Positions 1 through 64,000 of a stretch of DNA of 64,000 bases are shown one piece after another. The stretch spans positions 992,001-1,056,000 of the forward strand of contig WGMG01000006.1 in NCBI GenBank assembly GCA_016125185.1, read 5' to 3'. This DNA is from Armatimonadota bacterium (GTDB taxonomy: Bacteria > Armatimonadota > Fimbriimonadia > Fimbriimonadales > Fimbriimonadaceae). Numbering within the stretch: position 1 is the stretch's first letter; each line of letters begins with the position of its first letter. A model generated the notes under the pieces. It was not told the origin of the DNA and searched no databases. It was given only the letters and a program-made list of their open reading frames with translations. The position numbers and the translations under genes are program-made.

Positions 1-2163
1 ATGCGTAATTCGCGCCTTCGTCTCTGGCCGCTGGCACAACTGAAGGAACCGCTCGACTTCGAGCCGAGGAAGGTCCTCGTACGACATGCTCTTTGCGAAG
101 ATGAAGCGAATATGGTTGCCGACGAAGTCGTCATAGGTTGTCAGCGTTCCATCTTTCAGCTTCTTATTGACTTCCTCCTCGATCATGCCGTTCACGAACG
201 GAGCCAACGATTTGAAGGCGATCTCTTCGCGCGGGGCCGCGGTCATGGCTAGTTCTTTCGCCTTCGTGATGAGCAGGTCGGGATGGAAGCAGACGACGTC
301 GTCTTCCGTCAGGTAGCCGTTTACTTTTGCCTCAACCGCGTTGGAGAAGGTGGTTCCCTCGATGAGATTCAGGGCCGCCTCCTTTGCGATTTGAGGAGAA
401 TGCTGACTTCGCAGACGCATCAGCGTGACGCCCCGACCGCCGGGCAGGAGTCCGACTTTTGCTTCGGGCAGACCGATGGTCGCATCCGACAAAGCCACAA
501 CGCGGCGGCAGTTCATTGCCAATTCGAAGCCGCCGCCGAGGGCGTAGCCATGAACAGCGGCCACCACTGGCGAGTGTGAAAGCTTTTCACCAAGCCCTTG
601 TAAGCGCTTCAGAGAATTCTCGATGCCGCGCCAGTTGCCGGTTTCGATGGCCTCCAGGAAGAAGTGCAAATCAAAGCCGACGGAAAACGCGCGACCCGAG
701 TTGGACAACACGAATGGTCCTGGTCGACCTTCATCGAGGAATCGGTGAAGATCCTCAACACCGTGCGTTGTCACCACGCCCATTTTGCTTGAGAATTCGA
801 TAGAGGACACGCCGTCGCCGAGGTCCCGAAGCAGGAGCGATCCATGCTCTTCTGTCACTGGGTACTCGGACAGGGATCGGTATTCAGGTTGCGACGGCAC
901 CGGCTCCAGACCCGACTCGTCCACTCGCAATTGCTCGGAACCAATGTAGAACTGCTTGGGTGCGGGCAGAACGAGGTCGCTTCCGATGGCATCGGTGAGA
1001 CCAAACGGACCCAGTTCCCAACCGAACCCCCACTGCATCACGTGATCGAAATCGGCGACCGAATAGGAGATTTCCTTCTTCAGATAGTCCGCGTAGCGAA
1101 GAGTGGGCAAGAGGTAGAGGCGTAGGAATTCGCCAACCTCGTCTTTGGCGGCCAAGGCGGTGCGGATACGCTCGCCGATCGGCTTGCGGGCGTTCTCAGC
1201 CAGAGTTTTGTGCTCCTCCTTGAATTGCGGCCGGTAGGCGTTGGTTTGCAGGTCGAAAACCAATAGCTCCTGCCCAACACGCTGGTAGTAGCCCTTGCCA
1301 GCTTTGTTGCCCATGTGCCCCTCGCTGCGCAGGTATTGCATCGACTTCGGAGTCGCCAGGGTGCCGATGTAAGGATCGTTTGGACATCGAGCCATTTGGT
1401 TGGAGGCGATATCCTCCATGATGTCGAGGCCGACCATGTCATTGAGCCGAAAAGAGGCCGACTTGGGTCTTCCGAGAAATGGTCCAGTAATTTCGTCAAC
1501 CAATTCGATGGAAAGCTGTAGCTTTTCGGCGATGTGAATCGCATGGAACATGCTCCACATTCCAAATCGGTTGGCGATGAAGCCCGGTGTATCCTTGGCC
1601 CGAACCACTCGCTTGCCCACCCGCTTTTCGAGGAATTCCGTTACGACGGGAAGAAGGGCGGGATCGGTGGCGGGAGTATCGATCAGTTCAAGAAGTTTGA
1701 GGTACCGCGGCGGATTGAAGAAATGGGTGCCGAAGAAGCGGCTTTTGAACGAATCCGAGCGGTCCTCGAGCAGGAGTCCAAGCTCTAGTCCGCTGGTGTT
1801 GGTTGAGATGAGGGCATCGGGTGCCAGCAAAGGATCGAGCCTGGCGAAGAGGGCCTTTTTAAGATCCAATTTTTCGACAATCGCTTCGCAAACCCAGTCG
1901 GCTTCGCTCACCCATTCGAGATTCTTCTCGATGGAGCCCAGGCGAATGTTTTCGGCTGTTTGACGGATAAAAAAGTGGGGCGGGCGAACATTTTTTGCTT
2001 TTGAAAAAGCCTCGCGAACAGCCTCATCGGAGACGTCGAGAAGGCTCACCTGAAATCCCAGATTCGCCAAGTGCGCCGCGATGCCGCTTCCCATCGTTCC
2101 GGCCCCGATCACGCACACTTTTTTCCCGTCGGTCAGACGTCGCGACATTCCCATTTCATTCAT
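1..2163 (-). CDS. 3-hydroxyacyl-CoA dehydrogenase / enoyl-CoA hydratase fusion, 3' end missing
   Basis: Reading the minus strand from 2163 gives 721 codons without a stop, open at the window edge. The N-terminus has a Rossmann motif (VIGAGTMGSG, about residues 17-26), followed by a dehydrogenase domain containing STNTSGL and THFFNPPRYLKL. From about residue 390 a crotonase domain follows, with GGGFELAM and PEAKVGLLPG supplying the usual two glutamates. The domain order (dehydrogenase first, hydratase last) is that of the FadN type and the reverse of E. coli FadB. The inferred role is successive hydration and oxidation steps of fatty-acid beta-oxidation in the cytoplasm, in line with the acyl-CoA dehydrogenase (4223) and ETF genes (15057-16685). 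The start at 2163 is chosen for GGAG 5 nt upstream; in-frame ATGs at 2154 and 2148 are alternatives. Confidence 0.9.
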   Translation of the reverse strand, partial: MNEMGMSRRLTDGKKVCVIGAGTMGSGIAAHLANLGFQVSLLDVSDEAVREAFSKAKNVRPPHFFIRQTAENIRLGSIEKNLEWVSEADWVCEAIVEKLDLKKALFARLDPLLAPDALISTNTSGLELGLLLEDRSDSFKSRFFGTHFFNPPRYLKLLELIDTPATDPALLPVVTEFLEKRVGKRVVRAKDTPGFIANRFGMWSMFHAIHIAEKLQLSIELVDEITGPFLGRPKSASFRLNDMVGLDIMEDIASNQMARCPNDPYIGTLATPKSMQYLRSEGHMGNKAGKGYYQRVGQELLVFDLQTNAYRPQFKEEHKTLAENARKPIGERIRTALAAKDEVGEFLRLYLLPTLRYADYLKKEISYSVADFDHVMQWGFGWELGPFGLTDAIGSDLVLPAPKQFYIGSEQLRVDESGLEPVPSQPEYRSLSEYPVTEEHGSLLLRDLGDGVSSIEFSSKMGVVTTHGVEDLHRFLDEGRPGPFVLSNSGRAFSVGFDLHFFLEAIETGNWRGIENSLKRLQGLGEKLSHSPVVAAVHGYALGGGFELAMNCRRVVALSDATIGLPEAKVGLLPGGRGVTLMRLRSQHSPQIAKEAALNLIEGTTFSNAVEAKVNGYLTEDDVVCFHPDLLITKAKELAMTAAPREEIAFKSLAPFVNGMIEEEVNKKLKDGTLTTYDDFVGNHIRFIFAKSMSYEDLPRLEVERFLQLCQRPETKARITH

Positions 2164-2212
2164 ACTGACTCCGAAAAGGATACCTATGGTAAATCAACCC
2201 TCAAATGCTAGG

Positions 2213-2218
2213 TATAAA
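2213..2218 (+). promoter_or_regulatory. possible -10 box for the infC operon
   Basis: TATAAA lies 60 nt before the proposed infC start, in an AT-rich patch of the 114-nt gap between divergent genes. No convincing -35 hexamer is seen at the normal distance, so this is only a candidate. Confidence 0.25.
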
Positions 2219-2277
2219 TACCGAAAATAATGGAGCATCCGCTACAATAGAGAAGAATATGAGAGAGGTAAGCGCCC

Positions 2278-2874
2278 ATAGCTGGCTTTAGAGGTCGTCG
2301 ACCGGTTCGCCAGGAACCGAGTCCTGAAATCAACGGAAGACTGCTCAGATTTCCAGAGCTCCGAGTAATCGGCTCTGATGGCTCCCAATTAGGTGTCATC
2401 TCATCCCGAGATGCCCTTAATCAGGCTCGCGAAGAAGGGATGGACCTGATTCTTGTGGCCGCCCAAGCCGCCCCGCCCGTCGCAAAAATTGCGGACTACG
2501 GCAAGCACAAATACTTAGAAGGCAAACAAGGTCGCGACAAAAAGCCCAAAGGACAGGAAACAAAGGGTATAAAGATAAGTCCACGTATCGCAGAGCACGA
2601 TATGGAGTTTCTGTCGCGTAACGCGCGGAAGTTCCTGGAACACGGAGACAAGGTCAAAGTGACGTGCATGTTCCGGCAACGTGAGTTGACTCACCCCGAA
2701 AACGGGAAGAAGCGACTTGACGCGTTTGCCGCCGGACTAGAAGACTGCGCCATCGTGGAACGACAACCGCAATTGGACGGGCGACAGATGATCATGATTC
2801 TGAACCCCAAACCAGGAGCAAGGGTTAAAGATGCCAAAAATTCGAACGTACAAGACGGCAGCGAAGAGGTTTAA
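2278..2874 (+). CDS. infC: translation initiation factor IF-3, apparent AUA start
   Basis: IF-3 binds the 30S subunit and discriminates against non-canonical start codons. The frame is open from a TAA at 2269-2271. The family's N-terminal signature begins at [16 protein letters not shown] (from 2323) and [12 protein letters not shown] follows, so the ATG at 2440 is too late. Between 2272 and 2440 there is no ATG, GTG or TTG in frame. AUA at 2278 has AGAGGT 8 nt upstream and gives a 198-residue protein of normal shape (N-domain, Lys-rich linker, C-domain). Rare AUU-type starts in infC are known to support autoregulation in E. coli; the same logic is inferred here. CTG at 2341 is an alternative but lacks a ribosome site and would cut the signature. 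The gene overlaps rpmI by 44 nt. Confidence 0.88.
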
Positions 2875-3025
2875 GGTCACCGGTACCGGCAAGATCACTC
2901 GTCGACGCTCCCACAATAACCACCAGTTCCTCTGCAAGCGCAAGAGCACTCGCCGCGCTTTGGAAGCCGAACCGGTACTGTTCAAGGGCGAGAACAAGCG
3001 CATTAAGCGCCTTCTCGTGATGTAA
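2831..3025 (+). CDS. rpmI: 50S ribosomal protein L35
   Basis: The 64-residue basic protein starts [18 protein letters not shown], the typical L35 beginning, and contains the [19 protein letters not shown] block. It is a component of the large ribosomal subunit. The start codon lies inside the end of infC (44-nt overlap in another frame), so its translation is probably coupled to infC. The order infC-rpmI-rplT is the classical operon. Confidence 0.97.
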
Positions 3026-3125
3026 TTTTTTGGCGGTTCCATTCAGCGAGCCGCCCCCGACCCCTTTACCGCTACCGCTCGAAAGAAGCTGGGAACCGGT
3101 GGAAATTTAAGAACAAGGAAACAAA

Positions 3126-3479
3126 ATGGCAAGAATTAAGCGTGGCTTGATGCGCCACAAGCGCCACAAGAAGATCATCGGAAAGGCCAAGGGCTATTTC
3201 GGACGTAAGAAGAACGTCTTTAAGCGAGCCCACGAGCAGGTCATGAAGTCGGGGCAGTATGCCTTCCGTGACCGACGAGCCAAGAAGCGAGACTTTCGAC
3301 GCCTTTGGATCGCCCGTATCACCGCGGCGTGCAGCCAGAGCGACATCAAGTACAGCCAGCTCATCCACGGCCTCAACTCGCAAGGCATCCAAATCAATCG
3401 AAAGATGCTCAGCGAACTGGCGATCTCGGATATCAACGCCTTCAAGGCGGTTGTTGAAGAAGCCCGCAAGGGACTCTAA
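3126..3479 (+). CDS. rplT: 50S ribosomal protein L20
   Basis: The 117-residue basic protein begins MARIKRGLMRHKRHKKI and carries the conserved FGRKKNVFKRAHEQV, AFRDRRAKKRDFRRLWI and YSQLIHGL segments, which is full length for L20. L20 binds 23S rRNA early in 50S assembly and in several bacteria represses its own operon. A 100-nt gap separates it from rpmI. AACAAGGAAACAAA upstream supplies a ribosome site. A terminator follows directly. Confidence 0.98.
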   Translation: MARIKRGLMRHKRHKKIIGKAKGYFGRKKNVFKRAHEQVMKSGQYAFRDRRAKKRDFRRLWIARITAACSQSDIKYSQLIHGLNSQGIQINRKMLSELAISDINAFKAVVEEARKGL

Positions 3480-3495
3480 GCAAAGTCAGACATTG

Positions 3496-3537
3496 AAAAG
3501 GGTGTGATCCACGAGGGTTGCACCCTTTTGTCGTTTT
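3496..3537 (+). terminator. terminator of the infC-rpmI-rplT operon
   Basis: A 9-bp perfect stem (AAAAGGGTG at 3496-3504, CACCCTTTT at 3521-3529) is followed by a T-rich tract, 17 nt after the rplT stop. Confidence 0.8.
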
Positions 3538-3544
3538 CCTTACT

Positions 3545-4117
3545 ATGACGTTCCTGTCCAGCCTATTAGCCGCCATTTCCGTTCGCGCTCAGCAACCCGC
3601 CAAGGCGCCCGTGCATGTGGGTTGGCACGACGAGTTTGATCGGCCATACGAATGGAAGCATCTTGGCGTCGCCAATAAGCCGAATTTAGATTGGTCGAAG
3701 CCAGGATTGCTCGGCTTAGCGCTCACCCGCGTCCCGTTTGATTGGCCCTACCAATATCAATGGTCGGGAGTGACGAAGACGTCCACCATCGAGGTCCTTC
3801 ATCACCCGGTGCTTGTCGCGAACGTCACCAGGCTGAGTGGATACGCTCACCTCGATGTCGATGTGCTCGATGAGAAAGATAAGCTCCTCGTTCAATTGAG
3901 GTCGAATACTCTGCAAGCACCTGGAGTTTGTTCGATCAACTTAGGAGAGCACATGTTCTCCGGCACTTACACTTTCCGAATTCGATTGATTGTCGGCGGT
4001 CCGAACAGCGGCTGTAACGCAACCTACGACTGGATACGAGTGACTTCCGTCGAGGACCGAGATCGGCTAACGGCCGATCCCAACCTACCTTTCATAACTG
4101 AACCTTCGAGCCTGTAG
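3545..4117 (+). CDS. secreted protein of unknown function
   Basis: No family is recognised. The product is about 190 residues with a hydrophobic N-terminus (MTFLSSLLAAISVRAQQP) that looks like a signal peptide cleaved near VRA-QQ. The rest is soluble and rich in aromatic residues and beta-type segments, with two cysteines that could form a disulfide outside the cytoplasm. The start is uncertain: the frame is open upstream to a TTG at 3518, which would lengthen the signal peptide but lies inside the rplT terminator, so ATG 3545 is preferred. Confidence 0.6.
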   Translation: MTFLSSLLAAISVRAQQPAKAPVHVGWHDEFDRPYEWKHLGVANKPNLDWSKPGLLGLALTRVPFDWPYQYQWSGVTKTSTIEVLHHPVLVANVTRLSGYAHLDVDVLDEKDKLLVQLRSNTLQAPGVCSINLGEHMFSGTYTFRIRLIVGGPNSGCNATYDWIRVTSVEDRDRLTADPNLPFITEPSSL

Positions 4118-4222
4118 TCGGCTAGGGCAAGACTCACAGACCCCAAATCTGTCAAAATCAGGGTTCTGCTTCCACCCAACGTTGCGTAGAAGCGATTAGT
4201 CACCGAGGATTAAATCAAGAAT

Positions 4223-5338
4223 ATGCTTTTCCAGCTCAGCCCCGAAGAAACCGCATTCATCGAGACCGTCAAGAAGTTCGTTGCCGATGAGGTTCTCCCC
4301 AACACTCGCGAGTGGGAGAAAAACACCGCATTCCCGGACGAAATCTGGCCGCGATTGGGTTCGCTTGGGCTCCTGAGTATGACGATGCCGAAAGAAAAGG
4401 GTGGCTCGGGCCTCAGTTGCTCGGCCTTCACGCAGGTCTGCAAAGAGATCGCCAAGGGCGATCCCGCTCTGGCGATGAACGTTTCTGCCATCAACGCGCT
4501 GTGCATCGCCCACTTTGACCGTTTCGCCACGCAAGGGCAGTGCGATAAGTACCTCGCGGGTGTAATGTCCGGCCAAATCAAGTTGGCTTGGGGTCTGACC
4601 GAGCCCGACGCAGGCTCCGACGCTCGCCGCGTCAAAACCAAGGCTGAGCCCTCCGACAAAGAAGGCTTTTACAAGATCAATGGTCGCAAAATGTTCATTA
4701 CGAACGGCGGCAAAGCCGACCTGATCGTCCTCATCGCCCGCACATCGGATACCGAGCTTTCGGCCTTCTTCGTCGAAACGAATCAGCCTGGATTCAAACT
4801 CGAAAAGCGAATCCACACCGTTGGCGTTTCGGCGTCGAACACGGTTCAGTTTGCCCTCAACGACGCCATCGGATGGCACACACCTTGTACCTTCGAACAG
4901 GCTATCGGTCTGCTGTACCGTGGACGCCTTGCCATCGGCGCGATGGCGCTCGGTATTGCCGAAAAGGCATTCGAACTGACCGTCGAGTACAGCAAGCAGA
5001 GAGAGCAGTTCAACCGCCGCCTTGCCGACATGCAGTCCGTGCAGAACATGATCGCCGACAGCGCGATGGAAATCGAAGCCGCCACGCTTTTGCTTCAGAA
5101 AGGTGCCGCTGTATTCGATGCAGGACAGCCTGCGATCAAGGAGAGTTCTTACGCCAAACTCTATGCCAGCGAGACGGCTAATCGGGTCACCAACCGTGCG
5201 ATTCAGATTCACGGCGGACGAGGCATGACCCACGAATTCTTGGTCGAAAAGCTTTGGCGCGATGCAAAACTGACGGAGATCGGCGAAGGATGCTCAGAAA
5301 TTCAAAGATTAGTCATCGCCAAGCAGGTTCTGAAGTAA
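4223..5338 (+). CDS. acyl-CoA dehydrogenase
   Basis: FAD-dependent acyl-CoA dehydrogenase of 371 residues, normal length. It would oxidise acyl-CoA to trans-2-enoyl-CoA and pass electrons to ETF. Visible signatures are GLTEPDAGSDARRVKT (FAD/substrate loop), GRKMFITNGGKADLIV, YSKQREQFNRRLADMQSVQ, and near the C-terminus QIHGGRGMTHEFLVEKLWRD followed by EIGEGCSEIQR. The Glu in GEGCSEIQ sits where the family's catalytic base lies (usually Y-E-G-T). It differs there by Gly for Tyr and Cys for Thr. The substrate range cannot be read from the sequence. The gene is followed 10 nt later by a secreted protein gene. Confidence 0.93.
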   Translation: MLFQLSPEETAFIETVKKFVADEVLPNTREWEKNTAFPDEIWPRLGSLGLLSMTMPKEKGGSGLSCSAFTQVCKEIAKGDPALAMNVSAINALCIAHFDRFATQGQCDKYLAGVMSGQIKLAWGLTEPDAGSDARRVKTKAEPSDKEGFYKINGRKMFITNGGKADLIVLIARTSDTELSAFFVETNQPGFKLEKRIHTVGVSASNTVQFALNDAIGWHTPCTFEQAIGLLYRGRLAIGAMALGIAEKAFELTVEYSKQREQFNRRLADMQSVQNMIADSAMEIEAATLLLQKGAAVFDAGQPAIKESSYAKLYASETANRVTNRAIQIHGGRGMTHEFLVEKLWRDAKLTEIGEGCSEIQRLVIAKQVLK

Positions 5339-5348
5339 TAATAAAATA

Positions 5349-6398
5349 ATGTCGTCCATTTTGGCTCTCGCCGTTTTGTTGCACGGGCCTGCCGTGCAGG
5401 CACAGCCTGTCGAACTCACCCGCAAATTCAGCGAAGGTGAGAAGCTGAGTTATTTTGCCCGCGCCCAATTCACCGACGAACAGCGTCAGGGAATTCTGCA
5501 GACCTTCATCCCGCACGATCAAGAGATCAGCTACCACTATTCGATGTCGGTCCAAAAGGTGAAGGCGGGCATCGCTGAGATTCTGTATCAGCGACCCAAC
5601 ATGAGCATCACAATGGGCGATACGGCCGAGTCAGCGGCAAAGACCATGACCGAGAAGCTCGACATCAAAATGCTGTTGGGCATCAGTTCGATCAACAAGA
5701 TCGTTTCGCAGAAGGATTTGAACCCGAAGAAGGACGACGATGACGATGGCGGCGGTCTGAACCGAAAGGTTGTCAGCAAGGTCATGCGTCAAGGTTCGCA
5801 AGCCGACCAGGTTGCTATTGGCCTTCTCATCAACTACCTTGGCGACATCGAGCGACTGGCGTTCTTCGTTGGCCCCGTCGATTCTGGCTTGGATATCGCC
5901 CCCGAATTGCCGATCGACGAAGTGAAGGTTGGCGACACTTGGAAGGCGACCGTTGGCTATTCGCCGCAAAAGCTGAAGGGCTCGGAAGGCAAGCTGGCTG
6001 TCCAGCGCATCGACTATACCTACACGTATCTCGGCCCGATGAAGGATAGCGAAGGCAAAGATATTCAGCGAGTCGAAGCCAAGGTGAAGCTCGACACGGA
6101 CCTCACCGACTACGCTCAGCAGATCGTTGGGGGTTCGAAGGCCAGTTCGTACCTCAAGTCGGTCCCGCTCACCTTCGAAGGGACGATCCGTTTCGACCTC
6201 GACCCAAAAACTTTGCACATGATCAAGGCTTTTGCCGAATCGAAGGGAAGCTACTCGGTCAACGCAAAGGGTGCCGAGCAGGGCCTTCTCGAAGGTCGAT
6301 TCCATGGCCGCACGACGGTCAAGATGGACGGCCACAGCATGGGCGGCGCGACCACGGTGCCAGAGAAGAAGGGAAAGGGCGGCAAAGGCGGGCGATAA
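5349..6398 (+). CDS. secreted protein of unknown function, 349 residues
   Basis: An N-terminal signal peptide (MSSILALAVLLHGPAVQAQP) is followed by a soluble domain. Features are an Asp-rich stretch (KKDDDDDGGG, about residues 124-133), DEVKVGDTWKATVGY, and a basic glycine tail ending KKGKGGKGGR. The repeated beta-strand pattern with KVGDTW recalls lipid-binding-like secreted families such as DUF6263, but this is a resemblance from memory only. It follows the acyl-CoA dehydrogenase by 10 nt and may be cotranscribed. Confidence 0.75.
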   Translation: MSSILALAVLLHGPAVQAQPVELTRKFSEGEKLSYFARAQFTDEQRQGILQTFIPHDQEISYHYSMSVQKVKAGIAEILYQRPNMSITMGDTAESAAKTMTEKLDIKMLLGISSINKIVSQKDLNPKKDDDDDGGGLNRKVVSKVMRQGSQADQVAIGLLINYLGDIERLAFFVGPVDSGLDIAPELPIDEVKVGDTWKATVGYSPQKLKGSEGKLAVQRIDYTYTYLGPMKDSEGKDIQRVEAKVKLDTDLTDYAQQIVGGSKASSYLKSVPLTFEGTIRFDLDPKTLHMIKAFAESKGSYSVNAKGAEQGLLEGRFHGRTTVKMDGHSMGGATTVPEKKGKGGKGGR

Positions 6399-6407
6399 CC
6401 GCCAAGG

Positions 6408-6430
6408 GAGAATCCATTTTGGATTCTCTT
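6408..6430 (+). terminator. probable terminator hairpin
   Basis: An 8-bp perfect stem GAGAATCC / GGATTCTC with a 5-nt loop begins 9 nt after the previous stop. The T-tract is weak (only CTT), so termination may be partial. It ends just before the next gene's GTG. Confidence 0.4.
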
Positions 6431-6444
6431 GCGTCCTAAGTTAA

Positions 6445-7689
6445 GTGGGATTGCCTCCACAAACGAAGCCGCTTGCGCGCCACGAGGGGTTCTCCGAGAG
6501 AAGCCTCGAAGTCGCGTTGGCGATTACCCTGACGATCATCCTCATGACCGGGGCGAATCTCGCTACCGGAACGATTGCTTGGGTCGGCCTATCCGGCATT
6601 TTCTGCTTCGTTTGCTTCATGCAAGGGCGACTCCTGACACGGTCGTTTGTAGTTCAAATTCCGTTCCTGATCGTCTGCGCCGTTAAGCAGCCGTGGTTAG
6701 GCGTGGCTTACTTCGCCGTTTACAGCATCTTCACGGTCATTGCGGCGCATGTGAACGTCCGGCGTCTAGCCGTGATTCTCGCTTCGGAGCTTATCGCCTA
6801 TTCGGTCGTGGCCCTGCTGTTGCCGCGTGTCACGCCCGACCTGTGGCTCCTTGCAGGTTTCGCCTACTTGTCGGTTCGCACCGCCTTCTCGATGCTTATT
6901 GCCGCCCGCACCGGCCTCCCGCTCGACACGGGCGCGATCTCGGGAACGTGGGCGTTCGTTTCGACCCTGGTGTTCGTCTCCACTGCAACTGCCGTTTTCT
7001 ACTTCGAAAAGACTGAAGTGACCCAGATCCTGTGGCTGACCTTAAGCCTGGTTTCGATCTTCTGGACCTTTACGCTCTACCTGTACCAGCGCGCCCAGGA
7101 CGAGTATGGCAAAGGCGTGGTCGCCCTCAGCAACCTCCTGAACTACTCGCATGTCTACACGGGCAGCCACTCGCGCAGAGTCGCCTACCTGGCCCGCGAA
7201 ACTGGTCGTCGGCTCCGTATTCCCGAGTGGAAGCTCGACTATCTCGTTCATGCGGCGCTCTTGCACGACATCGGCAAGATCGCCATTAGCGAAAAAATTC
7301 TTGAGAAACCAGGGCGGCTGACGGACGACGAATTTGCCCAAATCAAGCGGCACCCAGCCACGGGGGAGAAAATAGTTTCAAACCTCACCGACCTAAAAGT
7401 CATCGGTGAATGGATTCGGCACCATCACGAGCGTTACGATGGAACCGGATACCCGGATCGCTTGGATCACAAGAAGATTCCTATCGAGAGCCACGTCATT
7501 AGCGTGATCGACGCGTACGACGCGATGACGGGCCATAGCGCCGACGGCCATCGCCGCCTCTATCGCGATCCAGTTAGCTCAGAAGAAGCCCTGGGCGAGT
7601 TGAAGCGCTGTAGCGGAACTCAGTTCGATCCTCGAATTGTGAAGCACTTTACGCGCGTGATCCGCGAGCGGAAGGAGAAATTGCGATGA
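6445..7689 (+). CDS. membrane HD-GYP domain phosphodiesterase
   Basis: The protein has 414 residues. The N-terminal half (about residues 25-215) contains six or seven hydrophobic segments, an apparent membrane sensor. The C-terminal HD-GYP domain has all metal and signature motifs: HSRRVAYLA, LLHDIGKIAI, HHERYDGTGYP, and VIDAYDAMT. HD-GYP proteins hydrolyse cyclic di-GMP or related cyclic dinucleotides in the cytoplasm. A GTG start at 6445 is used; the ribosome site (CCTAAG) is poor and a later start is possible. The stop overlaps the next start (ATGA), so the two HD proteins are probably translationally coupled. Confidence 0.9.
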   Translation: MGLPPQTKPLARHEGFSERSLEVALAITLTIILMTGANLATGTIAWVGLSGIFCFVCFMQGRLLTRSFVVQIPFLIVCAVKQPWLGVAYFAVYSIFTVIAAHVNVRRLAVILASELIAYSVVALLLPRVTPDLWLLAGFAYLSVRTAFSMLIAARTGLPLDTGAISGTWAFVSTLVFVSTATAVFYFEKTEVTQILWLTLSLVSIFWTFTLYLYQRAQDEYGKGVVALSNLLNYSHVYTGSHSRRVAYLARETGRRLRIPEWKLDYLVHAALLHDIGKIAISEKILEKPGRLTDDEFAQIKRHPATGEKIVSNLTDLKVIGEWIRHHHERYDGTGYPDRLDHKKIPIESHVISVIDAYDAMTGHSADGHRRLYRDPVSSEEALGELKRCSGTQFDPRIVKHFTRVIRERKEKLR

Positions 7690-8282
7690 TCGCCCTCAGC
7701 ATCAGTCTCGGCTTCTGCCTGCTGTGCGTCCTGTTTGCCATTTTCCATCTGCCGACCGTCCGCCGGTCAAGAATGGACCAGATCGGACGGGCCATCGCTT
7801 CCGCCGTCGAGTGTCGAAGTCCATTCCTCGAGGGCATGTTCGACGAGATCGGCGATCTGTCCGAACAGCTATCGCTCCAGATGGGCCTCGACCGGCAAAC
7901 GGCCAGAAACGCCAAAGTCGCGGCCCTGCTCTGCGATATTGGCCTCTGCAGTGTTCCCAGCGCAATTCTTCAGAAAACCGAGGAGTGGACTCCAGAAGAA
8001 CAGGCGCTTTTTGACCGCCACACAGAAATTGGCGCCTCGATCGTGCGACAATCTGCCATCCTTCGGAAATACTCAACGGTTGTGCAGCACCACCACACAA
8101 AGTTCGAGGTCGAACCCCGAACGCCGATCACGTCCCGTATCATCGGGGTAGCCGCCGACTACGTGCGCTATAAGCGGGTGTACGGCGACAGCCGCGCGCT
8201 GACTGTGATCGACCGGCAGTCGGGAATTCAGTACGACCCCAAAGTGGTGAACTCGCTTAAGGAGCTCGTTTCCCTTCAGTGA
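7686..8282 (+). CDS. degenerate HD-GYP-like protein with one TM segment
   Basis: The 198-residue protein has one N-terminal membrane helix (MIALSISLGFCLLCVLFAIF) and a reduced HD fold. ALLCDIGLCSVP stands where LLHDIGK is expected, so the HD histidine is Cys. VVQHHHTKFEVEP replaces the HHE..DGTGYP motif, and there is no GYP. The general order of motifs is kept (PEEQALFDRHTEIGASIV, SRIIGVAADYVRYKR). It overlaps the intact HD-GYP gene by 4 nt. An inactive partner or regulator of that enzyme is an inference. Confidence 0.75.
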   Translation: MIALSISLGFCLLCVLFAIFHLPTVRRSRMDQIGRAIASAVECRSPFLEGMFDEIGDLSEQLSLQMGLDRQTARNAKVAALLCDIGLCSVPSAILQKTEEWTPEEQALFDRHTEIGASIVRQSAILRKYSTVVQHHHTKFEVEPRTPITSRIIGVAADYVRYKRVYGDSRALTVIDRQSGIQYDPKVVNSLKELVSLQ

Positions 8283-9931
8283 AAGAGAAGTTCTATAAGC
8301 TTCCGATCTTCTGGATCTTTGTCGGCGCGCTCCTGGTGCGGGTGCTCGGCGTTCGATGGGGCTTGCCGAACGAAATACGCAACTACAGCCTGCACCCAGA
8401 CGAGCAGGTTAACCTGCTGTATGCGCGGCAGATCATCCCAACTCAGCTTCACTTCACGCCTGGCGCCTACAACTACGGAACGCTGTACCTCTCGCTCCTG
8501 CGCATTCTCTCCGATATCGTGCTGACCTACGCGGGTGGGATGGATCAGGCGGGGAATATCGCCCCGGCGGCAATGGGTCAGATTCACTTGGCGGGCCGCC
8601 TGGTCAACTGCCTATTCGGAGCGGGTTTGGCGTCTCTCACTTTTGCAATCGGCAGTCGGACCATCGGCAAGACCGGAGCATGGATTTCAGCCGGAATCGT
8701 TGGCATTGCTCCGGCCCTGCTGGTCCATTCGCGATTCCAGACTGTCGATATGCTGGCGACGCTTCTCGCCATTGCCGCCGTTTATGCGGCAGTGCGAATG
8801 ATCGAACCTGAAGCGGCCGTGACCAAGTGGGCCATTTGGGGCGGCGCCTTTGCCGGTCTCAGTGCGGGCACCAAATATGTTGGCTTGGTGGCGGTCGGGG
8901 CAGTGGTGGTGGCGGCGTTCATTGTTAAACAGCCGAAGACGATCCTATTTGCCATCCTCGCCTCCGTAGCGGCCTTTGTCATTTCAACGCCAGGGTGCGT
9001 TCTCGATCGAGAAGCCTTCATGCGCGACTTTCTCTTCGAGTTGAACCACTCGAAAGAAGGGCATGGCGTCGTGTTCATGGCGACGCCGCCCGCGTTCCTC
9101 TATCACATCGGCAACCTCAGTTCGGGGGCCAGCATCCTCACCGTTCTGCTTGGCTTTGCTGGACTAGTTTGGGCCGTAGTCAAGAAGCAGCCGTGGGCGA
9201 TGATCGTGGGAGCCTTCTTCCTGGTCTACTACGTGGCTGTTGCGGGTGGGCAGATCAAGTTCATGCGTTACATCCTGCCGCTGATTCCAATCCTCGCGCT
9301 TGGGGTTGGCTACATCGTTGAGCGCATCAAAGAATCGGGCAAAGAAAAAGCGGGAATCGCCCTGGGACTCCTGGTCATTGGCGGCATCGACCGCGGCGGC
9401 CTGGTTCAGGCTGGCTCGCTCACGGTGCAGATGATGCTTCCCGATCCACGCGACATCGCGGGCAAATATTTGATCGATAATGGCAATGTGACGGTCGGTC
9501 TCGTCGACGATCCATGGTTTTGGAGTCCAACTGTGAATCCTGACGCGGACGTCACCCGTATGATCGGCCCAAGGCGTCTTATCGAGCTTTGGACCAGTTG
9601 GGAGAAGCCAAAGGTTCTGCGATACCTGCCCGAGGACCCGCGCGAGCGGTACGAATGGGACGTTCGCTTGCTCACCGAAATGAAGCCCGACTACGTTTCC
9701 TTCACATCGTTCGAGTACGTTCCTTTCATGCGAATGGCGCAGGTTCAGAACAAGACCGACCTCGAGAGCCTCTACGCCTCCCGCTACACTGAATTCATGA
9801 CCGAACTGACCAAGGACTACGACAAGGTCCTGGACAATGACCCCTTCCATGCCCCCATGGTCGAGGATATGGAATACGTTCGCCCCCACGTGCTTGTATG
9901 GAAACGAAAGACCACCTCCGCGAGTCCGTAG
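8279..9931 (+). CDS. GT39-type membrane glycosyltransferase
   Basis: The 550-residue protein has about 10-11 hydrophobic helices over the first 380 residues and a soluble C-terminal domain. LHPDEQVNLLYARQI near residue 42 is in the position of the acidic catalytic motif of lipid-phosphosugar-dependent glycosyltransferases (PMT/ArnT, GT39). Such enzymes transfer sugars from a lipid carrier on the outer face of the inner membrane; acceptor unknown. The GTG start overlaps the previous stop (GTGA). The 3' end overlaps the xer gene by 34 nt. Confidence 0.75.
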   Translation: MKEKFYKLPIFWIFVGALLVRVLGVRWGLPNEIRNYSLHPDEQVNLLYARQIIPTQLHFTPGAYNYGTLYLSLLRILSDIVLTYAGGMDQAGNIAPAAMGQIHLAGRLVNCLFGAGLASLTFAIGSRTIGKTGAWISAGIVGIAPALLVHSRFQTVDMLATLLAIAAVYAAVRMIEPEAAVTKWAIWGGAFAGLSAGTKYVGLVAVGAVVVAAFIVKQPKTILFAILASVAAFVISTPGCVLDREAFMRDFLFELNHSKEGHGVVFMATPPAFLYHIGNLSSGASILTVLLGFAGLVWAVVKKQPWAMIVGAFFLVYYVAVAGGQIKFMRYILPLIPILALGVGYIVERIKESGKEKAGIALGLLVIGGIDRGGLVQAGSLTVQMMLPDPRDIAGKYLIDNGNVTVGLVDDPWFWSPTVNPDADVTRMIGPRRLIELWTSWEKPKVLRYLPEDPRERYEWDVRLLTEMKPDYVSFTSFEYVPFMRMAQVQNKTDLESLYASRYTEFMTELTKDYDKVLDNDPFHAPMVEDMEYVRPHVLVWKRKTTSASP

Positions 9932-10791
9932 AGTGGTTCTTGGACTATCTGAAGGTTGAGAAAGGCGCGTCGCCGAACACGCTGGAAGCCTATTCGCGCG
10001 ACCTCGACGAGGTCATCGAAATTCTTTGGGAGAGCCTCTATGACTGGGCAGAGCTGACCTACGCTCACCTCCAGCGCTTCGATCTCTTCCTCGCCAAGGT
10101 CCCTTCGAAGCGATCTGCCCAGCGGAAAGCCAGTTCGTTCCGTAGCTTCCTCAAATTCCTGAAAAGGAACGGAGTTGAATTCCGCGTCGATCTGCCTTCG
10201 ACGGGCGGTTTCAAGGTCGGAAAGCGACTCCCCAAAGCCATCGAATCGACTGCCGTCGGCCATCTTCTTGAGATCGAACACGATGGCAATGTCCATTTGC
10301 GGAACCTAGCCATTCTCGAACTGCTTTATGGAGCAGGTCTGCGAGTTTCAGAACTGCTTAATCTTGATATGAGTCAAATTGATTTTGCTTCGAGTGCGAT
10401 TCGGGTTACAGGAAAAAGAAACAAAACGAGGCTTGTTCCGCTTCCCGAGCAAACCCGGGAAGCCCTCAAGAGGTACGTCGGGGAGGTCCGCGCTACATTT
10501 GTGAAAGCACCGACTGGTCTGGTTTTTCTGTCGTCGCGAGGGCGAGCATTATCGCGCCAGGCGGTCTATTCTCTGGTTTCAAAACTTGCCGCGGAGGCAG
10601 GAATCAAGGGTCCCATCGGGCCGCATACGCTGAGGCACACCTACGCAGTGCACTTGTTGAAAGGCGGTGCGGACCTGCGCGCCGTCCAGGAATTGCTAGG
10701 GCACGAATCCGTCGCCACGACCCAAGTCTATACTGAGTTGCAGAACGATGAGGTGAAGAACCGGTACCGAAACGCTCACCCGAGGGGCTAG
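9898..10791 (+). CDS. xerD: tyrosine recombinase XerC/XerD family
   Basis: The 297-residue protein has an N-terminal SAM-like core-binding domain (LDYLKVEKGASPNTLEAYSRDL) and a C-terminal catalytic domain with all residues: Arg in YGAGLRVSELL, Lys in TGKRNKTRLVP, HxxR in PHTLRHTYAVH, His in ELLGHESVATT and Tyr in TQVYTEL. Length and lack of arm-binding domain fit the Xer subgroup that resolves chromosome dimers at dif. XerC and XerD cannot be told apart with certainty here. The start lies inside the preceding gene. Confidence 0.9.
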   Translation: METKDHLRESVEWFLDYLKVEKGASPNTLEAYSRDLDEVIEILWESLYDWAELTYAHLQRFDLFLAKVPSKRSAQRKASSFRSFLKFLKRNGVEFRVDLPSTGGFKVGKRLPKAIESTAVGHLLEIEHDGNVHLRNLAILELLYGAGLRVSELLNLDMSQIDFASSAIRVTGKRNKTRLVPLPEQTREALKRYVGEVRATFVKAPTGLVFLSSRGRALSRQAVYSLVSKLAAEAGIKGPIGPHTLRHTYAVHLLKGGADLRAVQELLGHESVATTQVYTELQNDEVKNRYRNAHPRG

Positions 10792-10804
10792 GTAGCTTGT
10801 CTGG

Positions 10805-11689
10805 TCAGATGACCCACGGCGCAACGCCGTTCGGAACGTCGATCAGTTCCCATGAGCCGCAGTCTCGGTCCTGCCAATTCGACACTTCGCCTTCGTTTCG
10901 AGAAGCAAACAGTGCGTCGATATCCAGGCCCGCCACGATCACGTCGTCCTCGTTCAGCTTAGATTCCGCCAGCACGGCTTCCATTGGAAAAGGGGCAATG
11001 CTAGGCGCAATGATCGCCGACGTACCATAGCTCTCCGGCACCGGTTCCTTGCCGATGTCGCCGACTAGCGAGGAGTGGACGACGAATATCTGATTCTCCA
11101 CGGCTCGAGCGAGGCAACTCCACCGTACGCGCTGAAATCCTCGCCGCGTCTCGGTCCAGGCCGGCACCGCATGCATCAGCATTCCATTCTCAGCTAGTAC
11201 ACGAACCCCTTCGGGAAACTCGCAGTCGTAGCAGACGCTGACGCCCAACCTACCGGGCAGAGGCGTCACGCCGTATCCAGCCAAAATCGACCAGTCCGAC
11301 CGTTCGTAAACCGTCAGCTTGTTCTTCTCCTGCAGGTAGACGTGCCCGTCAGGGAAGGCAATCGGGCAGATGTTCTTGAATCCGTCCTCTGCCTCAAAGA
11401 AATGAGAGCCACCCACGATGGCCATCCCGCTGTTTTGGGCCATCCGGCTCAACCAATTCACGATGTCCTCCCAATACTGCACCAGGTACTTCGGGCTGTC
11501 ATGTTCGTACAGATGTGGCTCGATAGACAAAAGCTCTAGGGAAAAAAGCTCAGGCAGGACGACCAACTGAGCGCCGTGATCGTCGGCTTGCTCCAAGAAC
11601 TCGTAGGCGTGGTTCCAGAACTCTCCGTCCGACCGAATCGCACGGAGCTTCCAATTCACCGCCGCAACGCGGACCGTCAAGGTCTCCAC
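10805..11689 (-). CDS. carbon-nitrogen hydrolase (nitrilase superfamily)
   Basis: The 294-residue protein shows the nitrilase triad: Glu in VVLPELFSLE, Lys in LQEKNKLTVYE and Cys in GVSVCYDCEFPE. It would hydrolyse a non-peptide C-N bond; the substrate is unknown. Its start overlaps the upstream GNAT gene by 13 nt. In several bacteria the same two domains occur as one bifunctional GNAT/carbon-nitrogen hydrolase polypeptide (for example Bacillus YhcX), so this pair looks like the split form. Confidence 0.88.
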   Translation of the reverse strand: METLTVRVAAVNWKLRAIRSDGEFWNHAYEFLEQADDHGAQLVVLPELFSLELLSIEPHLYEHDSPKYLVQYWEDIVNWLSRMAQNSGMAIVGGSHFFEAEDGFKNICPIAFPDGHVYLQEKNKLTVYERSDWSILAGYGVTPLPGRLGVSVCYDCEFPEGVRVLAENGMLMHAVPAWTETRRGFQRVRWSCLARAVENQIFVVHSSLVGDIGKEPVPESYGTSAIIAPSIAPFPMEAVLAESKLNEDDVIVAGLDIDALFASRNEGEVSNWQDRDCGSWELIDVPNGVAPWVI

Positions 11690-12282
11690 TCCAAGAGGGC
11701 GGCCGCGTTTCCAGATTCAGGGTCATCCATATAGTTTTGTAAAACGTCGGTTAAGATCAGATCATAGCGCAAAAGCGGCGTTAGGGTTCGATCGGTAAGT
11801 CGTCCGTCCGCTACGAGTTGGCAGTATTCTGCCGGAGTGCCCACTCCACTCGACTGAAAATCCGGTAGGCGACAGGCGGTGGCGTAGAGCACACCTAGCG
11901 ACTCGGCAAGAGCCTTGCGTGCATCGTAAAATGCTCGTCCAATGCCGACGCGGCGGAAAGAGGGGTGGACGCTGATGTCCGCGCCGTAGATGACCTCGCC
12001 ACAAGGATCGAATGTCTCGAACGAGAAACCACCAACCGTCTCATCCCACGAAAGATGCTTCTCATAATGCGCTCTCGAAATGCGAGTGTTGCTACAAGAC
12101 CCGGCGAACTGGCCATCGGCCAAGGCGACAAACTGCCCTTCGGGAAACTTGCGAAGATGGTCGGCTAGGTTTTCTTCGCGCCACAACAGATTCTCGTCGA
12201 ACGGAGGCGGAAAAGCCAACCGCTGAAGCTCGATGGCTACCCGAAAGTGCTTCGGCTGGAGAGGAACAATCTCAACCGTCAA
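11677..12282 (-). CDS. GNAT family N-acetyltransferase
   Basis: The 201-residue protein has a GNAT core. GADISVHPSFRRVGIGRAFYDAR is the acetyl-CoA loop (R-x-x-G-I-G), followed by ESLGVLYATACRLPDFQ. It overlaps parB by 4 nt upstream and the nitrilase gene by 13 nt downstream. Together with the nitrilase it corresponds to the known GNAT-nitrilase fusion; the substrate is unknown. Confidence 0.85.
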   Translation of the reverse strand: MTVEIVPLQPKHFRVAIELQRLAFPPPFDENLLWREENLADHLRKFPEGQFVALADGQFAGSCSNTRISRAHYEKHLSWDETVGGFSFETFDPCGEVIYGADISVHPSFRRVGIGRAFYDARKALAESLGVLYATACRLPDFQSSGVGTPAEYCQLVADGRLTDRTLTPLLRYDLILTDVLQNYMDDPESGNAAALLEWRP

Positions 12283-13118
12283 AGTTCGACACCGAAGATA
12301 TCGAGGATTTTCTGCAGGTCGTCGTCCGAGAACACCGTGATCTCGACCGTGCCCTGATCTCCCTTGCGATTGATCTTCGACGGCAGACCGAGCCGTTCAC
12401 TGATTGCGCTTTCAAGTTGGCGCGTGTGAACATCTTTTTCGACACGGGTGACGGTTGGCTTGGGCTTGTCTTCTTTCTGGGTGGCGCTCAGCTTTTCGAC
12501 GTCGCGCACCGAAAGACCGTCCTTCAAAATCTGTTCGAAAACCGCAAGTTGCTTTTGTTCGGAGCCAAGGGCGAGCAGAGCCCGCGCATGCCCTTCGGAA
12601 ATAAGTCCTTCCTGCAGGCCCAGCAGAATCTGCTCCGGCAATCGCAACAGGCGAAGCGTGTTCGAGATGCCCGTCCGCGTCTTGCCCACTCGGAGAGCGA
12701 CGTCTTCCTGCGTCAGGCCGAACTCATCGACCAACTGTTTGTAGGCCATCGCCGCTTCGTAGGCAGAGATGTCTTCGCGCTGGACATTTTCGATGATCGC
12801 TAATTCCAGGGATTCTTGACCCGCGACCGAGCGAATGGTGACCGGCACATTCTTGAGGCCCGCGAGCTTGGCCGACCGCCATCGCCGCTCTCCGGCGATG
12901 ATTTCAAACTTTCCGGCTGAAAGCGGCCGCACCAAGATAGGCGACAAAATGCCGTGAACTCGAATCGATTCGGCCAGTTCTTCTAGCGCATCAGGCTCGA
13001 AATGCCGCCGTGGCTGACGTTTATTCGGGATGATGTCGTCGATGCCGACCTCGCGCGACACCGCGTCGCGCTCTGGGCCCAGCAGTTGCCCGATGCCCCT
13101 TCCCGATGCTTTTCTCAC
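12279..13118 (-). CDS. parB: ParB/Spo0J chromosome-partitioning protein
   Basis: The 279-residue protein begins with a GTG codon. It has the ParB box (IIPNKRQPRRHFEPDALEEL), the CTP-binding GERRWRSAKLAG motif, the IENVQREDISAYEAAMAYKQL segment, the HTH (LTQEDVALRVGKTRTGISNTLRLL) and a short C-terminal dimer domain. ParB loads as a CTP clamp at parS and works with ParA in origin segregation. No parA is in the window; upstream is mazG, 3 nt away. No perfect parS palindrome was noticed nearby. Confidence 0.95.
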   Translation of the reverse strand: MRKASGRGIGQLLGPERDAVSREVGIDDIIPNKRQPRRHFEPDALEELAESIRVHGILSPILVRPLSAGKFEIIAGERRWRSAKLAGLKNVPVTIRSVAGQESLELAIIENVQREDISAYEAAMAYKQLVDEFGLTQEDVALRVGKTRTGISNTLRLLRLPEQILLGLQEGLISEGHARALLALGSEQKQLAVFEQILKDGLSVRDVEKLSATQKEDKPKPTVTRVEKDVHTRQLESAISERLGLPSKINRKGDQGTVEITVFSDDDLQKILDIFGVEL

Positions 13119-13121
13119 TGC

Positions 13122-14066
13122 TTAACTATTATGACTCTGGCCTTTCGCCTGATTCCATAAGTCGTCCCACTCCTCGAAGCTGAGCTCGTGGAGGGGCTTG
13201 CGGGCGTGGGCCTCCATGTACTGGAAGCGGCTTTGGAATCGGTCGAGCATCATGCGCAGGGCGTCCTCGGCGTCGACCTTCTGCCAACGCGCCACATTGA
13301 CGAGGGTGAACATCAGGTCGCCGAGTTCGGCCTTGATATGGGCTGAATCTCCTTCTTGTATTGCTTCTTCAAGCTCCCCAATCTCCTCGCGGACTTTGTC
13401 GAGAACACCACCAAAATCGGGCCATTCGAACCCAGCACGAACGGCCCGTTTGCTGATTTCATGGGCTCGTGCTAGCGCGGGCATCGACTTCGGTACGCCT
13501 TCCAGGATCGACCGATCTTCGGATTTCTCCTTCTTTTTGATCGCGTCCCAGTTTCGAAGCACTTCGTTGGCATCCTCCACTACGACTTCGCCGAACACGT
13601 GAGGGTGGCGCCGCAAGAGCTTGTCGCAGATATGCCGCAAAGGAGCATCGAACGGAAACTCGCCGTCGCGTTCGGCCAGACGGGCATGAAAAACCGGTTG
13701 CAAGGTCAAGTCGCCCAACTCCTCGGCCAACGCATCAAAATCCTTCCGATCAACTGCATCCAGGGTCTCGTACGCCTCTTCCAAAAGGTACTTCTTCAAC
13801 GTCTCATGCGACTGCTCCCGGTCCCACGGACACCCAAAGGGGCCAAGCAAGAGGTCCATGATGACGCTCAGCTTGGTGTACGGTTCACTAACTGGAACCA
13901 GGATCACCGCATTCTGCTCGACCTTGGCCGAACCCGGATAAGGCTGAGCGTCGCCGTAGAGCGTAAAAGTCGAGCACAGGGGATTCGCGTGATAGCAAGG
14001 CAGACCCATATTGGCCGCCTTCAGGGCCACTACGTCGGTATCGGGGCCAATATCGAGGACGATCAT
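13122..14066 (-). CDS. mazG: nucleoside triphosphate pyrophosphohydrolase MazG
   Basis: The 314-residue protein has a short N-terminal region (about 75 residues) ahead of two MazG domains. The first has FGCPWDREQSHETLKKYLLEEAYE and the second has VREEIGELEEAIQ with HIKAELGDLMFTLVNVARW, the E-x-x-E/D-type Mg sites. It hydrolyses NTPs to NMP and pyrophosphate (house-cleaning). The N-terminal extension may be a remnant of the tetrapyrrole-methylase-like domain found in YabN-type proteins; this is inference. It overlaps the upstream isomerase gene by 4 nt. Confidence 0.93.
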   Translation of the reverse strand: MIVLDIGPDTDVVALKAANMGLPCYHANPLCSTFTLYGDAQPYPGSAKVEQNAVILVPVSEPYTKLSVIMDLLLGPFGCPWDREQSHETLKKYLLEEAYETLDAVDRKDFDALAEELGDLTLQPVFHARLAERDGEFPFDAPLRHICDKLLRRHPHVFGEVVVEDANEVLRNWDAIKKKEKSEDRSILEGVPKSMPALARAHEISKRAVRAGFEWPDFGGVLDKVREEIGELEEAIQEGDSAHIKAELGDLMFTLVNVARWQKVDAEDALRMMLDRFQSRFQYMEAHARKPLHELSFEEWDDLWNQAKGQSHNS

Positions 14067-15013
14067 TGGCCGCCGGACTTCGAGGGCTTTTCTAGACTGA
14101 TGAAGTCCTTGTAAGCCTTTGCGATCTCTGGCGACTTGATCGAAATATTGGCTTTCTGACGAGCGTCTTGGATCAGCTTCGCGATGTCGTTTTTCTGCGC
14201 TCCGGCTCGAAGCATCATCTCTCGCCGCAAGTCTTCCTTCACCGAGGCGTCCAGCGGAACGATCGCTTCGGGAAGAAGCTCTTCGACTTGAAACTTCGCA
14301 AAAACGTTATCAGAAGACAGCCACGACGTTCGGTCTCCCTTCTTCAGGGGTTTGATGGCGTTCTTCACCTGGTCGCCCAATAGGTCGATCGGTACCACGC
14401 CAAAGTCTCCGCCGATCGTCTTGCTGGCGTCCGAGCTGTACTGCTTGGCCATATCCTCGAAAGACTTGCCCGACTGCAGGCCGTCGTCCACCCTCTTCTT
14501 CGTCGCCTCGTCGCGAACCGTGATCACTCGCAGCTTCACCCGCGCCGGAACGGTGTACCGAGACGACTTGGCCGCCTCGTAGTTCTTCTGAATCTCGGCA
14601 TCAGTCACGACAATGCCGTCGGTTTGGAGCTTGAAGTGTGCCCGCTCGACCTTGATTTGTTGGCGGAGCTCGGGCATCGTGCGACCGGTCGCCTGCCAAT
14701 CCTTCACGAAGTTGGGATTGCTCCGAAGCCGATAGGAAATCTCGGCGTCAATTTCGGTTTCAGTCGGCGTCAAATTCTTGGTCTTCGCAAGCTGAAGAAT
14801 CAGCGTTTCCGTCACGAGCGTATCGAGGGTCGCGATTGCGGGCATGACTTCCACAAACTGACCGGTCACCGACATGCGCCCTAGACCCGGTAGGAACTCC
14901 ATTCGCCGGTAGTAGTACTGGCTAGAGATGGCCTCTCCGTTGATGGTGGCCACGGGTTCGGCCCCTTGGGCCGCAAGCGCAAAAGAACAAAGGGCGAAGG
15001 CGGTGATACTCAT
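14063..15013 (-). CDS. periplasmic PpiC-type peptidyl-prolyl isomerase
   Basis: The 316-residue protein has a signal peptide (MSITAFALCSFALAAQGAEP), a SurA-like helical N-domain (NGEAISSQYYYRRMEF, LVTETLILQLAKTKN) and a parvulin domain from about residue 155 (ARVKLRVITVRDE ... SGKSFEDMAKQYSSD ... GGDFGVVP). It is inferred to fold exported proteins. It overlaps mazG by 4 nt. Confidence 0.88.
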   Translation of the reverse strand: MSITAFALCSFALAAQGAEPVATINGEAISSQYYYRRMEFLPGLGRMSVTGQFVEVMPAIATLDTLVTETLILQLAKTKNLTPTETEIDAEISYRLRSNPNFVKDWQATGRTMPELRQQIKVERAHFKLQTDGIVVTDAEIQKNYEAAKSSRYTVPARVKLRVITVRDEATKKRVDDGLQSGKSFEDMAKQYSSDASKTIGGDFGVVPIDLLGDQVKNAIKPLKKGDRTSWLSSDNVFAKFQVEELLPEAIVPLDASVKEDLRREMMLRAGAQKNDIAKLIQDARQKANISIKSPEIAKAYKDFISLEKPSKSGGQ

Positions 15014-15056
15014 AACTAACTCTGACGGTTCAGACGAATGGATGGGTCTGCTAATT

Positions 15057-15947
15057 CTATTGTTTTAGTAGTCCCTGAAGTTCCGGTAGGACCTGATATA
15101 GATCGCCAACGATTCCCAAGTCGGCAGCGTCGAAGATCGGGGCGTTGGCATCGGTATTGATGGCGACGATGACCTTTGAATCCTTGATGCCCGCCATGTG
15201 CTGGGTGGATCCGCTGATTCCGGCGGCGATATAGAGGTCGGGGGCGACGACTTTACCCGTCTGGCCAACCTGAAGTTCGTTCGGCGCAATGCCGGAGTCG
15301 ACGGCGGCTCGGGTCGCACCAACGGCCGCGCCGAGAGAATCGGCGAAGCCTCCGATGACCGACTCGAACATCTCTGCCGTCTTGAGCGGACGTCCGCCGG
15401 AAACGACGATCTTTGCCTGACTGAGGTCTGGCCTCGAAGTCCCACGACTAGATTCCGAGAGGATGATTGCGGTTCCCTCGATGTTGAGAGAAACTGAGGT
15501 TTCCGATCCGTTCGCGCCACCTTCGACTTTGCCAAAGTTGCTCGGTCGGAAAGTGATGACCAACGGATCGCTATCGGTCTTGACGGTTGCCGTCATGGCC
15601 CCGGCGTAGATCGGTCGTTTGAACTCGGTGGGAGAAACGACGGCAATCGCATCGGTCACCATTCCGGCGTCCAAGAGACCGGCAAGGTAAGCCAGCACGT
15701 CCTTGCTTCGCATGCTCGAAGGCGATGCAATGTGCGAGTAACCGCCCACCACATCCACAAGGGCCTTGGCCAGACCGTCGGCGGCGGGGATGCTTCCGAG
15801 GTTCACGCGCATCATTTGCTCGGCACCAGCCGGAACAAAGTCACCGCTTAACAAAATGACATCGTAGGGAAGTCCGAGAGCTTTGGCGAAACCCGCGCTC
15901 GACTGTGCGTCGGCTTCGTCGAAAGCGATCACAAGGAGCTTGGCCAT
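15057..15947 (-). CDS. etfA: electron transfer flavoprotein alpha subunit
   Basis: The 296-residue protein has the C-terminal FAD-binding region of Etf[42 protein letters not shown] and [17 protein letters not shown]. It takes electrons from acyl-CoA dehydrogenases and passes them to the quinone pool through ETF-QO. It lies immediately after etfB with no gap. Confidence 0.96.
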
Positions 15948-16685
15948 TTACAGCACCCCTCGCTCTTTGATCGCGGAGGCGAGTTCGGCCACCGAGCCGA
16001 CCTTTCTCCCCGACGGTCTGGCCGGAGGAAGTTCGACGCCAACCAATCGGGTTTTGGGAGACTGTACGGACGAAGCGGCTCGCTTCTCGAGCGGCTTGCT
16101 TCGGGCCTTGATGATGCCGGGTAGGGCTACGTAGCGAGGCTCGTTCAATCGCAAATCGGTGGTGACGAGGCAGGGCATTGGAAGAGAAAGAATCTGCTCC
16201 CCGGAGTCGGTCTCACGCGTGACATGGAGGTCGCTCCCGTGAACCTCGATCTTCGCCGCGAAGGTCGCCTGGGGCCAATCCAGCTTAGCGGCCAGCATCT
16301 GTCCGGCTTGGTTGCAGTCGTCGTCCGTCGCCTGCTTGCCCATCAGCACTAGGCTCGGATTCTCCGATGCTACGACTTCGCGGAGCAGGGAAGCGACGGC
16401 GGGCGAGTCGAGAACCGCGTCGGTTTCCACCAAGATCGCTCGATCGGCACCGATCGCCAGTGCCTTTCGGAGTTGGTCTTCACATTCGGCTTTGCCGATG
16501 CTCACCACTACCACTTCGGTGGCCGCGCCCTTTTCCTTCAATCGTACGGCCTCCTCGACCGCGATTTCGTCAAAGGGATTGATTTCGAATTTTGCGCCGG
16601 TCGTATCGACTCCGCTTCCGTCGGCAAGGGGTCGGACCTTCGCATAGGGGTCCACGACCCGCTTGATGGGAACAAGCACTTTCAT
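15948..16685 (-). CDS. etfB: electron transfer flavoprotein beta subunit
   Basis: The protein of 245 residues starts MKVLVPIKRVVDPYAK. It carries the EtfB signature region LLMGKQATDDDCNQAGQMLA (here LVLMGKQATDD) and SLPMPCLVTTDLRLNEPRYVALPGI. The frame is open upstream to a longer start at 16775, but homology favours 16685. It forms a heterodimer with EtfA and binds AMP. It heads the minus-strand run etfB-etfA-ppiC-mazG-parB-GNAT-nitrilase. Confidence 0.96.
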   Translation of the reverse strand: MKVLVPIKRVVDPYAKVRPLADGSGVDTTGAKFEINPFDEIAVEEAVRLKEKGAATEVVVVSIGKAECEDQLRKALAIGADRAILVETDAVLDSPAVASLLREVVASENPSLVLMGKQATDDDCNQAGQMLAAKLDWPQATFAAKIEVHGSDLHVTRETDSGEQILSLPMPCLVTTDLRLNEPRYVALPGIIKARSKPLEKRAASSVQSPKTRLVGVELPPARPSGRKVGSVAELASAIKERGVL

Positions 16686-16805
16686 AGGGTTTGCGCGAAA
16701 GTTTACCGACTCACCGAAGGACCCAGTGCCCAAAAGGCATGAACGCTTCGTTGGCGATGAGGTAACTAATGGCAAAGTGTCTCGTCTAGAGAGGCAGAGG
16801 ATGTT

Positions 16806-18209
16806 ATGTTAGCCCCCTTAATCGCACTCGCCGCCGCGCTCGCCCCCGGCACGACCGAAATCACGGTTTACAACCAGGGTCTTGGCTTCGTGAAGGACGT
16901 TCGCACCGTCAGCCTGAAGAAAGGCGTTCAGGACGTCGTCGTCGAAGACGTCGCCCAATTGATCGACGCCACCAGCGTGGGGTTCAAGTGCCTCAATAAC
17001 CCGGGTTCAATCTCGGTGCTGGAGCAGAACTACCAGTACGATTTGATTTCACCACAGGCCATTTTGGAGAAGTCGGTCGGCAAACGCGTTCGCTTTACCC
17101 GAACGATGGGCACCAGCAAAGAGGTCGTCGAGGGGACTCTTTTGAGTTCGCCGACCTCGGTAGTGAACACCGGCAACGGGCCGCAGTACAGCTACAACGG
17201 CTTGGTCATCAAAGCCGACGACGGACGGATCATCTTGTCGCCGCAAGGCGAAATCGACGTCATGGAAATGCCGGAGGGCCTGATCTCCAAGCCGTCTCTG
17301 CTTTGGCAGATCGACAGCGATAAGGCGCAGGACGCCAAGATGGAGCTGAGCTACCTGACTCAGGGCATCAGTTGGACGGCCAATTACGTTTTCACCCTCG
17401 ATCCGAAGGGAACCGGCGATATGCAAGGATGGGTGACCCTCACCAATCAGTCGGGCCTCAGCTTTGCCGACGCAAGCCTTAAGCTCTTGGCTGGTGACGT
17501 CAACGTGGTGCGCAACCAGGCTCGATATGGAGCGGCCGACGCAGTCAAGGCAGCCGGTGGCCGTGGCGGATTTCAGGAGGAAGGATTGTTCGAATACCAC
17601 CTGTACACGTTGGACCGCCCGGCCACGGTTCGAAACAAGGAAACCAAGCAACTCAGCCTTTTGGAAGGCTCGGATATTCCCTACAAGAAGCAGATCGTCT
17701 TCGATTCGATGGGCGGCTACAACAACTACTACCCCAGCGAGGGTGAAGTAGGCGTGGGCGATCTAAGCCCGCTGGTGAAGATCAAGTTCACCAACAACAC
17801 CGCCTCGCACCTGGGTATGCCGATGCCCGCCGGAAAGGTTCGCCTGTATCAACGCGACAGCAAGGGCTCGCTCCAGTTCATCGGCGAAGACCAGATCAAC
17901 CACACGCCACACGATGAGCAGGTTACGCTCAACGTTGGACGATCGTTCGATGTTCGAGGAAGCCGAAAGCGAACCGACTTCAAGCGCCTGGGCGACCGAC
18001 AGATTCGCGAAACCTTCCAGATCGAGGTTCGGAACCGTAAGGAAGAGTCCACACCGGTGTACGTCTACGAACGGCATTGGGGCGATTGGAAGGTGACCCA
18101 GAAGTCGGACAACTTCACGAAGGAAGACGCGAACACGATGGTCTTCGAGGTGAACCTGAAGCCAAACGAAGTCAAAACGATCACTTACACGGTCGATACG
18201 ACCTGGTAA
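16806..18209 (+). CDS. DUF4139-type secreted protein, paralog 1 of 4
   Basis: The 467-residue protein has a hydrophobic signal-like N-terminus (MLAPLIALAAALAPG), then TEITVYNQGLGFVKDVRTV, the block EDVAQLIDATSVGFKCLNN and SYLTQGISWTANYVFTLD with GWVTLTNQSGLSFADASLKLLAGDVN, which is the DUF4139 pattern. The C-terminus is a beta-rich domain ending NEVKTITYTVDTTW. The function is unknown; an envelope location is inferred. It is the first of four tandem copies on the same strand and has AGAGG before its start. Confidence 0.85.
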   Translation: MLAPLIALAAALAPGTTEITVYNQGLGFVKDVRTVSLKKGVQDVVVEDVAQLIDATSVGFKCLNNPGSISVLEQNYQYDLISPQAILEKSVGKRVRFTRTMGTSKEVVEGTLLSSPTSVVNTGNGPQYSYNGLVIKADDGRIILSPQGEIDVMEMPEGLISKPSLLWQIDSDKAQDAKMELSYLTQGISWTANYVFTLDPKGTGDMQGWVTLTNQSGLSFADASLKLLAGDVNVVRNQARYGAADAVKAAGGRGGFQEEGLFEYHLYTLDRPATVRNKETKQLSLLEGSDIPYKKQIVFDSMGGYNNYYPSEGEVGVGDLSPLVKIKFTNNTASHLGMPMPAGKVRLYQRDSKGSLQFIGEDQINHTPHDEQVTLNVGRSFDVRGSRKRTDFKRLGDRQIRETFQIEVRNRKEESTPVYVYERHWGDWKVTQKSDNFTKEDANTMVFEVNLKPNEVKTITYTVDTTW

Positions 18210-18217
18210 CCCACTCC

Positions 18218-18262
18218 AAGTCAAAGCCATGAGCCAAATAGCTCCTGGCTTTGACTTTTTTG
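18218..18262 (+). terminator. strong terminator after DUF4139 paralog 1
   Basis: A 12-bp perfect stem (AAGTCAAAGCCA at 18218-18229, TGGCTTTGACTT at 18246-18257) is followed by a T run. It separates paralog 1 from paralog 2. Confidence 0.85.
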
Positions 18263-18290
18263 TTGAACCGTGCCAATCCTTTCGTACACT
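18263..18290 (+). promoter_or_regulatory. possible sigma-70-like promoter for DUF4139 paralogs 2-4
   Basis: TTGAAC (18263-18268) and TACACT (18285-18290) are 16 nt apart, directly after the terminator and 43 nt before the ATG of paralog 2. Confidence 0.4.
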
Positions 18291-18332
18291 GACTAGGTGG
18301 GTACGCCCAATGGCGGGCGTGATAGGGAAAGG

Positions 18333-19724
18333 ATGATTACCGCATTATTCGCGATCGGGGCGATACTCGTGCCCGGTTCTACCGAAGTCACCGTTTACAG
18401 CCAAGGTCTCGGATTCATCAAGGATATTCGAACCGTCAACCTCACCAAAGGCACGCAGGACGTCATGATCGAGGACGTCGCCCAACTGATCGATGCCACC
18501 AGTGTTGGATTCAAGTGCCTCAACAATCCGGGTTCGGTTTCGATTTTGGAGCAGAACTATCGGTACGACCTCATTTCGCCCGAGGCGATTCTGCAAAAGT
18601 CGGTCGGCAAGCGTGTTCGCTTCACCCGCACAATGGGAAACAAAAAGGAGACGCTGGAAGGCGTCCTCGTCAGCTCTCCGACCTCGGTTGTCAACACTGG
18701 TAACGGTGGCGAGTATCGCTACAACGGTCTCGTGATCCGGGCCGACGATGGCCGCATCGTCCTCTCTCCCGAAGGCGAGATCGAGGTGACGGAAATTCCC
18801 GAAGGATTGATCTCCAAGCCATCGCTGCTTTGGCAAGTCGATAGCGACCGGGCTCAGCAGGCGAAGATGGAACTGAGCTACCTGACCCAGGGTATGAAAT
18901 GGACCGCCAACTATGTCCTAACGATGGATAGTGAGGCTTCAGGCGACCTCCAGGGTTGGGTCACGCTCGACAACAAGTCAGGCGTCTCGTTTCAGGATGC
19001 GACCCTCAAACTTCTGGCCGGAGATGTGAATGTTTTTTTGACCCGAGCGACCGGTGATCCTAAACCTCGCTACGCGTATGGAGCGGCGATGCGAAATCAC
19101 CCAACTCTCAAGGAAGAAAACCTATTCGAATATCACCTCTACACCCTTGAGCGCCCGGCGACGGTCAACAACAATGAGTCCAAGCAACTCAGCCTCCTCG
19201 AAGGGTTCAATATTCCGCTTCAGAAGGTTATCGCCTTCAGTTCCTACGTCGATGACGATGGTCCGCAAACCCACGACATCGATTCAGAAGTCCGCATCAA
19301 GTTCGTTAATGACAAGAAGTCGCACCTAGGCATGCCCCTGCCCGCGGGCAAGATTCGGCTCTATCAGCGCGATAGCAAAGGATCGGTGCAGTTCCTGGGC
19401 GAGGACACCATCAACCACACGCCGAAAGACGAGAAGGTCTCGTTGACCGTGGGTAAATCGTTCGACATCAAAGCGACCCATAAGCGGGCGAGTTGGAAGA
19501 AGATTTCGAAGAACGTGGTGCGAATGGACATCGAGGTCGAGGTGCGAAACCGCAAAACCGAACCGCAGACGGTCTACATCTACGAGAACCTCGACGGAGA
19601 GTGGAAGATTCTGTCCCACTCCGAACCGTTCGTAAAGGACGATGCTGGGACGGCCGTGTTTGAAGTCAAACTCGCCGCCGACCAGGTCAAGACCCTGAAG
19701 TACACGGTGGAGATCAAGCGGTGA
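18333..19724 (+). CDS. DUF4139-type secreted protein, paralog 2 of 4
   Basis: The 463-residue protein starts MITALFAIGAILVPGSTEVTVY. The ATG at 18333 has AAAGG in front and aligns with the starts of paralogs 3 and 4; an upstream GTG (18297) would add 12 unlikely residues. All DUF4139 blocks are present (IDATSVGFKCLNNPGSVSILEQ; LTQGMKWTANYVLTMD; LKLLAGDVN). The variable middle (about residues 240-265) differs most from the other copies. The function is unknown. Confidence 0.85.
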   Translation: MITALFAIGAILVPGSTEVTVYSQGLGFIKDIRTVNLTKGTQDVMIEDVAQLIDATSVGFKCLNNPGSVSILEQNYRYDLISPEAILQKSVGKRVRFTRTMGNKKETLEGVLVSSPTSVVNTGNGGEYRYNGLVIRADDGRIVLSPEGEIEVTEIPEGLISKPSLLWQVDSDRAQQAKMELSYLTQGMKWTANYVLTMDSEASGDLQGWVTLDNKSGVSFQDATLKLLAGDVNVFLTRATGDPKPRYAYGAAMRNHPTLKEENLFEYHLYTLERPATVNNNESKQLSLLEGFNIPLQKVIAFSSYVDDDGPQTHDIDSEVRIKFVNDKKSHLGMPLPAGKIRLYQRDSKGSVQFLGEDTINHTPKDEKVSLTVGKSFDIKATHKRASWKKISKNVVRMDIEVEVRNRKTEPQTVYIYENLDGEWKILSHSEPFVKDDAGTAVFEVKLAADQVKTLKYTVEIKR

Positions 19725-19773
19725 AGAAGTTAGCAGTCGGCAGTTTGCAGTCGACAGTGAAGGAGGCATTAAG

Positions 19774-21189
19774 ATGATTTCGCTGTTGCTTGCGTCCCAT
19801 GCCGTCCTTCAAGCCAACTCAACCGAGGTCACCGTCTACAACGGCGGCTACGGTTTCGTGAAGGACGTGCGCGAACTCGATCTCAAGGCGGGCGTTCAAC
19901 CCGTGGTCATCGACGATGTGGCCGAGAAAATCGACGCGACAAGCGTCGGATTCAAATGCCTCAGCGATCCTGGCTCATTTTCGGTGTTGGAGCAGAACTA
20001 CCGCTACGACTTGGTTTCACCGGAAGCCATCCTGCAGAAGTCGTTGGGTAAGCGCATCCGGTTTACACGCACCGTTGGCGGCAAGAAGGAATCGGTCGAG
20101 GGAGTGCTTCTCAGTTCACCTACGGCAGTGGTCAACAACGGCGACGGTGCCAGCTATCAGTACAACGGGTTGGTCATCCGCACCGACGATGGGCGAATTC
20201 TCCTCTCGCCCAACGGCGAGATCGACGTCCTCCAAATGCCCGAAGGTCTGATCTCCAAGCCATCGCTTTTGTGGCAGGTGGACAGCGCCAAGGACCAGCG
20301 TGCTAAGGTCGAGTTGAGCTACCTCACGGAAGGCATCAAGTGGTCTGCCAGCTATGTGATGACCCTTGGCAAAAGCAATGTGGGTGACCTTCAAGGCTGG
20401 GTGACGCTCGATAACCAGTCGGGCTACAACTTCCGAGACGCGACGCTAAAGCTTTTGGCGGGTGACGTTCATCGAACTGAGAGACGTTACACCCGAGGGA
20501 CAGTCTTCAGCGGTAGATCTGGAATCAACACGATTAATGGTTCGCCGATGGTCGAGGAGGGCCTGTTCGAGTACCACCTTTACACTCTCCAGCGACCGGC
20601 AACCGTCCTCAACAATCAGACCAAACAGCTTGGCCTCCTTGAAGCCACCGACATCCCCATGCAAAAAGTCATCCGGGTCGATTCATATGAAAACGACCCG
20701 CGAGCCAATGTGACTGGCGAAACACAGGATTTCGCCGGATCGGTACACCTGCTCTTTACCAACGACAAAAAGTCGCACCTGGGAATGCCGATGCCTGCCG
20801 GGAAGATTCGATTCTTCCAGCGAGATCAGAAAGGCTCTCTGCAATTCATCGGCGAAGATGCGATCAAGCACACGCCCCGCGATGAGAAGCTCGACCTCAC
20901 AGTCGGAAACGCCTTCGACGTTCGGGCCAGCCGCAAGAAGATTGGCTACACAAAGCTGTCATCGCGATCGGCCCGCATCGACTACGTGATGGAAGTGCGC
21001 AATCGCAAAGACTCGACGGCAAACATTCACCTGTACGAGCACGCCATGCCCTTTAGCTACACGGATTGGAAGATTTCGAAAGCCAGCGATAAGTTCGCTA
21101 AAGTCGATGCCCGCTCCGTCCTTTTCGCCCTCGACCTCAAGCCCAACGAGGTCAAAGAAGTTCGCTTTTCGGTGGAAGCCAAGTGGTAG
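19774..21189 (+). CDS. DUF4139-type secreted protein, paralog 3 of 4
   Basis: The 471-residue protein has a signal-like start (MISLLLASHAVLQANS) and the most divergent copy of the family signature: TEVTVYNGGYGFVKDVRELDL in place of NQGLGF, and SYLTEGIKWSASYVMTLG. AAGGAGG stands 8 nt before the ATG. It shares the C-terminal block KSHLGMPMPAGKIRFFQRD with the others. The function is unknown. Confidence 0.85.
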   Translation: MISLLLASHAVLQANSTEVTVYNGGYGFVKDVRELDLKAGVQPVVIDDVAEKIDATSVGFKCLSDPGSFSVLEQNYRYDLVSPEAILQKSLGKRIRFTRTVGGKKESVEGVLLSSPTAVVNNGDGASYQYNGLVIRTDDGRILLSPNGEIDVLQMPEGLISKPSLLWQVDSAKDQRAKVELSYLTEGIKWSASYVMTLGKSNVGDLQGWVTLDNQSGYNFRDATLKLLAGDVHRTERRYTRGTVFSGRSGINTINGSPMVEEGLFEYHLYTLQRPATVLNNQTKQLGLLEATDIPMQKVIRVDSYENDPRANVTGETQDFAGSVHLLFTNDKKSHLGMPMPAGKIRFFQRDQKGSLQFIGEDAIKHTPRDEKLDLTVGNAFDVRASRKKIGYTKLSSRSARIDYVMEVRNRKDSTANIHLYEHAMPFSYTDWKISKASDKFAKVDARSVLFALDLKPNEVKEVRFSVEAKW

Positions 21190-21213
21190 CCGCCAACCCT
21201 TAGGAACACAAAC

Positions 21214-22626
21214 ATGATTGGAACTCTCCTTGCCATTCACGCCCTTCTTCAGCCGGGCTCAACCGAAGTCACGGTCTATAACCAGGGCCTCGGCTTTATC
21301 AAAGACGTTCGAACCCTTAAGCTCCGAAAGGGGACGCAGAACATCGTCGTCGAAGATGTCGCCCAGATGATCGACGCGACGAGCGTCGGGTTCAAATGTT
21401 TGAACAACCCTGGCTCGGTCTCGATACTGGAACAGAACTACCAGTACGATCTGATCTCGCCCGAAGCGATCCTCCAGAAATCGGTCGGCAAACGCATTCG
21501 CTTCACACGGACAATGGGAACCCAAAAGGAATCCGTCGAAGGCGTGCTCCTGAATTCGCCAACGTCCGTTGTGAACAATGGCGATGGCCCGACGATGCAG
21601 TACAACGGTCTCGTTATCCGCACCGACGACGGGCGAATTCTGCTCTCGCCGGAAGGGGAGATCGACGTTCTCGAAATGCCTGAAGGGTTGATCTCGAAAC
21701 CGTCCCTGTTGTGGCAGGTCGACAGCGACCGCGATCAGGACGCGAAGATGGAGTTGAGCTATTTGACGCAAGGGATGAAGTGGAGCGCTAACTACGTTCT
21801 GACCATGGGCGACAGTGGGTCCGCCGACCTGCAAGGCTGGGTGACATTGGATAACCAGTCGGGTGTGTCGTTTGACAATGCAACGCTGAAACTTTTGGCG
21901 GGAGATGTGAATGTGGTTCAAAATGCACTCCCTCTTGCCGCAGATGGCATTGCCATCAAGGCCGCACCAGCGGCCAAAGCCCCGATGTCAGAAGAGAGTC
22001 TCTTCGAGTACCACCTTTACACCCTGGACCGCCCGGCGACGGTGAAGAACAAGGAGACCAAACAACTGAGCCTGCTGGAGGGATTCAACATTCCGGTGCA
22101 AAAGGTCCTGTATTACGAAGGCTATGCGAACATGGGCGGCAACGAGGATGAATCCAAGAATGAGGCGGCTCAGGTTCGCATCAAGTTCATCAACGACAAG
22201 AAGAGCAACCTTGGAATGCCGATGCCGGCGGGCAAGATGCGGCTGTACCAACGCGACAGCAAGGGCTCGGTGCAGTTCCTCGGCGAGGACATGATCAACC
22301 ACACGCCGAAGGACGAGAAGATTTCGTTGGAGGTCGGAACCGCTTTCGACGTCCGTATCGATCGAAAGCCGACCAATTACGTGAAGCTGGGACGGGACTC
22401 GAAGAACAACACCAATGCCGCCCGCATCTCGTACGAGCTGGAGGTTCGCAACCACAAGGAAGAGCCAGTGACGGTGTACCTATACGAGCACGAATCAGGC
22501 GATTGGCGTGTGGTCGAAAAGTCGCAGGACTATATTAAGGATGACGCGAGTACGATCGTTTTCGAGGTTCGCCTTGCCGCAGGTGAGACGAAGAAAGTGA
22601 CGTATTCGGTTGAATCCAAATGGTGA
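21214..22626 (+). CDS. DUF4139-type secreted protein, paralog 4 of 4
   Basis: The 470-residue protein starts MIGTLLAIHALLQPGSTEVTVYN, 24 nt after paralog 3. It is close to paralog 2 across IDATSVGFKCLNNPGSVSILEQ and LTQGMKWSANYVLTMG. An Ala/Lys/Pro-rich insert lies in the variable middle (about residues 240-260). Its end overlaps the next small gene by 7 nt. Confidence 0.85.
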   Translation: MIGTLLAIHALLQPGSTEVTVYNQGLGFIKDVRTLKLRKGTQNIVVEDVAQMIDATSVGFKCLNNPGSVSILEQNYQYDLISPEAILQKSVGKRIRFTRTMGTQKESVEGVLLNSPTSVVNNGDGPTMQYNGLVIRTDDGRILLSPEGEIDVLEMPEGLISKPSLLWQVDSDRDQDAKMELSYLTQGMKWSANYVLTMGDSGSADLQGWVTLDNQSGVSFDNATLKLLAGDVNVVQNALPLAADGIAIKAAPAAKAPMSEESLFEYHLYTLDRPATVKNKETKQLSLLEGFNIPVQKVLYYEGYANMGGNEDESKNEAAQVRIKFINDKKSNLGMPMPAGKMRLYQRDSKGSVQFLGEDMINHTPKDEKISLEVGTAFDVRIDRKPTNYVKLGRDSKNNTNAARISYELEVRNHKEEPVTVYLYEHESGDWRVVEKSQDYIKDDASTIVFEVRLAAGETKKVTYSVESKW

Positions 22627-22901
22627 AATCAAAATGGCAGTGGGGGTTGTATTTCTCCCCCACCCTGGCTTTCATGGTCTGCCTAGCCTTGTCTATGACA
22701 ACACGACATGGAAATGACCGGGGCATTGCGATGTTGCCATTACTTTGCATCGTTGCAGCACTCCCGATGTTCGCGTTGGTAACTCTTCTTATGTGGCTAT
22801 CTCAGCGAAGTCGTGAGTACTTGATGTTGTTCTTCCTTGCTTTTCTGCAATTCGTGTTCTGTCTAGCACTCGGTTTCGTCCAGATCGTTTTGAACGCATA
22901 A
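22620..22901 (+). CDS. small membrane protein, 93 residues
   Basis: No family is recognised. The protein has three hydrophobic segments (about residues 9-25, 38-60, 68-90) and few charges. Its ATG overlaps the stop of DUF4139 paralog 4 (ATGGTGA), which suggests translational coupling and supports the gene being real. Confidence 0.5.
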   Translation: MVKSKWQWGLYFSPTLAFMVCLALSMTTRHGNDRGIAMLPLLCIVAALPMFALVTLLMWLSQRSREYLMLFFLAFLQFVFCLALGFVQIVLNA

Positions 22902-22956
22902 GAAGTCTTAGACATTCGTGAACAATCCGAACCTGTTTCGGTAACCCATAGGTACG

Positions 22957-24774
22957 ATGGGCGGTAGTGCCATGAAGACCCTCTCCCTGGTCGGTGTCGC
23001 GTGCTTTTCCGCCCTGTCGTTTGCCCAAGCGAAGCACACTTTTACGTTTGGTGGGCCGAACAACAGCGAATTCCTTCTGGATGGTAAGCCGTTTCAGATT
23101 CGGTCTGGTGAGATCGACCCCGGGCGGATTCCCGCCGAATACTGGCGGCATCGAATCCAGATGGCGAAGGCGATGGGTCTGAATACCATCGCGCCGTACA
23201 TTTTCTGGAACGATCACGAGCAGACGGAAGGGAAGTTCGACTTCAAATCCGGCTCACGAAACATCGGCCGGTTCATCGATATCTGCCGTGAGGAAGGGAT
23301 GTGGGTGCTCTTGCGCCCGGGCCCATATGTCTGCGGCGAGTGGGATGGCGGTGGGCTGCCCTGGTTCCTTTGGAAGGACCCCAAGCTCAAGATTCGGTCG
23401 AACGACGATCCGAAGTACATGGACGCCGTCGCAAAGTACCTGCACGAACTCGCAAAGGTCGTCAAACCGAGGATGATCGACCGAGGTGGGCCAATCGTGA
23501 TGGTCCAGATCGAAAACGAATACGGCAGCTACCCTCGGCACGACCGAAGCCATATGGCGTGGCTAGAGGCAACGTGGAAAAAGGAAGGCGTCAACGGTCC
23601 GTTTTCAACCTCGGATGGCCCGGCTGAGTATAACCTGAAGGATTCTAGCCTGCCCGGCGCAGCCGTCGGACTCGATAGTGGTTTGAGCGAGGCCGACTGG
23701 ACGCTCGCTCGGCGCATCAATCCAGGTGTGCCCGTCTTCTCCGGTGAGACCTACCCGGGCTGGTTGCGGCACTGGGGGGAGAAAAATTGGGAGCCATCCA
23801 ACGTGTCCAAAGAGCTGAAGTTCTACATGGACACCAAGAAGTCGTTCAACCTATACCTGGTGCACGGGGGTACCAACTTCGGCTTCACAACCGGTGCGAA
23901 TAGCGGTGGGAAGGGGTTCGAGCCCGACCTGACCAGCTACGACTATGGATGTCCGATCAACGAGCAAGGGAACCCGACGAAGGAGTATTTCGAGTATCGA
24001 AATCTTATTGCAAGCTACCTACCGAGCGAGCTTGTTCCGGCGGTGCCGAAGCCGATCCCCGCGATGGAGATTCCGGCAATCGACATGATGCCGATCTCGG
24101 ATATTTGGCACGTTTTGGCACGAAAGCAGACGTCGGTTGAACCTAAAACCTTTGCCGAGCTTGGGCAGAACCAGGGCTTGGTCGTGTATGAGACGAAGAT
24201 AAAGAGAGGTGATATATCTAGTCTCTCTTTTGATAAAGTATGCGACTACGGTTTGGTTTTTGTGAACAGACGGTACGTCGGCAGCCTGGACCGACGCCTT
24301 GGCCAGAAAGAGATGGAGTTACCGGCAAGCGATCATGACCAGACATTGGAAATTGTGGTCGAAGGAATGGGTCGCATCAACTTCTCGGCGGCGATGGAGA
24401 CGGATCGAAAGGGCATTTTTTCGCCGAAGTTGAACGGCCAACCGTTAACTGACTGGACGATGTATCCGATCCCGCTGGACTCGCGGATGATTGATCGACT
24501 GGGATCGACCCGAGGAACGACTTCGGGCAAGGGGCAGTTTTTCCGTGGAACCTTCGAGTTGCCGTCAACCGCCGATACCTATCTGGATATGCGGGAATAC
24601 GGCAAAGGGGTAGTTTGGGTGAATGGGCACAACCTTGGCCGATACTGGAGCATCGGTCCGCAGTTCCGTCTCTTTTGCCCCGGTGTCTGGCTGAGGAAGG
24701 GAAGAAATACGATTACGGTTTTGGATTTGGAGGGGACCGAGGGTCATGAGATTAGGGGTTTTAAGGTTCCGTAA
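22957..24774 (+). CDS. glycoside hydrolase family 35 beta-galactosidase
   Basis: The protein of about 600 residues has a signal peptide (MKTLSLVGVACFSALSFAQA after an optional 5-residue lead; ATG 22972 is an equal start choice). GH35 signatures: FQIRSGEIDPGRIPAEYWRHR, GPYVCGEWDGGGLPWFLW, acid/base Glu in VQIENEYGSY, nucleophile Glu in FSGETYPGW, and GGTNFGFTTGAN. Two C-terminal jelly-roll regions follow (GRINFSAAMETDRKGIF; EYGKGVVWVNGHNLGRYWSIG). It is inferred to release terminal beta-galactose from glycans outside the cytoplasm. Confidence 0.93.
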   Translation: MGGSAMKTLSLVGVACFSALSFAQAKHTFTFGGPNNSEFLLDGKPFQIRSGEIDPGRIPAEYWRHRIQMAKAMGLNTIAPYIFWNDHEQTEGKFDFKSGSRNIGRFIDICREEGMWVLLRPGPYVCGEWDGGGLPWFLWKDPKLKIRSNDDPKYMDAVAKYLHELAKVVKPRMIDRGGPIVMVQIENEYGSYPRHDRSHMAWLEATWKKEGVNGPFSTSDGPAEYNLKDSSLPGAAVGLDSGLSEADWTLARRINPGVPVFSGETYPGWLRHWGEKNWEPSNVSKELKFYMDTKKSFNLYLVHGGTNFGFTTGANSGGKGFEPDLTSYDYGCPINEQGNPTKEYFEYRNLIASYLPSELVPAVPKPIPAMEIPAIDMMPISDIWHVLARKQTSVEPKTFAELGQNQGLVVYETKIKRGDISSLSFDKVCDYGLVFVNRRYVGSLDRRLGQKEMELPASDHDQTLEIVVEGMGRINFSAAMETDRKGIFSPKLNGQPLTDWTMYPIPLDSRMIDRLGSTRGTTSGKGQFFRGTFELPSTADTYLDMREYGKGVVWVNGHNLGRYWSIGPQFRLFCPGVWLRKGRNTITVLDLEGTEGHEIRGFKVP

Positions 24775-25144
24775 ATTTGTCCTGCTACGGCAAGCAGTTC
24801 TCTACCTCACCAGTTGCCCCCGATTCACTTCGTTCATTGCCCTTTGGCGGGGTCCAACGACAAGCTCCTGACGTCGCGGCAACATCCTCTCCTGGGAGAG
24901 CCTGTCGCACAGCAGTTTTTCTAAACTTTTGACGCCTCATTTGTCGCCGCCATAATGGCGGGGTCGTCCCGAATGTCGGGACTCCTCGGACCATTTCAGG
25001 TTAGAAGTCGTCCGGGGGTCTACGCTCGTACCTCGCTCCGACCGCCCGGCTACCATCTGTGATCCCTCCGGGATCAGGTTTTCGCTTGCGATGCGACAGG
25101 CTCTAAAAGGGGAGGAAATCTAGCCCAAGAGCACGGCCCCGTTT

Positions 25145-25200
25145 CCTGACTCAAGTCAAGGACACTTACCCGTGCTGGAACTGCCTTCAAAGCAGGAATC
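25145..25200. repeat. tandem hairpin unit A
   Basis: The unit begins CCTGACTCAAGTCA and later has GGAACTGCCTTCAAAGCAGG. Each half can fold into a small hairpin. About two thirds of positions match unit B at 25248. Confidence 0.45.
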
Positions 25201-25247
25201 GTGGTTAAGCGTTACGAATTTTCATGATGGATTTTCCCCTCCCGTCA

Positions 25248-25303
25248 CCTGACATGAGTCAGATGACACCCTTCCACGTTGGAACCGCCTTTGTGGCAGT
25301 TCA
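25248..25303. repeat. tandem hairpin unit B
   Basis: It has a perfect CTGAC-ATGA-GTCAG hairpin, then GAACCGCC and GGCAGTTC (one mismatch) around a 5-nt loop. Its order and spacing match unit A. Confidence 0.45.
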
Positions 25304-25367
25304 AACTGCGGACCCTCCAGATATCCCATGGAGAATCTGGAGAGGGAAGTGAGCCTCCCGTTGTTTG

Positions 25368-25988
25368 CTACATCGTTCCGTAAAGGCGATCGCCGAAGTC
25401 GCCGAGGCCGGGGACGATGTACTTTTTGTCATTCAGTCGCTCATCGACTGATGCCGTGAAGATTGGGACCTCGGGGTGCTGGGACTGGAGGAATTCGATG
25501 CCTTCGGGGGCAGAGATCACGGAAACCATCACTACTTCCTTCGCTCCAGCGACCTTGAGTTGGCCGATAGCTTGAGCGGCTGAGCCGCCGGTGGCAAGCA
25601 TGGGGTCGAGGCACAGGGTAAATCGTCCTTCGAGCGAAGGGAGTTTCATGTAGTAGCTTCGTGCGATGGCGGTATCCTCGTGCCGCTCCAGGCCGACGTA
25701 ACCCACCTTCACATCCGGGAAGAGTTGGAGCACCGGCTCCAGCATCGAAAGTCCGGCGCGGAGGATCGGCACGGCGGCGATGCCTTCGCCCAAAACCTTG
25801 GTCTCGCATTGCGTGAGCGGGGTGGTGACCGTCGCACAGGTTTGGGCCAGGCCTTTGGTCGCCTCGATGACCAAGAGCGTAGTCAAATGGTTGGCCACCC
25901 GGCGGAAGCGCTCGGGCTGGGTTTCTTGATCCCGCAACTGCGAAAGATAGTGTTGAGCGAGCGGGTGGTCGACGACGGTAACCGGCAT
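25368..25988 (-). CDS. upp: uracil phosphoribosyltransferase
   Basis: The 206-residue protein starts MPVTVVDHPLAQHYLSQLRD, the usual Upp beginning. An in-frame upstream ATG at 26042 would add 18 residues. The PRPP loop is LCLDPMLATGGSAAQAI, with AVPILRAGLSMLEPV and VPGLGDFGDRLYGTM at the end, the uracil-binding region. It converts uracil and PRPP to UMP (pyrimidine salvage). It is divergent from glmU. Confidence 0.96.
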   Translation of the reverse strand: MPVTVVDHPLAQHYLSQLRDQETQPERFRRVANHLTTLLVIEATKGLAQTCATVTTPLTQCETKVLGEGIAAVPILRAGLSMLEPVLQLFPDVKVGYVGLERHEDTAIARSYYMKLPSLEGRFTLCLDPMLATGGSAAQAIGQLKVAGAKEVVMVSVISAPEGIEFLQSQHPEVPIFTASVDERLNDKKYIVPGLGDFGDRLYGTM

Positions 25989-26073
25989 ATTTCTATTGTC
26001 CCGCGTCGAATAGACAAGTTTCAACTTGTCATGAGGGCTCAAAAAGGTTCAGAATTACATTTCTCTTAACGTA

Positions 26074-27459
26074 ATGAGCAAACGCAGAGTCACCGGATTG
26101 ATCTTAGCGGCTGGAAAAGGCACGCGCATGAAGTCCGATCTTCCGAAGTGTCTGCACCAGGTTTGCGGCGTTCCGATGGTCAAATTGGTGGCCGATTCAC
26201 TCCAAGCCGCGGGCGCGGACGAAATCGTGATCGTGGTTGGACACGGCGGAGAAGAGATCGTCAAGAGCCTTGGCACCGGCTATCAGTACGCTTGGCAACG
26301 CGAACAGCACGGCACCGGTCACGCGGTTCAATGCGCTCTAGCCGAAGTTGGACCGATCGACGGAACGGTTATGATCGTCTGCGGCGACACACCGCTCATT
26401 TCTTCCGAATACTTCCGCGAGTTTCTGTGTGGGCACATCAACTCCGAACGGGTTTGTTCGCTTTCGGTGGCGAAGCTGCCGGATGCTCACGGCTATGGAC
26501 GGGTTGAGATTTCGGGCGGCGATGCAAAGCGGATCATCGAGCAAAAGGACGCCAATGACGCCGAGAAGCAAATCAGCACGGCCAATGCGGGGATGTACTG
26601 CGTAGAAGGCCCGGCTTTGTCCGAAGCGCTGGCGACCCTAAAGAACGACAATGCCCAGGGCGAGTACTACCTGACCGATATTGTCGCCTACTTTGACGCG
26701 ACCAACCGACCCGTCAATGCTTTTATTTCTAAGGACCCGGCGATCCTGATGGGGGTTAATGACCGGAAGCAGCTCGCGGAAGCCAACGGCATCCTTCGCA
26801 AATCGATCCTTGAAAAGCATATGCTGGCGGGAGTCACGATCGTCGATCCGAATAACACGTACATTGGCCCCTACGTTCAGATCGAGCAGGATACGATCAT
26901 CGAGCCGGGAACGCATCTGATCGGCGATACGAAGATTGGCTCGAAGACAACCATCGGCCCTAACACTCGCCTGGTGAATGTTCAGGTCGGCAGTGGGACA
27001 TTGATCTTTTTGAGCAACGCCGACACCGCCGTGATCGGGTCGGATGTGAAGATCGGTCCCTACGCGAACATCCGTCCGAAGAGTACACTGGAGGACGGCG
27101 TGCGAATCGGCAACTTCGTCGAAATCAATCGCTCCACCCTCCACGAGGGCGTCAAAGCTAGCCACCTTACGTACATCGGCGACGCCGAAATTGGTGCGGA
27201 AACCAATATCGGCGCGGGAACGATCACGTGCAATTTTGACGGATTCATCAAGAGTCGAACCCAAATCGGGTCCGACGCGTTCATTGGTTCGAACTCGACC
27301 CTGGTTGCCCCGGTTGTAATCGGGGACGGAGTCATTGTTGCCGCCGGCAGCGTCATCACCCAAGACGTTCCGGCTGGGAGCGGAGCGTTCGGTAGAGCGC
27401 GCCAGGAGAATAAGGAAGGGTGGGCCGCAAGGTGGCGGGAGAAAAAAAGGAATGGTTGA
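26074..27459 (+). CDS. glmU: bifunctional UDP-GlcNAc pyrophosphorylase / GlcN-1-P acetyltransferase
   Basis: The 461-residue protein has an N-terminal nucleotidyltransferase domain (LILAAGKGTRMKSDLPKCLH; VCGDTPLIS; GRVEISGGDAKRIIEQKDA). A C-terminal left-handed beta-helix of hexapeptide repeats follows, with the acetyltransferase site SHLTYIGDAEIG and NIGAGTITCNFDG. It makes UDP-GlcNAc for peptidoglycan and envelope polymers. It overlaps prs by 8 nt. Confidence 0.96.
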   Translation: MSKRRVTGLILAAGKGTRMKSDLPKCLHQVCGVPMVKLVADSLQAAGADEIVIVVGHGGEEIVKSLGTGYQYAWQREQHGTGHAVQCALAEVGPIDGTVMIVCGDTPLISSEYFREFLCGHINSERVCSLSVAKLPDAHGYGRVEISGGDAKRIIEQKDANDAEKQISTANAGMYCVEGPALSEALATLKNDNAQGEYYLTDIVAYFDATNRPVNAFISKDPAILMGVNDRKQLAEANGILRKSILEKHMLAGVTIVDPNNTYIGPYVQIEQDTIIEPGTHLIGDTKIGSKTTIGPNTRLVNVQVGSGTLIFLSNADTAVIGSDVKIGPYANIRPKSTLEDGVRIGNFVEINRSTLHEGVKASHLTYIGDAEIGAETNIGAGTITCNFDGFIKSRTQIGSDAFIGSNSTLVAPVVIGDGVIVAAGSVITQDVPAGSGAFGRARQENKEGWAARWREKKRNG

Positions 27460-28447
27460 ACAAGCGCTAATGACTACTTCCAGCGAAACATTTACGAACG
27501 GGTTGAAGCTCTTTGCCGGGAACGCAAACCCGACGCTGGCCGCCCGGGTTGCCGCCGAACTCGGAGTCGAACTCGGAAATCTCCGGGCCTCCAAGTTCGC
27601 CGACGGTGAGATTCGAATCGAGATTCAGGAGTCCGCCCGTGGCGCCGACGTCTTTATTCTCCAACCCACCTGTGCACCCACGAACGACAACTTGATGGAG
27701 TTGTTCATCCTCCTTGATGCCTTCCGCCGAGCCTCGGCCAAGCGCATCACGGTCGTGATGCCGTACTACGGCTACGCTCGGCAGGACAAGAAGATTAAGC
27801 CGCGTGAGCCGATCACGGCCCGCTTGGTGGCAGACATGGTGGAAATGTGCGGCGCGAATCGCGTGGTCACGCTCGATCTTCACGCCGACCAGATTCAGGG
27901 TTTCTTCAACATTCCAGTCGATCACCTGTACGGCGGTCCGATCCTCGGCGAATACTTCATCCAGAACGGCCTGAAAGGACGCCCCGACGTCTGCGTTGTG
28001 GCACCCGACGTCGGCGGTGTTGGCCGAGCCAAGAAACTGGCCGACATGCTTGAGTGTCCGTTCATCGTTATCGCCAAGCGGCGTCCGGCTCCGAACACGG
28101 TCGAAGTCGTGGAGATTGTGGGTGATTTCACGGGTAAGCGCTGCGTGATGATCGATGACATGATCGACACCGGCGGTTCCATTGCCAGCGGCGCGCAGGC
28201 TCTGCTGGACCGGGGGGCAAAAGAGATCATCGCCTGCTGTACCCACGCGATTCTGAGCGATCCGGCCTGCGAGCGACTGCAGAATAGCTGTATCAGCGAA
28301 GTGGTGGTGCTCGACACGGTGTACTTGCCCAAAGACAAAGAATTTCCCAAACTGACCGTTTTGAGCGCGGCCCCGCTCATCGCCAGCGCGATCAAGCGCA
28401 TCCACAACGATGAGTCGGTCAGCGAGCTATTCGGTCCTTGGGGATAA
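27452..28447 (+). CDS. prs: ribose-phosphate pyrophosphokinase
   Basis: The protein of 331 residues makes PRPP from ribose-5-phosphate and ATP. Signatures: ASKFADGEIRIEI, MPYYGYARQDKKIKPREPIT (ATP loop), TLDLHADQIQGFF, DVGGVGRAKKLA and the PRPP loop MIDDMIDTGGSI. ATG 27452 has GGGAG 10 nt upstream and lies inside the end of glmU; ATG 27470 is an alternative. The frame is open well upstream within glmU, but that part is a shadow. The glmU-prs pair is common in bacteria. Confidence 0.95.
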   Translation: MVEQALMTTSSETFTNGLKLFAGNANPTLAARVAAELGVELGNLRASKFADGEIRIEIQESARGADVFILQPTCAPTNDNLMELFILLDAFRRASAKRITVVMPYYGYARQDKKIKPREPITARLVADMVEMCGANRVVTLDLHADQIQGFFNIPVDHLYGGPILGEYFIQNGLKGRPDVCVVAPDVGGVGRAKKLADMLECPFIVIAKRRPAPNTVEVVEIVGDFTGKRCVMIDDMIDTGGSIASGAQALLDRGAKEIIACCTHAILSDPACERLQNSCISEVVVLDTVYLPKDKEFPKLTVLSAAPLIASAIKRIHNDESVSELFGPWG

Positions 28448-28496
28448 CGACAACGGATTAAGACACGTGAGCGATGGGGAGGGGAAACAAGCCGAA

Positions 28497-28910
28497 ATGA
28501 CTTGGGTGCTGAAGCGTTCTGTAACGGACCCGGATAAGTTCGACAAGCTCAAGATGATCTATGGCTTGGCGATTCTTTTTGCAATTATCGCGGCTTTTGC
28601 AACAAAAAACCTGGTCTTGCCCGTCGTCTGTTTGGTGGTGCTGGTCGCTTCTACATATGAGTTTTTCGGGGGTCGTAAGTTTGCCCTCACTCAGACTGTC
28701 GCCAAGTCGGGTCCCAACGAGATCGCTTGGGGTGCCGTTCGCTCGGTTCACGTCCGAAGCGAAGAGATTTACCTTTCCCCTTTTAGCAAGGAATCGAAGC
28801 TCGATGCATTTCGAGGGGTCAAATTAAGCATTCAGAACGTCTCAAAGGAAAACGTTTTGGAATTCATACGGGAGCACGTCGGTCAAGATGTTCAATTTTT
28901 GGGAGAATGA
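28497..28910 (+). CDS. PH-like (YcxB-type) membrane protein
   Basis: The protein of about 137 residues has two adjacent membrane helices (about 18-55) and a soluble C-terminal domain with the strand pattern of bacterial PH-like/YcxB proteins (IAWGAVRSVHVRSEEIYLSP; then an ending helix ENVLEFIREHVG). This family reading is tentative. The ATG at 28497 has GGGGAGGGG about 12 nt upstream; GTG 28467 is possible. It overlaps the next gene by 23 nt. Confidence 0.65.
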   Translation: MTWVLKRSVTDPDKFDKLKMIYGLAILFAIIAAFATKNLVLPVVCLVVLVASTYEFFGGRKFALTQTVAKSGPNEIAWGAVRSVHVRSEEIYLSPFSKESKLDAFRGVKLSIQNVSKENVLEFIREHVGQDVQFLGE

Positions 28911-29256
28911 TCTGACCGCCGAAGAGACGGACAAGCTGCTGGGCAAGTGCGCGGCAGAGATTCGTCGTCGCAAATTGGAGGCTCCTGCTATCGCTTTCCT
29001 GGAGATGCACAAGCCCATCGCGAATGTCTTCGCGCACGCCGGTCTGGCCACTGCTCCCTTCCTGGTGCCCCTCTTCGGCTTCGATTTCATTAATGACTAT
29101 AGCAATTTGCTTCAAAAGCGGGATAATGTCGAACGGCTTATCTGCATGCTGGAGGAGCCGCCGGATCCAGAGACGCCGGAGGCGTCTGAGTCCGGCAAAA
29201 CAACGGAGGAGGAATTATGCCAGACAAAATATGGAGCAACGCAAGCACCGCCCTAG
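28888..29256 (+). CDS. small protein heading the five-gene membrane operon
   Basis: The 122-residue protein is not recognised. It has a helical N-terminus (LTAEETDKLLGKCAAEIRRRKLEAPAIAFLEMHKP), one hydrophobic stretch (NVFAHAGLATAPFLVPLFGF) and an acidic Pro/Glu C-terminus. It overlaps the preceding gene by 23 nt and the following one by 40 nt. The hydrophobic stretch could be a membrane anchor; a role in the complex is inferred from position only. Confidence 0.6.
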   Translation: MFNFWENDLTAEETDKLLGKCAAEIRRRKLEAPAIAFLEMHKPIANVFAHAGLATAPFLVPLFGFDFINDYSNLLQKRDNVERLICMLEEPPDPETPEASESGKTTEEELCQTKYGATQAPP

Positions 29257-30236
29257 GCGCCCAGAACTGGGACACGGGTTGGTTTGCTCAGCTGTTCACG
29301 CTCATTTTCATGGTGTTCATTGTGGTGAACATCGTGCGGGCAAGGTCGAAGAAGGAACTCTTTATACGAAGAATTCCCGGCCTGAACGCGATCGACGAAG
29401 CGGTGGGACGCGCCACGGAAATGGGCCGACCTATCTTGATGGTGCCCGGTCTTTCGGATCCGGTCAACGCCATCGCGGTGCAGGCGATCAACATCTGCGC
29501 CTACGTCACGCGGACCGCGGCAAAATTTTCGAACCCGATTCTGATGTGCGCCTACTCGGCGTCGATGTACACCCTCGCTCAGGAGGTTATCCGCGACGTC
29601 TACCAAGAGGAGGGCGTGCCAGAGCGATACGATCCAGACTCCGTGCGATTCATCTCTGACCGCCAGTTCGCTTTTGCTGCCGGCGTTTCGGGCATTATCC
29701 ACCGCGAGCAGACGGCAGCCGCCTTCTTCCTCGGCGAATTCTACGCCGAGTCGCTCATTTTTGCCGAAACCGCCAACTCGATCGGCGCGATTCAGGTTGC
29801 CTCCTCCACCGAAGCCACCCAGACGCCGTTCTTCATCGCCGCTTGCGACTATGTTCTCATCGGCGACGAGTTCTACGCTGCATCGGCCTACCTGACCCGC
29901 GAACCGGTGCTGGTGGGAAGTCTGATCGGCCAGGACTGGGCAAAGGTCTTCGCTATCGGCTGTATCCTCTGCGGCGCTCTCTCGCAGTCGATCGTCTCTT
30001 GCGGACATGCCAAGAACGTCGAAAACGCAGTCGCTCAGGCGGCTGGCTCGGAAGACGCCAAGAAAGCGAACCTGGCCAAGGTCAAAGAGGACGAGAAAAA
30101 GGTCTTTGCCTTCTCCAAGCTCTTCCGACCTGACGACGTGCCCGACGACGTGAAGGAAGAGGTCAAGAAGTCGCGCACCGCTAATCCGGACGCCCCGGCT
30201 CCGACCCCCGCTCCTGCTGCAGGAGGTAGCAATTAA
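29217..30236 (+). CDS. DUF6754-like membrane protein
   Basis: The 339-residue protein has a strong ribosome site (GGAGGAGGAATT). It has an N-terminal membrane helix (FAQLFTLIFMVFIVVNIVRA), then a conserved-looking core: AIDEAVGRATEMGRPILMVPG, RQFAFAAGVSGIIHREQTAAAF, ESLIFAETANSIGAIQVA and ACDYVLIGDEFYAASAYL. A hydrophobic segment near VFAIGCILCGALSQS comes next, with an Ala/Pro-rich tail. I associate this core with DUF6754, a family of unknown function, from memory. The next gene starts on its stop (TAATG). Confidence 0.8.
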   Translation: MPDKIWSNASTALGAQNWDTGWFAQLFTLIFMVFIVVNIVRARSKKELFIRRIPGLNAIDEAVGRATEMGRPILMVPGLSDPVNAIAVQAINICAYVTRTAAKFSNPILMCAYSASMYTLAQEVIRDVYQEEGVPERYDPDSVRFISDRQFAFAAGVSGIIHREQTAAAFFLGEFYAESLIFAETANSIGAIQVASSTEATQTPFFIAACDYVLIGDEFYAASAYLTREPVLVGSLIGQDWAKVFAIGCILCGALSQSIVSCGHAKNVENAVAQAAGSEDAKKANLAKVKEDEKKVFAFSKLFRPDDVPDDVKEEVKKSRTANPDAPAPTPAPAAGGSN

Positions 30237-31141
30237 TGGATCCTAAAAAGCTCTCCTTCTGGAGCATCGACCCGACCCAAGGGAAGCTGACCATGATGGT
30301 CTTGCTGACCGTTTTGATCGGATTCGGTATCGTCTTCGCTCTCTCTAAGCTCCCCACGCAGGGTCGCAAGCCGATCACGTGGATTCTGACTTTCATTTCG
30401 GGCGGCGTGTTCGTCCTCTTCCAATACTGGCCGCAGCCGATCAGCTTCGACAAGGCCACTCAGCTTCCCTCGAATATGGTTGAGAGCGTTGGAAGCGGAT
30501 TAAACGACGCGACAAGCGTCTTTGGAACGATTTCTCAGGTTCTAGCAGCATTCATGCTCGGTCTGGGAATCTTTAGTATCCTCCGCATCCACGGTACCAA
30601 GATCGCCAAACAGCAAAAGGACTGGGGATTCAGCCTAGTGCTGCTGACAGCCATGGTCCTCATGATCGTGTTCGGCTTTTGGGACTTCCACATTCGCACG
30701 AACCTGCGAACCACGGACTTCGATAACCCGTCGAATTGGGGCGGCGTGAACATGATGCGGGACTTCCTTTTCGAAGGCCTGCTTCAGCAGATGGACGCGG
30801 CGATGTTCTCGATCATCGCGTTCTTTATCCTCTCGGCCGCTTACCGAGCGTTCCGAGCGAGGTCGATCGAAGCGACGATCCTCCTCGGTACCGCGCTCCT
30901 GGTCATCATCAGCTTGATGGGAGCCGTTGCCGCCGGATGGGATGATTCGGTGGCTGCTATCGCCGGTAAGGGCCCAGCCAGCAACTTCCTGTTGAACTTT
31001 AAGGTCACGGAGATTGCGAACTGGATCAAGAACACTTTCCAAACACCCTCGATTACCGGCATTAAGTTCGGTATCGGTCTCGGAACGCTGAGTATGGCGC
31101 TCCGAATCTGGCTCGGTCTTGAGCGAGGAGGCAAGTCGTGA
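30236..31141 (+). CDS. polytopic membrane protein of the DUF6754-like operon
   Basis: The 301-residue protein is not recognised. Six to seven membrane helices can be seen (for example MVLLTVLIGFGIVFAL, WILTFISGGVFVLFQYW, VLLTAMVLMIVFGFWDF, MFSIIAFFILSAAYRAF, ATILLGTALLVIISLMGA). AGGAGG precedes the start. It overlaps the next gene (GTGA). An inner-membrane subunit is inferred. Confidence 0.75.
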   Translation: MDPKKLSFWSIDPTQGKLTMMVLLTVLIGFGIVFALSKLPTQGRKPITWILTFISGGVFVLFQYWPQPISFDKATQLPSNMVESVGSGLNDATSVFGTISQVLAAFMLGLGIFSILRIHGTKIAKQQKDWGFSLVLLTAMVLMIVFGFWDFHIRTNLRTTDFDNPSNWGGVNMMRDFLFEGLLQQMDAAMFSIIAFFILSAAYRAFRARSIEATILLGTALLVIISLMGAVAAGWDDSVAAIAGKGPASNFLLNFKVTEIANWIKNTFQTPSITGIKFGIGLGTLSMALRIWLGLERGGKS

Positions 31142-32088
31142 AAGCCACGGGAATTCCAAAACATATCGTCTATCTTCTGCTCATCGTTTGCGCCACGGTG
31201 CCGTTGTTCTTCAACATCAAGGTGCCGGGCAAACCGACCGACAGTTCGGCCGACTTCTTTAAGCACATCATGTCGCTGAACGAAGGCGACACGATCTTGC
31301 TGGGATCGGACTGGACCGGTTCGACGCGCGGCGAGAGTAAAGCTCAAATGATCGCAGTGTTGAAGATTCTCATGCGAAAGCATGTGAAGATCGCTCTTTG
31401 GTCGACTGCCGACCCGCAGGCGCCTCGTGTCGCTCAGGACACCATTGCTGAGGTCAACGAGATGATCAAGAAGGAAGGCGGCACACCCTACGTTCGTTGG
31501 CAGGACTGGGTGCAGTGTGGCTTCTATCCGAGTTCGGACGTGGCGATCAATAACGTCGCCAACGACGTTCGGAAGGCCTTTGCCGGGAAGCGCGACACGG
31601 ATACTTCCGGTCAGCTTCGACCCGTATTCGAATCGCCTGTCTTGCAAAACATCACAAAGGTCGAGGACTTTAAGTTGGTGCTAGATATGACAGCCAGCAA
31701 GACGTCGGATTATCACGTGCAGTTCGTATCGGGCAAGCACGTCCCGCTCATGTTTGCGGTGACCGGTGTTATGGTTCCCGAGACACAGGTGTACTACAAC
31801 TCCGGGCAGATCGCTGGATTCCTGGGTGGACTGAAGGGCGTGTTTGACCTGGAGTCGATGATGGACAACGGCCTGAACGTCCCCGACGCCAACGGCAAGA
31901 TCGCCAATCCTTCGGTGAAGGTGTCAGATAAGATCGAGGGATTCCCCGATCCTCAGCATACGGGTAAGAACGTCGGCAACGGTACGAAGTACTACCCAAC
32001 CCTTCACGCGACGCTGATCCTCATGATCGTGCTGATCGTGATTGGCAACTTCGAGATGATCAAGGCTCGAAAGGTGGCAGGTAAGTAA
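31138..32088 (+). CDS. bitopic protein with large extracytoplasmic domain, DUF6754-like operon
   Basis: The 316-residue protein starts at GTG. It has an N-terminal helix (HIVYLLLIVCATVPLFF) and a C-terminal helix (TLILMIVLIVIGNFEMI) around a soluble domain of about 255 residues. The soluble part alternates strands and helices (EGDTILLGSDWTGSTRGES, KHVKIALWSTADPQAP, VPLMFAVTGVMVPETQVY), like a Rossmann or periplasmic-binding-type fold. No family is recognised. It is flanked by two polytopic membrane proteins with overlapping codons. Confidence 0.75.
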   Translation: MKATGIPKHIVYLLLIVCATVPLFFNIKVPGKPTDSSADFFKHIMSLNEGDTILLGSDWTGSTRGESKAQMIAVLKILMRKHVKIALWSTADPQAPRVAQDTIAEVNEMIKKEGGTPYVRWQDWVQCGFYPSSDVAINNVANDVRKAFAGKRDTDTSGQLRPVFESPVLQNITKVEDFKLVLDMTASKTSDYHVQFVSGKHVPLMFAVTGVMVPETQVYYNSGQIAGFLGGLKGVFDLESMMDNGLNVPDANGKIANPSVKVSDKIEGFPDPQHTGKNVGNGTKYYPTLHATLILMIVLIVIGNFEMIKARKVAGK

Positions 32089-32828
32089 TGGATCTCGGAC
32101 TCTTTCAAACACTCGAAAAAGGCGCCGGGGTCATCGTTACCATCGGTCTCTTCAGCGTTCTGTACAAGGAGAACAAGTTCTTCCGCTTCTGCGAGCACCT
32201 CTTCCTTGGCCTTGCTGCCGGATGGGCGCTAGTGGCCATCTGGACGGAAACGCTTTCCAGCGTTTGGTGGGACAAGATGATGGGCACCATCGACGAGACC
32301 TCCAAGCAAGGGGCGACGGCGGGCTTGTGGATCTATGCGATCCTGCTGCCCATCGGCTTCATGAGCTACACGGTGTTCAGCAAGAAGCACAACTGGATGA
32401 GCCGCATCCCGCTGGGAATTATTCTCGGCATTTGGTCGGGTCAGCAGATTCAGTCGTACTTCGACACCTACGGACCGCAGGTTCGCGCGGGGATGAAACC
32501 GATCTTCCCGACAACGGGCCAGTTCTTGGTGCCGGCGCCGGACAGCGGAATCGATCCCTCCATCGTCGGAGCGCACGTCTATATCTCGACGGCGATCTCG
32601 AACTTCCTGTTCATGTTCACCTTGGTCAGCGTCCTGAGCTACTTCCTGTTCAGCTTCGACGTGAAGAACAAGGCGATCCTCAAGGTCAACATGATGGGCC
32701 GCTACCTGCTGATGATCGGTTTCGGCGCGATCTTTGGTACGACGGTTATGATGCGCTTCACGCTCGTCATCGACCGCATGTACTTCATCTGGATCGAGTT
32801 CTTCCAAAAGATCATCCTGCGGCAGTAG
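32088..32828 (+). CDS. polytopic membrane protein, last gene of the DUF6754-like operon
   Basis: The 246-residue protein is not recognised. About six membrane helices are visible (GAGVIVTIGLFSVLY, HLFLGLAAGWALVAIW, GLWIYAILLPIGFMSY, IPLGIILGIWSGQ, FLFMFTLVSVLSYFLFSF, YLLMIGFGAIFGTTVMM). The start overlaps the previous stop (TAATG). recO follows 17 nt later and may be cotranscribed. Confidence 0.75.
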   Translation: MDLGLFQTLEKGAGVIVTIGLFSVLYKENKFFRFCEHLFLGLAAGWALVAIWTETLSSVWWDKMMGTIDETSKQGATAGLWIYAILLPIGFMSYTVFSKKHNWMSRIPLGIILGIWSGQQIQSYFDTYGPQVRAGMKPIFPTTGQFLVPAPDSGIDPSIVGAHVYISTAISNFLFMFTLVSVLSYFLFSFDVKNKAILKVNMMGRYLLMIGFGAIFGTTVMMRFTLVIDRMYFIWIEFFQKIILRQ

Positions 32829-32845
32829 GGTCGTAGAAAGAGCGT

Positions 32846-33583
32846 ATGGAAACGACAGTCGAAGCCATCGTGCTCCGACGACGAGACAGTGGTGAGTCGG
32901 ATCGGCGACTCACCATCTTCTCTCGGGAGTTGGGAAAAATCGACGTCGTTGCCAAGGGCGCTCGGAAGCCAACTTCACGCCTGCGCGGCGTTTCTGAGCC
33001 GTTGAACGTCGGAATCTTCACGTATGCCGACGGTAAGAAGCAACGCTTTGTGACCTCGGCTCAGCCTCGGAGCGCTTTTCCGGGCTTACGGCTGGACTTT
33101 GACCGGCTGAACCTCGGCCTCAGCTGGGGGGAGATACTCGGACAGATATTGCCCTACGAAGACCCGTTTGAGGAGGCGTTCGAACTTTGCTTGGATACGC
33201 TGGGCCACCTCGAGTCGTCGCCTTCGCCGATGGCGGCTCTCGCTTGGGGCGAAGTGAAGCTATTGGAACTCAGCGGCTTCTTGCCGTCGTTTAACCGATG
33301 TGTCGTCACCGGGAGCCGAATTTTGGAGTCCTACGGGTTCTTTTCTCCGTCTTCGGGAGGATACGTGGTGAGCGAGCATGCGGCGGGCCTCACCGACCGG
33401 TACCAGGTGCGGGCAGAAGTGCTGTACGGACTCGCCGCATTGGTCGATCTCGACCGTCCGCCGACTAACTTAAAGTTTTGCTTTGAATGCCTCGTTGCCT
33501 TACAATCGTTTTGGGAATACGTTTGCGAGGTGCCCCTTCCGGCGCGCCAACACCTACTTGCTTCCCTGCGAACCGAATCTTAA
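32846..33583 (+). CDS. recO: DNA repair protein RecO
   Basis: The 245-residue protein has the RecO N-terminal OB fold (ETTVEAIVLRRRDSGESDRRLTIFSRELGKIDVVAKGARKPTSRL) and helical C-terminal domain. RecO works with RecR and RecF to load RecA on SSB-coated DNA. The zinc-finger cysteines common in the family are mostly absent: only RCVVTGS keeps one Cys where CxxC is usual, and the second pair is missing. Confidence 0.9.
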   Translation: METTVEAIVLRRRDSGESDRRLTIFSRELGKIDVVAKGARKPTSRLRGVSEPLNVGIFTYADGKKQRFVTSAQPRSAFPGLRLDFDRLNLGLSWGEILGQILPYEDPFEEAFELCLDTLGHLESSPSPMAALAWGEVKLLELSGFLPSFNRCVVTGSRILESYGFFSPSSGGYVVSEHAAGLTDRYQVRAEVLYGLAALVDLDRPPTNLKFCFECLVALQSFWEYVCEVPLPARQHLLASLRTES

Positions 33584-33603
33584 TGTAAAATCTTGGAGAA
33601 ATC

Positions 33604-35220
33604 ATGCGTATTGGACCAGTTTTAGCCATCGGAGCGGCGTTGCTCACCCTCATCGGATGCTCGGGCGGCAGCGGAGGCTTCTCAAGTCGTAAGGCCGACG
33701 CCAAGGCTGGAGTCTTCCGATATCCGCTTCCTACCACTCCCACCTCCCTCGACCCTTCGAAGGTGCAGGACGGCGACACCATCGATGTCGTTCAGCAAGT
33801 CTTCGAAGGACTCATGAAATGGGACGAGAACAACCGCGCCGTTCCCAACCTTGCCGAAAGCTATGACCTGAGCGCGGATAAGAAGACCTACACGTTCCAC
33901 CTGAAGCATGGCATCAAGTTCAGCAATGGCCGGGAAGTGAAGGCCGAAGACTTCAAGTGGTGCTGGGAGCGCACGACCAATCCGAAGTTCACGAGTCCCA
34001 CTGCCGGCACCTACATGGCCGACATTATGGGCGTGAACGACCGCCTGAATTTTAAGGGCGACGGCGACGCCCCCGCGCTTTCGGGCGTGACGGCGAAGGA
34101 CGACTATACGCTGGAAGTCACCATCGACAAGCCGCGTCCGTACTTCCTGGACAAGCTCACATACGCCTGTACCTACGTTTTCGCCAAGGAAGCACTTCCT
34201 GATCCACTGAAGGACATGGCCACGCCGGAACAGATGATTGGCACGGGCCCCTTCAAGATGGATACGGTTATCCCCGAGCAGATCGTGACGCTGGTGGCCA
34301 ACAAGGACTATCACGACGGCGCGCCGAAGCTTGAGCGGATCGAGCGACCGATCATCAAGGATGCGCAGAGCCGCCTGAATAAGTACAAGACGGGCGAGAT
34401 CGATCTTTGCCCGCTAGAGCGCGAAGACCTTCCGGCGATTCAGAAAGACCCCGTCCTCAGTAAACAGCTCAAGTTCTTTGATCGACCCGCGATGTACTAC
34501 CTCGGCATGAACTGTTCGACGGTTCCGGCCCTGAAGGATCGACGCGTTCGACAGGCCATCGCCATGGCTCTGGATCGAGATAAGATTGTCAACGAGGTGC
34601 TGGGCGGCATCAACCGCCGGGCGGATTCGATCATTCCTCCCGGTGTGAAGTACTACCGTGAAAAGACGGCCATGCTGCCGTTCGACATCACGAAAGCAAA
34701 GACACTGCTGGCTCAGGCTGGCTTCCCGGACGGCAAAGGCTTCCCGGACCTTGACTTCTGCTACCGAGACGGCCGACCGGACGTCGAAATCGTCGCGCAG
34801 GCCATTCAGCAGCAACTTCGCCAGAACCTGGGCATCAACCTGCACCCGAAGAAGATCGAATGGGGTGCGTACCTGCAAAAGTACAACACGAAGACGATGC
34901 CGATCTACCACATGCGATGGGCGGCTGACTATCTGGACCCCGAGAACTTCCTCTCGCTCCTGCTGGCTAGCTATGGCAACGAAAACAAGCTGAACTATCA
35001 TAACCCGGCGTATGACGCCCTTTGCCGCGAAGCGGATACGAGCTTCGACGACGCCAAGCGCGCCGAGCTTTACGCCAAGGCCGAGGACATGGTGCTTCAG
35101 GACGCTCCGTTCGTGCCGATCTACTTCCAGAAGGATGCCGAACTGATCAGCGATCGCGTGTCCGGTATTCGAGAGTCCGCTTTCGGACACCTTCCGCATA
35201 CGACTACTAGCGTCCAATGA
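33604..35220 (+). CDS. oligopeptide ABC transporter substrate-binding lipoprotein
   Basis: The 538-residue protein has a lipoprotein signal (LLTLIGCSGGSGG, Cys about residue 19). The family-5 solute-binding fold shows FRYPLPTTPTSLDPSKVQDGDTIDVVQQVFEGLMKWDE, YTFHLKHGIKFSNGREVKAEDFKWCWER and GTGPFKM. It resembles OppA/DppA. It binds peptides or related solutes outside the membrane. No permease genes are adjacent. The stop overlaps the ATG of the AraC gene (ATGA). Confidence 0.92.
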   Translation: MRIGPVLAIGAALLTLIGCSGGSGGFSSRKADAKAGVFRYPLPTTPTSLDPSKVQDGDTIDVVQQVFEGLMKWDENNRAVPNLAESYDLSADKKTYTFHLKHGIKFSNGREVKAEDFKWCWERTTNPKFTSPTAGTYMADIMGVNDRLNFKGDGDAPALSGVTAKDDYTLEVTIDKPRPYFLDKLTYACTYVFAKEALPDPLKDMATPEQMIGTGPFKMDTVIPEQIVTLVANKDYHDGAPKLERIERPIIKDAQSRLNKYKTGEIDLCPLEREDLPAIQKDPVLSKQLKFFDRPAMYYLGMNCSTVPALKDRRVRQAIAMALDRDKIVNEVLGGINRRADSIIPPGVKYYREKTAMLPFDITKAKTLLAQAGFPDGKGFPDLDFCYRDGRPDVEIVAQAIQQQLRQNLGINLHPKKIEWGAYLQKYNTKTMPIYHMRWAADYLDPENFLSLLLASYGNENKLNYHNPAYDALCREADTSFDDAKRAELYAKAEDMVLQDAPFVPIYFQKDAELISDRVSGIRESAFGHLPHTTTSVQ

Positions 35221-36440
35221 TGGATCCCGACAGCGGTTCGGAACTGATACTGGCTAAATTCCCTCGGGCTGGAGTCCCGAGGGATATGCATCTTCGACCT
35301 CTTTCGATCCCGTTTGGTAGCGATACCGGCTGGCAGAGCCAGGGAGGGGCGACCGACAAGCACCCTTGCCGCGGACTTCCGTCGTCGCTGACGATCGCGG
35401 TCCCAAAGGATCGATTCGTTACCAAGATTCACTTTCTTGGGGTCTTCGCTCTTTTCTCGAACGGCGACCCTAAAGGCGGTCGGGGCGCCGTCATCCAGTT
35501 TTTCAAAGGCAGCACGGCTGTCCATACGATCGAGTTGATCCGCAACCGACATTATCGTGACGCTCACGAATCCGAGCTACTGGAGAACTTTTTTGGGGAC
35601 GGAAGTTCGATTGAGACGGTGGGATGTGTGTTTTTGGACTCTACGCGGGTGAGGCTGGATATTTTGACCGTCGAAGCTCCGCCGGAAATTTCGTTCGACC
35701 AGATCGTGTTTAAGGACCTTGGGTTGGCGTCGTCGTTCGTCATTTACGACGTCGCGTTCGAGTGTCCGAGAGCCAATAAGTGCCCGTTCCATTCCTCCAG
35801 CCACGGCATTCCCTTGTCTGAGCTTGGTGCCATCGTGCGATTGCGTGATCGAGTGCGGTTTCAGAAGGCGATGCAGCAGGTGCATGCGGCTTTCGAGAAG
35901 TCGGCGGACTTGGATGAAGTGCGGAGCGAGGCGTTGACGTTTTTAGCCATCGTGACGGCGGGAATGCTGGAGGCCGGCGGGTCCAGGTCGCTCCACAAGA
36001 TTCAATTGGAAGCCGCCCGAGGATTTGACAAGTGCCAGTCGGTCGAGGAGATCGAAGCAATGTCAACCGAAATGATCCACCGGATCGTCGGCGATTGGTT
36101 GAACACGGACGAGGTTCAGCCGAGGATTGTGGAGAAGGCGCTGTCGGTGGTGGATCGTCACTTCGCAGCGAATATCTCGGACGACGTGGTGGCTAACCAG
36201 GTTGGCCTCAGCACTTCGCACTTCCGCTATCTGTTTAAGCAGGCGGTGGGCAAGCCGTTCCATCAATACCTGATCGCGACGCGTTTGGAGAAGGCGAAGG
36301 TGATGCTCGAGAGTGGGCAGGGAAGCGTCTCCGAGATTGCTAACGCCGTTGGGTTTTCCGGCCTGGCTAGCTTTAGCCGGGCGTTTACGCAACGCTTTGG
36401 CACCAGCCCGTCAGAGTTCAAAAAGGTCCGCGGTCTATGA
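35217..36440 (+). CDS. AraC-family transcriptional regulator
   Basis: The 407-residue protein has an unusual N-terminal beta-rich domain of about 185 residues, a helical middle and a C-terminal AraC DNA-binding domain with two HTH units (DDVVANQVGLSTSHFRYLFKQAVG; GSVSEIANAVGFSGLASFSRAFTQRFGTSPSEF). It is translationally coupled to the peptide-binding lipoprotein (ATGA) and overlaps the following ABC ATPase by 4 nt. Control of the solute-uptake gene is inferred. The ligand of the N-terminal domain is unknown. Confidence 0.9.
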   Translation: MMDPDSGSELILAKFPRAGVPRDMHLRPLSIPFGSDTGWQSQGGATDKHPCRGLPSSLTIAVPKDRFVTKIHFLGVFALFSNGDPKGGRGAVIQFFKGSTAVHTIELIRNRHYRDAHESELLENFFGDGSSIETVGCVFLDSTRVRLDILTVEAPPEISFDQIVFKDLGLASSFVIYDVAFECPRANKCPFHSSSHGIPLSELGAIVRLRDRVRFQKAMQQVHAAFEKSADLDEVRSEALTFLAIVTAGMLEAGGSRSLHKIQLEAARGFDKCQSVEEIEAMSTEMIHRIVGDWLNTDEVQPRIVEKALSVVDRHFAANISDDVVANQVGLSTSHFRYLFKQAVGKPFHQYLIATRLEKAKVMLESGQGSVSEIANAVGFSGLASFSRAFTQRFGTSPSEFKKVRGL

Positions 36441-37171
36441 TCGAAGTCAAGGACCTGTCGCACTCGTTCGGTAAGACTCAGGTCCTGAAGGACATCTCGC
36501 TGTTTGTTGCCGAGGGCGAAATCCTCGGTGTGATGGGAAGTAGCGGCGGCGGCAAGACGACGCTCTTGCGATGCATTTCTGGGCTGATCAATCCCACTCA
36601 AGGGAAGATCACGGTGGATGGCGTCGACGTAAAGGCGAATCCCGAAGAAGCCCGGTTGCGGATGGGCATGGTCTTTCAGGGTGCGGCGCTGTTCGACTAC
36701 CTTAACGTCGAGCAGAATGTGTTGTTCGGAGTTCGACGTCATTTGCGGCTTTCGAAGACCGAAGAAGCTAGCTTGCTCAAAGACACGCTGAATCGTGTTG
36801 GCCTTGTGGGAAGCGAGAACCTGGAGCCGTCCGAGCTGAGCGGAGGGATGCGCAAGCGAGTAGGTATGGCGCGGGCCATCGCGCTCAATCCCAAGGTCCT
36901 GCTGTACGACGAGCCGACGACCGGCCTCGACCCGATTACGACTTATCAGATCGACGAACTCGTCGCCGAACTTCGGCAGACGCTCGGCATGACCAGTGTC
37001 CTCGTCAGCCACGACCTTATCAGTGTCCAGCGGACCGTCGATCGAGTTGCGTTCCTGCACAAGGGCGAAATCGTCTTCTTGGGCACCCCAGAAGAGTTCC
37101 TTGAATCCGATCATCCGGCCATTCGCGAAGTAGTCGAAAAGTCCCAAGCAAAAACCCTCACCAAATTCTAG
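36437..37171 (+). CDS. ABC transporter ATP-binding protein, MlaF-like
   Basis: The 244-residue protein has Walker A GSSGGGKTT (about 34-42), the Q loop VFQGAALFDYLNVEQNV, signature LSGGMRKRVGMARA, Walker B VLLYDEPTTGLD and the H loop LVSHD. LSGGM(R/K)KR and the ALFDYL(N/T)V segment resemble the MlaF/Ttg2A group that moves phospholipids. Partner permease and MCE genes are not adjacent. It overlaps the AraC gene by 4 nt. Confidence 0.85.
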   Translation: MIEVKDLSHSFGKTQVLKDISLFVAEGEILGVMGSSGGGKTTLLRCISGLINPTQGKITVDGVDVKANPEEARLRMGMVFQGAALFDYLNVEQNVLFGVRRHLRLSKTEEASLLKDTLNRVGLVGSENLEPSELSGGMRKRVGMARAIALNPKVLLYDEPTTGLDPITTYQIDELVAELRQTLGMTSVLVSHDLISVQRTVDRVAFLHKGEIVFLGTPEEFLESDHPAIREVVEKSQAKTLTKF

Positions 37172-37232
37172 TGAACTTGGTACTATACGAGTCGTTTAGA
37201 CCTTCTACTGACAGTTGGAACGCAAATCGAAC

Positions 37233-37778
37233 ATGAAGAACGTACTTAAACTTTTAATCGCCACTGCAGCCATGAGTGTGATGGCTGTTTCCGCTTTTGC
37301 CCAAGGCGCCGGCCCTGCCGGTGGCGCTAAGGGAGGCCAGCGTGCTGGCGGACCCGGTGGCCCTGGCGGTCCCGGCGGAATGCGCCGAGGTGGCATCCTC
37401 AACTTCGACCAACCGATCCTCGACAAGCTGAAGCTGACGGCCGATCAGCAGAAGAAGGTCAAGGCTCTGAAGGCCGAAACCCAGAAGAAGGGTGAAGAGC
37501 TCCGAAAGAGCATGGCTGCCGCCAACAAGGGTGAAGCTCCTAAGCCGGGCGAGCGACCGAAGATGTCTCCCGAAATGCGAGAGAAGTTCAAGGCTATCAC
37601 CGAGGGCTACCAAGCTGGTCTGAAGAAGATTCTGACGCCGACGCAGTTCGCGGACTACGAGAAGGGCATCAAGGAAATGCGAGCCAAGATGCGAGGCGGC
37701 GCAGGCGGTCCTGGCGCTGGCGCAGCTGGTAAGGGCAAAGGCAACAAGAAGGGCGGTACGCCTCCTCCTCAAGCCTAA
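37233..37778 (+). CDS. secreted Spy/LTXXQ-like protein with Gly-rich ends
   Basis: The 181-residue protein has a signal peptide (MKNVLKLLIATAAMSVMAVSAFA-QG). It is preceded by low-complexity Gly/Pro sequence and followed by a basic Gly/Lys/Pro tail. The helical middle has two LTxxQ-type motifs (KLKLTADQQKKVKAL, KKILTPTQFADYEKG), as in CpxP/Spy periplasmic chaperones. A TTG at 37215 would put six residues before the signal peptide and is rejected. The function is inferred from the motifs only. Confidence 0.75.
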   Translation: MKNVLKLLIATAAMSVMAVSAFAQGAGPAGGAKGGQRAGGPGGPGGPGGMRRGGILNFDQPILDKLKLTADQQKKVKALKAETQKKGEELRKSMAAANKGEAPKPGERPKMSPEMREKFKAITEGYQAGLKKILTPTQFADYEKGIKEMRAKMRGGAGGPGAGAAGKGKGNKKGGTPPPQA

Positions 37779-37805
37779 GCCTCGGCTTCGGTAAAAGAAA
37801 TTACG

Positions 37806-37834
37806 ATCCCCGCCTATGGCGGGGATTTTCTTTT
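37806..37834. terminator. terminator between convergent genes
   Basis: ATCCCCGCC / GGCGGGGAT, a 9-bp stem with a 3-nt loop, is followed by TTTCTTTT on the plus strand. It overlaps the 3' end of the minus-strand gene ending at 37814. Confidence 0.8.
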
Positions 37835-38299
37835 GCGATTGGGAAAGTATTGCCGGGTCGTCCTCGTCATCTTGATTTGGTGGTACAGACTCACCCGGCG
37901 CATATAGTCGGCGAGTCCTAGTCTTTCGGGAAGAAAAAGGTGGCTTCCGTCGGTTAGGTGGAGGATGACGGTGTTGTCGACTCCTTCGCCGAGCGTGAGT
38001 TCGAACATTTCGTCCATGTCCTTGATCGGGATACGTCGCTTCAGGAAGCGAAATCTCAGGTTGATCGCTTCGTCATCGACAAAGACTCCCTCGTCGGCGA
38101 CATAAAACCAAGCTGAGAAGGCTAGGGCGAACAAGGTCGTAATTGCAGAGACGACCGCGCCAAAACCGTAGTCCGTGACCGTAAAGGCGATGAACGCCGT
38201 TACCCCTAGCAGCGTAATCGGAATCCAGAAGGCGGCGTAGCAACCCTTGGGAACTCGGTATTCGGCGATCTCGTCGCGCGTTGGGCGTTGGATGACGAT
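37814..38299 (-). CDS. PH-like membrane protein, start codon uncertain
   Basis: The frame encodes two membrane helices (FWIPITLLGVTAFIAFTV; AVVSAITTLFALAFSAWFYV) and a cytoplasmic beta domain (VFVDDEAINLRFRFLKRRIPIKDMDEMFEL ... HLTDGSHLFLPERL), like small bacterial PH-like proteins. The open frame begins after a TGA that overlaps the upstream GNAT stop region and holds no ATG, GTG or TTG until TTG 38134. That start would delete the first helix and half of the second. AUC at 38299 or 38293 is the only early near-cognate start seen, so the given end is provisional. Confidence 0.5.
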   Translation of the reverse strand: MVIQRPTRDEIAEYRVPKGCYAAFWIPITLLGVTAFIAFTVTDYGFGAVVSAITTLFALAFSAWFYVADEGVFVDDEAINLRFRFLKRRIPIKDMDEMFELTLGEGVDNTVILHLTDGSHLFLPERLGLADYMRRVSLYHQIKMTRTTRQYFPNRKRKSPP

Positions 38300-38315
38300 T
38301 GAGTCTAGTGTACGC

Positions 38316-38846
38316 CTATAGGTTCAAGACCATGCCCCATTCTGGGCTTTGATCTGGATCGTGGCACAGTCGCTCACCAATTCTTTGGGCACCGGTCTTT
38401 TCATACAATCGATGGGCTTCTTCTAGGCGCTTATCCGACCAGATTTCCATGCGCTTGCACCATCTAGCCTTAGCTGCGTCGATGACCGTGCGCCAGAGCC
38501 CCGAGCCAACGCCTTTACCGCGCGTTTCGGCGAGGACGTAGAGCCTCTCGATCGAGCAGTCGCACCCAGCGCCGCGCACAAAGCCGTCTACCATAACGGT
38601 CGCATCGCCATTGGGAAAGGCAGAGAAGACCTCCAGGGCTGCCGTGCCGACGACCTTACCATCGAGTTCCGCCACCCAGAACTGACCACCGTGGTCAAAG
38701 TAGTAGGTTTGGATGTCGTAGAGGTCCTTGTGATAGTCCTCGGGGTCCCACGGCCACCCGTACTCCTCGTAAACGGTGCGAATCACGTGCTGAATTCCGG
38801 GCTCGTCGGCGCGGGTAGCAAGGCGGATCGTGAGTGTGGTCGTCAC
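38316..38846 (-). CDS. GNAT family N-acetyltransferase
   Basis: The 176-residue protein has the acetyl-CoA motif ERLYVLAETRGKGVGSGLWRTVI and the final GAQRIGERLCHDPDQSPEWGMVL segment. The start is GTG or ATG at 38846 (GTGACGACC context). The substrate is unknown. It lies in tandem with another GNAT gene 18 nt upstream. Confidence 0.85.
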   Translation of the reverse strand: MTTTLTIRLATRADEPGIQHVIRTVYEEYGWPWDPEDYHKDLYDIQTYYFDHGGQFWVAELDGKVVGTAALEVFSAFPNGDATVMVDGFVRGAGCDCSIERLYVLAETRGKGVGSGLWRTVIDAAKARWCKRMEIWSDKRLEEAHRLYEKTGAQRIGERLCHDPDQSPEWGMVLNL

Positions 38847-38864
38847 CTAGATATTATGGCTGAG

Positions 38865-39392
38865 CTACAGCATGAGCTGGTAGAACACCGTGTCCAGCCA
38901 CTGGCCAAATTTGTAGCCGATTTCTCGGTAGTGGGCGACCTTCTCGAATCCAAATGACTCGTGGAGCCGGATGCTGGCGATTTGGGACGCTTCCATGCCG
39001 CCGAGCATTGTGTGGTGGCCATGCTCCTTGGCCAGGCGAATAAGCTCGGCCAAAAGAGCTTTGCCAATCCCGCGTCCATGAAAGCGATGGTCGATGTAGA
39101 CCGACGTTTCGACGGTGTTACCGTACGCCGGGCGAGGGCGGTGGACGGATAGGGAAGCCCAACCGACTACCTTGTTATCGACTTCGTAGACGAGCACGGG
39201 ATGCTTCTCCGAATGGCCGTTCAACCACTCAACGCGTTCTTCTCGGGTCACCGGTTCGAGGTGGAACGTGCAGGTTGAATGGTGCACGTAATAGTTGTAC
39301 ACATCGTTGATGGCATCGGCGTCGGCCTCGGTTGCCAGGCGAATCGGAGAATCCACCTCCTCATTTTGCTTCGAATCGGCCATCCCTTGCAA
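38865..39392 (-). CDS. GNAT acetyltransferase, phosphinothricin-acetyltransferase-like
   Basis: The 175-residue protein resembles the PAT/YncA group: IRLATEADADAINDVYNYYV, TREERVEWLNGH, VETSVYIDHRFHGRGIGKALLAELI, LGGMEASQIASIRLHESFGFEKV. Members acetylate amino groups of amino-acid analogues; the substrate is not deducible. ATG 39383 is an alternative start to TTG 39392. Confidence 0.85.
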   Translation of the reverse strand: MQGMADSKQNEEVDSPIRLATEADADAINDVYNYYVHHSTCTFHLEPVTREERVEWLNGHSEKHPVLVYEVDNKVVGWASLSVHRPRPAYGNTVETSVYIDHRFHGRGIGKALLAELIRLAKEHGHHTMLGGMEASQIASIRLHESFGFEKVAHYREIGYKFGQWLDTVFYQLML

Positions 39393-39416
39393 TTTCAGGG
39401 TCGGATCAGAAATAAT
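39387..39416 (+). promoter_or_regulatory. possible promoter of tRNA-Lys
   Basis: TTGCAA (39387-39392) and AATAAT (39411-39416) are 18 nt apart and end 9 nt before the tRNA. This would place transcription start at or just before the mature 5' end. Confidence 0.35.
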
Positions 39417-39425
39417 CTAAGTCCT

Positions 39426-39519
<94 letters not shown>

Positions 39520-39527
<8 letters not shown>

Positions 39528-39546
39528 AAAGAGGGCTATTTTATTT
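39520..39546 (+). terminator. terminator of tRNA-Lys
   Basis: AGCCCTC-gaaa-GAGGGCT stem-loop is followed by ATTTTATTT, 18 nt after the tRNA CCA. Confidence 0.85.
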
Positions 39547-39557
39547 CCAGTATAGTG

Positions 39558-39585
39558 AAGTTGACACCACTTTTGACACCAAAGA
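39558..39585 (+). repeat. 28-bp terminal direct repeat, left copy (arm-site candidate)
   Basis: It contains two TTGACACCA words 12 nt apart. It is identical to 60585-60612 next to the integrase promoter. Position and symmetry suit integrase arm-binding sites; this is inferred. Confidence 0.7.
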
Positions 39586-39680
39586 GATTCGACAAATGAA
39601 TGATTTGGAATGTGTCTGTTATGATTCGTGGGACTTAAATTTGTTGGCTTGTCCTCGAATACCGCTAGATTGGAATGAAT

Positions 39681-40022
39681 CTAAGCACTGGATGCAGTTT
39701 CTTTAGCGGTGAATGAATGCGATTGCAGGAGCGCGTGTCTTTCCTCCCAATCTGGCATATAGCTTTTGAGAAATGCCTTGAATATTCGACCATGGTTAGG
39801 GGCAAGCTGATGAACGAGCTCATGAACAATCACATACTCGCCAAGCTCCTTAGGTAAATCTAGAAGCTCCGAATTCAAGGTCATCCATCCTCGTCTGCTC
39901 ATTGATCCCCATTTCTTCTTCAGGGGCAGTATTCTAATGCCCGATACTTCTAAACCCATCTTTGTCGCCCAATTACGAGCGGTCCACCGAAGTTCTGCTG
40001 GGCTCAGCCAATGATTTATCAT
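39681..40022 (-). CDS. short YgjP/SprT-like zinc metallopeptidase
   Basis: The 113-residue protein has the zinc motif VIVHELVHQLAPNHGRIFKAFLKSYMPDW, typical of the YgjP-like (DUF45, M48-related) family. GSMSRRGWMTLNSELLDLP precedes it. The family usually has over 200 residues; here only the C-terminal catalytic part is present. YgjP-like genes are often found beside type I restriction genes. It overlaps the cyclase-like gene by 4 nt and is last in the operon. The substrate is unknown. Confidence 0.82.
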   Translation of the reverse strand: MINHWLSPAELRWTARNWATKMGLEVSGIRILPLKKKWGSMSRRGWMTLNSELLDLPKELGEYVIVHELVHQLAPNHGRIFKAFLKSYMPDWEERHALLQSHSFTAKETASSA

Positions 40023-41413
40023 GAGCTAGACTCCCTAACAAACGTCTTAGCATCGCCCTCTGATAGCCGCCTTGTTTCAAATGGAATCGTGGAAATATAG
40101 AAATTTGTAGTATCTCCTGCAAGTCTCCTAGGATAAGTTTCGTAAGCACTTTCCCTAAATAATGAGTCGGATTGAAATTTCAGTTCGTGCATCCAAGCGA
40201 GATTTTCTAGATCAATTGACTCGTGGTTTGGTTCGTCATTCGATTCATTGGGAACCTTGATATCACCTGGTAGTCTGCCGGATGTATTGGTTCGCGTAAC
40301 CGGGAGGTCATGGGACAAAACAGGTACGGTATCACTGAATGTACTACCTAATGTTTGTTCCACTCCATTGGTGGTATGTTGGACCTCTGCCCATCCGATC
40401 GACGAGGCATGGAGCGGTTTTGTAACTGTATATAATCGCTTCCGCTTCTTTGACTCTCTGCATCCAAATATTGACGCAGCTAGCTCTTGCGCGGCAGTGG
40501 CTCCCGACAGCGAGTGAAGGCCGAACGACACGTTAACCCAACTTTCTGTGAATTCATTTATGGTTTCAACTATCGCGGCCTCTACAATCGAAACAAAGAG
40601 GCCAATCCTCACAAGTTGTTTTGAAGCAATCAAAATACTGAATGCGTCATACCCCCATCTCTGGACAGTGATAACTTTGTGACAATACTGCGGAATAGTT
40701 TTTTGAAGTCGAGACTCGATAACTTTAGACGCACGCTCCAAAGCTCGATCGAGCATTATTGGTGAGTCGATCCTGTTCAAGATGTTTGAAGTGCCATCGA
40801 TGTCGACGAATGCTAGCAAAGTCATGTCGTCTTGCTGTGAATGGTCGCTTCTTTTATTGGTCTGGCTCTCGATACTGGCAAGCATCTTCTCCCTGGCAAC
40901 TTTGCATTGTTCAGATTCACCATAGATCAGTTCAGTTTCATCTCCAATCATGCAGAGCCACCTTTTGTATTCTTTAATCCATCCGTAGCTGCTCGAGAAC
41001 GAGTCAAGGTTATTTCTGGCAGCCTTAAGTCTCTCCACCCTCTCAAGTCCGAGGCGTGTCACGCTGTCACTATATGGCCCATTGATTACATCACAGTAAT
41101 GTTGCCCTCCTTCAAAAAAAATATCTAATTGTGACTGCCTGACCCACTTACCTGGCCCAAAGTATTGCCTCATCAGTTCTCCAGTTCTCTGAGCTAACTT
41201 GGCGACTCCATTTTCGTTAATCCCAATTGTCCTCGAAAAAAATGCACGCTCAAGAAACCTTCTATCCGCCTTGCCTTTTGCCAGCATGGCCAAAATCAAA
41301 GCACCTGGTGCCGTCGTAAGTGGCGGAGCTTCTTTAAGCTTGAGGCATTCTCCATCATGAATTCCAAGCTTTATCGGAAATTCGCTAAGGAGGTAAATGT
41401 AAGTTTTTCTCAT
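40019..41413 (-). CDS. winged-helix protein with GGDEF-like nucleotidyl cyclase domain
   Basis: The 464-residue protein is not assignable to a named family. Residues about 1-115 look like an OmpR/BTAD-type winged helix (APGALILAMLAKGKADRRFLERAFFS ... LMRQYFGPGKWVRQ). Residues about 197-335 follow the GGDEF pattern: FVDIDGTSNILNRID (metal Asp204, Asp206), QRWGYDAFSILIAS in the place of R-x-GGDEF-x-IL, then VNVSFGLHS (compare V-S-I-G-I) and FGCRESKKRKRLY. The signature is GYDAF, so the second Gly and the Glu are replaced while Asp256 is kept. About 130 C-terminal residues are unassigned. It may be an active or inactive cyclase. It overlaps the metallopeptidase gene by 4 nt. Confidence 0.6.
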   Translation of the reverse strand: MRKTYIYLLSEFPIKLGIHDGECLKLKEAPPLTTAPGALILAMLAKGKADRRFLERAFFSRTIGINENGVAKLAQRTGELMRQYFGPGKWVRQSQLDIFFEGGQHYCDVINGPYSDSVTRLGLERVERLKAARNNLDSFSSSYGWIKEYKRWLCMIGDETELIYGESEQCKVAREKMLASIESQTNKRSDHSQQDDMTLLAFVDIDGTSNILNRIDSPIMLDRALERASKVIESRLQKTIPQYCHKVITVQRWGYDAFSILIASKQLVRIGLFVSIVEAAIVETINEFTESWVNVSFGLHSLSGATAAQELAASIFGCRESKKRKRLYTVTKPLHASSIGWAEVQHTTNGVEQTLGSTFSDTVPVLSHDLPVTRTNTSGRLPGDIKVPNESNDEPNHESIDLENLAWMHELKFQSDSLFRESAYETYPRRLAGDTTNFYISTIPFETRRLSEGDAKTFVRESSS

Positions 41414-41659
41414 GTCAGAGGTTTGTCAGTCATTAGTGAGTGAGTTGTCAGAGACGATCAGGCTTGAATATTCTCGTTATGCTAGTTAAAAGATGGTTCG
41501 ACCGAGCCACATTGATCTCAGCCGTTGCCCATGTTAACGAGGTGTTCCTCAAAGAGGTGCTTGAAGAAGCGCTGGAATTTAATGATAACGAATCCGCGGC
41601 GAATCTTCGGGTGCCGATCTGGCTAAGTCCAGACGAAGAGGTAAGGCTGATCGATACAA

Positions 41660-44524
41660 TCACAACCGCACCAATCCCATGATCTTGTTGACCAGCTCGA
41701 CCATCTTTGATCCGACCCATGGCCGTACTAACTTGTAAAGCTCGTTGCGAAGGCTCCGTTGCTGATCCAGGTCCCAACCAAACTCAGGATGTCGTTCAAC
41801 AACGTCGTCGATTTGCTTGGCCTGTTCTGGAGTTATGCCATCTGTGTATTGGCGCACCACTATAAAAACGCCGTACGCGTTTTCTGTTAGTCCGAGCTCT
41901 TGTCGTTCCTCATCAGCCCTGACATAATCTTCGGCCAGTTGCTCAAATTCGACTAGGGCTTGCTGAGTCGTGATCTTACGATCTTCAAGGGCTTGCCGGG
42001 CAGACTCTGCACGCTCAGCAATCGAAATGAGGAAGGGCTTGCTATCTCCATCTAGATCTGCTGCCTGAACGATCAACTTATTCAGATTCAATACTTTCGA
42101 TATGTCGGAAGTATCTCCCCGTCGCAGGGCCAATAGCTGATCAGCCCCTAGCGTATGAACTTTGGTTGGCTCTTCAATTTTATACAGTGATGTCGTTTCT
42201 CGGACCAGGCGTTTCGTTTTGTCGGTCAATTCTCGATCAACGTAGATCCTCGGCGAATATGCTTCTCGAATCAAAGCGTAAAGTGCAGTGAGAGCTTGGA
42301 AACTGACAATGTATGGCCGGAGGAATGCGTCGGGAGAGAGGATATCGTACAGTGTTTGCAGCTCCTTGTAAAACTCGAAAAATTGGACCCTCGATTCTTT
42401 ATCTTCGAAGGCTGCTATCGCTCGTTCCTTATCTTTGTCAGTCCAACCTTTGGTGTGGCCAAGATAGCCAGAAGCGTCCTCATCCATTAACTTCTCGAAC
42501 CTCTGCCTCAAAACATCAAGGTTCTGAATGACCGAAGCGACCACATCAGAATCGAACGACAATGCGCGTTCGAGTTTCTCGAAGATGCCCACGAAATCAA
42601 GAACAAATCCTAGAGGTTTAACCAAACCGTCAGCATCTTCGTAGGGCCGATTAACTCTCGCAATCGTCTGCAACAGCACGTGATCACGCATTGGCTTATC
42701 AAGGTAAAGACAGTACAGAATCGGAGCGTCAAACCCGGTGAGCAGTTTTTCAGTAACAATAAGAATCTGAGGATCACCCGACTTGGCGATGAACGACTTC
42801 CGGATTGCCTTCTCTTGATCTTCAAGAAGGTGGAATTCCTTCAGATGTTCCGGATCGTTATGCCCGGCGGACATGACCACAGCCGATGCCTCCGGTGGTA
42901 GATGCTTGTCAAGTGCCTTCTTGTAGAAAGCACATGCTTCGCGGTCCACGGCTACCAAGAACGCCTTGAAACCCATTGGCTGAACGTTGGTTGTGAAGTG
43001 GTTAGCCACATAGGCTGCGACAGCCTCGACGCGCTCAGGGGACTTCATGAGTTCCTTGAGCTCAACAGCTTTATCGAGAAGAGCGTTGAGCTCCTCGACG
43101 TCTGCCACCCCCTCAGCCTCGGTCAATGAAAGGAACTGCTTTTCGAGAGTTTCCCTATCAACCAGGAGTTCCGAAGGGGAAAGGGCATAGTGGAGCGGAA
43201 GAGTCGTGCCGTCTCTAATCGATTCGGCGATATTGTACTTATCCAGGTATCCACGTTCGTCATCGATACCGAATATCTTGAATGTGCCTTTCCCTCTACT
43301 CAATCGATCAATGGGAGTGCCAGTGAAACCTATTAACGTTGCATTAGGCAAAGCCGCGAAGAGATAGTTTCCTAAATCTCCACCTGTTGAGCGATGTGCT
43401 TCGTCAGCCAATACTATAATCGCTTCTCGAGTGTTGATGTCCGCGGGTATGTCGTCGAACTTGTGGATCATTGTCACGATCAGACCGCGGAAGTCCTCCT
43501 TCAAGAGACGTCGCAAGTGATCCTTGCTTTGCGTGACTTGGAATGACCCAATTCCATAAGCACTCACATTCGAAAAGAGCTGAGATTCAAGCTCGTTCCG
43601 GTCGACCAACATGATCACGGTCGGCTTCTCCTTTCCGGTCTCACGCAGCAACCGAGCCGCGATCGTGATCATCGTGAGGGTCTTCCCTGACCCTTGCGTG
43701 TGCCAAACCAAACCGCGTTGCTTGTGTGGTTCGCGTACTCGCTCAACGACTTTCTCGACTGCACGAGTTTGATGTTGTCTTAATATCAGCTTGCTGACCT
43801 GGTCGTCCTTTTCGAGAAAGACGATATAGTCGCGCAATACTCTGAGGAATCGAGTCGGATCAAAGAATGCCTTAACTTTGATCTCGAAGTTGCCGTCTTG
43901 CTCATCCTTCCAGTTAAAGACGTTTTTCCGGCTTGTCGCCCATGTGGCACCGTAATAGAAATCGAGAAGTTGTGTGACTTCAAACACTTGAGGGGCGACA
44001 AGCATCTCGGGCGTTTCGCGATGATATCTTCTGAGCTGCTCAATTCCTTCGCCAAGACCATCGGGCTTCCCGGCGTTCTTTGCCTCTGCAATCGCAACCG
44101 GGATGCCGTTGATGAGGAACACCACATCAGCGCGATTGGTGTACACCGTCGCCTTATGTCGCCATTCGATCGTGGAATGGAATCGGTTGGTCGCAACGTT
44201 CTCGAAGTCGATAACCCGGACGTTTCGCTCTCGGCTCTCAGCGGGCACGAAGATGCTCATTTCGCCGCGCATCCAACGCAACAGCTCTCTGTTCCCCTGG
44301 ATACTTGGATGTGCGAGCCGTAACCTTCGTAACACCTCAAAAGCCAGCTCTCGTGTCATAAAGGTCGCGTTGAAAGCAATCAGTCGCTCGATCAGAGTCT
44401 CCGTAAAGAAAAGTCCGGACACGTCGCCTCTCAGAGCGATCGCATCTTCGGGGCCGATCTTCTCCCAGCCAACTTCGTCGGCATAATTCCACAGGGGCAT
44501 TTGGACGGCAGAGAGCTCACTCAT
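41660..44524 (-). CDS. hsdR: type I restriction enzyme R subunit
   Basis: The 954-residue protein has a PD-(D/E)XK nuclease domain (RADVVFLINGIPVAIAEAKN: Asp133, Glu147, Lys149) and an SF2 motor with Walker A TQGSGKT (276-282), DEAH at 374-377, FTGTPIDR and motif VI region QTIARVNRPY. The C-terminal helical region would contact the methyltransferase. It translocates and cuts DNA lacking the methylation mark. It lies last of the three hsd genes, separated from hsdS by six accessory genes, 87 nt after dprA-like. Confidence 0.95.
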   Translation of the reverse strand: MSELSAVQMPLWNYADEVGWEKIGPEDAIALRGDVSGLFFTETLIERLIAFNATFMTRELAFEVLRRLRLAHPSIQGNRELLRWMRGEMSIFVPAESRERNVRVIDFENVATNRFHSTIEWRHKATVYTNRADVVFLINGIPVAIAEAKNAGKPDGLGEGIEQLRRYHRETPEMLVAPQVFEVTQLLDFYYGATWATSRKNVFNWKDEQDGNFEIKVKAFFDPTRFLRVLRDYIVFLEKDDQVSKLILRQHQTRAVEKVVERVREPHKQRGLVWHTQGSGKTLTMITIAARLLRETGKEKPTVIMLVDRNELESQLFSNVSAYGIGSFQVTQSKDHLRRLLKEDFRGLIVTMIHKFDDIPADINTREAIIVLADEAHRSTGGDLGNYLFAALPNATLIGFTGTPIDRLSRGKGTFKIFGIDDERGYLDKYNIAESIRDGTTLPLHYALSPSELLVDRETLEKQFLSLTEAEGVADVEELNALLDKAVELKELMKSPERVEAVAAYVANHFTTNVQPMGFKAFLVAVDREACAFYKKALDKHLPPEASAVVMSAGHNDPEHLKEFHLLEDQEKAIRKSFIAKSGDPQILIVTEKLLTGFDAPILYCLYLDKPMRDHVLLQTIARVNRPYEDADGLVKPLGFVLDFVGIFEKLERALSFDSDVVASVIQNLDVLRQRFEKLMDEDASGYLGHTKGWTDKDKERAIAAFEDKESRVQFFEFYKELQTLYDILSPDAFLRPYIVSFQALTALYALIREAYSPRIYVDRELTDKTKRLVRETTSLYKIEEPTKVHTLGADQLLALRRGDTSDISKVLNLNKLIVQAADLDGDSKPFLISIAERAESARQALEDRKITTQQALVEFEQLAEDYVRADEERQELGLTENAYGVFIVVRQYTDGITPEQAKQIDDVVERHPEFGWDLDQQRSLRNELYKLVRPWVGSKMVELVNKIMGLVRL

Positions 44525-44611
44525 TTGGTTATGATCCTAAACCCGAGTGGCTGACCACGTTGATTTTAATGCAGAAAATGCGCTCGGGCAATTCGCGACT
44601 ACCGCTTAACA

Positions 44612-45808
44612 TCAGCCTTTATTGGCCTCGCCAATTTCTGTGTTATGGTCCGGCGATTCAAACAGGCTGGCATCTTCCGGCTTCTTCTTTCGTGACTTTT
44701 TCGCCTTTTCAGGAACAGATATCGCCAGTTCACTTTGCAAGGGCTGAGGATCAACAATTCCGTCCAACAATGCGGCCTGCGTTAATTCATTCAAAAATGC
44801 TTCTGGGCAATCTCGAAGAACAGTTAAGATTTCTTCAGTCGGGCGCAATGGGTTGCCTAACAATCGCCGAAGTGTCAGCGTAGTTTGCGAAGTTTCTGGA
44901 ATGTCTTCAATTGGCCGTTCCGAACGAATCAATTTCTGCGGCTGGTGCGCAAAGGACATGTCTATCCTAATTGCTCCACGTTCTACGAGTTCCCGATCTG
45001 CTCGAGCACCTTTGAGGACGTAAACAGTCTTTCCTTCTTTCAAGGCTTCTAAGGCTCCGGCCCACGTTCCTCCTCGTTTCGGTTCACATTCAACAACCAA
45101 TGCAGCGTCAGCGCAGGCATAGGCAAGGCGGTTTCGTGCCATTGCATTACCAACGTCAAATCTCGCCTCTGGATGAACCTCAGACATTAGGCACATCCGG
45201 CCCTCTCGAATGGCATCTCGATAAGGTTTTTTCCCGGATTCTTTGAGTAAAGAATCAGCAAGCACTCCTACGACGGTTCCGCTTCCTACAATGCCAGCTA
45301 ACATGGCATAGGAATCCACACCGCGGGCTCCACCAGAAACAACTGTGATTTGATTGTCCGAACAGGCTCTTCCAATTTCTGCGGCACTATTCAGGCGCGC
45401 ATCGCTAGCATTTCTAGAGCCGACAATAGCCAAGGCACGCTCGCTAAAAGCGTTTGGACTGCCATAGCCGAAAAGTAGGGCTGGAGCTCGGTGTTTGAGT
45501 TGTTTGAACCGAGATGGATAATCTGGATCTGCCCAGGACACTATCCAAATGCCAGCAGACAGCCATTTATCTACTGACTGAAATACTCCCAATCCACGAT
45601 TAAGTAAGCCTGAGAGTCGATGGTGATCGAGTGGAATGAGGGAAAGGTCAAACCGACCTTCTAGGAGTGCTTCGATACCACCTGGAGCAGAGTTTAGAGT
45701 TCTTCGAAGATCGAGCAACTCAGCATTAGACAGCGGCTTCGAGCCGTTGACAGCCCATCGGCCGGTTAAAAGGATAACTAACTGCGTGAACGGGGTCAGG
45801 CTACTCAT
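44612..45808 (-). CDS. DprA/SMF-like Rossmann-fold protein
   Basis: The 398-residue protein has a helical N-domain and a DprA-type Rossmann domain: ALAIVGSRNASDARLNSAAEIGRA, ITVVSGGARGVDSYAMLAGI, VVGVLADSLLKES, and SEVHPEARFDVGNAMARNRL. Housekeeping DprA loads RecA in transformation. This copy is in a defence operon and directly follows (8-nt overlap) a RecQ-phosphoribosyltransferase gene. In ShosTA systems a DprA homologue is paired with a phosphoribosyltransferase toxin. An analogous antitoxin or regulator role is inferred. The Lys-rich C-terminus (EKAKKSRKKKPED) is extra. Confidence 0.85.
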   Translation of the reverse strand: MSSLTPFTQLVILLTGRWAVNGSKPLSNAELLDLRRTLNSAPGGIEALLEGRFDLSLIPLDHHRLSGLLNRGLGVFQSVDKWLSAGIWIVSWADPDYPSRFKQLKHRAPALLFGYGSPNAFSERALAIVGSRNASDARLNSAAEIGRACSDNQITVVSGGARGVDSYAMLAGIVGSGTVVGVLADSLLKESGKKPYRDAIREGRMCLMSEVHPEARFDVGNAMARNRLAYACADAALVVECEPKRGGTWAGALEALKEGKTVYVLKGARADRELVERGAIRIDMSFAHQPQKLIRSERPIEDIPETSQTTLTLRRLLGNPLRPTEEILTVLRDCPEAFLNELTQAALLDGIVDPQPLQSELAISVPEKAKKSRKKKPEDASLFESPDHNTEIGEANKG

Positions 45809-47897
45809 CGTCTCCCCGATGTGTAGCCGAGGTTAGTGCGAATGGAATCACTGCTTCGACACCAGCCTGTCGAAGCAGAGCACCCACAATCGTAAATGTC
45901 CAGCGCGAATCAACCATGTCGTCAACCAACAGTACAGTACCCTCAAGAACCTCGCTGATAGCAAAAGCTCCATCCAAGTTTGAGGATTGATGGTGTGAAT
46001 TCCGTTGACTCTTCTGAGGAGGTGTCTCCTTGATTTTTTCAACCGCTTGGAGATACGGCACACCTAGTTTAGCAGCTAAACGTTGTGAGAAGTCTGGGAC
46101 GGTCGGGCTTCTTAGTGAAGGTACCGACGTAATCCACGCAACTCGACTCGCAACACCTGTTCTTTCAAGTCCTTCAATCGCCGCAATCACGAGGTCGTCA
46201 CGAAACTTGCCAGCATGCTTATCCTCTCTAGTCCAGGTTCCGATTCCTGGATCGCCGAAGTATGAAAGGCATAAACCTTGTTCGCATCGAAACTCTGGCT
46301 TGATGTTGCCTGAGAAACCATATTGTGATAGTGCTCCGGATTCCCAGCGTTTCCTAGGTTCAAACAAGAACTCGGACTCATTTAGGAACCGCTGAGCCTC
46401 GATCAGTGAGGCATCCGTATAGCCAGTCGGAATGACTTCTCCACCGATACAATTGGAACACTGTCCACATGGCTCGGCTGTTTCGTCATTGAGCTCAAAG
46501 CGGACTTGCTCCATGAAGCAATCGGAGCTTGAAGCAAAAGCAACGAACCTTGCCCGCTCTTCCTCACGTCTTTCTTTGAGTTGCCGATCACGCTCTTTGT
46601 CGTAAGTGAATGCCTGAGGGGTTCTCGACCAAGTTGACCCTAGCTTCAAAATAGGAGACGGCTCGAGAATAACCAGGCATTTGAGGACCTTGTCCACTTC
46701 GCCCTTCCTTAAGTCCACTGCAGCCATGATATTGGGAACGCTCAATCCGCTTTCAGATTCATCAAGTGTAGTCAGGATTAGATCAATTTCTTCCGCCGAG
46801 GGGGCCGCCCGCTCTATGAAGTATTCGTGAATGGACTCGTCTTCTTGTCCAAGGAAAAGTACCGCTGTCGCAGAATCTATTGCGCGACCCGCCCTCCCGA
46901 TTTGCTGGTAATACGCGACAAGGTTGCCGGGGCTCTGGTAGTGAACTACAAAGCCCAAATCGGGCTTGTCAAATCCCATTCCAAGAGCTACAGTCGAGAC
47001 GAGTGCCTTAACATCATTGTTGAGCAACATAGCCTCACGTTCGATTCGAAGCTTATTAGACTCTTCCGGATCGGGGCCAAGATCTGCATGATATGCCTCG
47101 ACCCGATGCCCCCTCACTTGAAGCCATTTTGTTACTCGATCCGCATCACGCTTGGTGAGGGTGTAAATTATGCCACTTCCGTCAAGGTCATCAAGATGAT
47201 CACTCAACCAGGCTAGTCTTTCCGCCGCATTGAAGCCGTTGATAACCTGTATTTTCAAGCTTCGCCGTGCAAGGGAGCCTCGAATGAGTGGAGTCGAATT
47301 TCCAATTTGTCGAAGAACGTCTTCGACAACTCGATCGTTTGCAGTGGCTGTAGTTGCCAGAACGGAAGTTGTGGGAGGCAGATTGCGAATGAGCCGCCCA
47401 AGTCGCTGATAGTCTGGCCGGAAGTCGTGCCCCCAGTCAGAGATACAATGGGCCTCGTCAATAACCAAGAGTCCAACTTTTGCAAGGCTCGATGAAGCCA
47501 CAAATTGCTGAAAATCTTCATTGGCGAACCGTTCCGGACTGATGAGGAGAAGGTCAATCTCGTTTGCAAGTAGCTTTTGCTCGATCGATTCCCACTTTTC
47601 GGGGTTCGAGCTAGTGTAGTGCTCTGCCCTGATGCCAAGATTCTGCGCTGCTACGACTTGGTTCCGCATCAAGGAAAGCAATGGAGAGACTACAAGGGTT
47701 GGACCTCGACCGGCGTCTCTCAGAACGCGCGTTGCAATGAAATAAACCATGCTTTTGCCCCACCCTGTTGCCTGAACGACAAGTGCACGATACGGTGGCT
47801 CAATCACAGCCCTTATGGCTTCTTCCTGGCCCGAGTGAAAACTTGCGTTTGCATTCTTGAGCCCCTCCCGTAACAGCTCTAGTAGGTTTGCGCTCAT
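45801..47897 (-). CDS. RecQ helicase fused to a phosphoribosyltransferase domain
   Basis: The 698-residue protein has an N-terminal RecQ helicase: Walker A ATGWGKS (43-49), LLVIDEAHCISDWGHDFRPDY (DEAH 147-150), TTATA, YYQQIGRAGR. A zinc site, CGQCSNC, follows near residue 470. The last 190 residues are not RecQ: they end with VLLVDDMVDSRWTFTIVGALL (from about 655), the PRPP-loop signature of phosphoribosyltransferases (ComF-like). It is inferred to couple DNA unwinding to a nucleotide-modifying domain. It overlaps the GIY-YIG gene by 4 nt and the DprA-like gene by 8 nt. Confidence 0.88.
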   Translation of the reverse strand: MSANLLELLREGLKNANASFHSGQEEAIRAVIEPPYRALVVQATGWGKSMVYFIATRVLRDAGRGPTLVVSPLLSLMRNQVVAAQNLGIRAEHYTSSNPEKWESIEQKLLANEIDLLLISPERFANEDFQQFVASSSLAKVGLLVIDEAHCISDWGHDFRPDYQRLGRLIRNLPPTTSVLATTATANDRVVEDVLRQIGNSTPLIRGSLARRSLKIQVINGFNAAERLAWLSDHLDDLDGSGIIYTLTKRDADRVTKWLQVRGHRVEAYHADLGPDPEESNKLRIEREAMLLNNDVKALVSTVALGMGFDKPDLGFVVHYQSPGNLVAYYQQIGRAGRAIDSATAVLFLGQEDESIHEYFIERAAPSAEEIDLILTTLDESESGLSVPNIMAAVDLRKGEVDKVLKCLVILEPSPILKLGSTWSRTPQAFTYDKERDRQLKERREEERARFVAFASSSDCFMEQVRFELNDETAEPCGQCSNCIGGEVIPTGYTDASLIEAQRFLNESEFLFEPRKRWESGALSQYGFSGNIKPEFRCEQGLCLSYFGDPGIGTWTREDKHAGKFRDDLVIAAIEGLERTGVASRVAWITSVPSLRSPTVPDFSQRLAAKLGVPYLQAVEKIKETPPQKSQRNSHHQSSNLDGAFAISEVLEGTVLLVDDMVDSRWTFTIVGALLRQAGVEAVIPFALTSATHRGDDE

Positions 47898-48745
47898 TCG
47901 GATGCCTCCTGGATGGACTTCAAAGTCCTGCCTTTCTCGTCAACCCATTCCGTGCGGCCATTAGCATTACGACCCAACACCACCGAAGCGGCGGTTGAGG
48001 GTGAAGAGAAAGCGTAGTCTTGCGCGAAGACAAGATGATCCCCTTCGACCAACAGCACCTTTGAGTCGACAAGGGATTGACGTCGTTGCTTGTGACCACT
48101 TGGAAATGAAGATGCTTCTTTCTGGCTAGCCTGTGAACCTTTCTTAACAACAAATTCGCTTCCTGCTTCGTAGCCATGCGAGGTCAGCCCTTTGGCAACA
48201 ATCTTGAGGAGAGAACCAGAAACGGCTTTCTTAATTGGAGGAGGCGTTTCAAAGTAGTCAAGTCCAACCAGCGGGAAGCAAAGTCGCATTTCATCCAGAA
48301 AACCTTCAGCTTCGGCAATGTCCGCCTCGGACAGGCTCGGCTGGCTTCCTGCGTTGCCATTGTGAAGTTTTGCTCGATTGGCTTTTGTCGACAGATCGAT
48401 AAGTCTCCATTCCAAATATCTTCCGTGAGCCTTGTTGAGATTGTTATCTTTGCTAACAAAGAACACCACTTGTTGCCAATCAAACTTCGATTCCTTGCCA
48501 TGCGAATTTAGGCGGGTTCGAATTTCGTCAGCTTCGCCTATGTAAAGATCTGGCACGACCCCATCACCCTCACCAACAAGCAAATAGACGCCGGTTCGCT
48601 CAAACTCAGGGCGATTTCTCTTGGCACCGAACAGTGAACGCGGACACACAACCCCGAGACCGCTCCAATTAGTTTTTTCGATCAGTTTCAACCCTTCCGG
48701 CTCGCCATCCGGAAGAAAAAGTCGAATTGAATAACCCCTAGCCAT
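47894..48745 (-). CDS. GIY-YIG nuclease with DUF4357 domain
   Basis: The protein of 283 residues starts MARGYSIRLFLPDGEPEGL; a longer frame from 48805 is less likely. The GIY-YIG fold reads TGVYLLVGEGDG with LYIGEADEIRTRLNSH and the Glu in RYLEWRLIDL. The C-terminal DUF4357 domain spans from about GLTSHGYEAGSEFVVKKGS to the end. Such proteins occur in restriction and phage-defence loci; the target is unknown. It overlaps its neighbours on both sides. Confidence 0.87.
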   Translation of the reverse strand: MARGYSIRLFLPDGEPEGLKLIEKTNWSGLGVVCPRSLFGAKRNRPEFERTGVYLLVGEGDGVVPDLYIGEADEIRTRLNSHGKESKFDWQQVVFFVSKDNNLNKAHGRYLEWRLIDLSTKANRAKLHNGNAGSQPSLSEADIAEAEGFLDEMRLCFPLVGLDYFETPPPIKKAVSGSLLKIVAKGLTSHGYEAGSEFVVKKGSQASQKEASSFPSGHKQRRQSLVDSKVLLVEGDHLVFAQDYAFSSPSTAASVVLGRNANGRTEWVDEKGRTLKSIQEASE

Positions 48746-49619
48746 TTTGTATCTTCTTACTCCTTGTGGGTTTTGGCCCGAATGATGTTCCTCGATGCAG
48801 TCCAAGAATTGTTTCGACTTGTCCCGCTGCTCTCACCACATTGTACAAATCCAGTGATCCGACGATTTCTCGATCCTTCACATAGTTACTAAGGTATTTC
48901 TCCGATTTCGACTCGATTCCGGTTCGCGATGCGACCAAATAAGCCACCGACTCCGCCTCAAGTTCAATTTGCGCATGCGATAAGCCAGTTCGGTTTGGCA
49001 CCTTTAGTTCTGAATCATTCCCCAGGTGTCCTAGGAATAAATGGCCCAATTCATGTGCGATCGTTACAAGCTGCGTCGCTGGCGCGTGATTCCGGTTAAC
49101 CATCATTCTGTAAAAGCCACGTGGCTTTGGCTTTTCCTCTCGGCCGGTGACTTGAATACTTCCAGCCGAATTGTCTCCACCGTCAAAAAACGCGACTCTG
49201 ATGCTCTTATGTGTAAGGTTCAGCGACATTTTCGCAATTTCGGCAGCAGTAATTTCTCCTCTTGCCCAAAATGCCGTTACGTCAGACGGTAGATCCGAGC
49301 CTTCAGTATCTTGAACATCGTACACGAAGGCAACCGGGCCAAATGGCCAGAGGATCATCAACGGCCGAGCCCCGGGTTTAGGATGTCGACCGAATTTAAA
49401 CTTCCAATCGTAAGCCGATGCGGCAAACGACAGTCCAGGTTTTTGCATGTGAAGCAACATGGCATTAAATGGTGCAAAGCTCTTTAGCTTCGAAGTGAAA
49501 CTAAGAAGCTCCATATACGACTGTGTGGTCGTGTAAAGCCTGGAATCGTCAAGAAGCTGATCAATTAGTGATCGAGCTTCCGCTTCCTCAAACAATGAAA
49601 CTTGGTCAATGATAGTCAT
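48738..49619 (-). CDS. ArdC/ImmA-like metallopeptidase
   Basis: The 293-residue protein has an N-terminal ssDNA-binding-like region as in ArdC (LLSFTSKLKSFAPFNAMLLHMQKPG, GARPLMILWPFGPVAFVYDV). The C-terminal zinc protease motif is TIAHELGHLFLGHL, with the third ligand in ELEAESVAYLVA. ArdC and ImmA/IrrE proteins act in antirestriction or repressor cleavage; a regulatory or effector role in this locus is inferred. It overlaps both neighbours (4 and 8 nt). Confidence 0.85.
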   Translation of the reverse strand: MTIIDQVSLFEEAEARSLIDQLLDDSRLYTTTQSYMELLSFTSKLKSFAPFNAMLLHMQKPGLSFAASAYDWKFKFGRHPKPGARPLMILWPFGPVAFVYDVQDTEGSDLPSDVTAFWARGEITAAEIAKMSLNLTHKSIRVAFFDGGDNSAGSIQVTGREEKPKPRGFYRMMVNRNHAPATQLVTIAHELGHLFLGHLGNDSELKVPNRTGLSHAQIELEAESVAYLVASRTGIESKSEKYLSNYVKDREIVGSLDLYNVVRAAGQVETILGLHRGTSFGPKPTRSKKIQNG

Positions 49620-50035
49620 TCCAGCATCTCCTTTATGACATTCGCGACCAGAGCCGTATCGGCTTCAATTTGATGGTTGTCGCCTTTGCCTGAGAGTGCG
49701 AGACATCGGAACGGAACACTTGGATAAAGCCGCTCAGCAAGGCACTCGCACATTTCCACGGTGTTCTTCGCGTTACCCACATAGGCAGGCAATAGAATGA
49801 TTAGTTTAAGAGGAGCTGGGTGCCAGAAAACATCGAGGACGGCACCACGAACCTGCTTCGGCGTCCGGCTCTCGATTTCGACGGCGATTTTTCCCGCAAC
49901 AACTGCATCGATCGAGCAGTTCATTCTTGACGTGATCGGGTGCCCCGTTCCGTATTCCTGGAAGGAAACACCAACATGGGCTGCCGCAGTGCGCACCACG
50001 GACTTTCCGTAGGCGTCATGCCCCACGTTGCTCAA
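49616..50035 (-). CDS. small PD-(D/E)XK-like protein
   Basis: The 139-residue protein is not a family I can name. CSIDAVVAGKIAVEIESRTPKQVRGAVLDVF has Asp43 and the Glu53-x-Glu55 pair at the spacing of a PD-(D/E)XK nuclease core, followed by a helix and the strand LKLIILLPAY. The last acidic position is Glu and a Lys is missing from the ExK site, so activity is uncertain. It overlaps the ArdC-like gene by 4 nt. Confidence 0.55.
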   Translation of the reverse strand: MSNVGHDAYGKSVVRTAAAHVGVSFQEYGTGHPITSRMNCSIDAVVAGKIAVEIESRTPKQVRGAVLDVFWHPAPLKLIILLPAYVGNAKNTVEMCECLAERLYPSVPFRCLALSGKGDNHQIEADTALVANVIKEMLE

Positions 50036-50096
50036 TCGACTTCACCCTTAAAATAGCTTGATGCCGCTCGAAGGCAACGAAAGAAAACACATCCAA

Positions 50097-50915
50097 TCAA
50101 GGGGTGGACCTCCTTGTAAGGTTTAAGACCACAGGATCTTTCAAGTCGGAGTACCATATCCGGAGTTCTCCCTCAGGGGGATCAGTATGGCCGTCGTGAG
50201 GATCAGCGGAATCAATCGACAGCTGCTTCTCAAGCGCAAGAACGCGATTCAAGGAATCCGCCAATACAGACAATCCTGATTCTCCTCCCGCCCATGCACT
50301 CCTAAATGCACCGACTGCCACCTGAAAGTTCTCTACGTGGTTCAGGCTTAAGCCTACGAAAAGCTTTTCGACTATTCTCTTGTTCGGTTCATCAGAATAG
50401 CCAACAACGGGACCTATCCACTCGGGCGTACTTATCCACGATTCTCCACTCCCCATCGCATGACATGCCCCAAACAGGACGATAAGGCCATGCCCGGCTC
50501 CATTGCCGATATCTTCCGCAACTGCGTTAAAAGTTCTTCCCTCGGCAACAACAGGATTTACAATCGCCGGGCCGGGGCACTGCCAAAGCCGCTGACAGGT
50601 TTCAGAAATGGTTTCCCAAAGCTCTAAGTAGGTAACGTGCTGCTCCGCTGCGACCGTCTGCATCAACCCTTCTCGATCACCATGAGCCATAACTAAAAGG
50701 ACTTGTAGGTCACGTCCGTGCTTTGCGACAAATCCTGCTAGCTGTGTCAGGAACAGGTCAGCACAGGACTCAAAGACGACTTCAGCAACTGGCGGTTCTA
50801 CCGCTGAGAACCTGAGACCTTGAGTCTGATTCCAAAGGTCGAAAATGTAATCTGCACTGGACAACAAGGCAGGGTAACGGGTATCGCGCCATTCGAAAAT
50901 GCCGAATGCACTCAT
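50097..50915 (-). CDS. caspase/CHAT-like predicted protease
   Basis: The 272-residue protein has the strand-His and strand-Cys arrangement of clan CD proteases: LQVLLVMAHGDREG (His78) and GLIVLFGACHAMG (Cys151), with VTYLELWETI between, where CHAT/caspase-like proteins have their L-x-L...L strand. IGPVVGYSDEPNKRIVEKLFVGL follows, as is usual after the catalytic Cys. The family call is by pattern only. The overlap with hsdS (4 nt) places it in the restriction operon, where a suicide protease is plausible. Confidence 0.55.
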   Translation of the reverse strand: MSAFGIFEWRDTRYPALLSSADYIFDLWNQTQGLRFSAVEPPVAEVVFESCADLFLTQLAGFVAKHGRDLQVLLVMAHGDREGLMQTVAAEQHVTYLELWETISETCQRLWQCPGPAIVNPVVAEGRTFNAVAEDIGNGAGHGLIVLFGACHAMGSGESWISTPEWIGPVVGYSDEPNKRIVEKLFVGLSLNHVENFQVAVGAFRSAWAGGESGLSVLADSLNRVLALEKQLSIDSADPHDGHTDPPEGELRIWYSDLKDPVVLNLTRRSTP

Positions 50916-52201
50916 ACCACCACCTCACCAAAAAGCGGGGAGACGGATAGGCGGCCTGACATCAGCTCTTCGAGCATGGCACGAAAGAGTTCTTCGAAGA
51001 GGTTTGCTTCGGCCTCGAGAGCTTTTAGTTTGCGCTCCGTTCCGTATACTGCATCGCATATATCGTCTTGCTCGTCGGCTGGAGGCAACCCTACCGGAGT
51101 CGTACCAATAACGTTCTGGTTAAGGTTAGGCATCGTGACTCCGATTGCGTTTTTTGCCAGGTGGACCTGGCAAAACTCGGTTGATATCCACAAGGCTAAG
51201 AACCTGGGCCTGACAAGCTCTTTCTTGACTCGGATTCGGAAACAGCCCGTTCCGCAAAGCCAATCCTTGTGCCTTTCAGTGGCCATACAAAACTTTCCAA
51301 AGTCTCCTCGACGTGCGATCAAAATATCTCCCTCTTGAAGTGCATGTCGAGCCAGCTCTTGAGCCTTTTCAGGTGTAACCTTTGGCAACTTATCTTCAAA
51401 GATCGTGTTAAACCCCATGTGTGTCGGGTTAACCACAGGAATTCCAACTTCCACGTAGTCATAAGTGTGCAACTGACTTCCGAATGGGCCCGTCTGAATG
51501 CCTCCCTTTCCTGGTGCTAACTCGCCAATCTCAGATACTTCCCAACTTTCGGGCAAGGGGCCGATGGAGGTATCGCGGCGGGGTTCATTTTGGGTGCCGT
51601 AGGTGAAAAGGTGAGCCATGAGGGCGGCCTTCCGCTCTCGCTCCAACTCAATCTCCTTCAGCCGCGACAGTCGCGCGATCTGGATGGCTTCGAGTGTTGA
51701 GACGATCCCACGTTGGAACTCCTCGGAATGAAGAGGGATTAACAGATCCTGAAGGTCACCACGCGATACCCCTTGGATGGTTGCTCCGCGCATCCGGCCA
51801 CGAAAGTGCGCCTGAGCTGACTCAATCTTCAATGCGAAGGCTGCAAAAATCGGGTCAATGGTCGGCTTAAGTCGGACCGCAGTAATGTCTTGGCTTATTG
51901 CTATCGGAATACGATTCACCGCAGCCTTTCCAACCCCAACTCTTGTGCCTACCAGAAGTGCGTTTGGTTCGACGACTCTCGTTGAGCAACTCTCAACACC
52001 AAGTTTTGTGATTGTTCTTGGTGATGATGAGACTTCGATTTGGTCCTCTGCAATCCAGGCCGTCGAGATGAAACCAATATCTCCATTCCAGCATTCAGGT
52101 TTTGAACTCGGCGGGGTCCCGCCATTGGCGTACGACAGGGCTAAGTCGCCGAATCTGACATACGTGAGAGCATTGCCTCGATCCTGTGGTTCGTGCTTCA
52201 C
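50912..52201 (-). CDS. hsdS: type I restriction-modification specificity subunit
   Basis: The 429-residue protein starts at GTG. Two target-recognition domains are separated by a long helix: TRD1 has ALSYANGGTPPSSKPECWNGDIGFISTAW with a helix at ARLSRLKEIELERERKAALMAHLF, and TRD2 has GPLPESWEVSEIGEL with KLKALEAEANLFEELFRAMLEELMSGRL as the second spacer. It sets the DNA target of HsdM and HsdR. It abuts the TM/winged-helix gene and overlaps the caspase-like gene by 4 nt. Confidence 0.93.
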   Translation of the reverse strand: MKHEPQDRGNALTYVRFGDLALSYANGGTPPSSKPECWNGDIGFISTAWIAEDQIEVSSSPRTITKLGVESCSTRVVEPNALLVGTRVGVGKAAVNRIPIAISQDITAVRLKPTIDPIFAAFALKIESAQAHFRGRMRGATIQGVSRGDLQDLLIPLHSEEFQRGIVSTLEAIQIARLSRLKEIELERERKAALMAHLFTYGTQNEPRRDTSIGPLPESWEVSEIGELAPGKGGIQTGPFGSQLHTYDYVEVGIPVVNPTHMGFNTIFEDKLPKVTPEKAQELARHALQEGDILIARRGDFGKFCMATERHKDWLCGTGCFRIRVKKELVRPRFLALWISTEFCQVHLAKNAIGVTMPNLNQNVIGTTPVGLPPADEQDDICDAVYGTERKLKALEAEANLFEELFRAMLEELMSGRLSVSPLFGEVVV

Positions 52202-52867
52202 TTATCGCCAACTTCCATGAATCACCCATTCATCCAAAAGAATGATGTTTCCATCGTCAAGCTTTAGAATTCCAAGATCAATAAGGGTATTCAATGCTTC
52301 ATTGATCTGGGGACCTGTTGGCGGAAGTACGCGAGAATCTTTAGCGACTATTTGCACTTTCTCAGCAAGGTCACTTTCTGGCAAAAGCTTGTGCTCATTC
52401 CGATGTGTATAAACGGCAGTGAAAACTGCTGCTTCAGCATTAGTTAATTTAACGCCGCTTTCTTTGAGAAAATTATAGAGAAAAATTGCCACGCCAAGGA
52501 AGCCGAGCCAACCGAGGGAAAAGGATCCGACAGCTGCAGCAGCTTTCGCAACAGTCGGAATAGCTTTTGCCCAGTTAACCTTTATCGTATGTCTTTCTAA
52601 TCTGTATGCCGTGATATCTCTGGTCAAATCATTGACCGTCATCATCTTGATGACGGCGGTATCTGACTGCTCATAAAAAATTCGACTTTCGACGTCAGAC
52701 TCAATAACTTCTGCAGCAGCTTGTCGAATATTATCCAGATAAGTCGTACCTACGGGAGCACGGGGCCATCCAGTCTTTTCGAAGTGCATTTGATCATCGT
52801 TTGATCCAGATGTAATTACAAAAACCCTCAGGTCTTCGGAATAATCAAGTTTTTCGGGATTGTTCAT
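52202..52867 (-). CDS. unknown protein with TM hairpin and winged-helix-like C-terminus
   Basis: The 221-residue protein is not recognised. Residues about 10-100 form an alpha/beta domain (LRVFVITSGSNDDQMHFEKTGW). A hydrophobic stretch follows (VAKAAAAVGSFSLGWLGFLGVAIFLYNFL). The C-terminus looks like a winged helix (LTNAEAAVFTAVYTHRNEHKLLPESDLAEKV ... GPQINEALNTLIDLGILKLDDGNIILLDEWVIHGSW). A sensor plus membrane effector is a guess. It lies between hsdM and hsdS. Confidence 0.65.
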   Translation of the reverse strand: MNNPEKLDYSEDLRVFVITSGSNDDQMHFEKTGWPRAPVGTTYLDNIRQAAAEVIESDVESRIFYEQSDTAVIKMMTVNDLTRDITAYRLERHTIKVNWAKAIPTVAKAAAAVGSFSLGWLGFLGVAIFLYNFLKESGVKLTNAEAAVFTAVYTHRNEHKLLPESDLAEKVQIVAKDSRVLPPTGPQINEALNTLIDLGILKLDDGNIILLDEWVIHGSWR

Positions 52868-52872
52868 ATTTC

Positions 52873-53118
52873 TTACCTTTGAAAGCCAACTAGCAAGAAC
52901 AAATCATTCCTCGTATTTGGAGGAACGAGGTCGCATCTCCAATATGGAAATTGTAGGGATTTAATTACCATGACGACCTTTCGACAAGTAAGGTCCGGAC
53001 AACTCTTAGGGAGCAAGGTAACGGTCTTTCCAATTTGGTAATCCTCAATTGCATTAGTCAAGAGAGAATACTTTCTCATGAACTCCATGCTGTAGACGTT
53101 TCTGAGGAGGCTATTCAA
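52873..53118 (-). CDS. small unknown protein, 81 residues
   Basis: No family is recognised. It carries four cysteines, including PDLTCRKVV and YWRCDLVPP. The ATG overlaps the stop of the zinc-ribbon gene (ATGA, 4 nt) and the next gene starts 5 nt downstream, which supports it as an operon member. Confidence 0.5.
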   Translation of the reverse strand: MNSLLRNVYSMEFMRKYSLLTNAIEDYQIGKTVTLLPKSCPDLTCRKVVMVIKSLQFPYWRCDLVPPNTRNDLFLLVGFQR

Positions 53119-53567
53119 AAAGCTCCTCCTGATTTCTCAAAGCACGTGTGACACTGCTTAACTATTCGATACTCGGGAGGCGTTAATCTTCGACACTGGG
53201 GGCACCTGCGAAAGGACGATCTTCTTGCTATTTTTGCCATTCGGATCAGACGTCCGAGTTTGCCTACACTTAATTCAGATCCATTGATCTCACCGACGAT
53301 TCGCCCAAAGTCGAACACAACTTTGGGAACCTGCCCAAACCATTTCACAGAGATTGGAGCAACCTTGATGAGCGATGCAGAGATGAGCAAGAGAGAATGT
53401 TCTCCAATCTGAACCATATTTGCTTCACAAAAACCCAAGCAGCGCATTGCATCTTCGACTGACTCGAATCGTTGCCCAATAAACTCAACTTCGTTAGCTT
53501 GGATTTGTCGGCGACCTGTCGGTTTCGAGTGGTCGCTACATTTCTCACTAATCTCAACTAAATTCAT
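53115..53567 (-). CDS. unknown protein with C-terminal zinc ribbon
   Basis: The 150-residue protein has no recognised family. Residues about 118-140 hold CPQCRRLTPPEYRIVKQCHTC, a CxxC...CxxC zinc ribbon. The N-terminal part is beta-rich with one hydrophobic patch (SLLLISASLIKVAPISVKWFG). It overlaps both the HEPN gene and the 81-residue gene by 4 nt. Confidence 0.6.
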   Translation of the reverse strand: MNLVEISEKCSDHSKPTGRRQIQANEVEFIGQRFESVEDAMRCLGFCEANMVQIGEHSLLLISASLIKVAPISVKWFGQVPKVVFDFGRIVGEINGSELSVGKLGRLIRMAKIARRSSFRRCPQCRRLTPPEYRIVKQCHTCFEKSGGAF

Positions 53568-54241
53568 TGCTTGCAGCTTCTCCGGATGTCCTCGTTGATC
53601 TGATCCAAATATGCTCGAGAAACATCTCTGATTTGCTGACGAATTTCTGAAAACATAGAATCAACTGCCCGGTCGGCAATGAAGCTCGCGGGCGTATTGA
53701 ACTGGGACATGATATTGCGAACTTGTGTCATGAAATCATCGTTCAAGTCCCGTTTGGCTCTTGCGACCGAGTCGCCTTGGCCAGTTGAGTTAGGTGGCGA
53801 GGAGAGCCATCCGGAAGAACAATGCTTTAAGGCTTCGAACACTGAATCACGATAGATAATGCTCTTCTTTTCCACCAGGGACCAAACTCGCTCCTTGTCT
53901 AGAGTCTGAAGTTCATGAGCGAGGTGGTCGCGAATTTCGAAGAGTTGCTCCCAATCGGCTTCAGTCAGTCCGACCTTTGAAACATCAGGATTAGCTTGTT
54001 CAATCCTTCTTGTTCCACGAGGACGCTTTGCCGTCAGATTCTCGTCGCAGAATTGTTTGGCAGATTCACCAGCGCAAAGCAGACGGTACATAATCGCAGC
54101 TTGGTTTTCACGAGAAGTTAAGAAATGGTCTTTTCCTGCTCGTGAATACTCAATCGCCTCAGCGAGACCGTCGTAAATCCCGGCTAGATGAGGAAGACTA
54201 TTGGCGGTGGGCATCAATTTTTGGAGGTCACTCAGCAGCAT
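53564..54241 (-). CDS. HEPN-like domain protein
   Basis: The 225-residue, mostly helical protein has EQLFEIRDHLAHELQTLD, a match to the HEPN R-x4-6-H motif (Arg104, His109), and helices AAIMYRLLCAGESAKQFCDENL like those of HepT-type RNases. HEPN domains often act as RNases in toxin-antitoxin and phage-defence systems. The C-terminal 100 residues are helical and unassigned. It overlaps hsdM by 14 nt. RNase activity is inferred from the motif only. Confidence 0.6.
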   Translation of the reverse strand: MLLSDLQKLMPTANSLPHLAGIYDGLAEAIEYSRAGKDHFLTSRENQAAIMYRLLCAGESAKQFCDENLTAKRPRGTRRIEQANPDVSKVGLTEADWEQLFEIRDHLAHELQTLDKERVWSLVEKKSIIYRDSVFEALKHCSSGWLSSPPNSTGQGDSVARAKRDLNDDFMTQVRNIMSQFNTPASFIADRAVDSMFSEIRQQIRDVSRAYLDQINEDIRRSCKQ

Positions 54242-55817
54242 GAAGTCCTCCGAGTCCCAACTTATTCAGAATAGATTCAAGTTCCCGATCCGCATTTTCT
54301 CGTGCTAGACGAGCTTCTCCTAGATCGACGAGAATGTCGGCCAGGTCTCGATGCGTAGCCTTATCGCCGACTTGGATGTAGGCCGATGGAGATAAGTTGT
54401 AGTCATTGCCACAAATTTCTTCGCTAGAGAGAATGCGACTAAACTTCTCCCGCTCTTCCCACGCATGGTAGACCTCGGCTACCGCCGATACGCCCTCGTC
54501 AGTGAAGATGTTTTTCGGACGCCCCTTCACGAACAGCGTGCTGGCGTTGATCACCAGAACCTGGTTCCTTCTTGTTTCTGGTTTGCCTCTCCGGAAGACC
54601 ATCACCAGACCAGCAGCCGTGGTGTTGTAAAACAGGTTCTCTGGCAGAAGGATGACCGCTTCAATCAGATCCTTCTCGATGAAAGCAGCTCGAACAGTCT
54701 TTTCTTTATTGTTGCTATCACCACCAGAGCCTCGAGAGGCCGCTCCAGTATCGATAACCATGGCCGCAATACCTGTGTCGTTTAAGCTCGCCACCATGTG
54801 CTGAGCCCATGCCCAGTCCGCACTGCTACTTGGCGGATATCCGAGCTTAAACCGCTGGTACGAGTCGTTCTCGAAAAACTCCTCTGGATAGCCCTTCTGA
54901 TTCCACATTGGATTAGCAATGACCCGGTCGAACTGCATGAGGCCTCCGCCCGCCGTCGAGTGCCGCGGATTTCGGAAAGTGTCCCCTGTAAGGAACCGTT
55001 GACCCTCATAACCGTGGAGGATGGCGTTCATCATGGCCATAGCCCAAGTGGTCGGATTAAGTTCCTGGCCGTTGAGCCGAGGGAGCCCCTTTGATCCATG
55101 TTTTTCTTTATAAGCATCTACCGCCTTGATCAGAAGACCTGCCGAACCCATCGTTGGATCATAAATTGTGCTCTGGGGTTTAGGGTCTAAGATCAAACCC
55201 ATCATGTGGCCCACTTCCATGGGTGTGAAGAACTCGCCTGCGCTTTGCCCTTGACCTTCCGCAAATTTTCTAAGTAAATATTCGTACGCATGGCCAAGAA
55301 CATCTGGGCTCGTCTCATCGAGTCCGATCGCATGGCGACTCAGAACTTCAATGAGAGCCTCGAGGCGGTGATCGTCCAGAATTCGATGGCCGGCTTGTGT
55401 GGCGGCGTAGTCAACCACGTTCAACACGCCATCAAGAGGAGCATTGAGACGAGCGACCTCGCGCATGCAATCGGTCACAAACTGGCCAAGCGTTCCATCG
55501 GCTGCATGATTACGAAGATGCCTCCAAGTGCAGTGAGAGGGAATGTAAAAGCGAACGAGTGGAGCTCGGCCCGATTTCAGGGCATCGGAATGGTCTTCCT
55601 CAACTACTTTGTACGCTTCTTCTTCTCCCCAGATCTCTCGTTGCTCTTGGAACTCGTCGTCGAAAACATCGCTGAGTCTCTTGTAGAAGACCAGGGGCAA
55701 AATGAAATCTTTGAACTTTGGCGCGTCGGTGCCGCCTCGTATAGCGCACGCAGCGTCCCAAAGCCATTGCTCCATTTGGGGGACGGTTAAATGCTCTTTC
55801 ATGTTTGCCTGCGCCAT
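54228..55817 (-). CDS. hsdM: type I restriction-modification DNA methyltransferase subunit
   Basis: The 529-residue protein has an N-terminal helical domain (LTVPQMEQWLWDAACAIRGG, KFKDFILPLVFYKRLSDVFDDEF), a SAM-binding motif TIYDPTMGSAGLLIKAVD and motif IV at RVIANPMWNQKGY. Motif IV is normally NPPF/NPPY; here it is NPMW, an unusual change at a catalytic loop. GLVMVFRRGK and LSPSAYIQVGD follow. It methylates adenine in the HsdS target. It is first in the operon, and its promoter should lie in 55818-55970. Confidence 0.95.
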   Translation of the reverse strand: MAQANMKEHLTVPQMEQWLWDAACAIRGGTDAPKFKDFILPLVFYKRLSDVFDDEFQEQREIWGEEEAYKVVEEDHSDALKSGRAPLVRFYIPSHCTWRHLRNHAADGTLGQFVTDCMREVARLNAPLDGVLNVVDYAATQAGHRILDDHRLEALIEVLSRHAIGLDETSPDVLGHAYEYLLRKFAEGQGQSAGEFFTPMEVGHMMGLILDPKPQSTIYDPTMGSAGLLIKAVDAYKEKHGSKGLPRLNGQELNPTTWAMAMMNAILHGYEGQRFLTGDTFRNPRHSTAGGGLMQFDRVIANPMWNQKGYPEEFFENDSYQRFKLGYPPSSSADWAWAQHMVASLNDTGIAAMVIDTGAASRGSGGDSNNKEKTVRAAFIEKDLIEAVILLPENLFYNTTAAGLVMVFRRGKPETRRNQVLVINASTLFVKGRPKNIFTDEGVSAVAEVYHAWEEREKFSRILSSEEICGNDYNLSPSAYIQVGDKATHRDLADILVDLGEARLARENADRELESILNKLGLGGLHAAE

Positions 55818-55970
55818 GGTTTTTAGTCTCTACGGTCGGGCGAGCCAATTGCGTTTCGGGAGAGCTCGGACGAATACAAGCTTCCCTGCACGACCGCGGA
55901 TATTCTACACTTGGCCAAAGAAAAATTAAGAGATAACGGTCGCTGAAAGTGATAAAAGAAGTTGACACAG

Positions 55971-56300
55971 CTAGTGAGATCTTTTTGCCAGACTTACTAG
56001 GGTGCGGCCAAGGCCGAACAGAATCAAAAGTAGTCCCGGGGTGAAGAGTAGCTGCATGGGCCCAACATTGGCGGAAGTCGGGAAGAGACGCTCCGGGTAA
56101 ATCGACATGCCGCGAGAATTCGAATCAGCGATTAGCAAAAATATTGCTGCACCGCACATGAGAATTCCAAGTCCAAACATTGTGAGTCCACTACGAAGTC
56201 GATTTCGAGACTCATGGACTTGATTCGGATGTCCACACTTGGGACATTTGACCGCGGCTTCAGAGATTTGGCTTCCGCACGAACTGCAAACCATCAGCAT
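55971..56300 (-). CDS. zinc-ribbon membrane protein
   Basis: The protein of about 109 residues starts MLMVCSSCGSQISEAAVKCPKCGHPNQV, a CxxC...CxxC zinc ribbon, followed by two membrane helices (LTMFGLGILMCGAAIFLLI; MQLLFTPGLLLILFGLGRTL). The start at 56300 (or 56294) has GAGAG upstream. The frame is open further to 56432, but that would run through the palindromic operator. The function is unknown. It is divergent from the XRE regulator. Confidence 0.6.
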   Translation of the reverse strand: MLMVCSSCGSQISEAAVKCPKCGHPNQVHESRNRLRSGLTMFGLGILMCGAAIFLLIADSNSRGMSIYPERLFPTSANVGPMQLLFTPGLLLILFGLGRTLVSLAKRSH

Positions 56301-56321
56301 TACACTCTCATTGTATCTAAA

Positions 56322-56342
56322 ATGATCACGATATGTGATCAT
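56322..56342. promoter_or_regulatory. perfect palindrome, probable operator
   Basis: The arms ATGATCAC and GTGATCAT are perfect inverted repeats around a 5-nt GATAT centre. It lies between the divergent zinc-ribbon gene (start 56300) and XRE gene (start 56366), 22-24 nt from each. It is the best candidate binding site for the XRE protein. Confidence 0.65.
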
Positions 56343-56365
56343 CCCAATATTCATTCTTGTAGTCA

Positions 56366-56617
56366 GTGGCAGGGCAGCATCGAAAGCAACCTTTGACCGA
56401 GGAAGAGAATCGCCTCCGGCTTGGCATAGCAAAAATTCGAGAGGAAAGTCGAGTCTCCCAGCGTCAATTATCCGAGCTTCTGGGCCTTCATCCGATGACT
56501 ATTGGAAAGATCGAAAGAGGTGAACGAGCCATATCCGTTATCGAGCTGATAAGAATTGCTGAGGTCTTGCAAAAGTCGCCTGCCGACCTTATAAGACTTG
56601 CTGTCTTCGAAGGCTAA
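56366..56617 (+). CDS. XRE-family helix-turn-helix regulator
   Basis: The 83-residue protein starts at GTG; TTG 56393 is possible. A single HTH_3 domain: LRLGIAKIREESRVSQRQLSELLGLHPMTIGKIERGERAISVIELIRIAEVLQ, split here into the usual five helices. Size and single-domain build resemble the controller (C) proteins of restriction systems. It could bind the palindrome 24 nt upstream. Control of the long defence operon is inferred. Confidence 0.82.
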   Translation: MAGQHRKQPLTEEENRLRLGIAKIREESRVSQRQLSELLGLHPMTIGKIERGERAISVIELIRIAEVLQKSPADLIRLAVFEG

Positions 56618-56637
56618 TTTACGGTAACTTTGTCGAC

Positions 56638-56805
56638 GTGGACAATATTGAGCGTGAAGAATGCCTTTCGAATCATCCTAAGCGTAGCTCGGATGATCAA
56701 AGGCCTTCTATCAAGTTAACACCAGACCAACAAAATGTAGTGGACTTCTTCGTTCTGCTTGCATCCATTGAGCCGAAGACCAAAGTCGATGAATCCTCCA
56801 AATAG
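56638..56805 (+). CDS. possible 55-residue acidic protein
   Basis: A GTG-initiated frame of 56 codons follows the XRE gene by 20 nt on the same strand. The product is polar (MDNIEREECLSNH at the start) with one helix-forming segment (LTPDQQNVVDFFVLLASIEP). The ribosome site is weak. It is included because it fills an otherwise empty gap and follows the regulator. Confidence 0.35.
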   Translation: MDNIEREECLSNHPKRSSDDQRPSIKLTPDQQNVVDFFVLLASIEPKTKVDESSK

Positions 56806-56839
56806 TTGCACCTCGGTTCCGCAGAATCGCAGTGGCTGG

Positions 56840-57736
56840 CTAAGTTTGCTCAAATCGGGTCAATCTTTCCAACGTATAGCGTACGGCTCGACCATATGAG
56901 CTCGTCGAATTAAAGCTTGGCCCACCACTTTCACGCAGTTTTTTGATGGCATCTTTCGGTGGAAGAAATTGTCCCTCTGACACGTGAAATGCAAACGTGG
57001 CCAAGTTGCGCTCAGAAACATTTCGATGTCGCCCATTGAAGAATTTCTTCTTGGCTGACGCAAAGCACTGTGCCACTTGCTTGGGGGTCATGGTAGGGTC
57101 AAGTGTCATGGATATTCGGCCGAGGCAAGCATATTTTGATCGTGGTATTAGTTGGAAAGTACAAGAGTGAACTGTTGGAATCTCGTCACCGATGATCCAC
57201 GCTACCACCTCGTAGTGCCACGTGAATTGGTAGCGTGCCATGAGCCGTGATGCCAGTTGAGATATTCCGTCAGCTAGAGCGTTGGGAATTTTGTATTCCA
57301 AAATCAAAACGTCTTGCCAGTCGATATATTTGACTGCGAGTGAGCCGCTTTCTTGTTCTTGAAGATAAGGATCTATATCCGACTTCAATCCAATGTTCTC
57401 AAACCATGATTTCGCTTGATCTGCGGTGATGGGAAATGTTTCAATTTCTCGTCGCATCGCAATTACATCATCGTCCTTCGATGCCATGTTGCAAGCCAGC
57501 AAAGCAATCGCTCGATCTCGAACTTCGGAGTTTGAGCCTTGAGCAAACTTGGGCGATGCAAATGGCCGTGTAAACGTCGCCCTCGCAGAGGATATTAGCT
57601 CTGTCAATTCCACCATATCCTCAAGATCTGAACTATCAAGTAGATAACCTTGATTGAACAAGAATTGATACTCCTCGTAAGTCAGCTTCGGCTGCAGTTC
57701 TCCTAAACTGCCCCTGATCTTGTCGTACCCGTCCAT
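56840..57736 (-). CDS. unknown protein, 298 residues
   Basis: No family is recognised. It is a soluble, helix-rich protein with an acidic N-terminal half (LTYEEYQFLFNQGYLLDSSDLEDMVEL) and a segment of alternating strands (KYIDWQDVLILEYKIPNALADGISQLASRLMARYQFTWHYEVVAWIIG). DPTMTPKQVAQCFASAKKKFF looks like a helix pair. It is divergent from the AlpA-like gene with only about 50 nt between them. Confidence 0.65.
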   Translation of the reverse strand: MDGYDKIRGSLGELQPKLTYEEYQFLFNQGYLLDSSDLEDMVELTELISSARATFTRPFASPKFAQGSNSEVRDRAIALLACNMASKDDDVIAMRREIETFPITADQAKSWFENIGLKSDIDPYLQEQESGSLAVKYIDWQDVLILEYKIPNALADGISQLASRLMARYQFTWHYEVVAWIIGDEIPTVHSCTFQLIPRSKYACLGRISMTLDPTMTPKQVAQCFASAKKKFFNGRHRNVSERNLATFAFHVSEGQFLPPKDAIKKLRESGGPSFNSTSSYGRAVRYTLERLTRFEQT

Positions 57737-57786
57737 TGATGCATTTTACGATTCCGATCGTGACACCAGATGTAAAACAACCGACG

Positions 57787-57996
57787 ATGAACGAAATCGA
57801 ATCTCCACAACTCGACGTGATCCCAGCCAAAGCTCTGCTTTCTGTCCCTGAAGTGGCAACTGTTCTGGGGCTGGGACGAACTGTCACTTACCGCCTTGTC
57901 TTGGAGGGCACGATTCCTTCGTGCAAAGTTCCAGGCACGCGATGTCGGCGTATACCTCGCGAGGGTTTGATTGCATGGATAAAGACCTTGGGATGA
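57787..57996 (+). CDS. AlpA/excisionase-like HTH protein
   Basis: The 69-residue protein has the HTH_17 pattern LLSVPEVATVLGLGRTVTYRLVLEGTIPSCKVPGTRCRRIPREGLIAWIKT. The RRIPR..L..W ending is typical of AlpA/Xis-type DNA-binding proteins of mobile elements. ATG 57787 is chosen; the frame is open to 57736. It overlaps the next gene by 4 nt (ATGA). A role in excision or regulation is inferred from position near the integrase. Confidence 0.78.
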   Translation: MNEIESPQLDVIPAKALLSVPEVATVLGLGRTVTYRLVLEGTIPSCKVPGTRCRRIPREGLIAWIKTLG

Positions 57997-58748
57997 AAAT
58001 GAATTCTCGCCCGTTTGCCAACTCCGAAACAGCTCAGCTTGCCCGTTTCCGAGCTTCTTATCCGCATCTTGCACTGGATCCACAGCTTGGAAGCTTGTTT
58101 GTCGAAGTTCATGGACTTGCTGAAAACAAAGTTGCGGAAATTAGGAGTTCCGGCTTAGGCGGAAAGGAACACTTGATCATTTTTGACCTGGTGAGACTTT
58201 TGAAGGCACGCTTGGGGGAGCAAGCAGATGTGAGGTCTTGGTTGCCTTTGGTCCATGTTTATCGAGATCATCTTGAGCAAGAGGGAATTATCGAATTGTG
58301 TCAAATGGAGCATTGGTTTGATGACAACGCTCTCGAGATGGAAGTTATAACTTCATGGCAGGTCGCAATATTCGCCTTAAACGAGCAACCATTGGGTTGG
58401 GCATTCCGAATGGCCAATGCCTATCCAGTGCGCCTAGATCCATCAATCACGATTCCCGGCGACACCATCCTGGTCTTGTCAGTATGTTGGTACCTTGCTT
58501 CGCTGAGCCCTCGAAGGAACTTCTTTCTAAGCACATCCGATTGTTCTGCAATCATTTTTGGATGGAAGGGCAGAAGACTTTACCAAGCTCTTCAGTACCT
58601 GATTGATGCGAAGTTTATTCGTGTCGTAGCTGAAGGTGAGCCCCGATCCAAGGCGAGAACACTGTATATGCCTGTCCGTTCAAGGAAGTTTATGCCACCC
58701 GTTTGCAAACTTAGGTTCAATCGAACCTCCAGTAAGAAGACTAAGTAG
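57993..58748 (+). CDS. unknown mobile-element protein with winged-helix-like end
   Basis: The protein of about 251 residues uses an ATG that overlaps the previous stop (ATGA); upstream starts exist in the same frame. It is not recognised. The C-terminal part (DTILVLSVCWYLASLSP, DCSAIIFGWKGRRLYQALQYLIDAKFIRVVAEGEP) looks like a winged helix as in some replication or primase-linked proteins. A basic tail ends RTSSKKTK. A role in island replication or maintenance is a guess. Confidence 0.6.
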   Translation: MKMNSRPFANSETAQLARFRASYPHLALDPQLGSLFVEVHGLAENKVAEIRSSGLGGKEHLIIFDLVRLLKARLGEQADVRSWLPLVHVYRDHLEQEGIIELCQMEHWFDDNALEMEVITSWQVAIFALNEQPLGWAFRMANAYPVRLDPSITIPGDTILVLSVCWYLASLSPRRNFFLSTSDCSAIIFGWKGRRLYQALQYLIDAKFIRVVAEGEPRSKARTLYMPVRSRKFMPPVCKLRFNRTSSKKTK

Positions 58749-58771
58749 TTTATGCCTTATAGGAAGGGAAT

Positions 58772-59413
58772 GTGAAAAAGGAAGACCAAGCGTCGCGAAC
58801 ACGTAAACTTTCTGTAAACAGTTGCGAAAGTTTACTTGTTCAAAAAAGGGGAAGACCGAAAGGAAGCAGTCAGCTTTCCAATCAACTTGTTCAAAAAATT
58901 GCCCAGCTATTAGAAATTGGAGTGAGGTTTCCGATTGCAGCGGAATCACTGGGAATTCCACGGCGGACAGCTTATTCATGGCGTCAGCGAGGTGAACGGA
59001 TCTCTGTCGAGTTTCTCGACGACATTAAGCAAGTCCCAAGAGAAGAGTGGATTTTTCTGCATTTTCTGCACGAAATTGAGCGTGCTAAGTCTCAAGCGAT
59101 CGTCGACGTGCTTAAAATTGCTCGACGAAAGATTCGTTCGACATCTGACGCACTGAAGCTCCTGGAGTACATTGCTCCCGAAGAATTTGGGCCTAGAGTC
59201 AGGAAAGCGCGTGCTAACCCATCTGAATACTCGCTCAACGAGGAGTTGTGTAGGATCGTAAAGGAATCAAATGAAGCACAAGCGAGACTTGCCGAGCATA
59301 TGTTGAACGGTACCACTGAGCATTCAAGCGTAAACTTTGAAAAATTTACAAGTCAGCAGAGTTTACAAAAGTTGACAGGGCCGCCCGACGAACTCACTCA
59401 ACCCCTTCGTTGA
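58772..59413 (+). CDS. HTH protein, terminase-small-subunit-like
   Basis: The 213-residue protein starts at GTG with AGGAAGG upstream. Its HTH reads LVQKIAQLLEIGVRFPIAAESLGIPRRTAYSWRQRGE, followed by a long helix (FLHFLHEIERAKSQAIVDVLKIARRKI), the layout of phage terminase small subunits and similar HTH proteins. Its 3' end overlaps the convergent integrase gene by 20 nt. GTAAACTTT/AAAGTTTAC words lie in both ends of the gene. Confidence 0.6.
   Translation: MKKEDQASRTRKLSVNSCESLLVQKRGRPKGSSQLSNQLVQKIAQLLEIGVRFPIAAESLGIPRRTAYSWRQRGERISVEFLDDIKQVPREEWIFLHFLHEIERAKSQAIVDVLKIARRKIRSTSDALKLLEYIAPEEFGPRVRKARANPSEYSLNEELCRIVKESNEAQARLAEHMLNGTTEHSSVNFEKFTSQQSLQKLTGPPDELTQPLR
58803..58835. repeat. 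inverted repeat GTAAACTTTC / GAAAGTTTAC
   Basis: Perfect 10-bp arms lie at 58803-58812 and 58826-58835 around a 13-nt spacer that holds a further GTAAAC word. It is inside the coding sequence of the HTH gene. Related words recur at 59330-59338, 59361-59366 and in the integrase gene near 60030. Confidence 0.6.
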
Positions 59414-60527
59414 TGGCCCTTTTGAGTCGACTTGATGCGCGGCGTTGAGCCTCTCTCATGACGCCACCGTACGTGTTCACCGTCAAAGCGATTTGACTGT
59501 GCCCCAAGAAGTTCATAACCTCGGACGCTTCTTCTCCGGCTGATAGCATAAGCGTGGCCGCCGTATGCCGGAAGCTATGGAAGCTCAGCTGCCGTATTTC
59601 CGCCTTTTCGCAAAGGTCCTTGAGGTGTTTGTTTGCAAGCTTTGGATCTAGAGGATGACCTTTCGAACTTACAAAGACCAGGTCCATCTTGTTTTCGAAT
59701 CCATTGATCGAGAAGATCATTTTTTGGTCCGCAAGGAGCTTCATAACATCCTCATCGAGGGGCAAGATTCTTTTGCTTGACTTGCTCTTTGGGGGAAGCA
59801 ACACCGGCTTTCCATCCACCCATTGGAGTTGATTGCGCACGGTGATGGTATTTGCTTTGAAGTCGACATCTGTCCACCTGAGTCCTGTGAGTTCACCTAT
59901 CCGCATGCCCGTGTATGGAGCCAACAGGATTAGATTTCGTAGGTGATGACCTTCGGTGATCGCAAACAGTTTGCGCAATTCTGGCTGTGTGAAGAAGGTT
60001 TCCGACCGAGTCTCGACTCTTGGAGGCTTCGTAAACTTTGCAACGTTGTCTGCAACTAACCGCTCTCGCTGAGCCTGAGAAAGGGAAGCGCGCAGAACTC
60101 GATGAATCCCATTTACTGATGTACTCGAGAGGCCTTCGTGAAGCTTGGTCGTCATGAACTTCTGAACTTCCTGCCCCGTTAGCTTGCGGAGAGTGATCCG
60201 GCCAAGTCCAGGCTTAAGGTGGTTGTTGACTTGCTCCTTATACGATTTCACTGTCTTGGGGGCGAGAGGTGGAGTTGTCACAAAGACTTCGAGCCACTTA
60301 TCCAGCCATTCTCCAACCGTGCAATCTTTGGAGACAGGCGCAAAGCCTCCCTTTTTGAAAGCGTGGAGGAAGTCTTGTGCAAGGGAAACAGCTTCGGCTC
60401 TGGTCTTTGCATAGAAGCTCTTCCGAGCTAGCTTTCCATCAACATAGCCCATCGAAACTCGAGCCATCCATCGGCCGTCGGATCGTTGGGAGACGCTGTA
60501 TCCGTCCGCTCTTCTCTTACTTGCCAT
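59394..60527 (-). CDS. int: tyrosine integrase of the island
   Basis: The 377-residue protein has an N-terminal AP2-like arm-binding domain (GYSVSQRSDGRWMARVSMGYVDGK), a SAM-like core-binding domain (VGEWLDKWLEVFVTTPPLAPKTVKSYKEQ) and a catalytic domain with all residues: Arg in TGMRIGELTGL, Lys in PPKSKSSKRILPL, HxxR in FHSFRHTAATL, His in FLGHSQIAL and Tyr in VNTYGGV. It is inferred to recombine the 68-bp att sites in tRNA-Lys. It lies 191 nt inside attR, and its promoter region holds a 28-bp terminal repeat copy. Confidence 0.95.
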   Translation of the reverse strand: MASKRRADGYSVSQRSDGRWMARVSMGYVDGKLARKSFYAKTRAEAVSLAQDFLHAFKKGGFAPVSKDCTVGEWLDKWLEVFVTTPPLAPKTVKSYKEQVNNHLKPGLGRITLRKLTGQEVQKFMTTKLHEGLSSTSVNGIHRVLRASLSQAQRERLVADNVAKFTKPPRVETRSETFFTQPELRKLFAITEGHHLRNLILLAPYTGMRIGELTGLRWTDVDFKANTITVRNQLQWVDGKPVLLPPKSKSSKRILPLDEDVMKLLADQKMIFSINGFENKMDLVFVSSKGHPLDPKLANKHLKDLCEKAEIRQLSFHSFRHTAATLMLSAGEEASEVMNFLGHSQIALTVNTYGGVMREAQRRASSRLKRAINEGVE

Positions 60528-60584
60528 TATTCACCCCACCGAGAAGCCCAAATGCATTCATTGTTGAACCTAAAATGGGCCGAA

Positions 60585-60612
60585 AAGTTGACACCACTTT
60601 TGACACCAAAGA
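60585..60612 (+). repeat. 28-bp terminal direct repeat, right copy (arm-site candidate)
   Basis: It is identical to 39558-39585, in the same orientation. It lies 58 nt upstream of the integrase start and 107 nt inside attR. Confidence 0.7.
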
Positions 60613-60718
60613 ACACGAACATTGGCATTGTTTTGCGATCATTCACGAACTATCATACACTAGAAATAGGTTCAAATGAACAGTTGCGAACAATAGCGAA
60701 AGGCCCTAGAACTAACTT

Positions 60719-60778
<60 letters not shown>

Positions 60779-60786
<8 letters not shown>

Positions 60787-60806
60787 GAAGAGGGCTTCTT
60801 TGTTTC
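60779..60806 (+). terminator. second copy of the tRNA-Lys terminator
   Basis: AGCCCTC-ggaa-GAGGGCT is followed by TTCTTTGTTT. It is probably the original chromosomal terminator left downstream of attR after integration. Confidence 0.75.
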
Positions 60807-61088
60807 AACGGGCTTTGTTCGATTCAGAAGCGCTACGAACCAGTTCGAATAACAATCCCAGGGTGATCTGGCCAGTTTTGGCCGTCTCTATAAATGCCTG
60901 AAACCAACATTTCGCCATAGGCTTTTTCTCTCGTTCTGTTACTTATTTTTGCCAGAATCGTTTATATTTTGTGCTTGACAAGATGCCGCTAATGGCGGCC
61001 ATACGGGGCTCTTGGTGTATCCTCTCGCAAACCCGGGTGGACGGTGAACCTTTGCGTCAAGGACTGAGTCAAAACGGGTACTCGATCC
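60807..61088. other. intergenic region after the island
   Basis: No ORF of note. TTGACA (60975-60980) could be a -35 box for the STAND gene, but the sequence 17-18 nt on is a poor -10. CCGCTAATGGCGG (60986-60998) is a short hairpin. Confidence 0.4.
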
Positions 61089-63251
61089 ATGAGCGATACG
61101 TCTAATCAAAGTCCGCGGCTTCGTCAGCGCAAAGAGCCGGCGATCGTTCATGAATTACCTGGCGCACCTAAGTTTGTGGGGCGTACCGAGGAGCTAGAGC
61201 AGCTTCGTGAGTTTCGAAAGACTCCGGGTGGCGTTTTCTCCCTTGTAGGTATCGGCGGCGCGGGCAAGACGGCGGTTTTGAAGAGGTTCCTCGACGAGAC
61301 GCTCGAATCCAATACCTATGACGGCATCCTGGTTTGGAGCTTTTACGACGACCCAGACACGAACGCATTCCTTCGGGCCGCCGTCGAGTACGTTTCGGGC
61401 CAGGTTTCGCTGGACGCCAGTGGAAGCGGGTGGTTTCACGCGCTCAAGCAATCCCTTGAAGATGGGGCTCGCTATTTGTTCGTTCTAGACGGGCTGGAAA
61501 GAGTTCAGCGATCGTTTACGGATGCGCAGGGCATTTACGGCGAGTTGGAAGACGCGCTGTTACGCGGGTTCTTGCTCCGCCTGCTTTCGAGTTCTAGCCA
61601 AAGCCAAGCAATCTTGACCAGTCGATTCCCGGTGTCGGACCTGGATCGATGGAATCGACGCGGATACGATTCGCTGGACATCGACCAGCTCGACTCCAGC
61701 GCGGCGTTTCATATACTGCGAACGGTTCACGGCGTATCCGCCGACGATCAGGTCCTTCAACAGATCACCAGTCAATTTGGGCGGCATGCCCTGACGATCG
61801 ACCTACTTGGAGCCGCGATCTCTCACTTTTTCAATGGTGATCCGACTCAGGTTTTGGCGATGAAGATCGAGGATTCGACGGATACCTCGGTCGCGAGACT
61901 TGCAGGGGTCTTGAATCTATACCAGAGCCTCTTGTCGCAAAGAGAGCTCGACCTCATGAGTCGGCTCTGCGTTTTCCGCTTTGGGGTCACACTTGAGAGC
62001 CTTGAGGACATCTTCCTCACGAATGTGGCGGCTGCTGGCAGCCTCGCGGAGTGTTCCCATTCGGAACTTGAGCAGGTTGTCATGGTGCTGACGAGGGTCC
62101 ACTTATGCAGCCGAGAACCTAGCGGAAAGTTCAGCGTCCACCCGGCCGTCCGCGACCACTTCTACCGGCTTTTTCGAGACACCACGGAAATTCACGGCGC
62201 TATCAGCGACCATCTGCTTTCGTTGTCGACTCGGCCCGGTATTGGTCTGCCGACAGAGAAAGAGTCGCTCGACCTGCTGGAAGAGCTTATTCACCATGCG
62301 ATTCGAGCCAATCGCATGGCGGACGCACTGGAAATCTATCGCTACCGAATGGGTGGAAACGAGCATCTCAACGTCAACTTGGGCGAATATACGCGCACCT
62401 TTCGAATCCTCTCCGCCTTTGAGACGTGCCCCGACCCCAGCGGGATGTACTATTGCCTGCGGGCCTTTGGGGACTTTGAGGAGGCACTGAAATGGCGGCC
62501 CCAAAATCGCTACATTCGCATCGCCAATGGACACCTTGAAGCCCTGCGTGACGATGCGAACGAAACGACACGCCGCGCGGCTCGGTATTTGTTGGGCGAA
62601 TCGGGGCGAGTGCCGGATCGAATGGCAGATTTTCCGATATCGGCGGCTCATCTACACCTTTTGGCGAATAGCCTCGACGACGCCGAGGCCGCGGCGAACA
62701 ACGAGGCCAAAGTCGCACTTTATCAAGACGACAAGTCGAGAGCCGAACTGGCTTTGGCCGAGATCGACCGGAGGCGAAGCCATTTGTCGGATGCTCGCAG
62801 AAGGCTCGACCGAGCGGCAGAGTGGGTGCTCCGATCCGGCTCTCACGAGCATCTTTGTCTTCTGTTCTTGTTTCGTGGCCGGATGGACCTGGATTTAGGA
62901 GACCACAAGTCGGCCCTCTCCACTTTGCAGGAAGCCCAGACGATTACGTTGGAATCGCAATTCCGCCTTGTGGGCGTCGAAGTTGCGGCCGAAATGTGTC
63001 GGGCTTTGACAGCAGGGGGACGGTTGGAGGAGGCTCAATCTTTGGCCGAAAGCGCCGGGCAGGCGGCGGCCAAAATGCGATACGTGTATGGAGAAATGAT
63101 GGTGATCAAGGCGGCGGTCGATCTTGCCACCATCACGGAGAATAAGGATGCTGTGCGGCAATCGCTTATGCGGCTGCTCGAGCTTCAAAAACTCGTCAAC
63201 GATCCTCTCGCTTCCCGAACCGAATTGGCCCTGAAGCAGGTGCAGAATTGA
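61089..63251 (+). CDS. STAND-type NTPase with TPR-like repeats
   Basis: The 720-residue protein has an NB-ARC/AAA-type NTPase domain: KFVGRTEELEQLREF, Walker A GIGGAGKT (54-61), Walker B FVLDGLE (131-137) and AILTSRFP (sensor 1). A winged-helix-like region follows (VHLCSREPSGKFSVHPAVRDHFYRLF), then helical repeats to the end (AELALAEIDRRRSHLSDARRRLDRAAEWV). STAND proteins are signalling or immune switches that oligomerise on ligand binding. No effector domain is visible, so the output is unknown. It lies just outside attR, so it is probably chromosomal. Confidence 0.85.
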   Translation: MSDTSNQSPRLRQRKEPAIVHELPGAPKFVGRTEELEQLREFRKTPGGVFSLVGIGGAGKTAVLKRFLDETLESNTYDGILVWSFYDDPDTNAFLRAAVEYVSGQVSLDASGSGWFHALKQSLEDGARYLFVLDGLERVQRSFTDAQGIYGELEDALLRGFLLRLLSSSSQSQAILTSRFPVSDLDRWNRRGYDSLDIDQLDSSAAFHILRTVHGVSADDQVLQQITSQFGRHALTIDLLGAAISHFFNGDPTQVLAMKIEDSTDTSVARLAGVLNLYQSLLSQRELDLMSRLCVFRFGVTLESLEDIFLTNVAAAGSLAECSHSELEQVVMVLTRVHLCSREPSGKFSVHPAVRDHFYRLFRDTTEIHGAISDHLLSLSTRPGIGLPTEKESLDLLEELIHHAIRANRMADALEIYRYRMGGNEHLNVNLGEYTRTFRILSAFETCPDPSGMYYCLRAFGDFEEALKWRPQNRYIRIANGHLEALRDDANETTRRAARYLLGESGRVPDRMADFPISAAHLHLLANSLDDAEAAANNEAKVALYQDDKSRAELALAEIDRRRSHLSDARRRLDRAAEWVLRSGSHEHLCLLFLFRGRMDLDLGDHKSALSTLQEAQTITLESQFRLVGVEVAAEMCRALTAGGRLEEAQSLAESAGQAAAKMRYVYGEMMVIKAAVDLATITENKDAVRQSLMRLLELQKLVNDPLASRTELALKQVQN

Positions 63252-63353
63252 AACTTCTAACATGGGGCTTTCGTCAAAATAGAACTTGGAACGAATTGGT
63301 ACGTTCTGTGCTTATTAATTGCGTGTGGGAACTGAGTTGAATAAGGTGTCGGC

Positions 63354-64000
63354 TTGATACTTAATGAATCTCTGAATCGGAGACGGATTCTTGGCAGACT
63401 CGGCGAGCGTCTGCTAGCCGAAGGCGCGATCGCGGACGAGACTCTGCGGCAGGCTTTGGAACTTCAGCAGAGCAGTGGCGGCTTTCTCGGCGAACTGCTG
63501 GTTTCGCTTGGCGCCATCACTCCCAGCCAACTTCGCGGACACCTGGAAGAGATCACCGGTTTTCCTTTCGTGGACATCTCGGAGGTCGATATCGACCGAG
63601 ACCTTTCCACCCAGCTTCCCGAGCATTTTGTGGTTTCGAACCTCGTCCTTCCATTTCGAGAAAAGAATGGCAGTATTCACGTAGCGATGGCCGATCCGCT
63701 CAACCTTTCGCTGGTTGACGAGATTCGAGCGTCCTTGGGACGACCAGTCGTGCCATATTTGGCACTTACGCAAGACCTCGAGTTTGCGATCAAGCGGGCG
63801 TTCGACGTCCGACAAAAGACGCGATCGGTCCTCGACGAAATCCAAATCGACCGCGGAGTCCAAACGAGCCAAATCGACGAATTGATCGATCAGGTGGAGG
63901 AAGCTCCCCTAGTCCGCTTGGTTTCGAGCGTTCTGCTAGCCGCTTCTAGTGCGGGCGCTAGCGACATCCATGTCGAGCCTCAGGAAGGCAATGTCCGGGT
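63354..64000 (+). CDS. PilB/GspE-type ATPase, N-terminal part
   Basis: A TTG start at 63354 has AAGGTG 5 nt upstream, and the frame is closed by TAA at 63342. The frame stays open to the window end (215 codons). It begins with an MshEN-type domain (LGRLGERLLAEGAIADETLRQALELQ; LGELLVSLGAITPSQLRGHLEEITG; LPFREKNGSIHVAMADPLN). It reaches the start of the ATPase domain (APLVRLVSSVLLAASSAGASDIHVEPQ), the T2SSE signature. It is inferred to power type IV pilus extension or type II secretion. Confidence 0.9.
   Translation, partial: MILNESLNRRRILGRLGERLLAEGAIADETLRQALELQQSSGGFLGELLVSLGAITPSQLRGHLEEITGFPFVDISEVDIDRDLSTQLPEHFVVSNLVLPFREKNGSIHVAMADPLNLSLVDEIRASLGRPVVPYLALTQDLEFAIKRAFDVRQKTRSVLDEIQIDRGVQTSQIDELIDQVEEAPLVRLVSSVLLAASSAGASDIHVEPQEGNVR

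Follow-up and report, generated by a model that had tools for sequence, protein, structure and literature searches.

An orphan protein with a candidate palm-like domain resembling GGDEF enzymes, encoded within a type I restriction operon of an Armatimonadota bacterium

A type I restriction operon in an Armatimonadota bacterium carries, between hsdR and the gene of a YgjP-like metallopeptidase, an inserted gene whose product resembles GGDEF domains in its middle portion, at the level of motifs and beyond chance. This portion probably forms a palm. As a lead the finding is genuine and promising but unproven, and its present value is that of a clear test candidate, because the case rests on one orphan sequence.

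Results

The open reading frame that a first-pass annotation had proposed was borne out, with an ATG start and a product of 464 aa, on the minus strand of the window (the whole 64,000-nucleotide stretch that was analysed; Table 1). Its TGA overlaps the ATG of the downstream YgjP gene by 4 nt (ATGA). The gene has a GC content of 0.451 and a GC3 of 0.443; most of the cargo genes around it share this low GC3, whereas host genes nearby have a GC3 of 0.70-0.75. The annotation's further view that the gene belongs to a restriction operon or defence locus was likewise correct, as type I hsdM, hsdS and hsdR are accompanied by defence genes on the same strand. The order along that strand is hsdM, the HepT-like gene, genes without a family assignment, hsdS, two more such genes, the M78 peptidase gene, PDC-S14, PsyrT, PsyrA, hsdR, the orphan gene and, at the end, the YgjP-like metallopeptidase gene.

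Table 1. Features of the orphan gene and of the restriction operon, in positions of the window.
Feature	Position	Strand	Basis
YgjP-like metallopeptidase (PF01863), conserved hsdR partner	39681..40022	-	family match; related operons
Orphan protein, 464 aa	40019..41413	-	ORF; no family, PDB or database relative
C-terminal region, residues 349-464, polar	40019..40369	-	sequence, model
Segment inserted between hsdR and YgjP relative to related operons	40023..41659	.	operon comparison
Putative palm-like (GGDEF-superfamily-like) domain, residues 192-348	40370..40840	-	profile tests, AlphaFold fragment model
SFGLHS, residues 296-301, counterpart of GGDEF (V)SIGVA strand	40511..40528	-	profile tests
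RWGYDAFSIL, residues 252-261, counterpart of R-x-GGDEF-x-IL	40631..40660	-	profile tests; flanking model strands
FVDIDG, residues 202-207, first metal Asp motif (Asp204, Asp206)	40793..40810	-	sequence, HHalign register, model strand
N-terminal region, residues 1-190, helical	40844..41413	-	sequence, model
HsdR, type I restriction subunit	41660..44524	-	family match
PsyrA (DprA/SLOG-like) and PsyrT (RecQ-like helicase) defence pair	44612..47897	-	
PDC-S14 defence candidate (DUF4357; weak GIY-YIG match)	47894..48805	-	
M78 (IrrE-like) peptidase domain protein	48738..49619	-	
HsdS specificity subunit	50912..52201	-	
HepT-like protein	53564..54241	-	
HsdM methyltransferase	54228..55817	-	

In related operons of the phylum, whose HsdR proteins are 46-61% identical to the one studied here, YgjP stands directly after hsdR, usually with an ATGA overlap. 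The pair is found in seven of the eight closest related operons, and the seven have no gene between its members, whereas about 1.6 kb separates hsdR from YgjP in the operon of the window. Since YgjP abuts or overlaps hsdR in seven operons without a gene of the orphan type, YgjP is the partner of hsdR, and the coupling of the orphan to the metallopeptidase that had been suggested is one of position only. Compared with these operons, the orphan gene has been inserted between the pair and has assumed the ATGA coupling. It shares with other cargo genes of type I restriction operons (PsyrTA, PDC-S14 and others) its location inside hsdMSR, its low GC3 and its strand, and differs from them in occupying the site between hsdR and YgjP, which is geneless in the related operons examined. 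An 80-aa open reading frame on the opposite strand (41440-41682, +) fills the interval from hsdR to the orphan gene and overlaps the end of hsdR. It is accompanied by a promoter-like site at 41445-41472, and neither the phylum nor plasmids yielded a relative of this frame.

Within the reach of the searches made, the protein is an orphan. Pfam, PADLOC, NCBIfam, PHROGs and PDB sequences gave no relevant match to it, and no relative was returned by a protein search of 291 genomes of the phylum, by tblastn of plasmid and phage records, by pattern scans of viral contigs, or by two scans of 84,980 species genomes, one with six 8-residue patterns and the other with the pattern RxGYD[AS]F[SA][IV]L. 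Scans of this kind reveal a relative only if it is close or matches the motif exactly; in the motif-scan alignments the columns outside the motif were given as X, and alternatives were allowed at a few motif columns. Three candidates were rejected: a Piscirickettsia protein, which was a chance match with the motif absent; a Brevibacillus helix-turn-helix protein, a weak match judged to be due to chance; and an ATPase matched by the C-terminus of the orphan over 50 residues, judged in the same way.

The three motifs named in the annotation are present at the residues listed in Table 1, and its numbering of Asp204, Asp206 and Asp256 is correct. The signature reads GYDAF (residues 254-258), not GG[DE][DE]F; the second Gly and the Glu are missing while the metal Asp positions are kept, as had been claimed. 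A GGDEF profile was made from 30 domains found in the same phylum. Scored with it, residues 186-345 ranked 2nd of 50,001, the remainder being 50,000 composition-preserving shuffles of the same residues. HHalign against this profile placed 99 columns in register over residues 200-311 (P 4.2e-5), a nominal value that is to be discounted because the hypothesis was read from the same sequence. Furthermore, in a comparison with 758 other open reading frames of the same genome and the window, drawn from 40 stretches of 20 kb, the orphan came 6th of 759, right behind five frames that score as GGDEF proteins (HMMER and HHalign agree), and was first among the 754 that do not score as such; the frame ranked next after it aligned over only 20 columns. 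The palm sequence, when reversed, gave no match to the GGDEF profile.

This signal depends mainly on RWGYDAFSIL. It was gone when residues 250-262 were masked (P 0.045) and weaker when the SFGLHS segment was masked, which argues that what matches is a series of short, correctly ordered motifs and not the domain as a whole; when the domain was split, GGDEF was the profile that residues 241-345 fitted best (rank 5 of 50,001). The first Asp and the signature Asp lie 52 residues apart in the orphan, as against 43 in 29 of the 30 GGDEF domains. The alignment with GGDEF that had been described as holding position by position is therefore upheld as to the order of the motifs, which exceeds chance, but not as to this spacing. 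Pfam gave no GGDEF (PF00990) match for the full protein at E 1 or for the fragment at E 10, nor did NCBIfam, and no RxxD inhibitory site, which is optional before the signature, occurs in KTIPQYCHKVITVQRWGYDAF. What survives of the proposed GGDEF-like domain is a profile similarity beyond chance with the metal Asp positions kept, but it has no match to a curated GGDEF model. Relative to PF00990, the orphan shares the D-x-D motif on the first strand, the R-x-G-x-D-x-F-x-I-L hairpin, the (V)SxG strand and, in a low-confidence model, the order of strands and helices; it differs in having GYDAF in place of GG[DE][DE]F, in the nine additional residues between the Asp positions, in lacking the RxxD site, and in falling below any Pfam score.

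Profiles of Cas10-type palms (17 members) and of class III cyclases (29 members) were built from the same phylum. With the former, residues 186-345 showed no similarity (rank 24,551 of 50,001 with the 17-member profile), and Pfam returned no match of the orphan to mCpol (PF18182). The distance of 52 between the Asp residues compares with 48-52 in the 17 Cas10-type palms, and the catalytic Asp6 and Asp57 of KpOptS are 51 apart by its numbering; this palm makes cyclic dinucleotides although the GGDEF motif is nearly absent from it (PMC12657218). The likeness to the palms of mCpol/OptS (Panoptes) and Cas10 lies in two catalytic Asp residues at a comparable distance and in the dispensability of an intact GGDEF motif, and the differences are that the orphan has no Cas10 profile similarity, no PF18182 match and no recognised partner of the OptE type. 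A partner effector with a nucleotide-binding or membrane domain was not recognised among the operon neighbours, several of which are without a family assignment. PF18182 has no match in the window's own genome; its matches elsewhere in the phylum (L124-L153) resemble Cas10/Cmr2-type palms (DGDxMG...GGDDVLA) and lie in frames mostly of 560-750 aa.

With the class III profile, residues 186-345 ranked 219th of 50,001 against the shuffles and 15th of 759 among the genome's frames, the latter not significant. This was the profile that residues 190-240 fitted best (rank 20 of 50,001), and the second half of the domain gave no match to it. The orphan is like class III cyclases (PF00211) in its D-I-x-G-T-S start, which recalls DIxGFT, and in the Ala that follows the Asp, as in GDAF; the residue at this place in class III cyclases is Gly or Ala (e.g. 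IGDAF in L158). It is unlike them in having G-Y-D for G-D, in addition to the lack of a significant whole-domain match. Judged by sequence models, the orphan is not a member of GGDEF, Cas10 or mCpol.

AlphaFold, when run on the whole protein without an alignment, gave a pLDDT of 32.6, and the single-sequence model of residues 192-348 is also of low confidence (pLDDT 52.7, pTM 0.53). The order in this fragment is strand-helix-strand-strand-helix-strand-helix-strand, with a strand at 7-13, a helix at 27-48, strands at 55-62 and 66-72, a helix at 79-97, a strand at 105-110, a helix at 114-125 and a strand at 136-140. The check by structure prediction that the annotation had proposed thus returned a topology of the palm type, with low confidence. 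In the model, strand 1 ends with Asp204 (fragment residue 13), and Gly254-Tyr255-Asp256 (fragment residues 63-65) are predicted to form the turn between two strands, which is consistent with Asp204 and Asp256 sitting where the metal ligands of a palm belong. A Foldseek search with the fragment model found nothing at E < 0.001; its matches were a mixture of generic ferredoxin-like folds and cyclases, namely soluble guanylate cyclase at rank 1 (E 0.014) and soluble adenylyl cyclase at ranks 4, 8, 17 and 50. VIA-align matched generic folds, with a Z no higher than 9.3 (rmsd 3.0-3.3 over 98-104 aligned positions), and structures of GGDEF, Cas10 and mCpol were absent from the 50 matches listed for the model. 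These structure matches are consistent with a palm and are not proof of one. On the C-terminal side of the domain, residues 349-464 are probably largely unstructured.

Discussion

We consider the best explanation as a whole to be a cargo gene with a divergent palm domain that binds NTP and metal, to which we would give an even chance. The orphan gene would probably have been acquired horizontally and placed as cargo between hsdR and YgjP, and the middle third of its product would be a divergent palm of the GGDEF/cyclase superfamily, a reading of this domain that is probable when taken by itself. Asp204, at the end of strand 1, and Asp256, in the hairpin turn, would be the kept positions that hold metal and triphosphate, and the palm would most likely bind NTP with metal. 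The gene, the operon, the insertion and a resemblance of motifs that exceeds chance are established by these data, from which we infer the fold, the binding of NTP and any role in defence; given a palm, binding of nucleotide and metal is likely.

The second Gly of GGDEF lines the triphosphate site in GGDEF enzymes, and a Tyr at this position would argue against ordinary GTP binding. As both this Gly and the Glu have been lost, a classical diguanylate cyclase is very unlikely. The loss of the Glu speaks against this activity and not against every activity, since KpOptS is active and Ala occurs at this place in class III enzymes. Even so, the altered signature and the lack of a recognised receptor effector make a sensor or regulator somewhat likelier than an active enzyme. 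We tentatively suggest that the protein may regulate or sense the defence genes around it in a nucleotide-dependent manner, a role that falls a little short of an even chance; that it makes a nucleotide signal with altered chemistry, by analogy with mCpol/OptS without an intact GGDEF motif, is conceivable but doubtful.

It could be argued that GYDAF is a coincidence in an unrelated alpha/beta (ferredoxin-like) protein, the orphan being cargo of unrelated function. The signal comes largely from one short segment, the structure matches are generic, no curated model matches, and the motif was picked from the sequence itself, all of which agree with such an explanation. We nevertheless regard it as unlikely, given the second rank among the 50,001 sequences of the shuffle comparison, the first place among the 754 frames that do not score as GGDEF, and the presence of three motifs in the right order with predicted strands and helices to match.

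That the orphan is a new type of active nucleotide cyclase or polymerase, with a cyclic or linear product that controls a neighbouring defence effector, also appears unlikely to us. Both metal Asp positions are kept, enzymes of the class III family, where Gly or Ala follows the signature Asp, can do without the Glu, and enzymes of the mCpol/OptS kind are active even though little is left of the GGDEF motif (PMC12657218). Against this, Tyr replaces the second Gly of GGDEF, the operon holds no recognised effector of the receptor type, and no relative was found that could show conservation. The more specific proposal of a new nucleotide-signalling enzyme, carried as cargo in the type I operon, intermediate in its motifs between GGDEF and class III cyclases and translationally coupled to the hsdR-YgjP unit, is improbable. 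Last, a winged-helix DNA-binding regulator of the restriction operon with a degenerate GGDEF as its ligand-binding domain is quite improbable, for although the first 110 residues follow the BTAD-type order by eye and the HHalign path ends at a matching Asp-Val, the winged helix named in the annotation was not supported by a profile of 19 BTAD-type winged helices (residues 1-125, rank 2420 of 50,001, HHalign P 0.18), has no Pfam match and is absent from the genome matches listed.

To our knowledge, nucleotide-signalling immunity (Cas10, CBASS, Panoptes, Pycsar) is separate from type I restriction. If there is indeed a palm inside this restriction operon, a nucleotide signal may be coupled to restriction or stand guard over it, and a new signalling enzyme, if true, would connect DNA restriction with immunity based on second messengers. 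Were the domain an inactive sensor, it would still represent a palm family outside every curated model searched.

Other genes of the operon

Several neighbours of the orphan gene merit description in their own right. The PsyrTA pair and the PDC-S14 candidate are embedded together between hsdS and hsdR (44612-48805, -). A 272-aa neighbour (50097-50915, -) contains VLLVMAHGD and GLIVLFGACHAMGS, which by eye only form a His/Cys pattern of CHAT/caspase-like proteases; it has no Pfam, PADLOC or plasmid match, and its NCBIfam match is at chance level only. In a 139-aa neighbour (49616-50035, -), which has no significant family match, IDAVVAGKIAVEIES resembles a PD-(D/E)XK nuclease core. Beside hsdM, a 150-aa open reading frame overlaps the HepT-like gene (53564-54241, -) by four bases, in the layout of a toxin-antitoxin pair.
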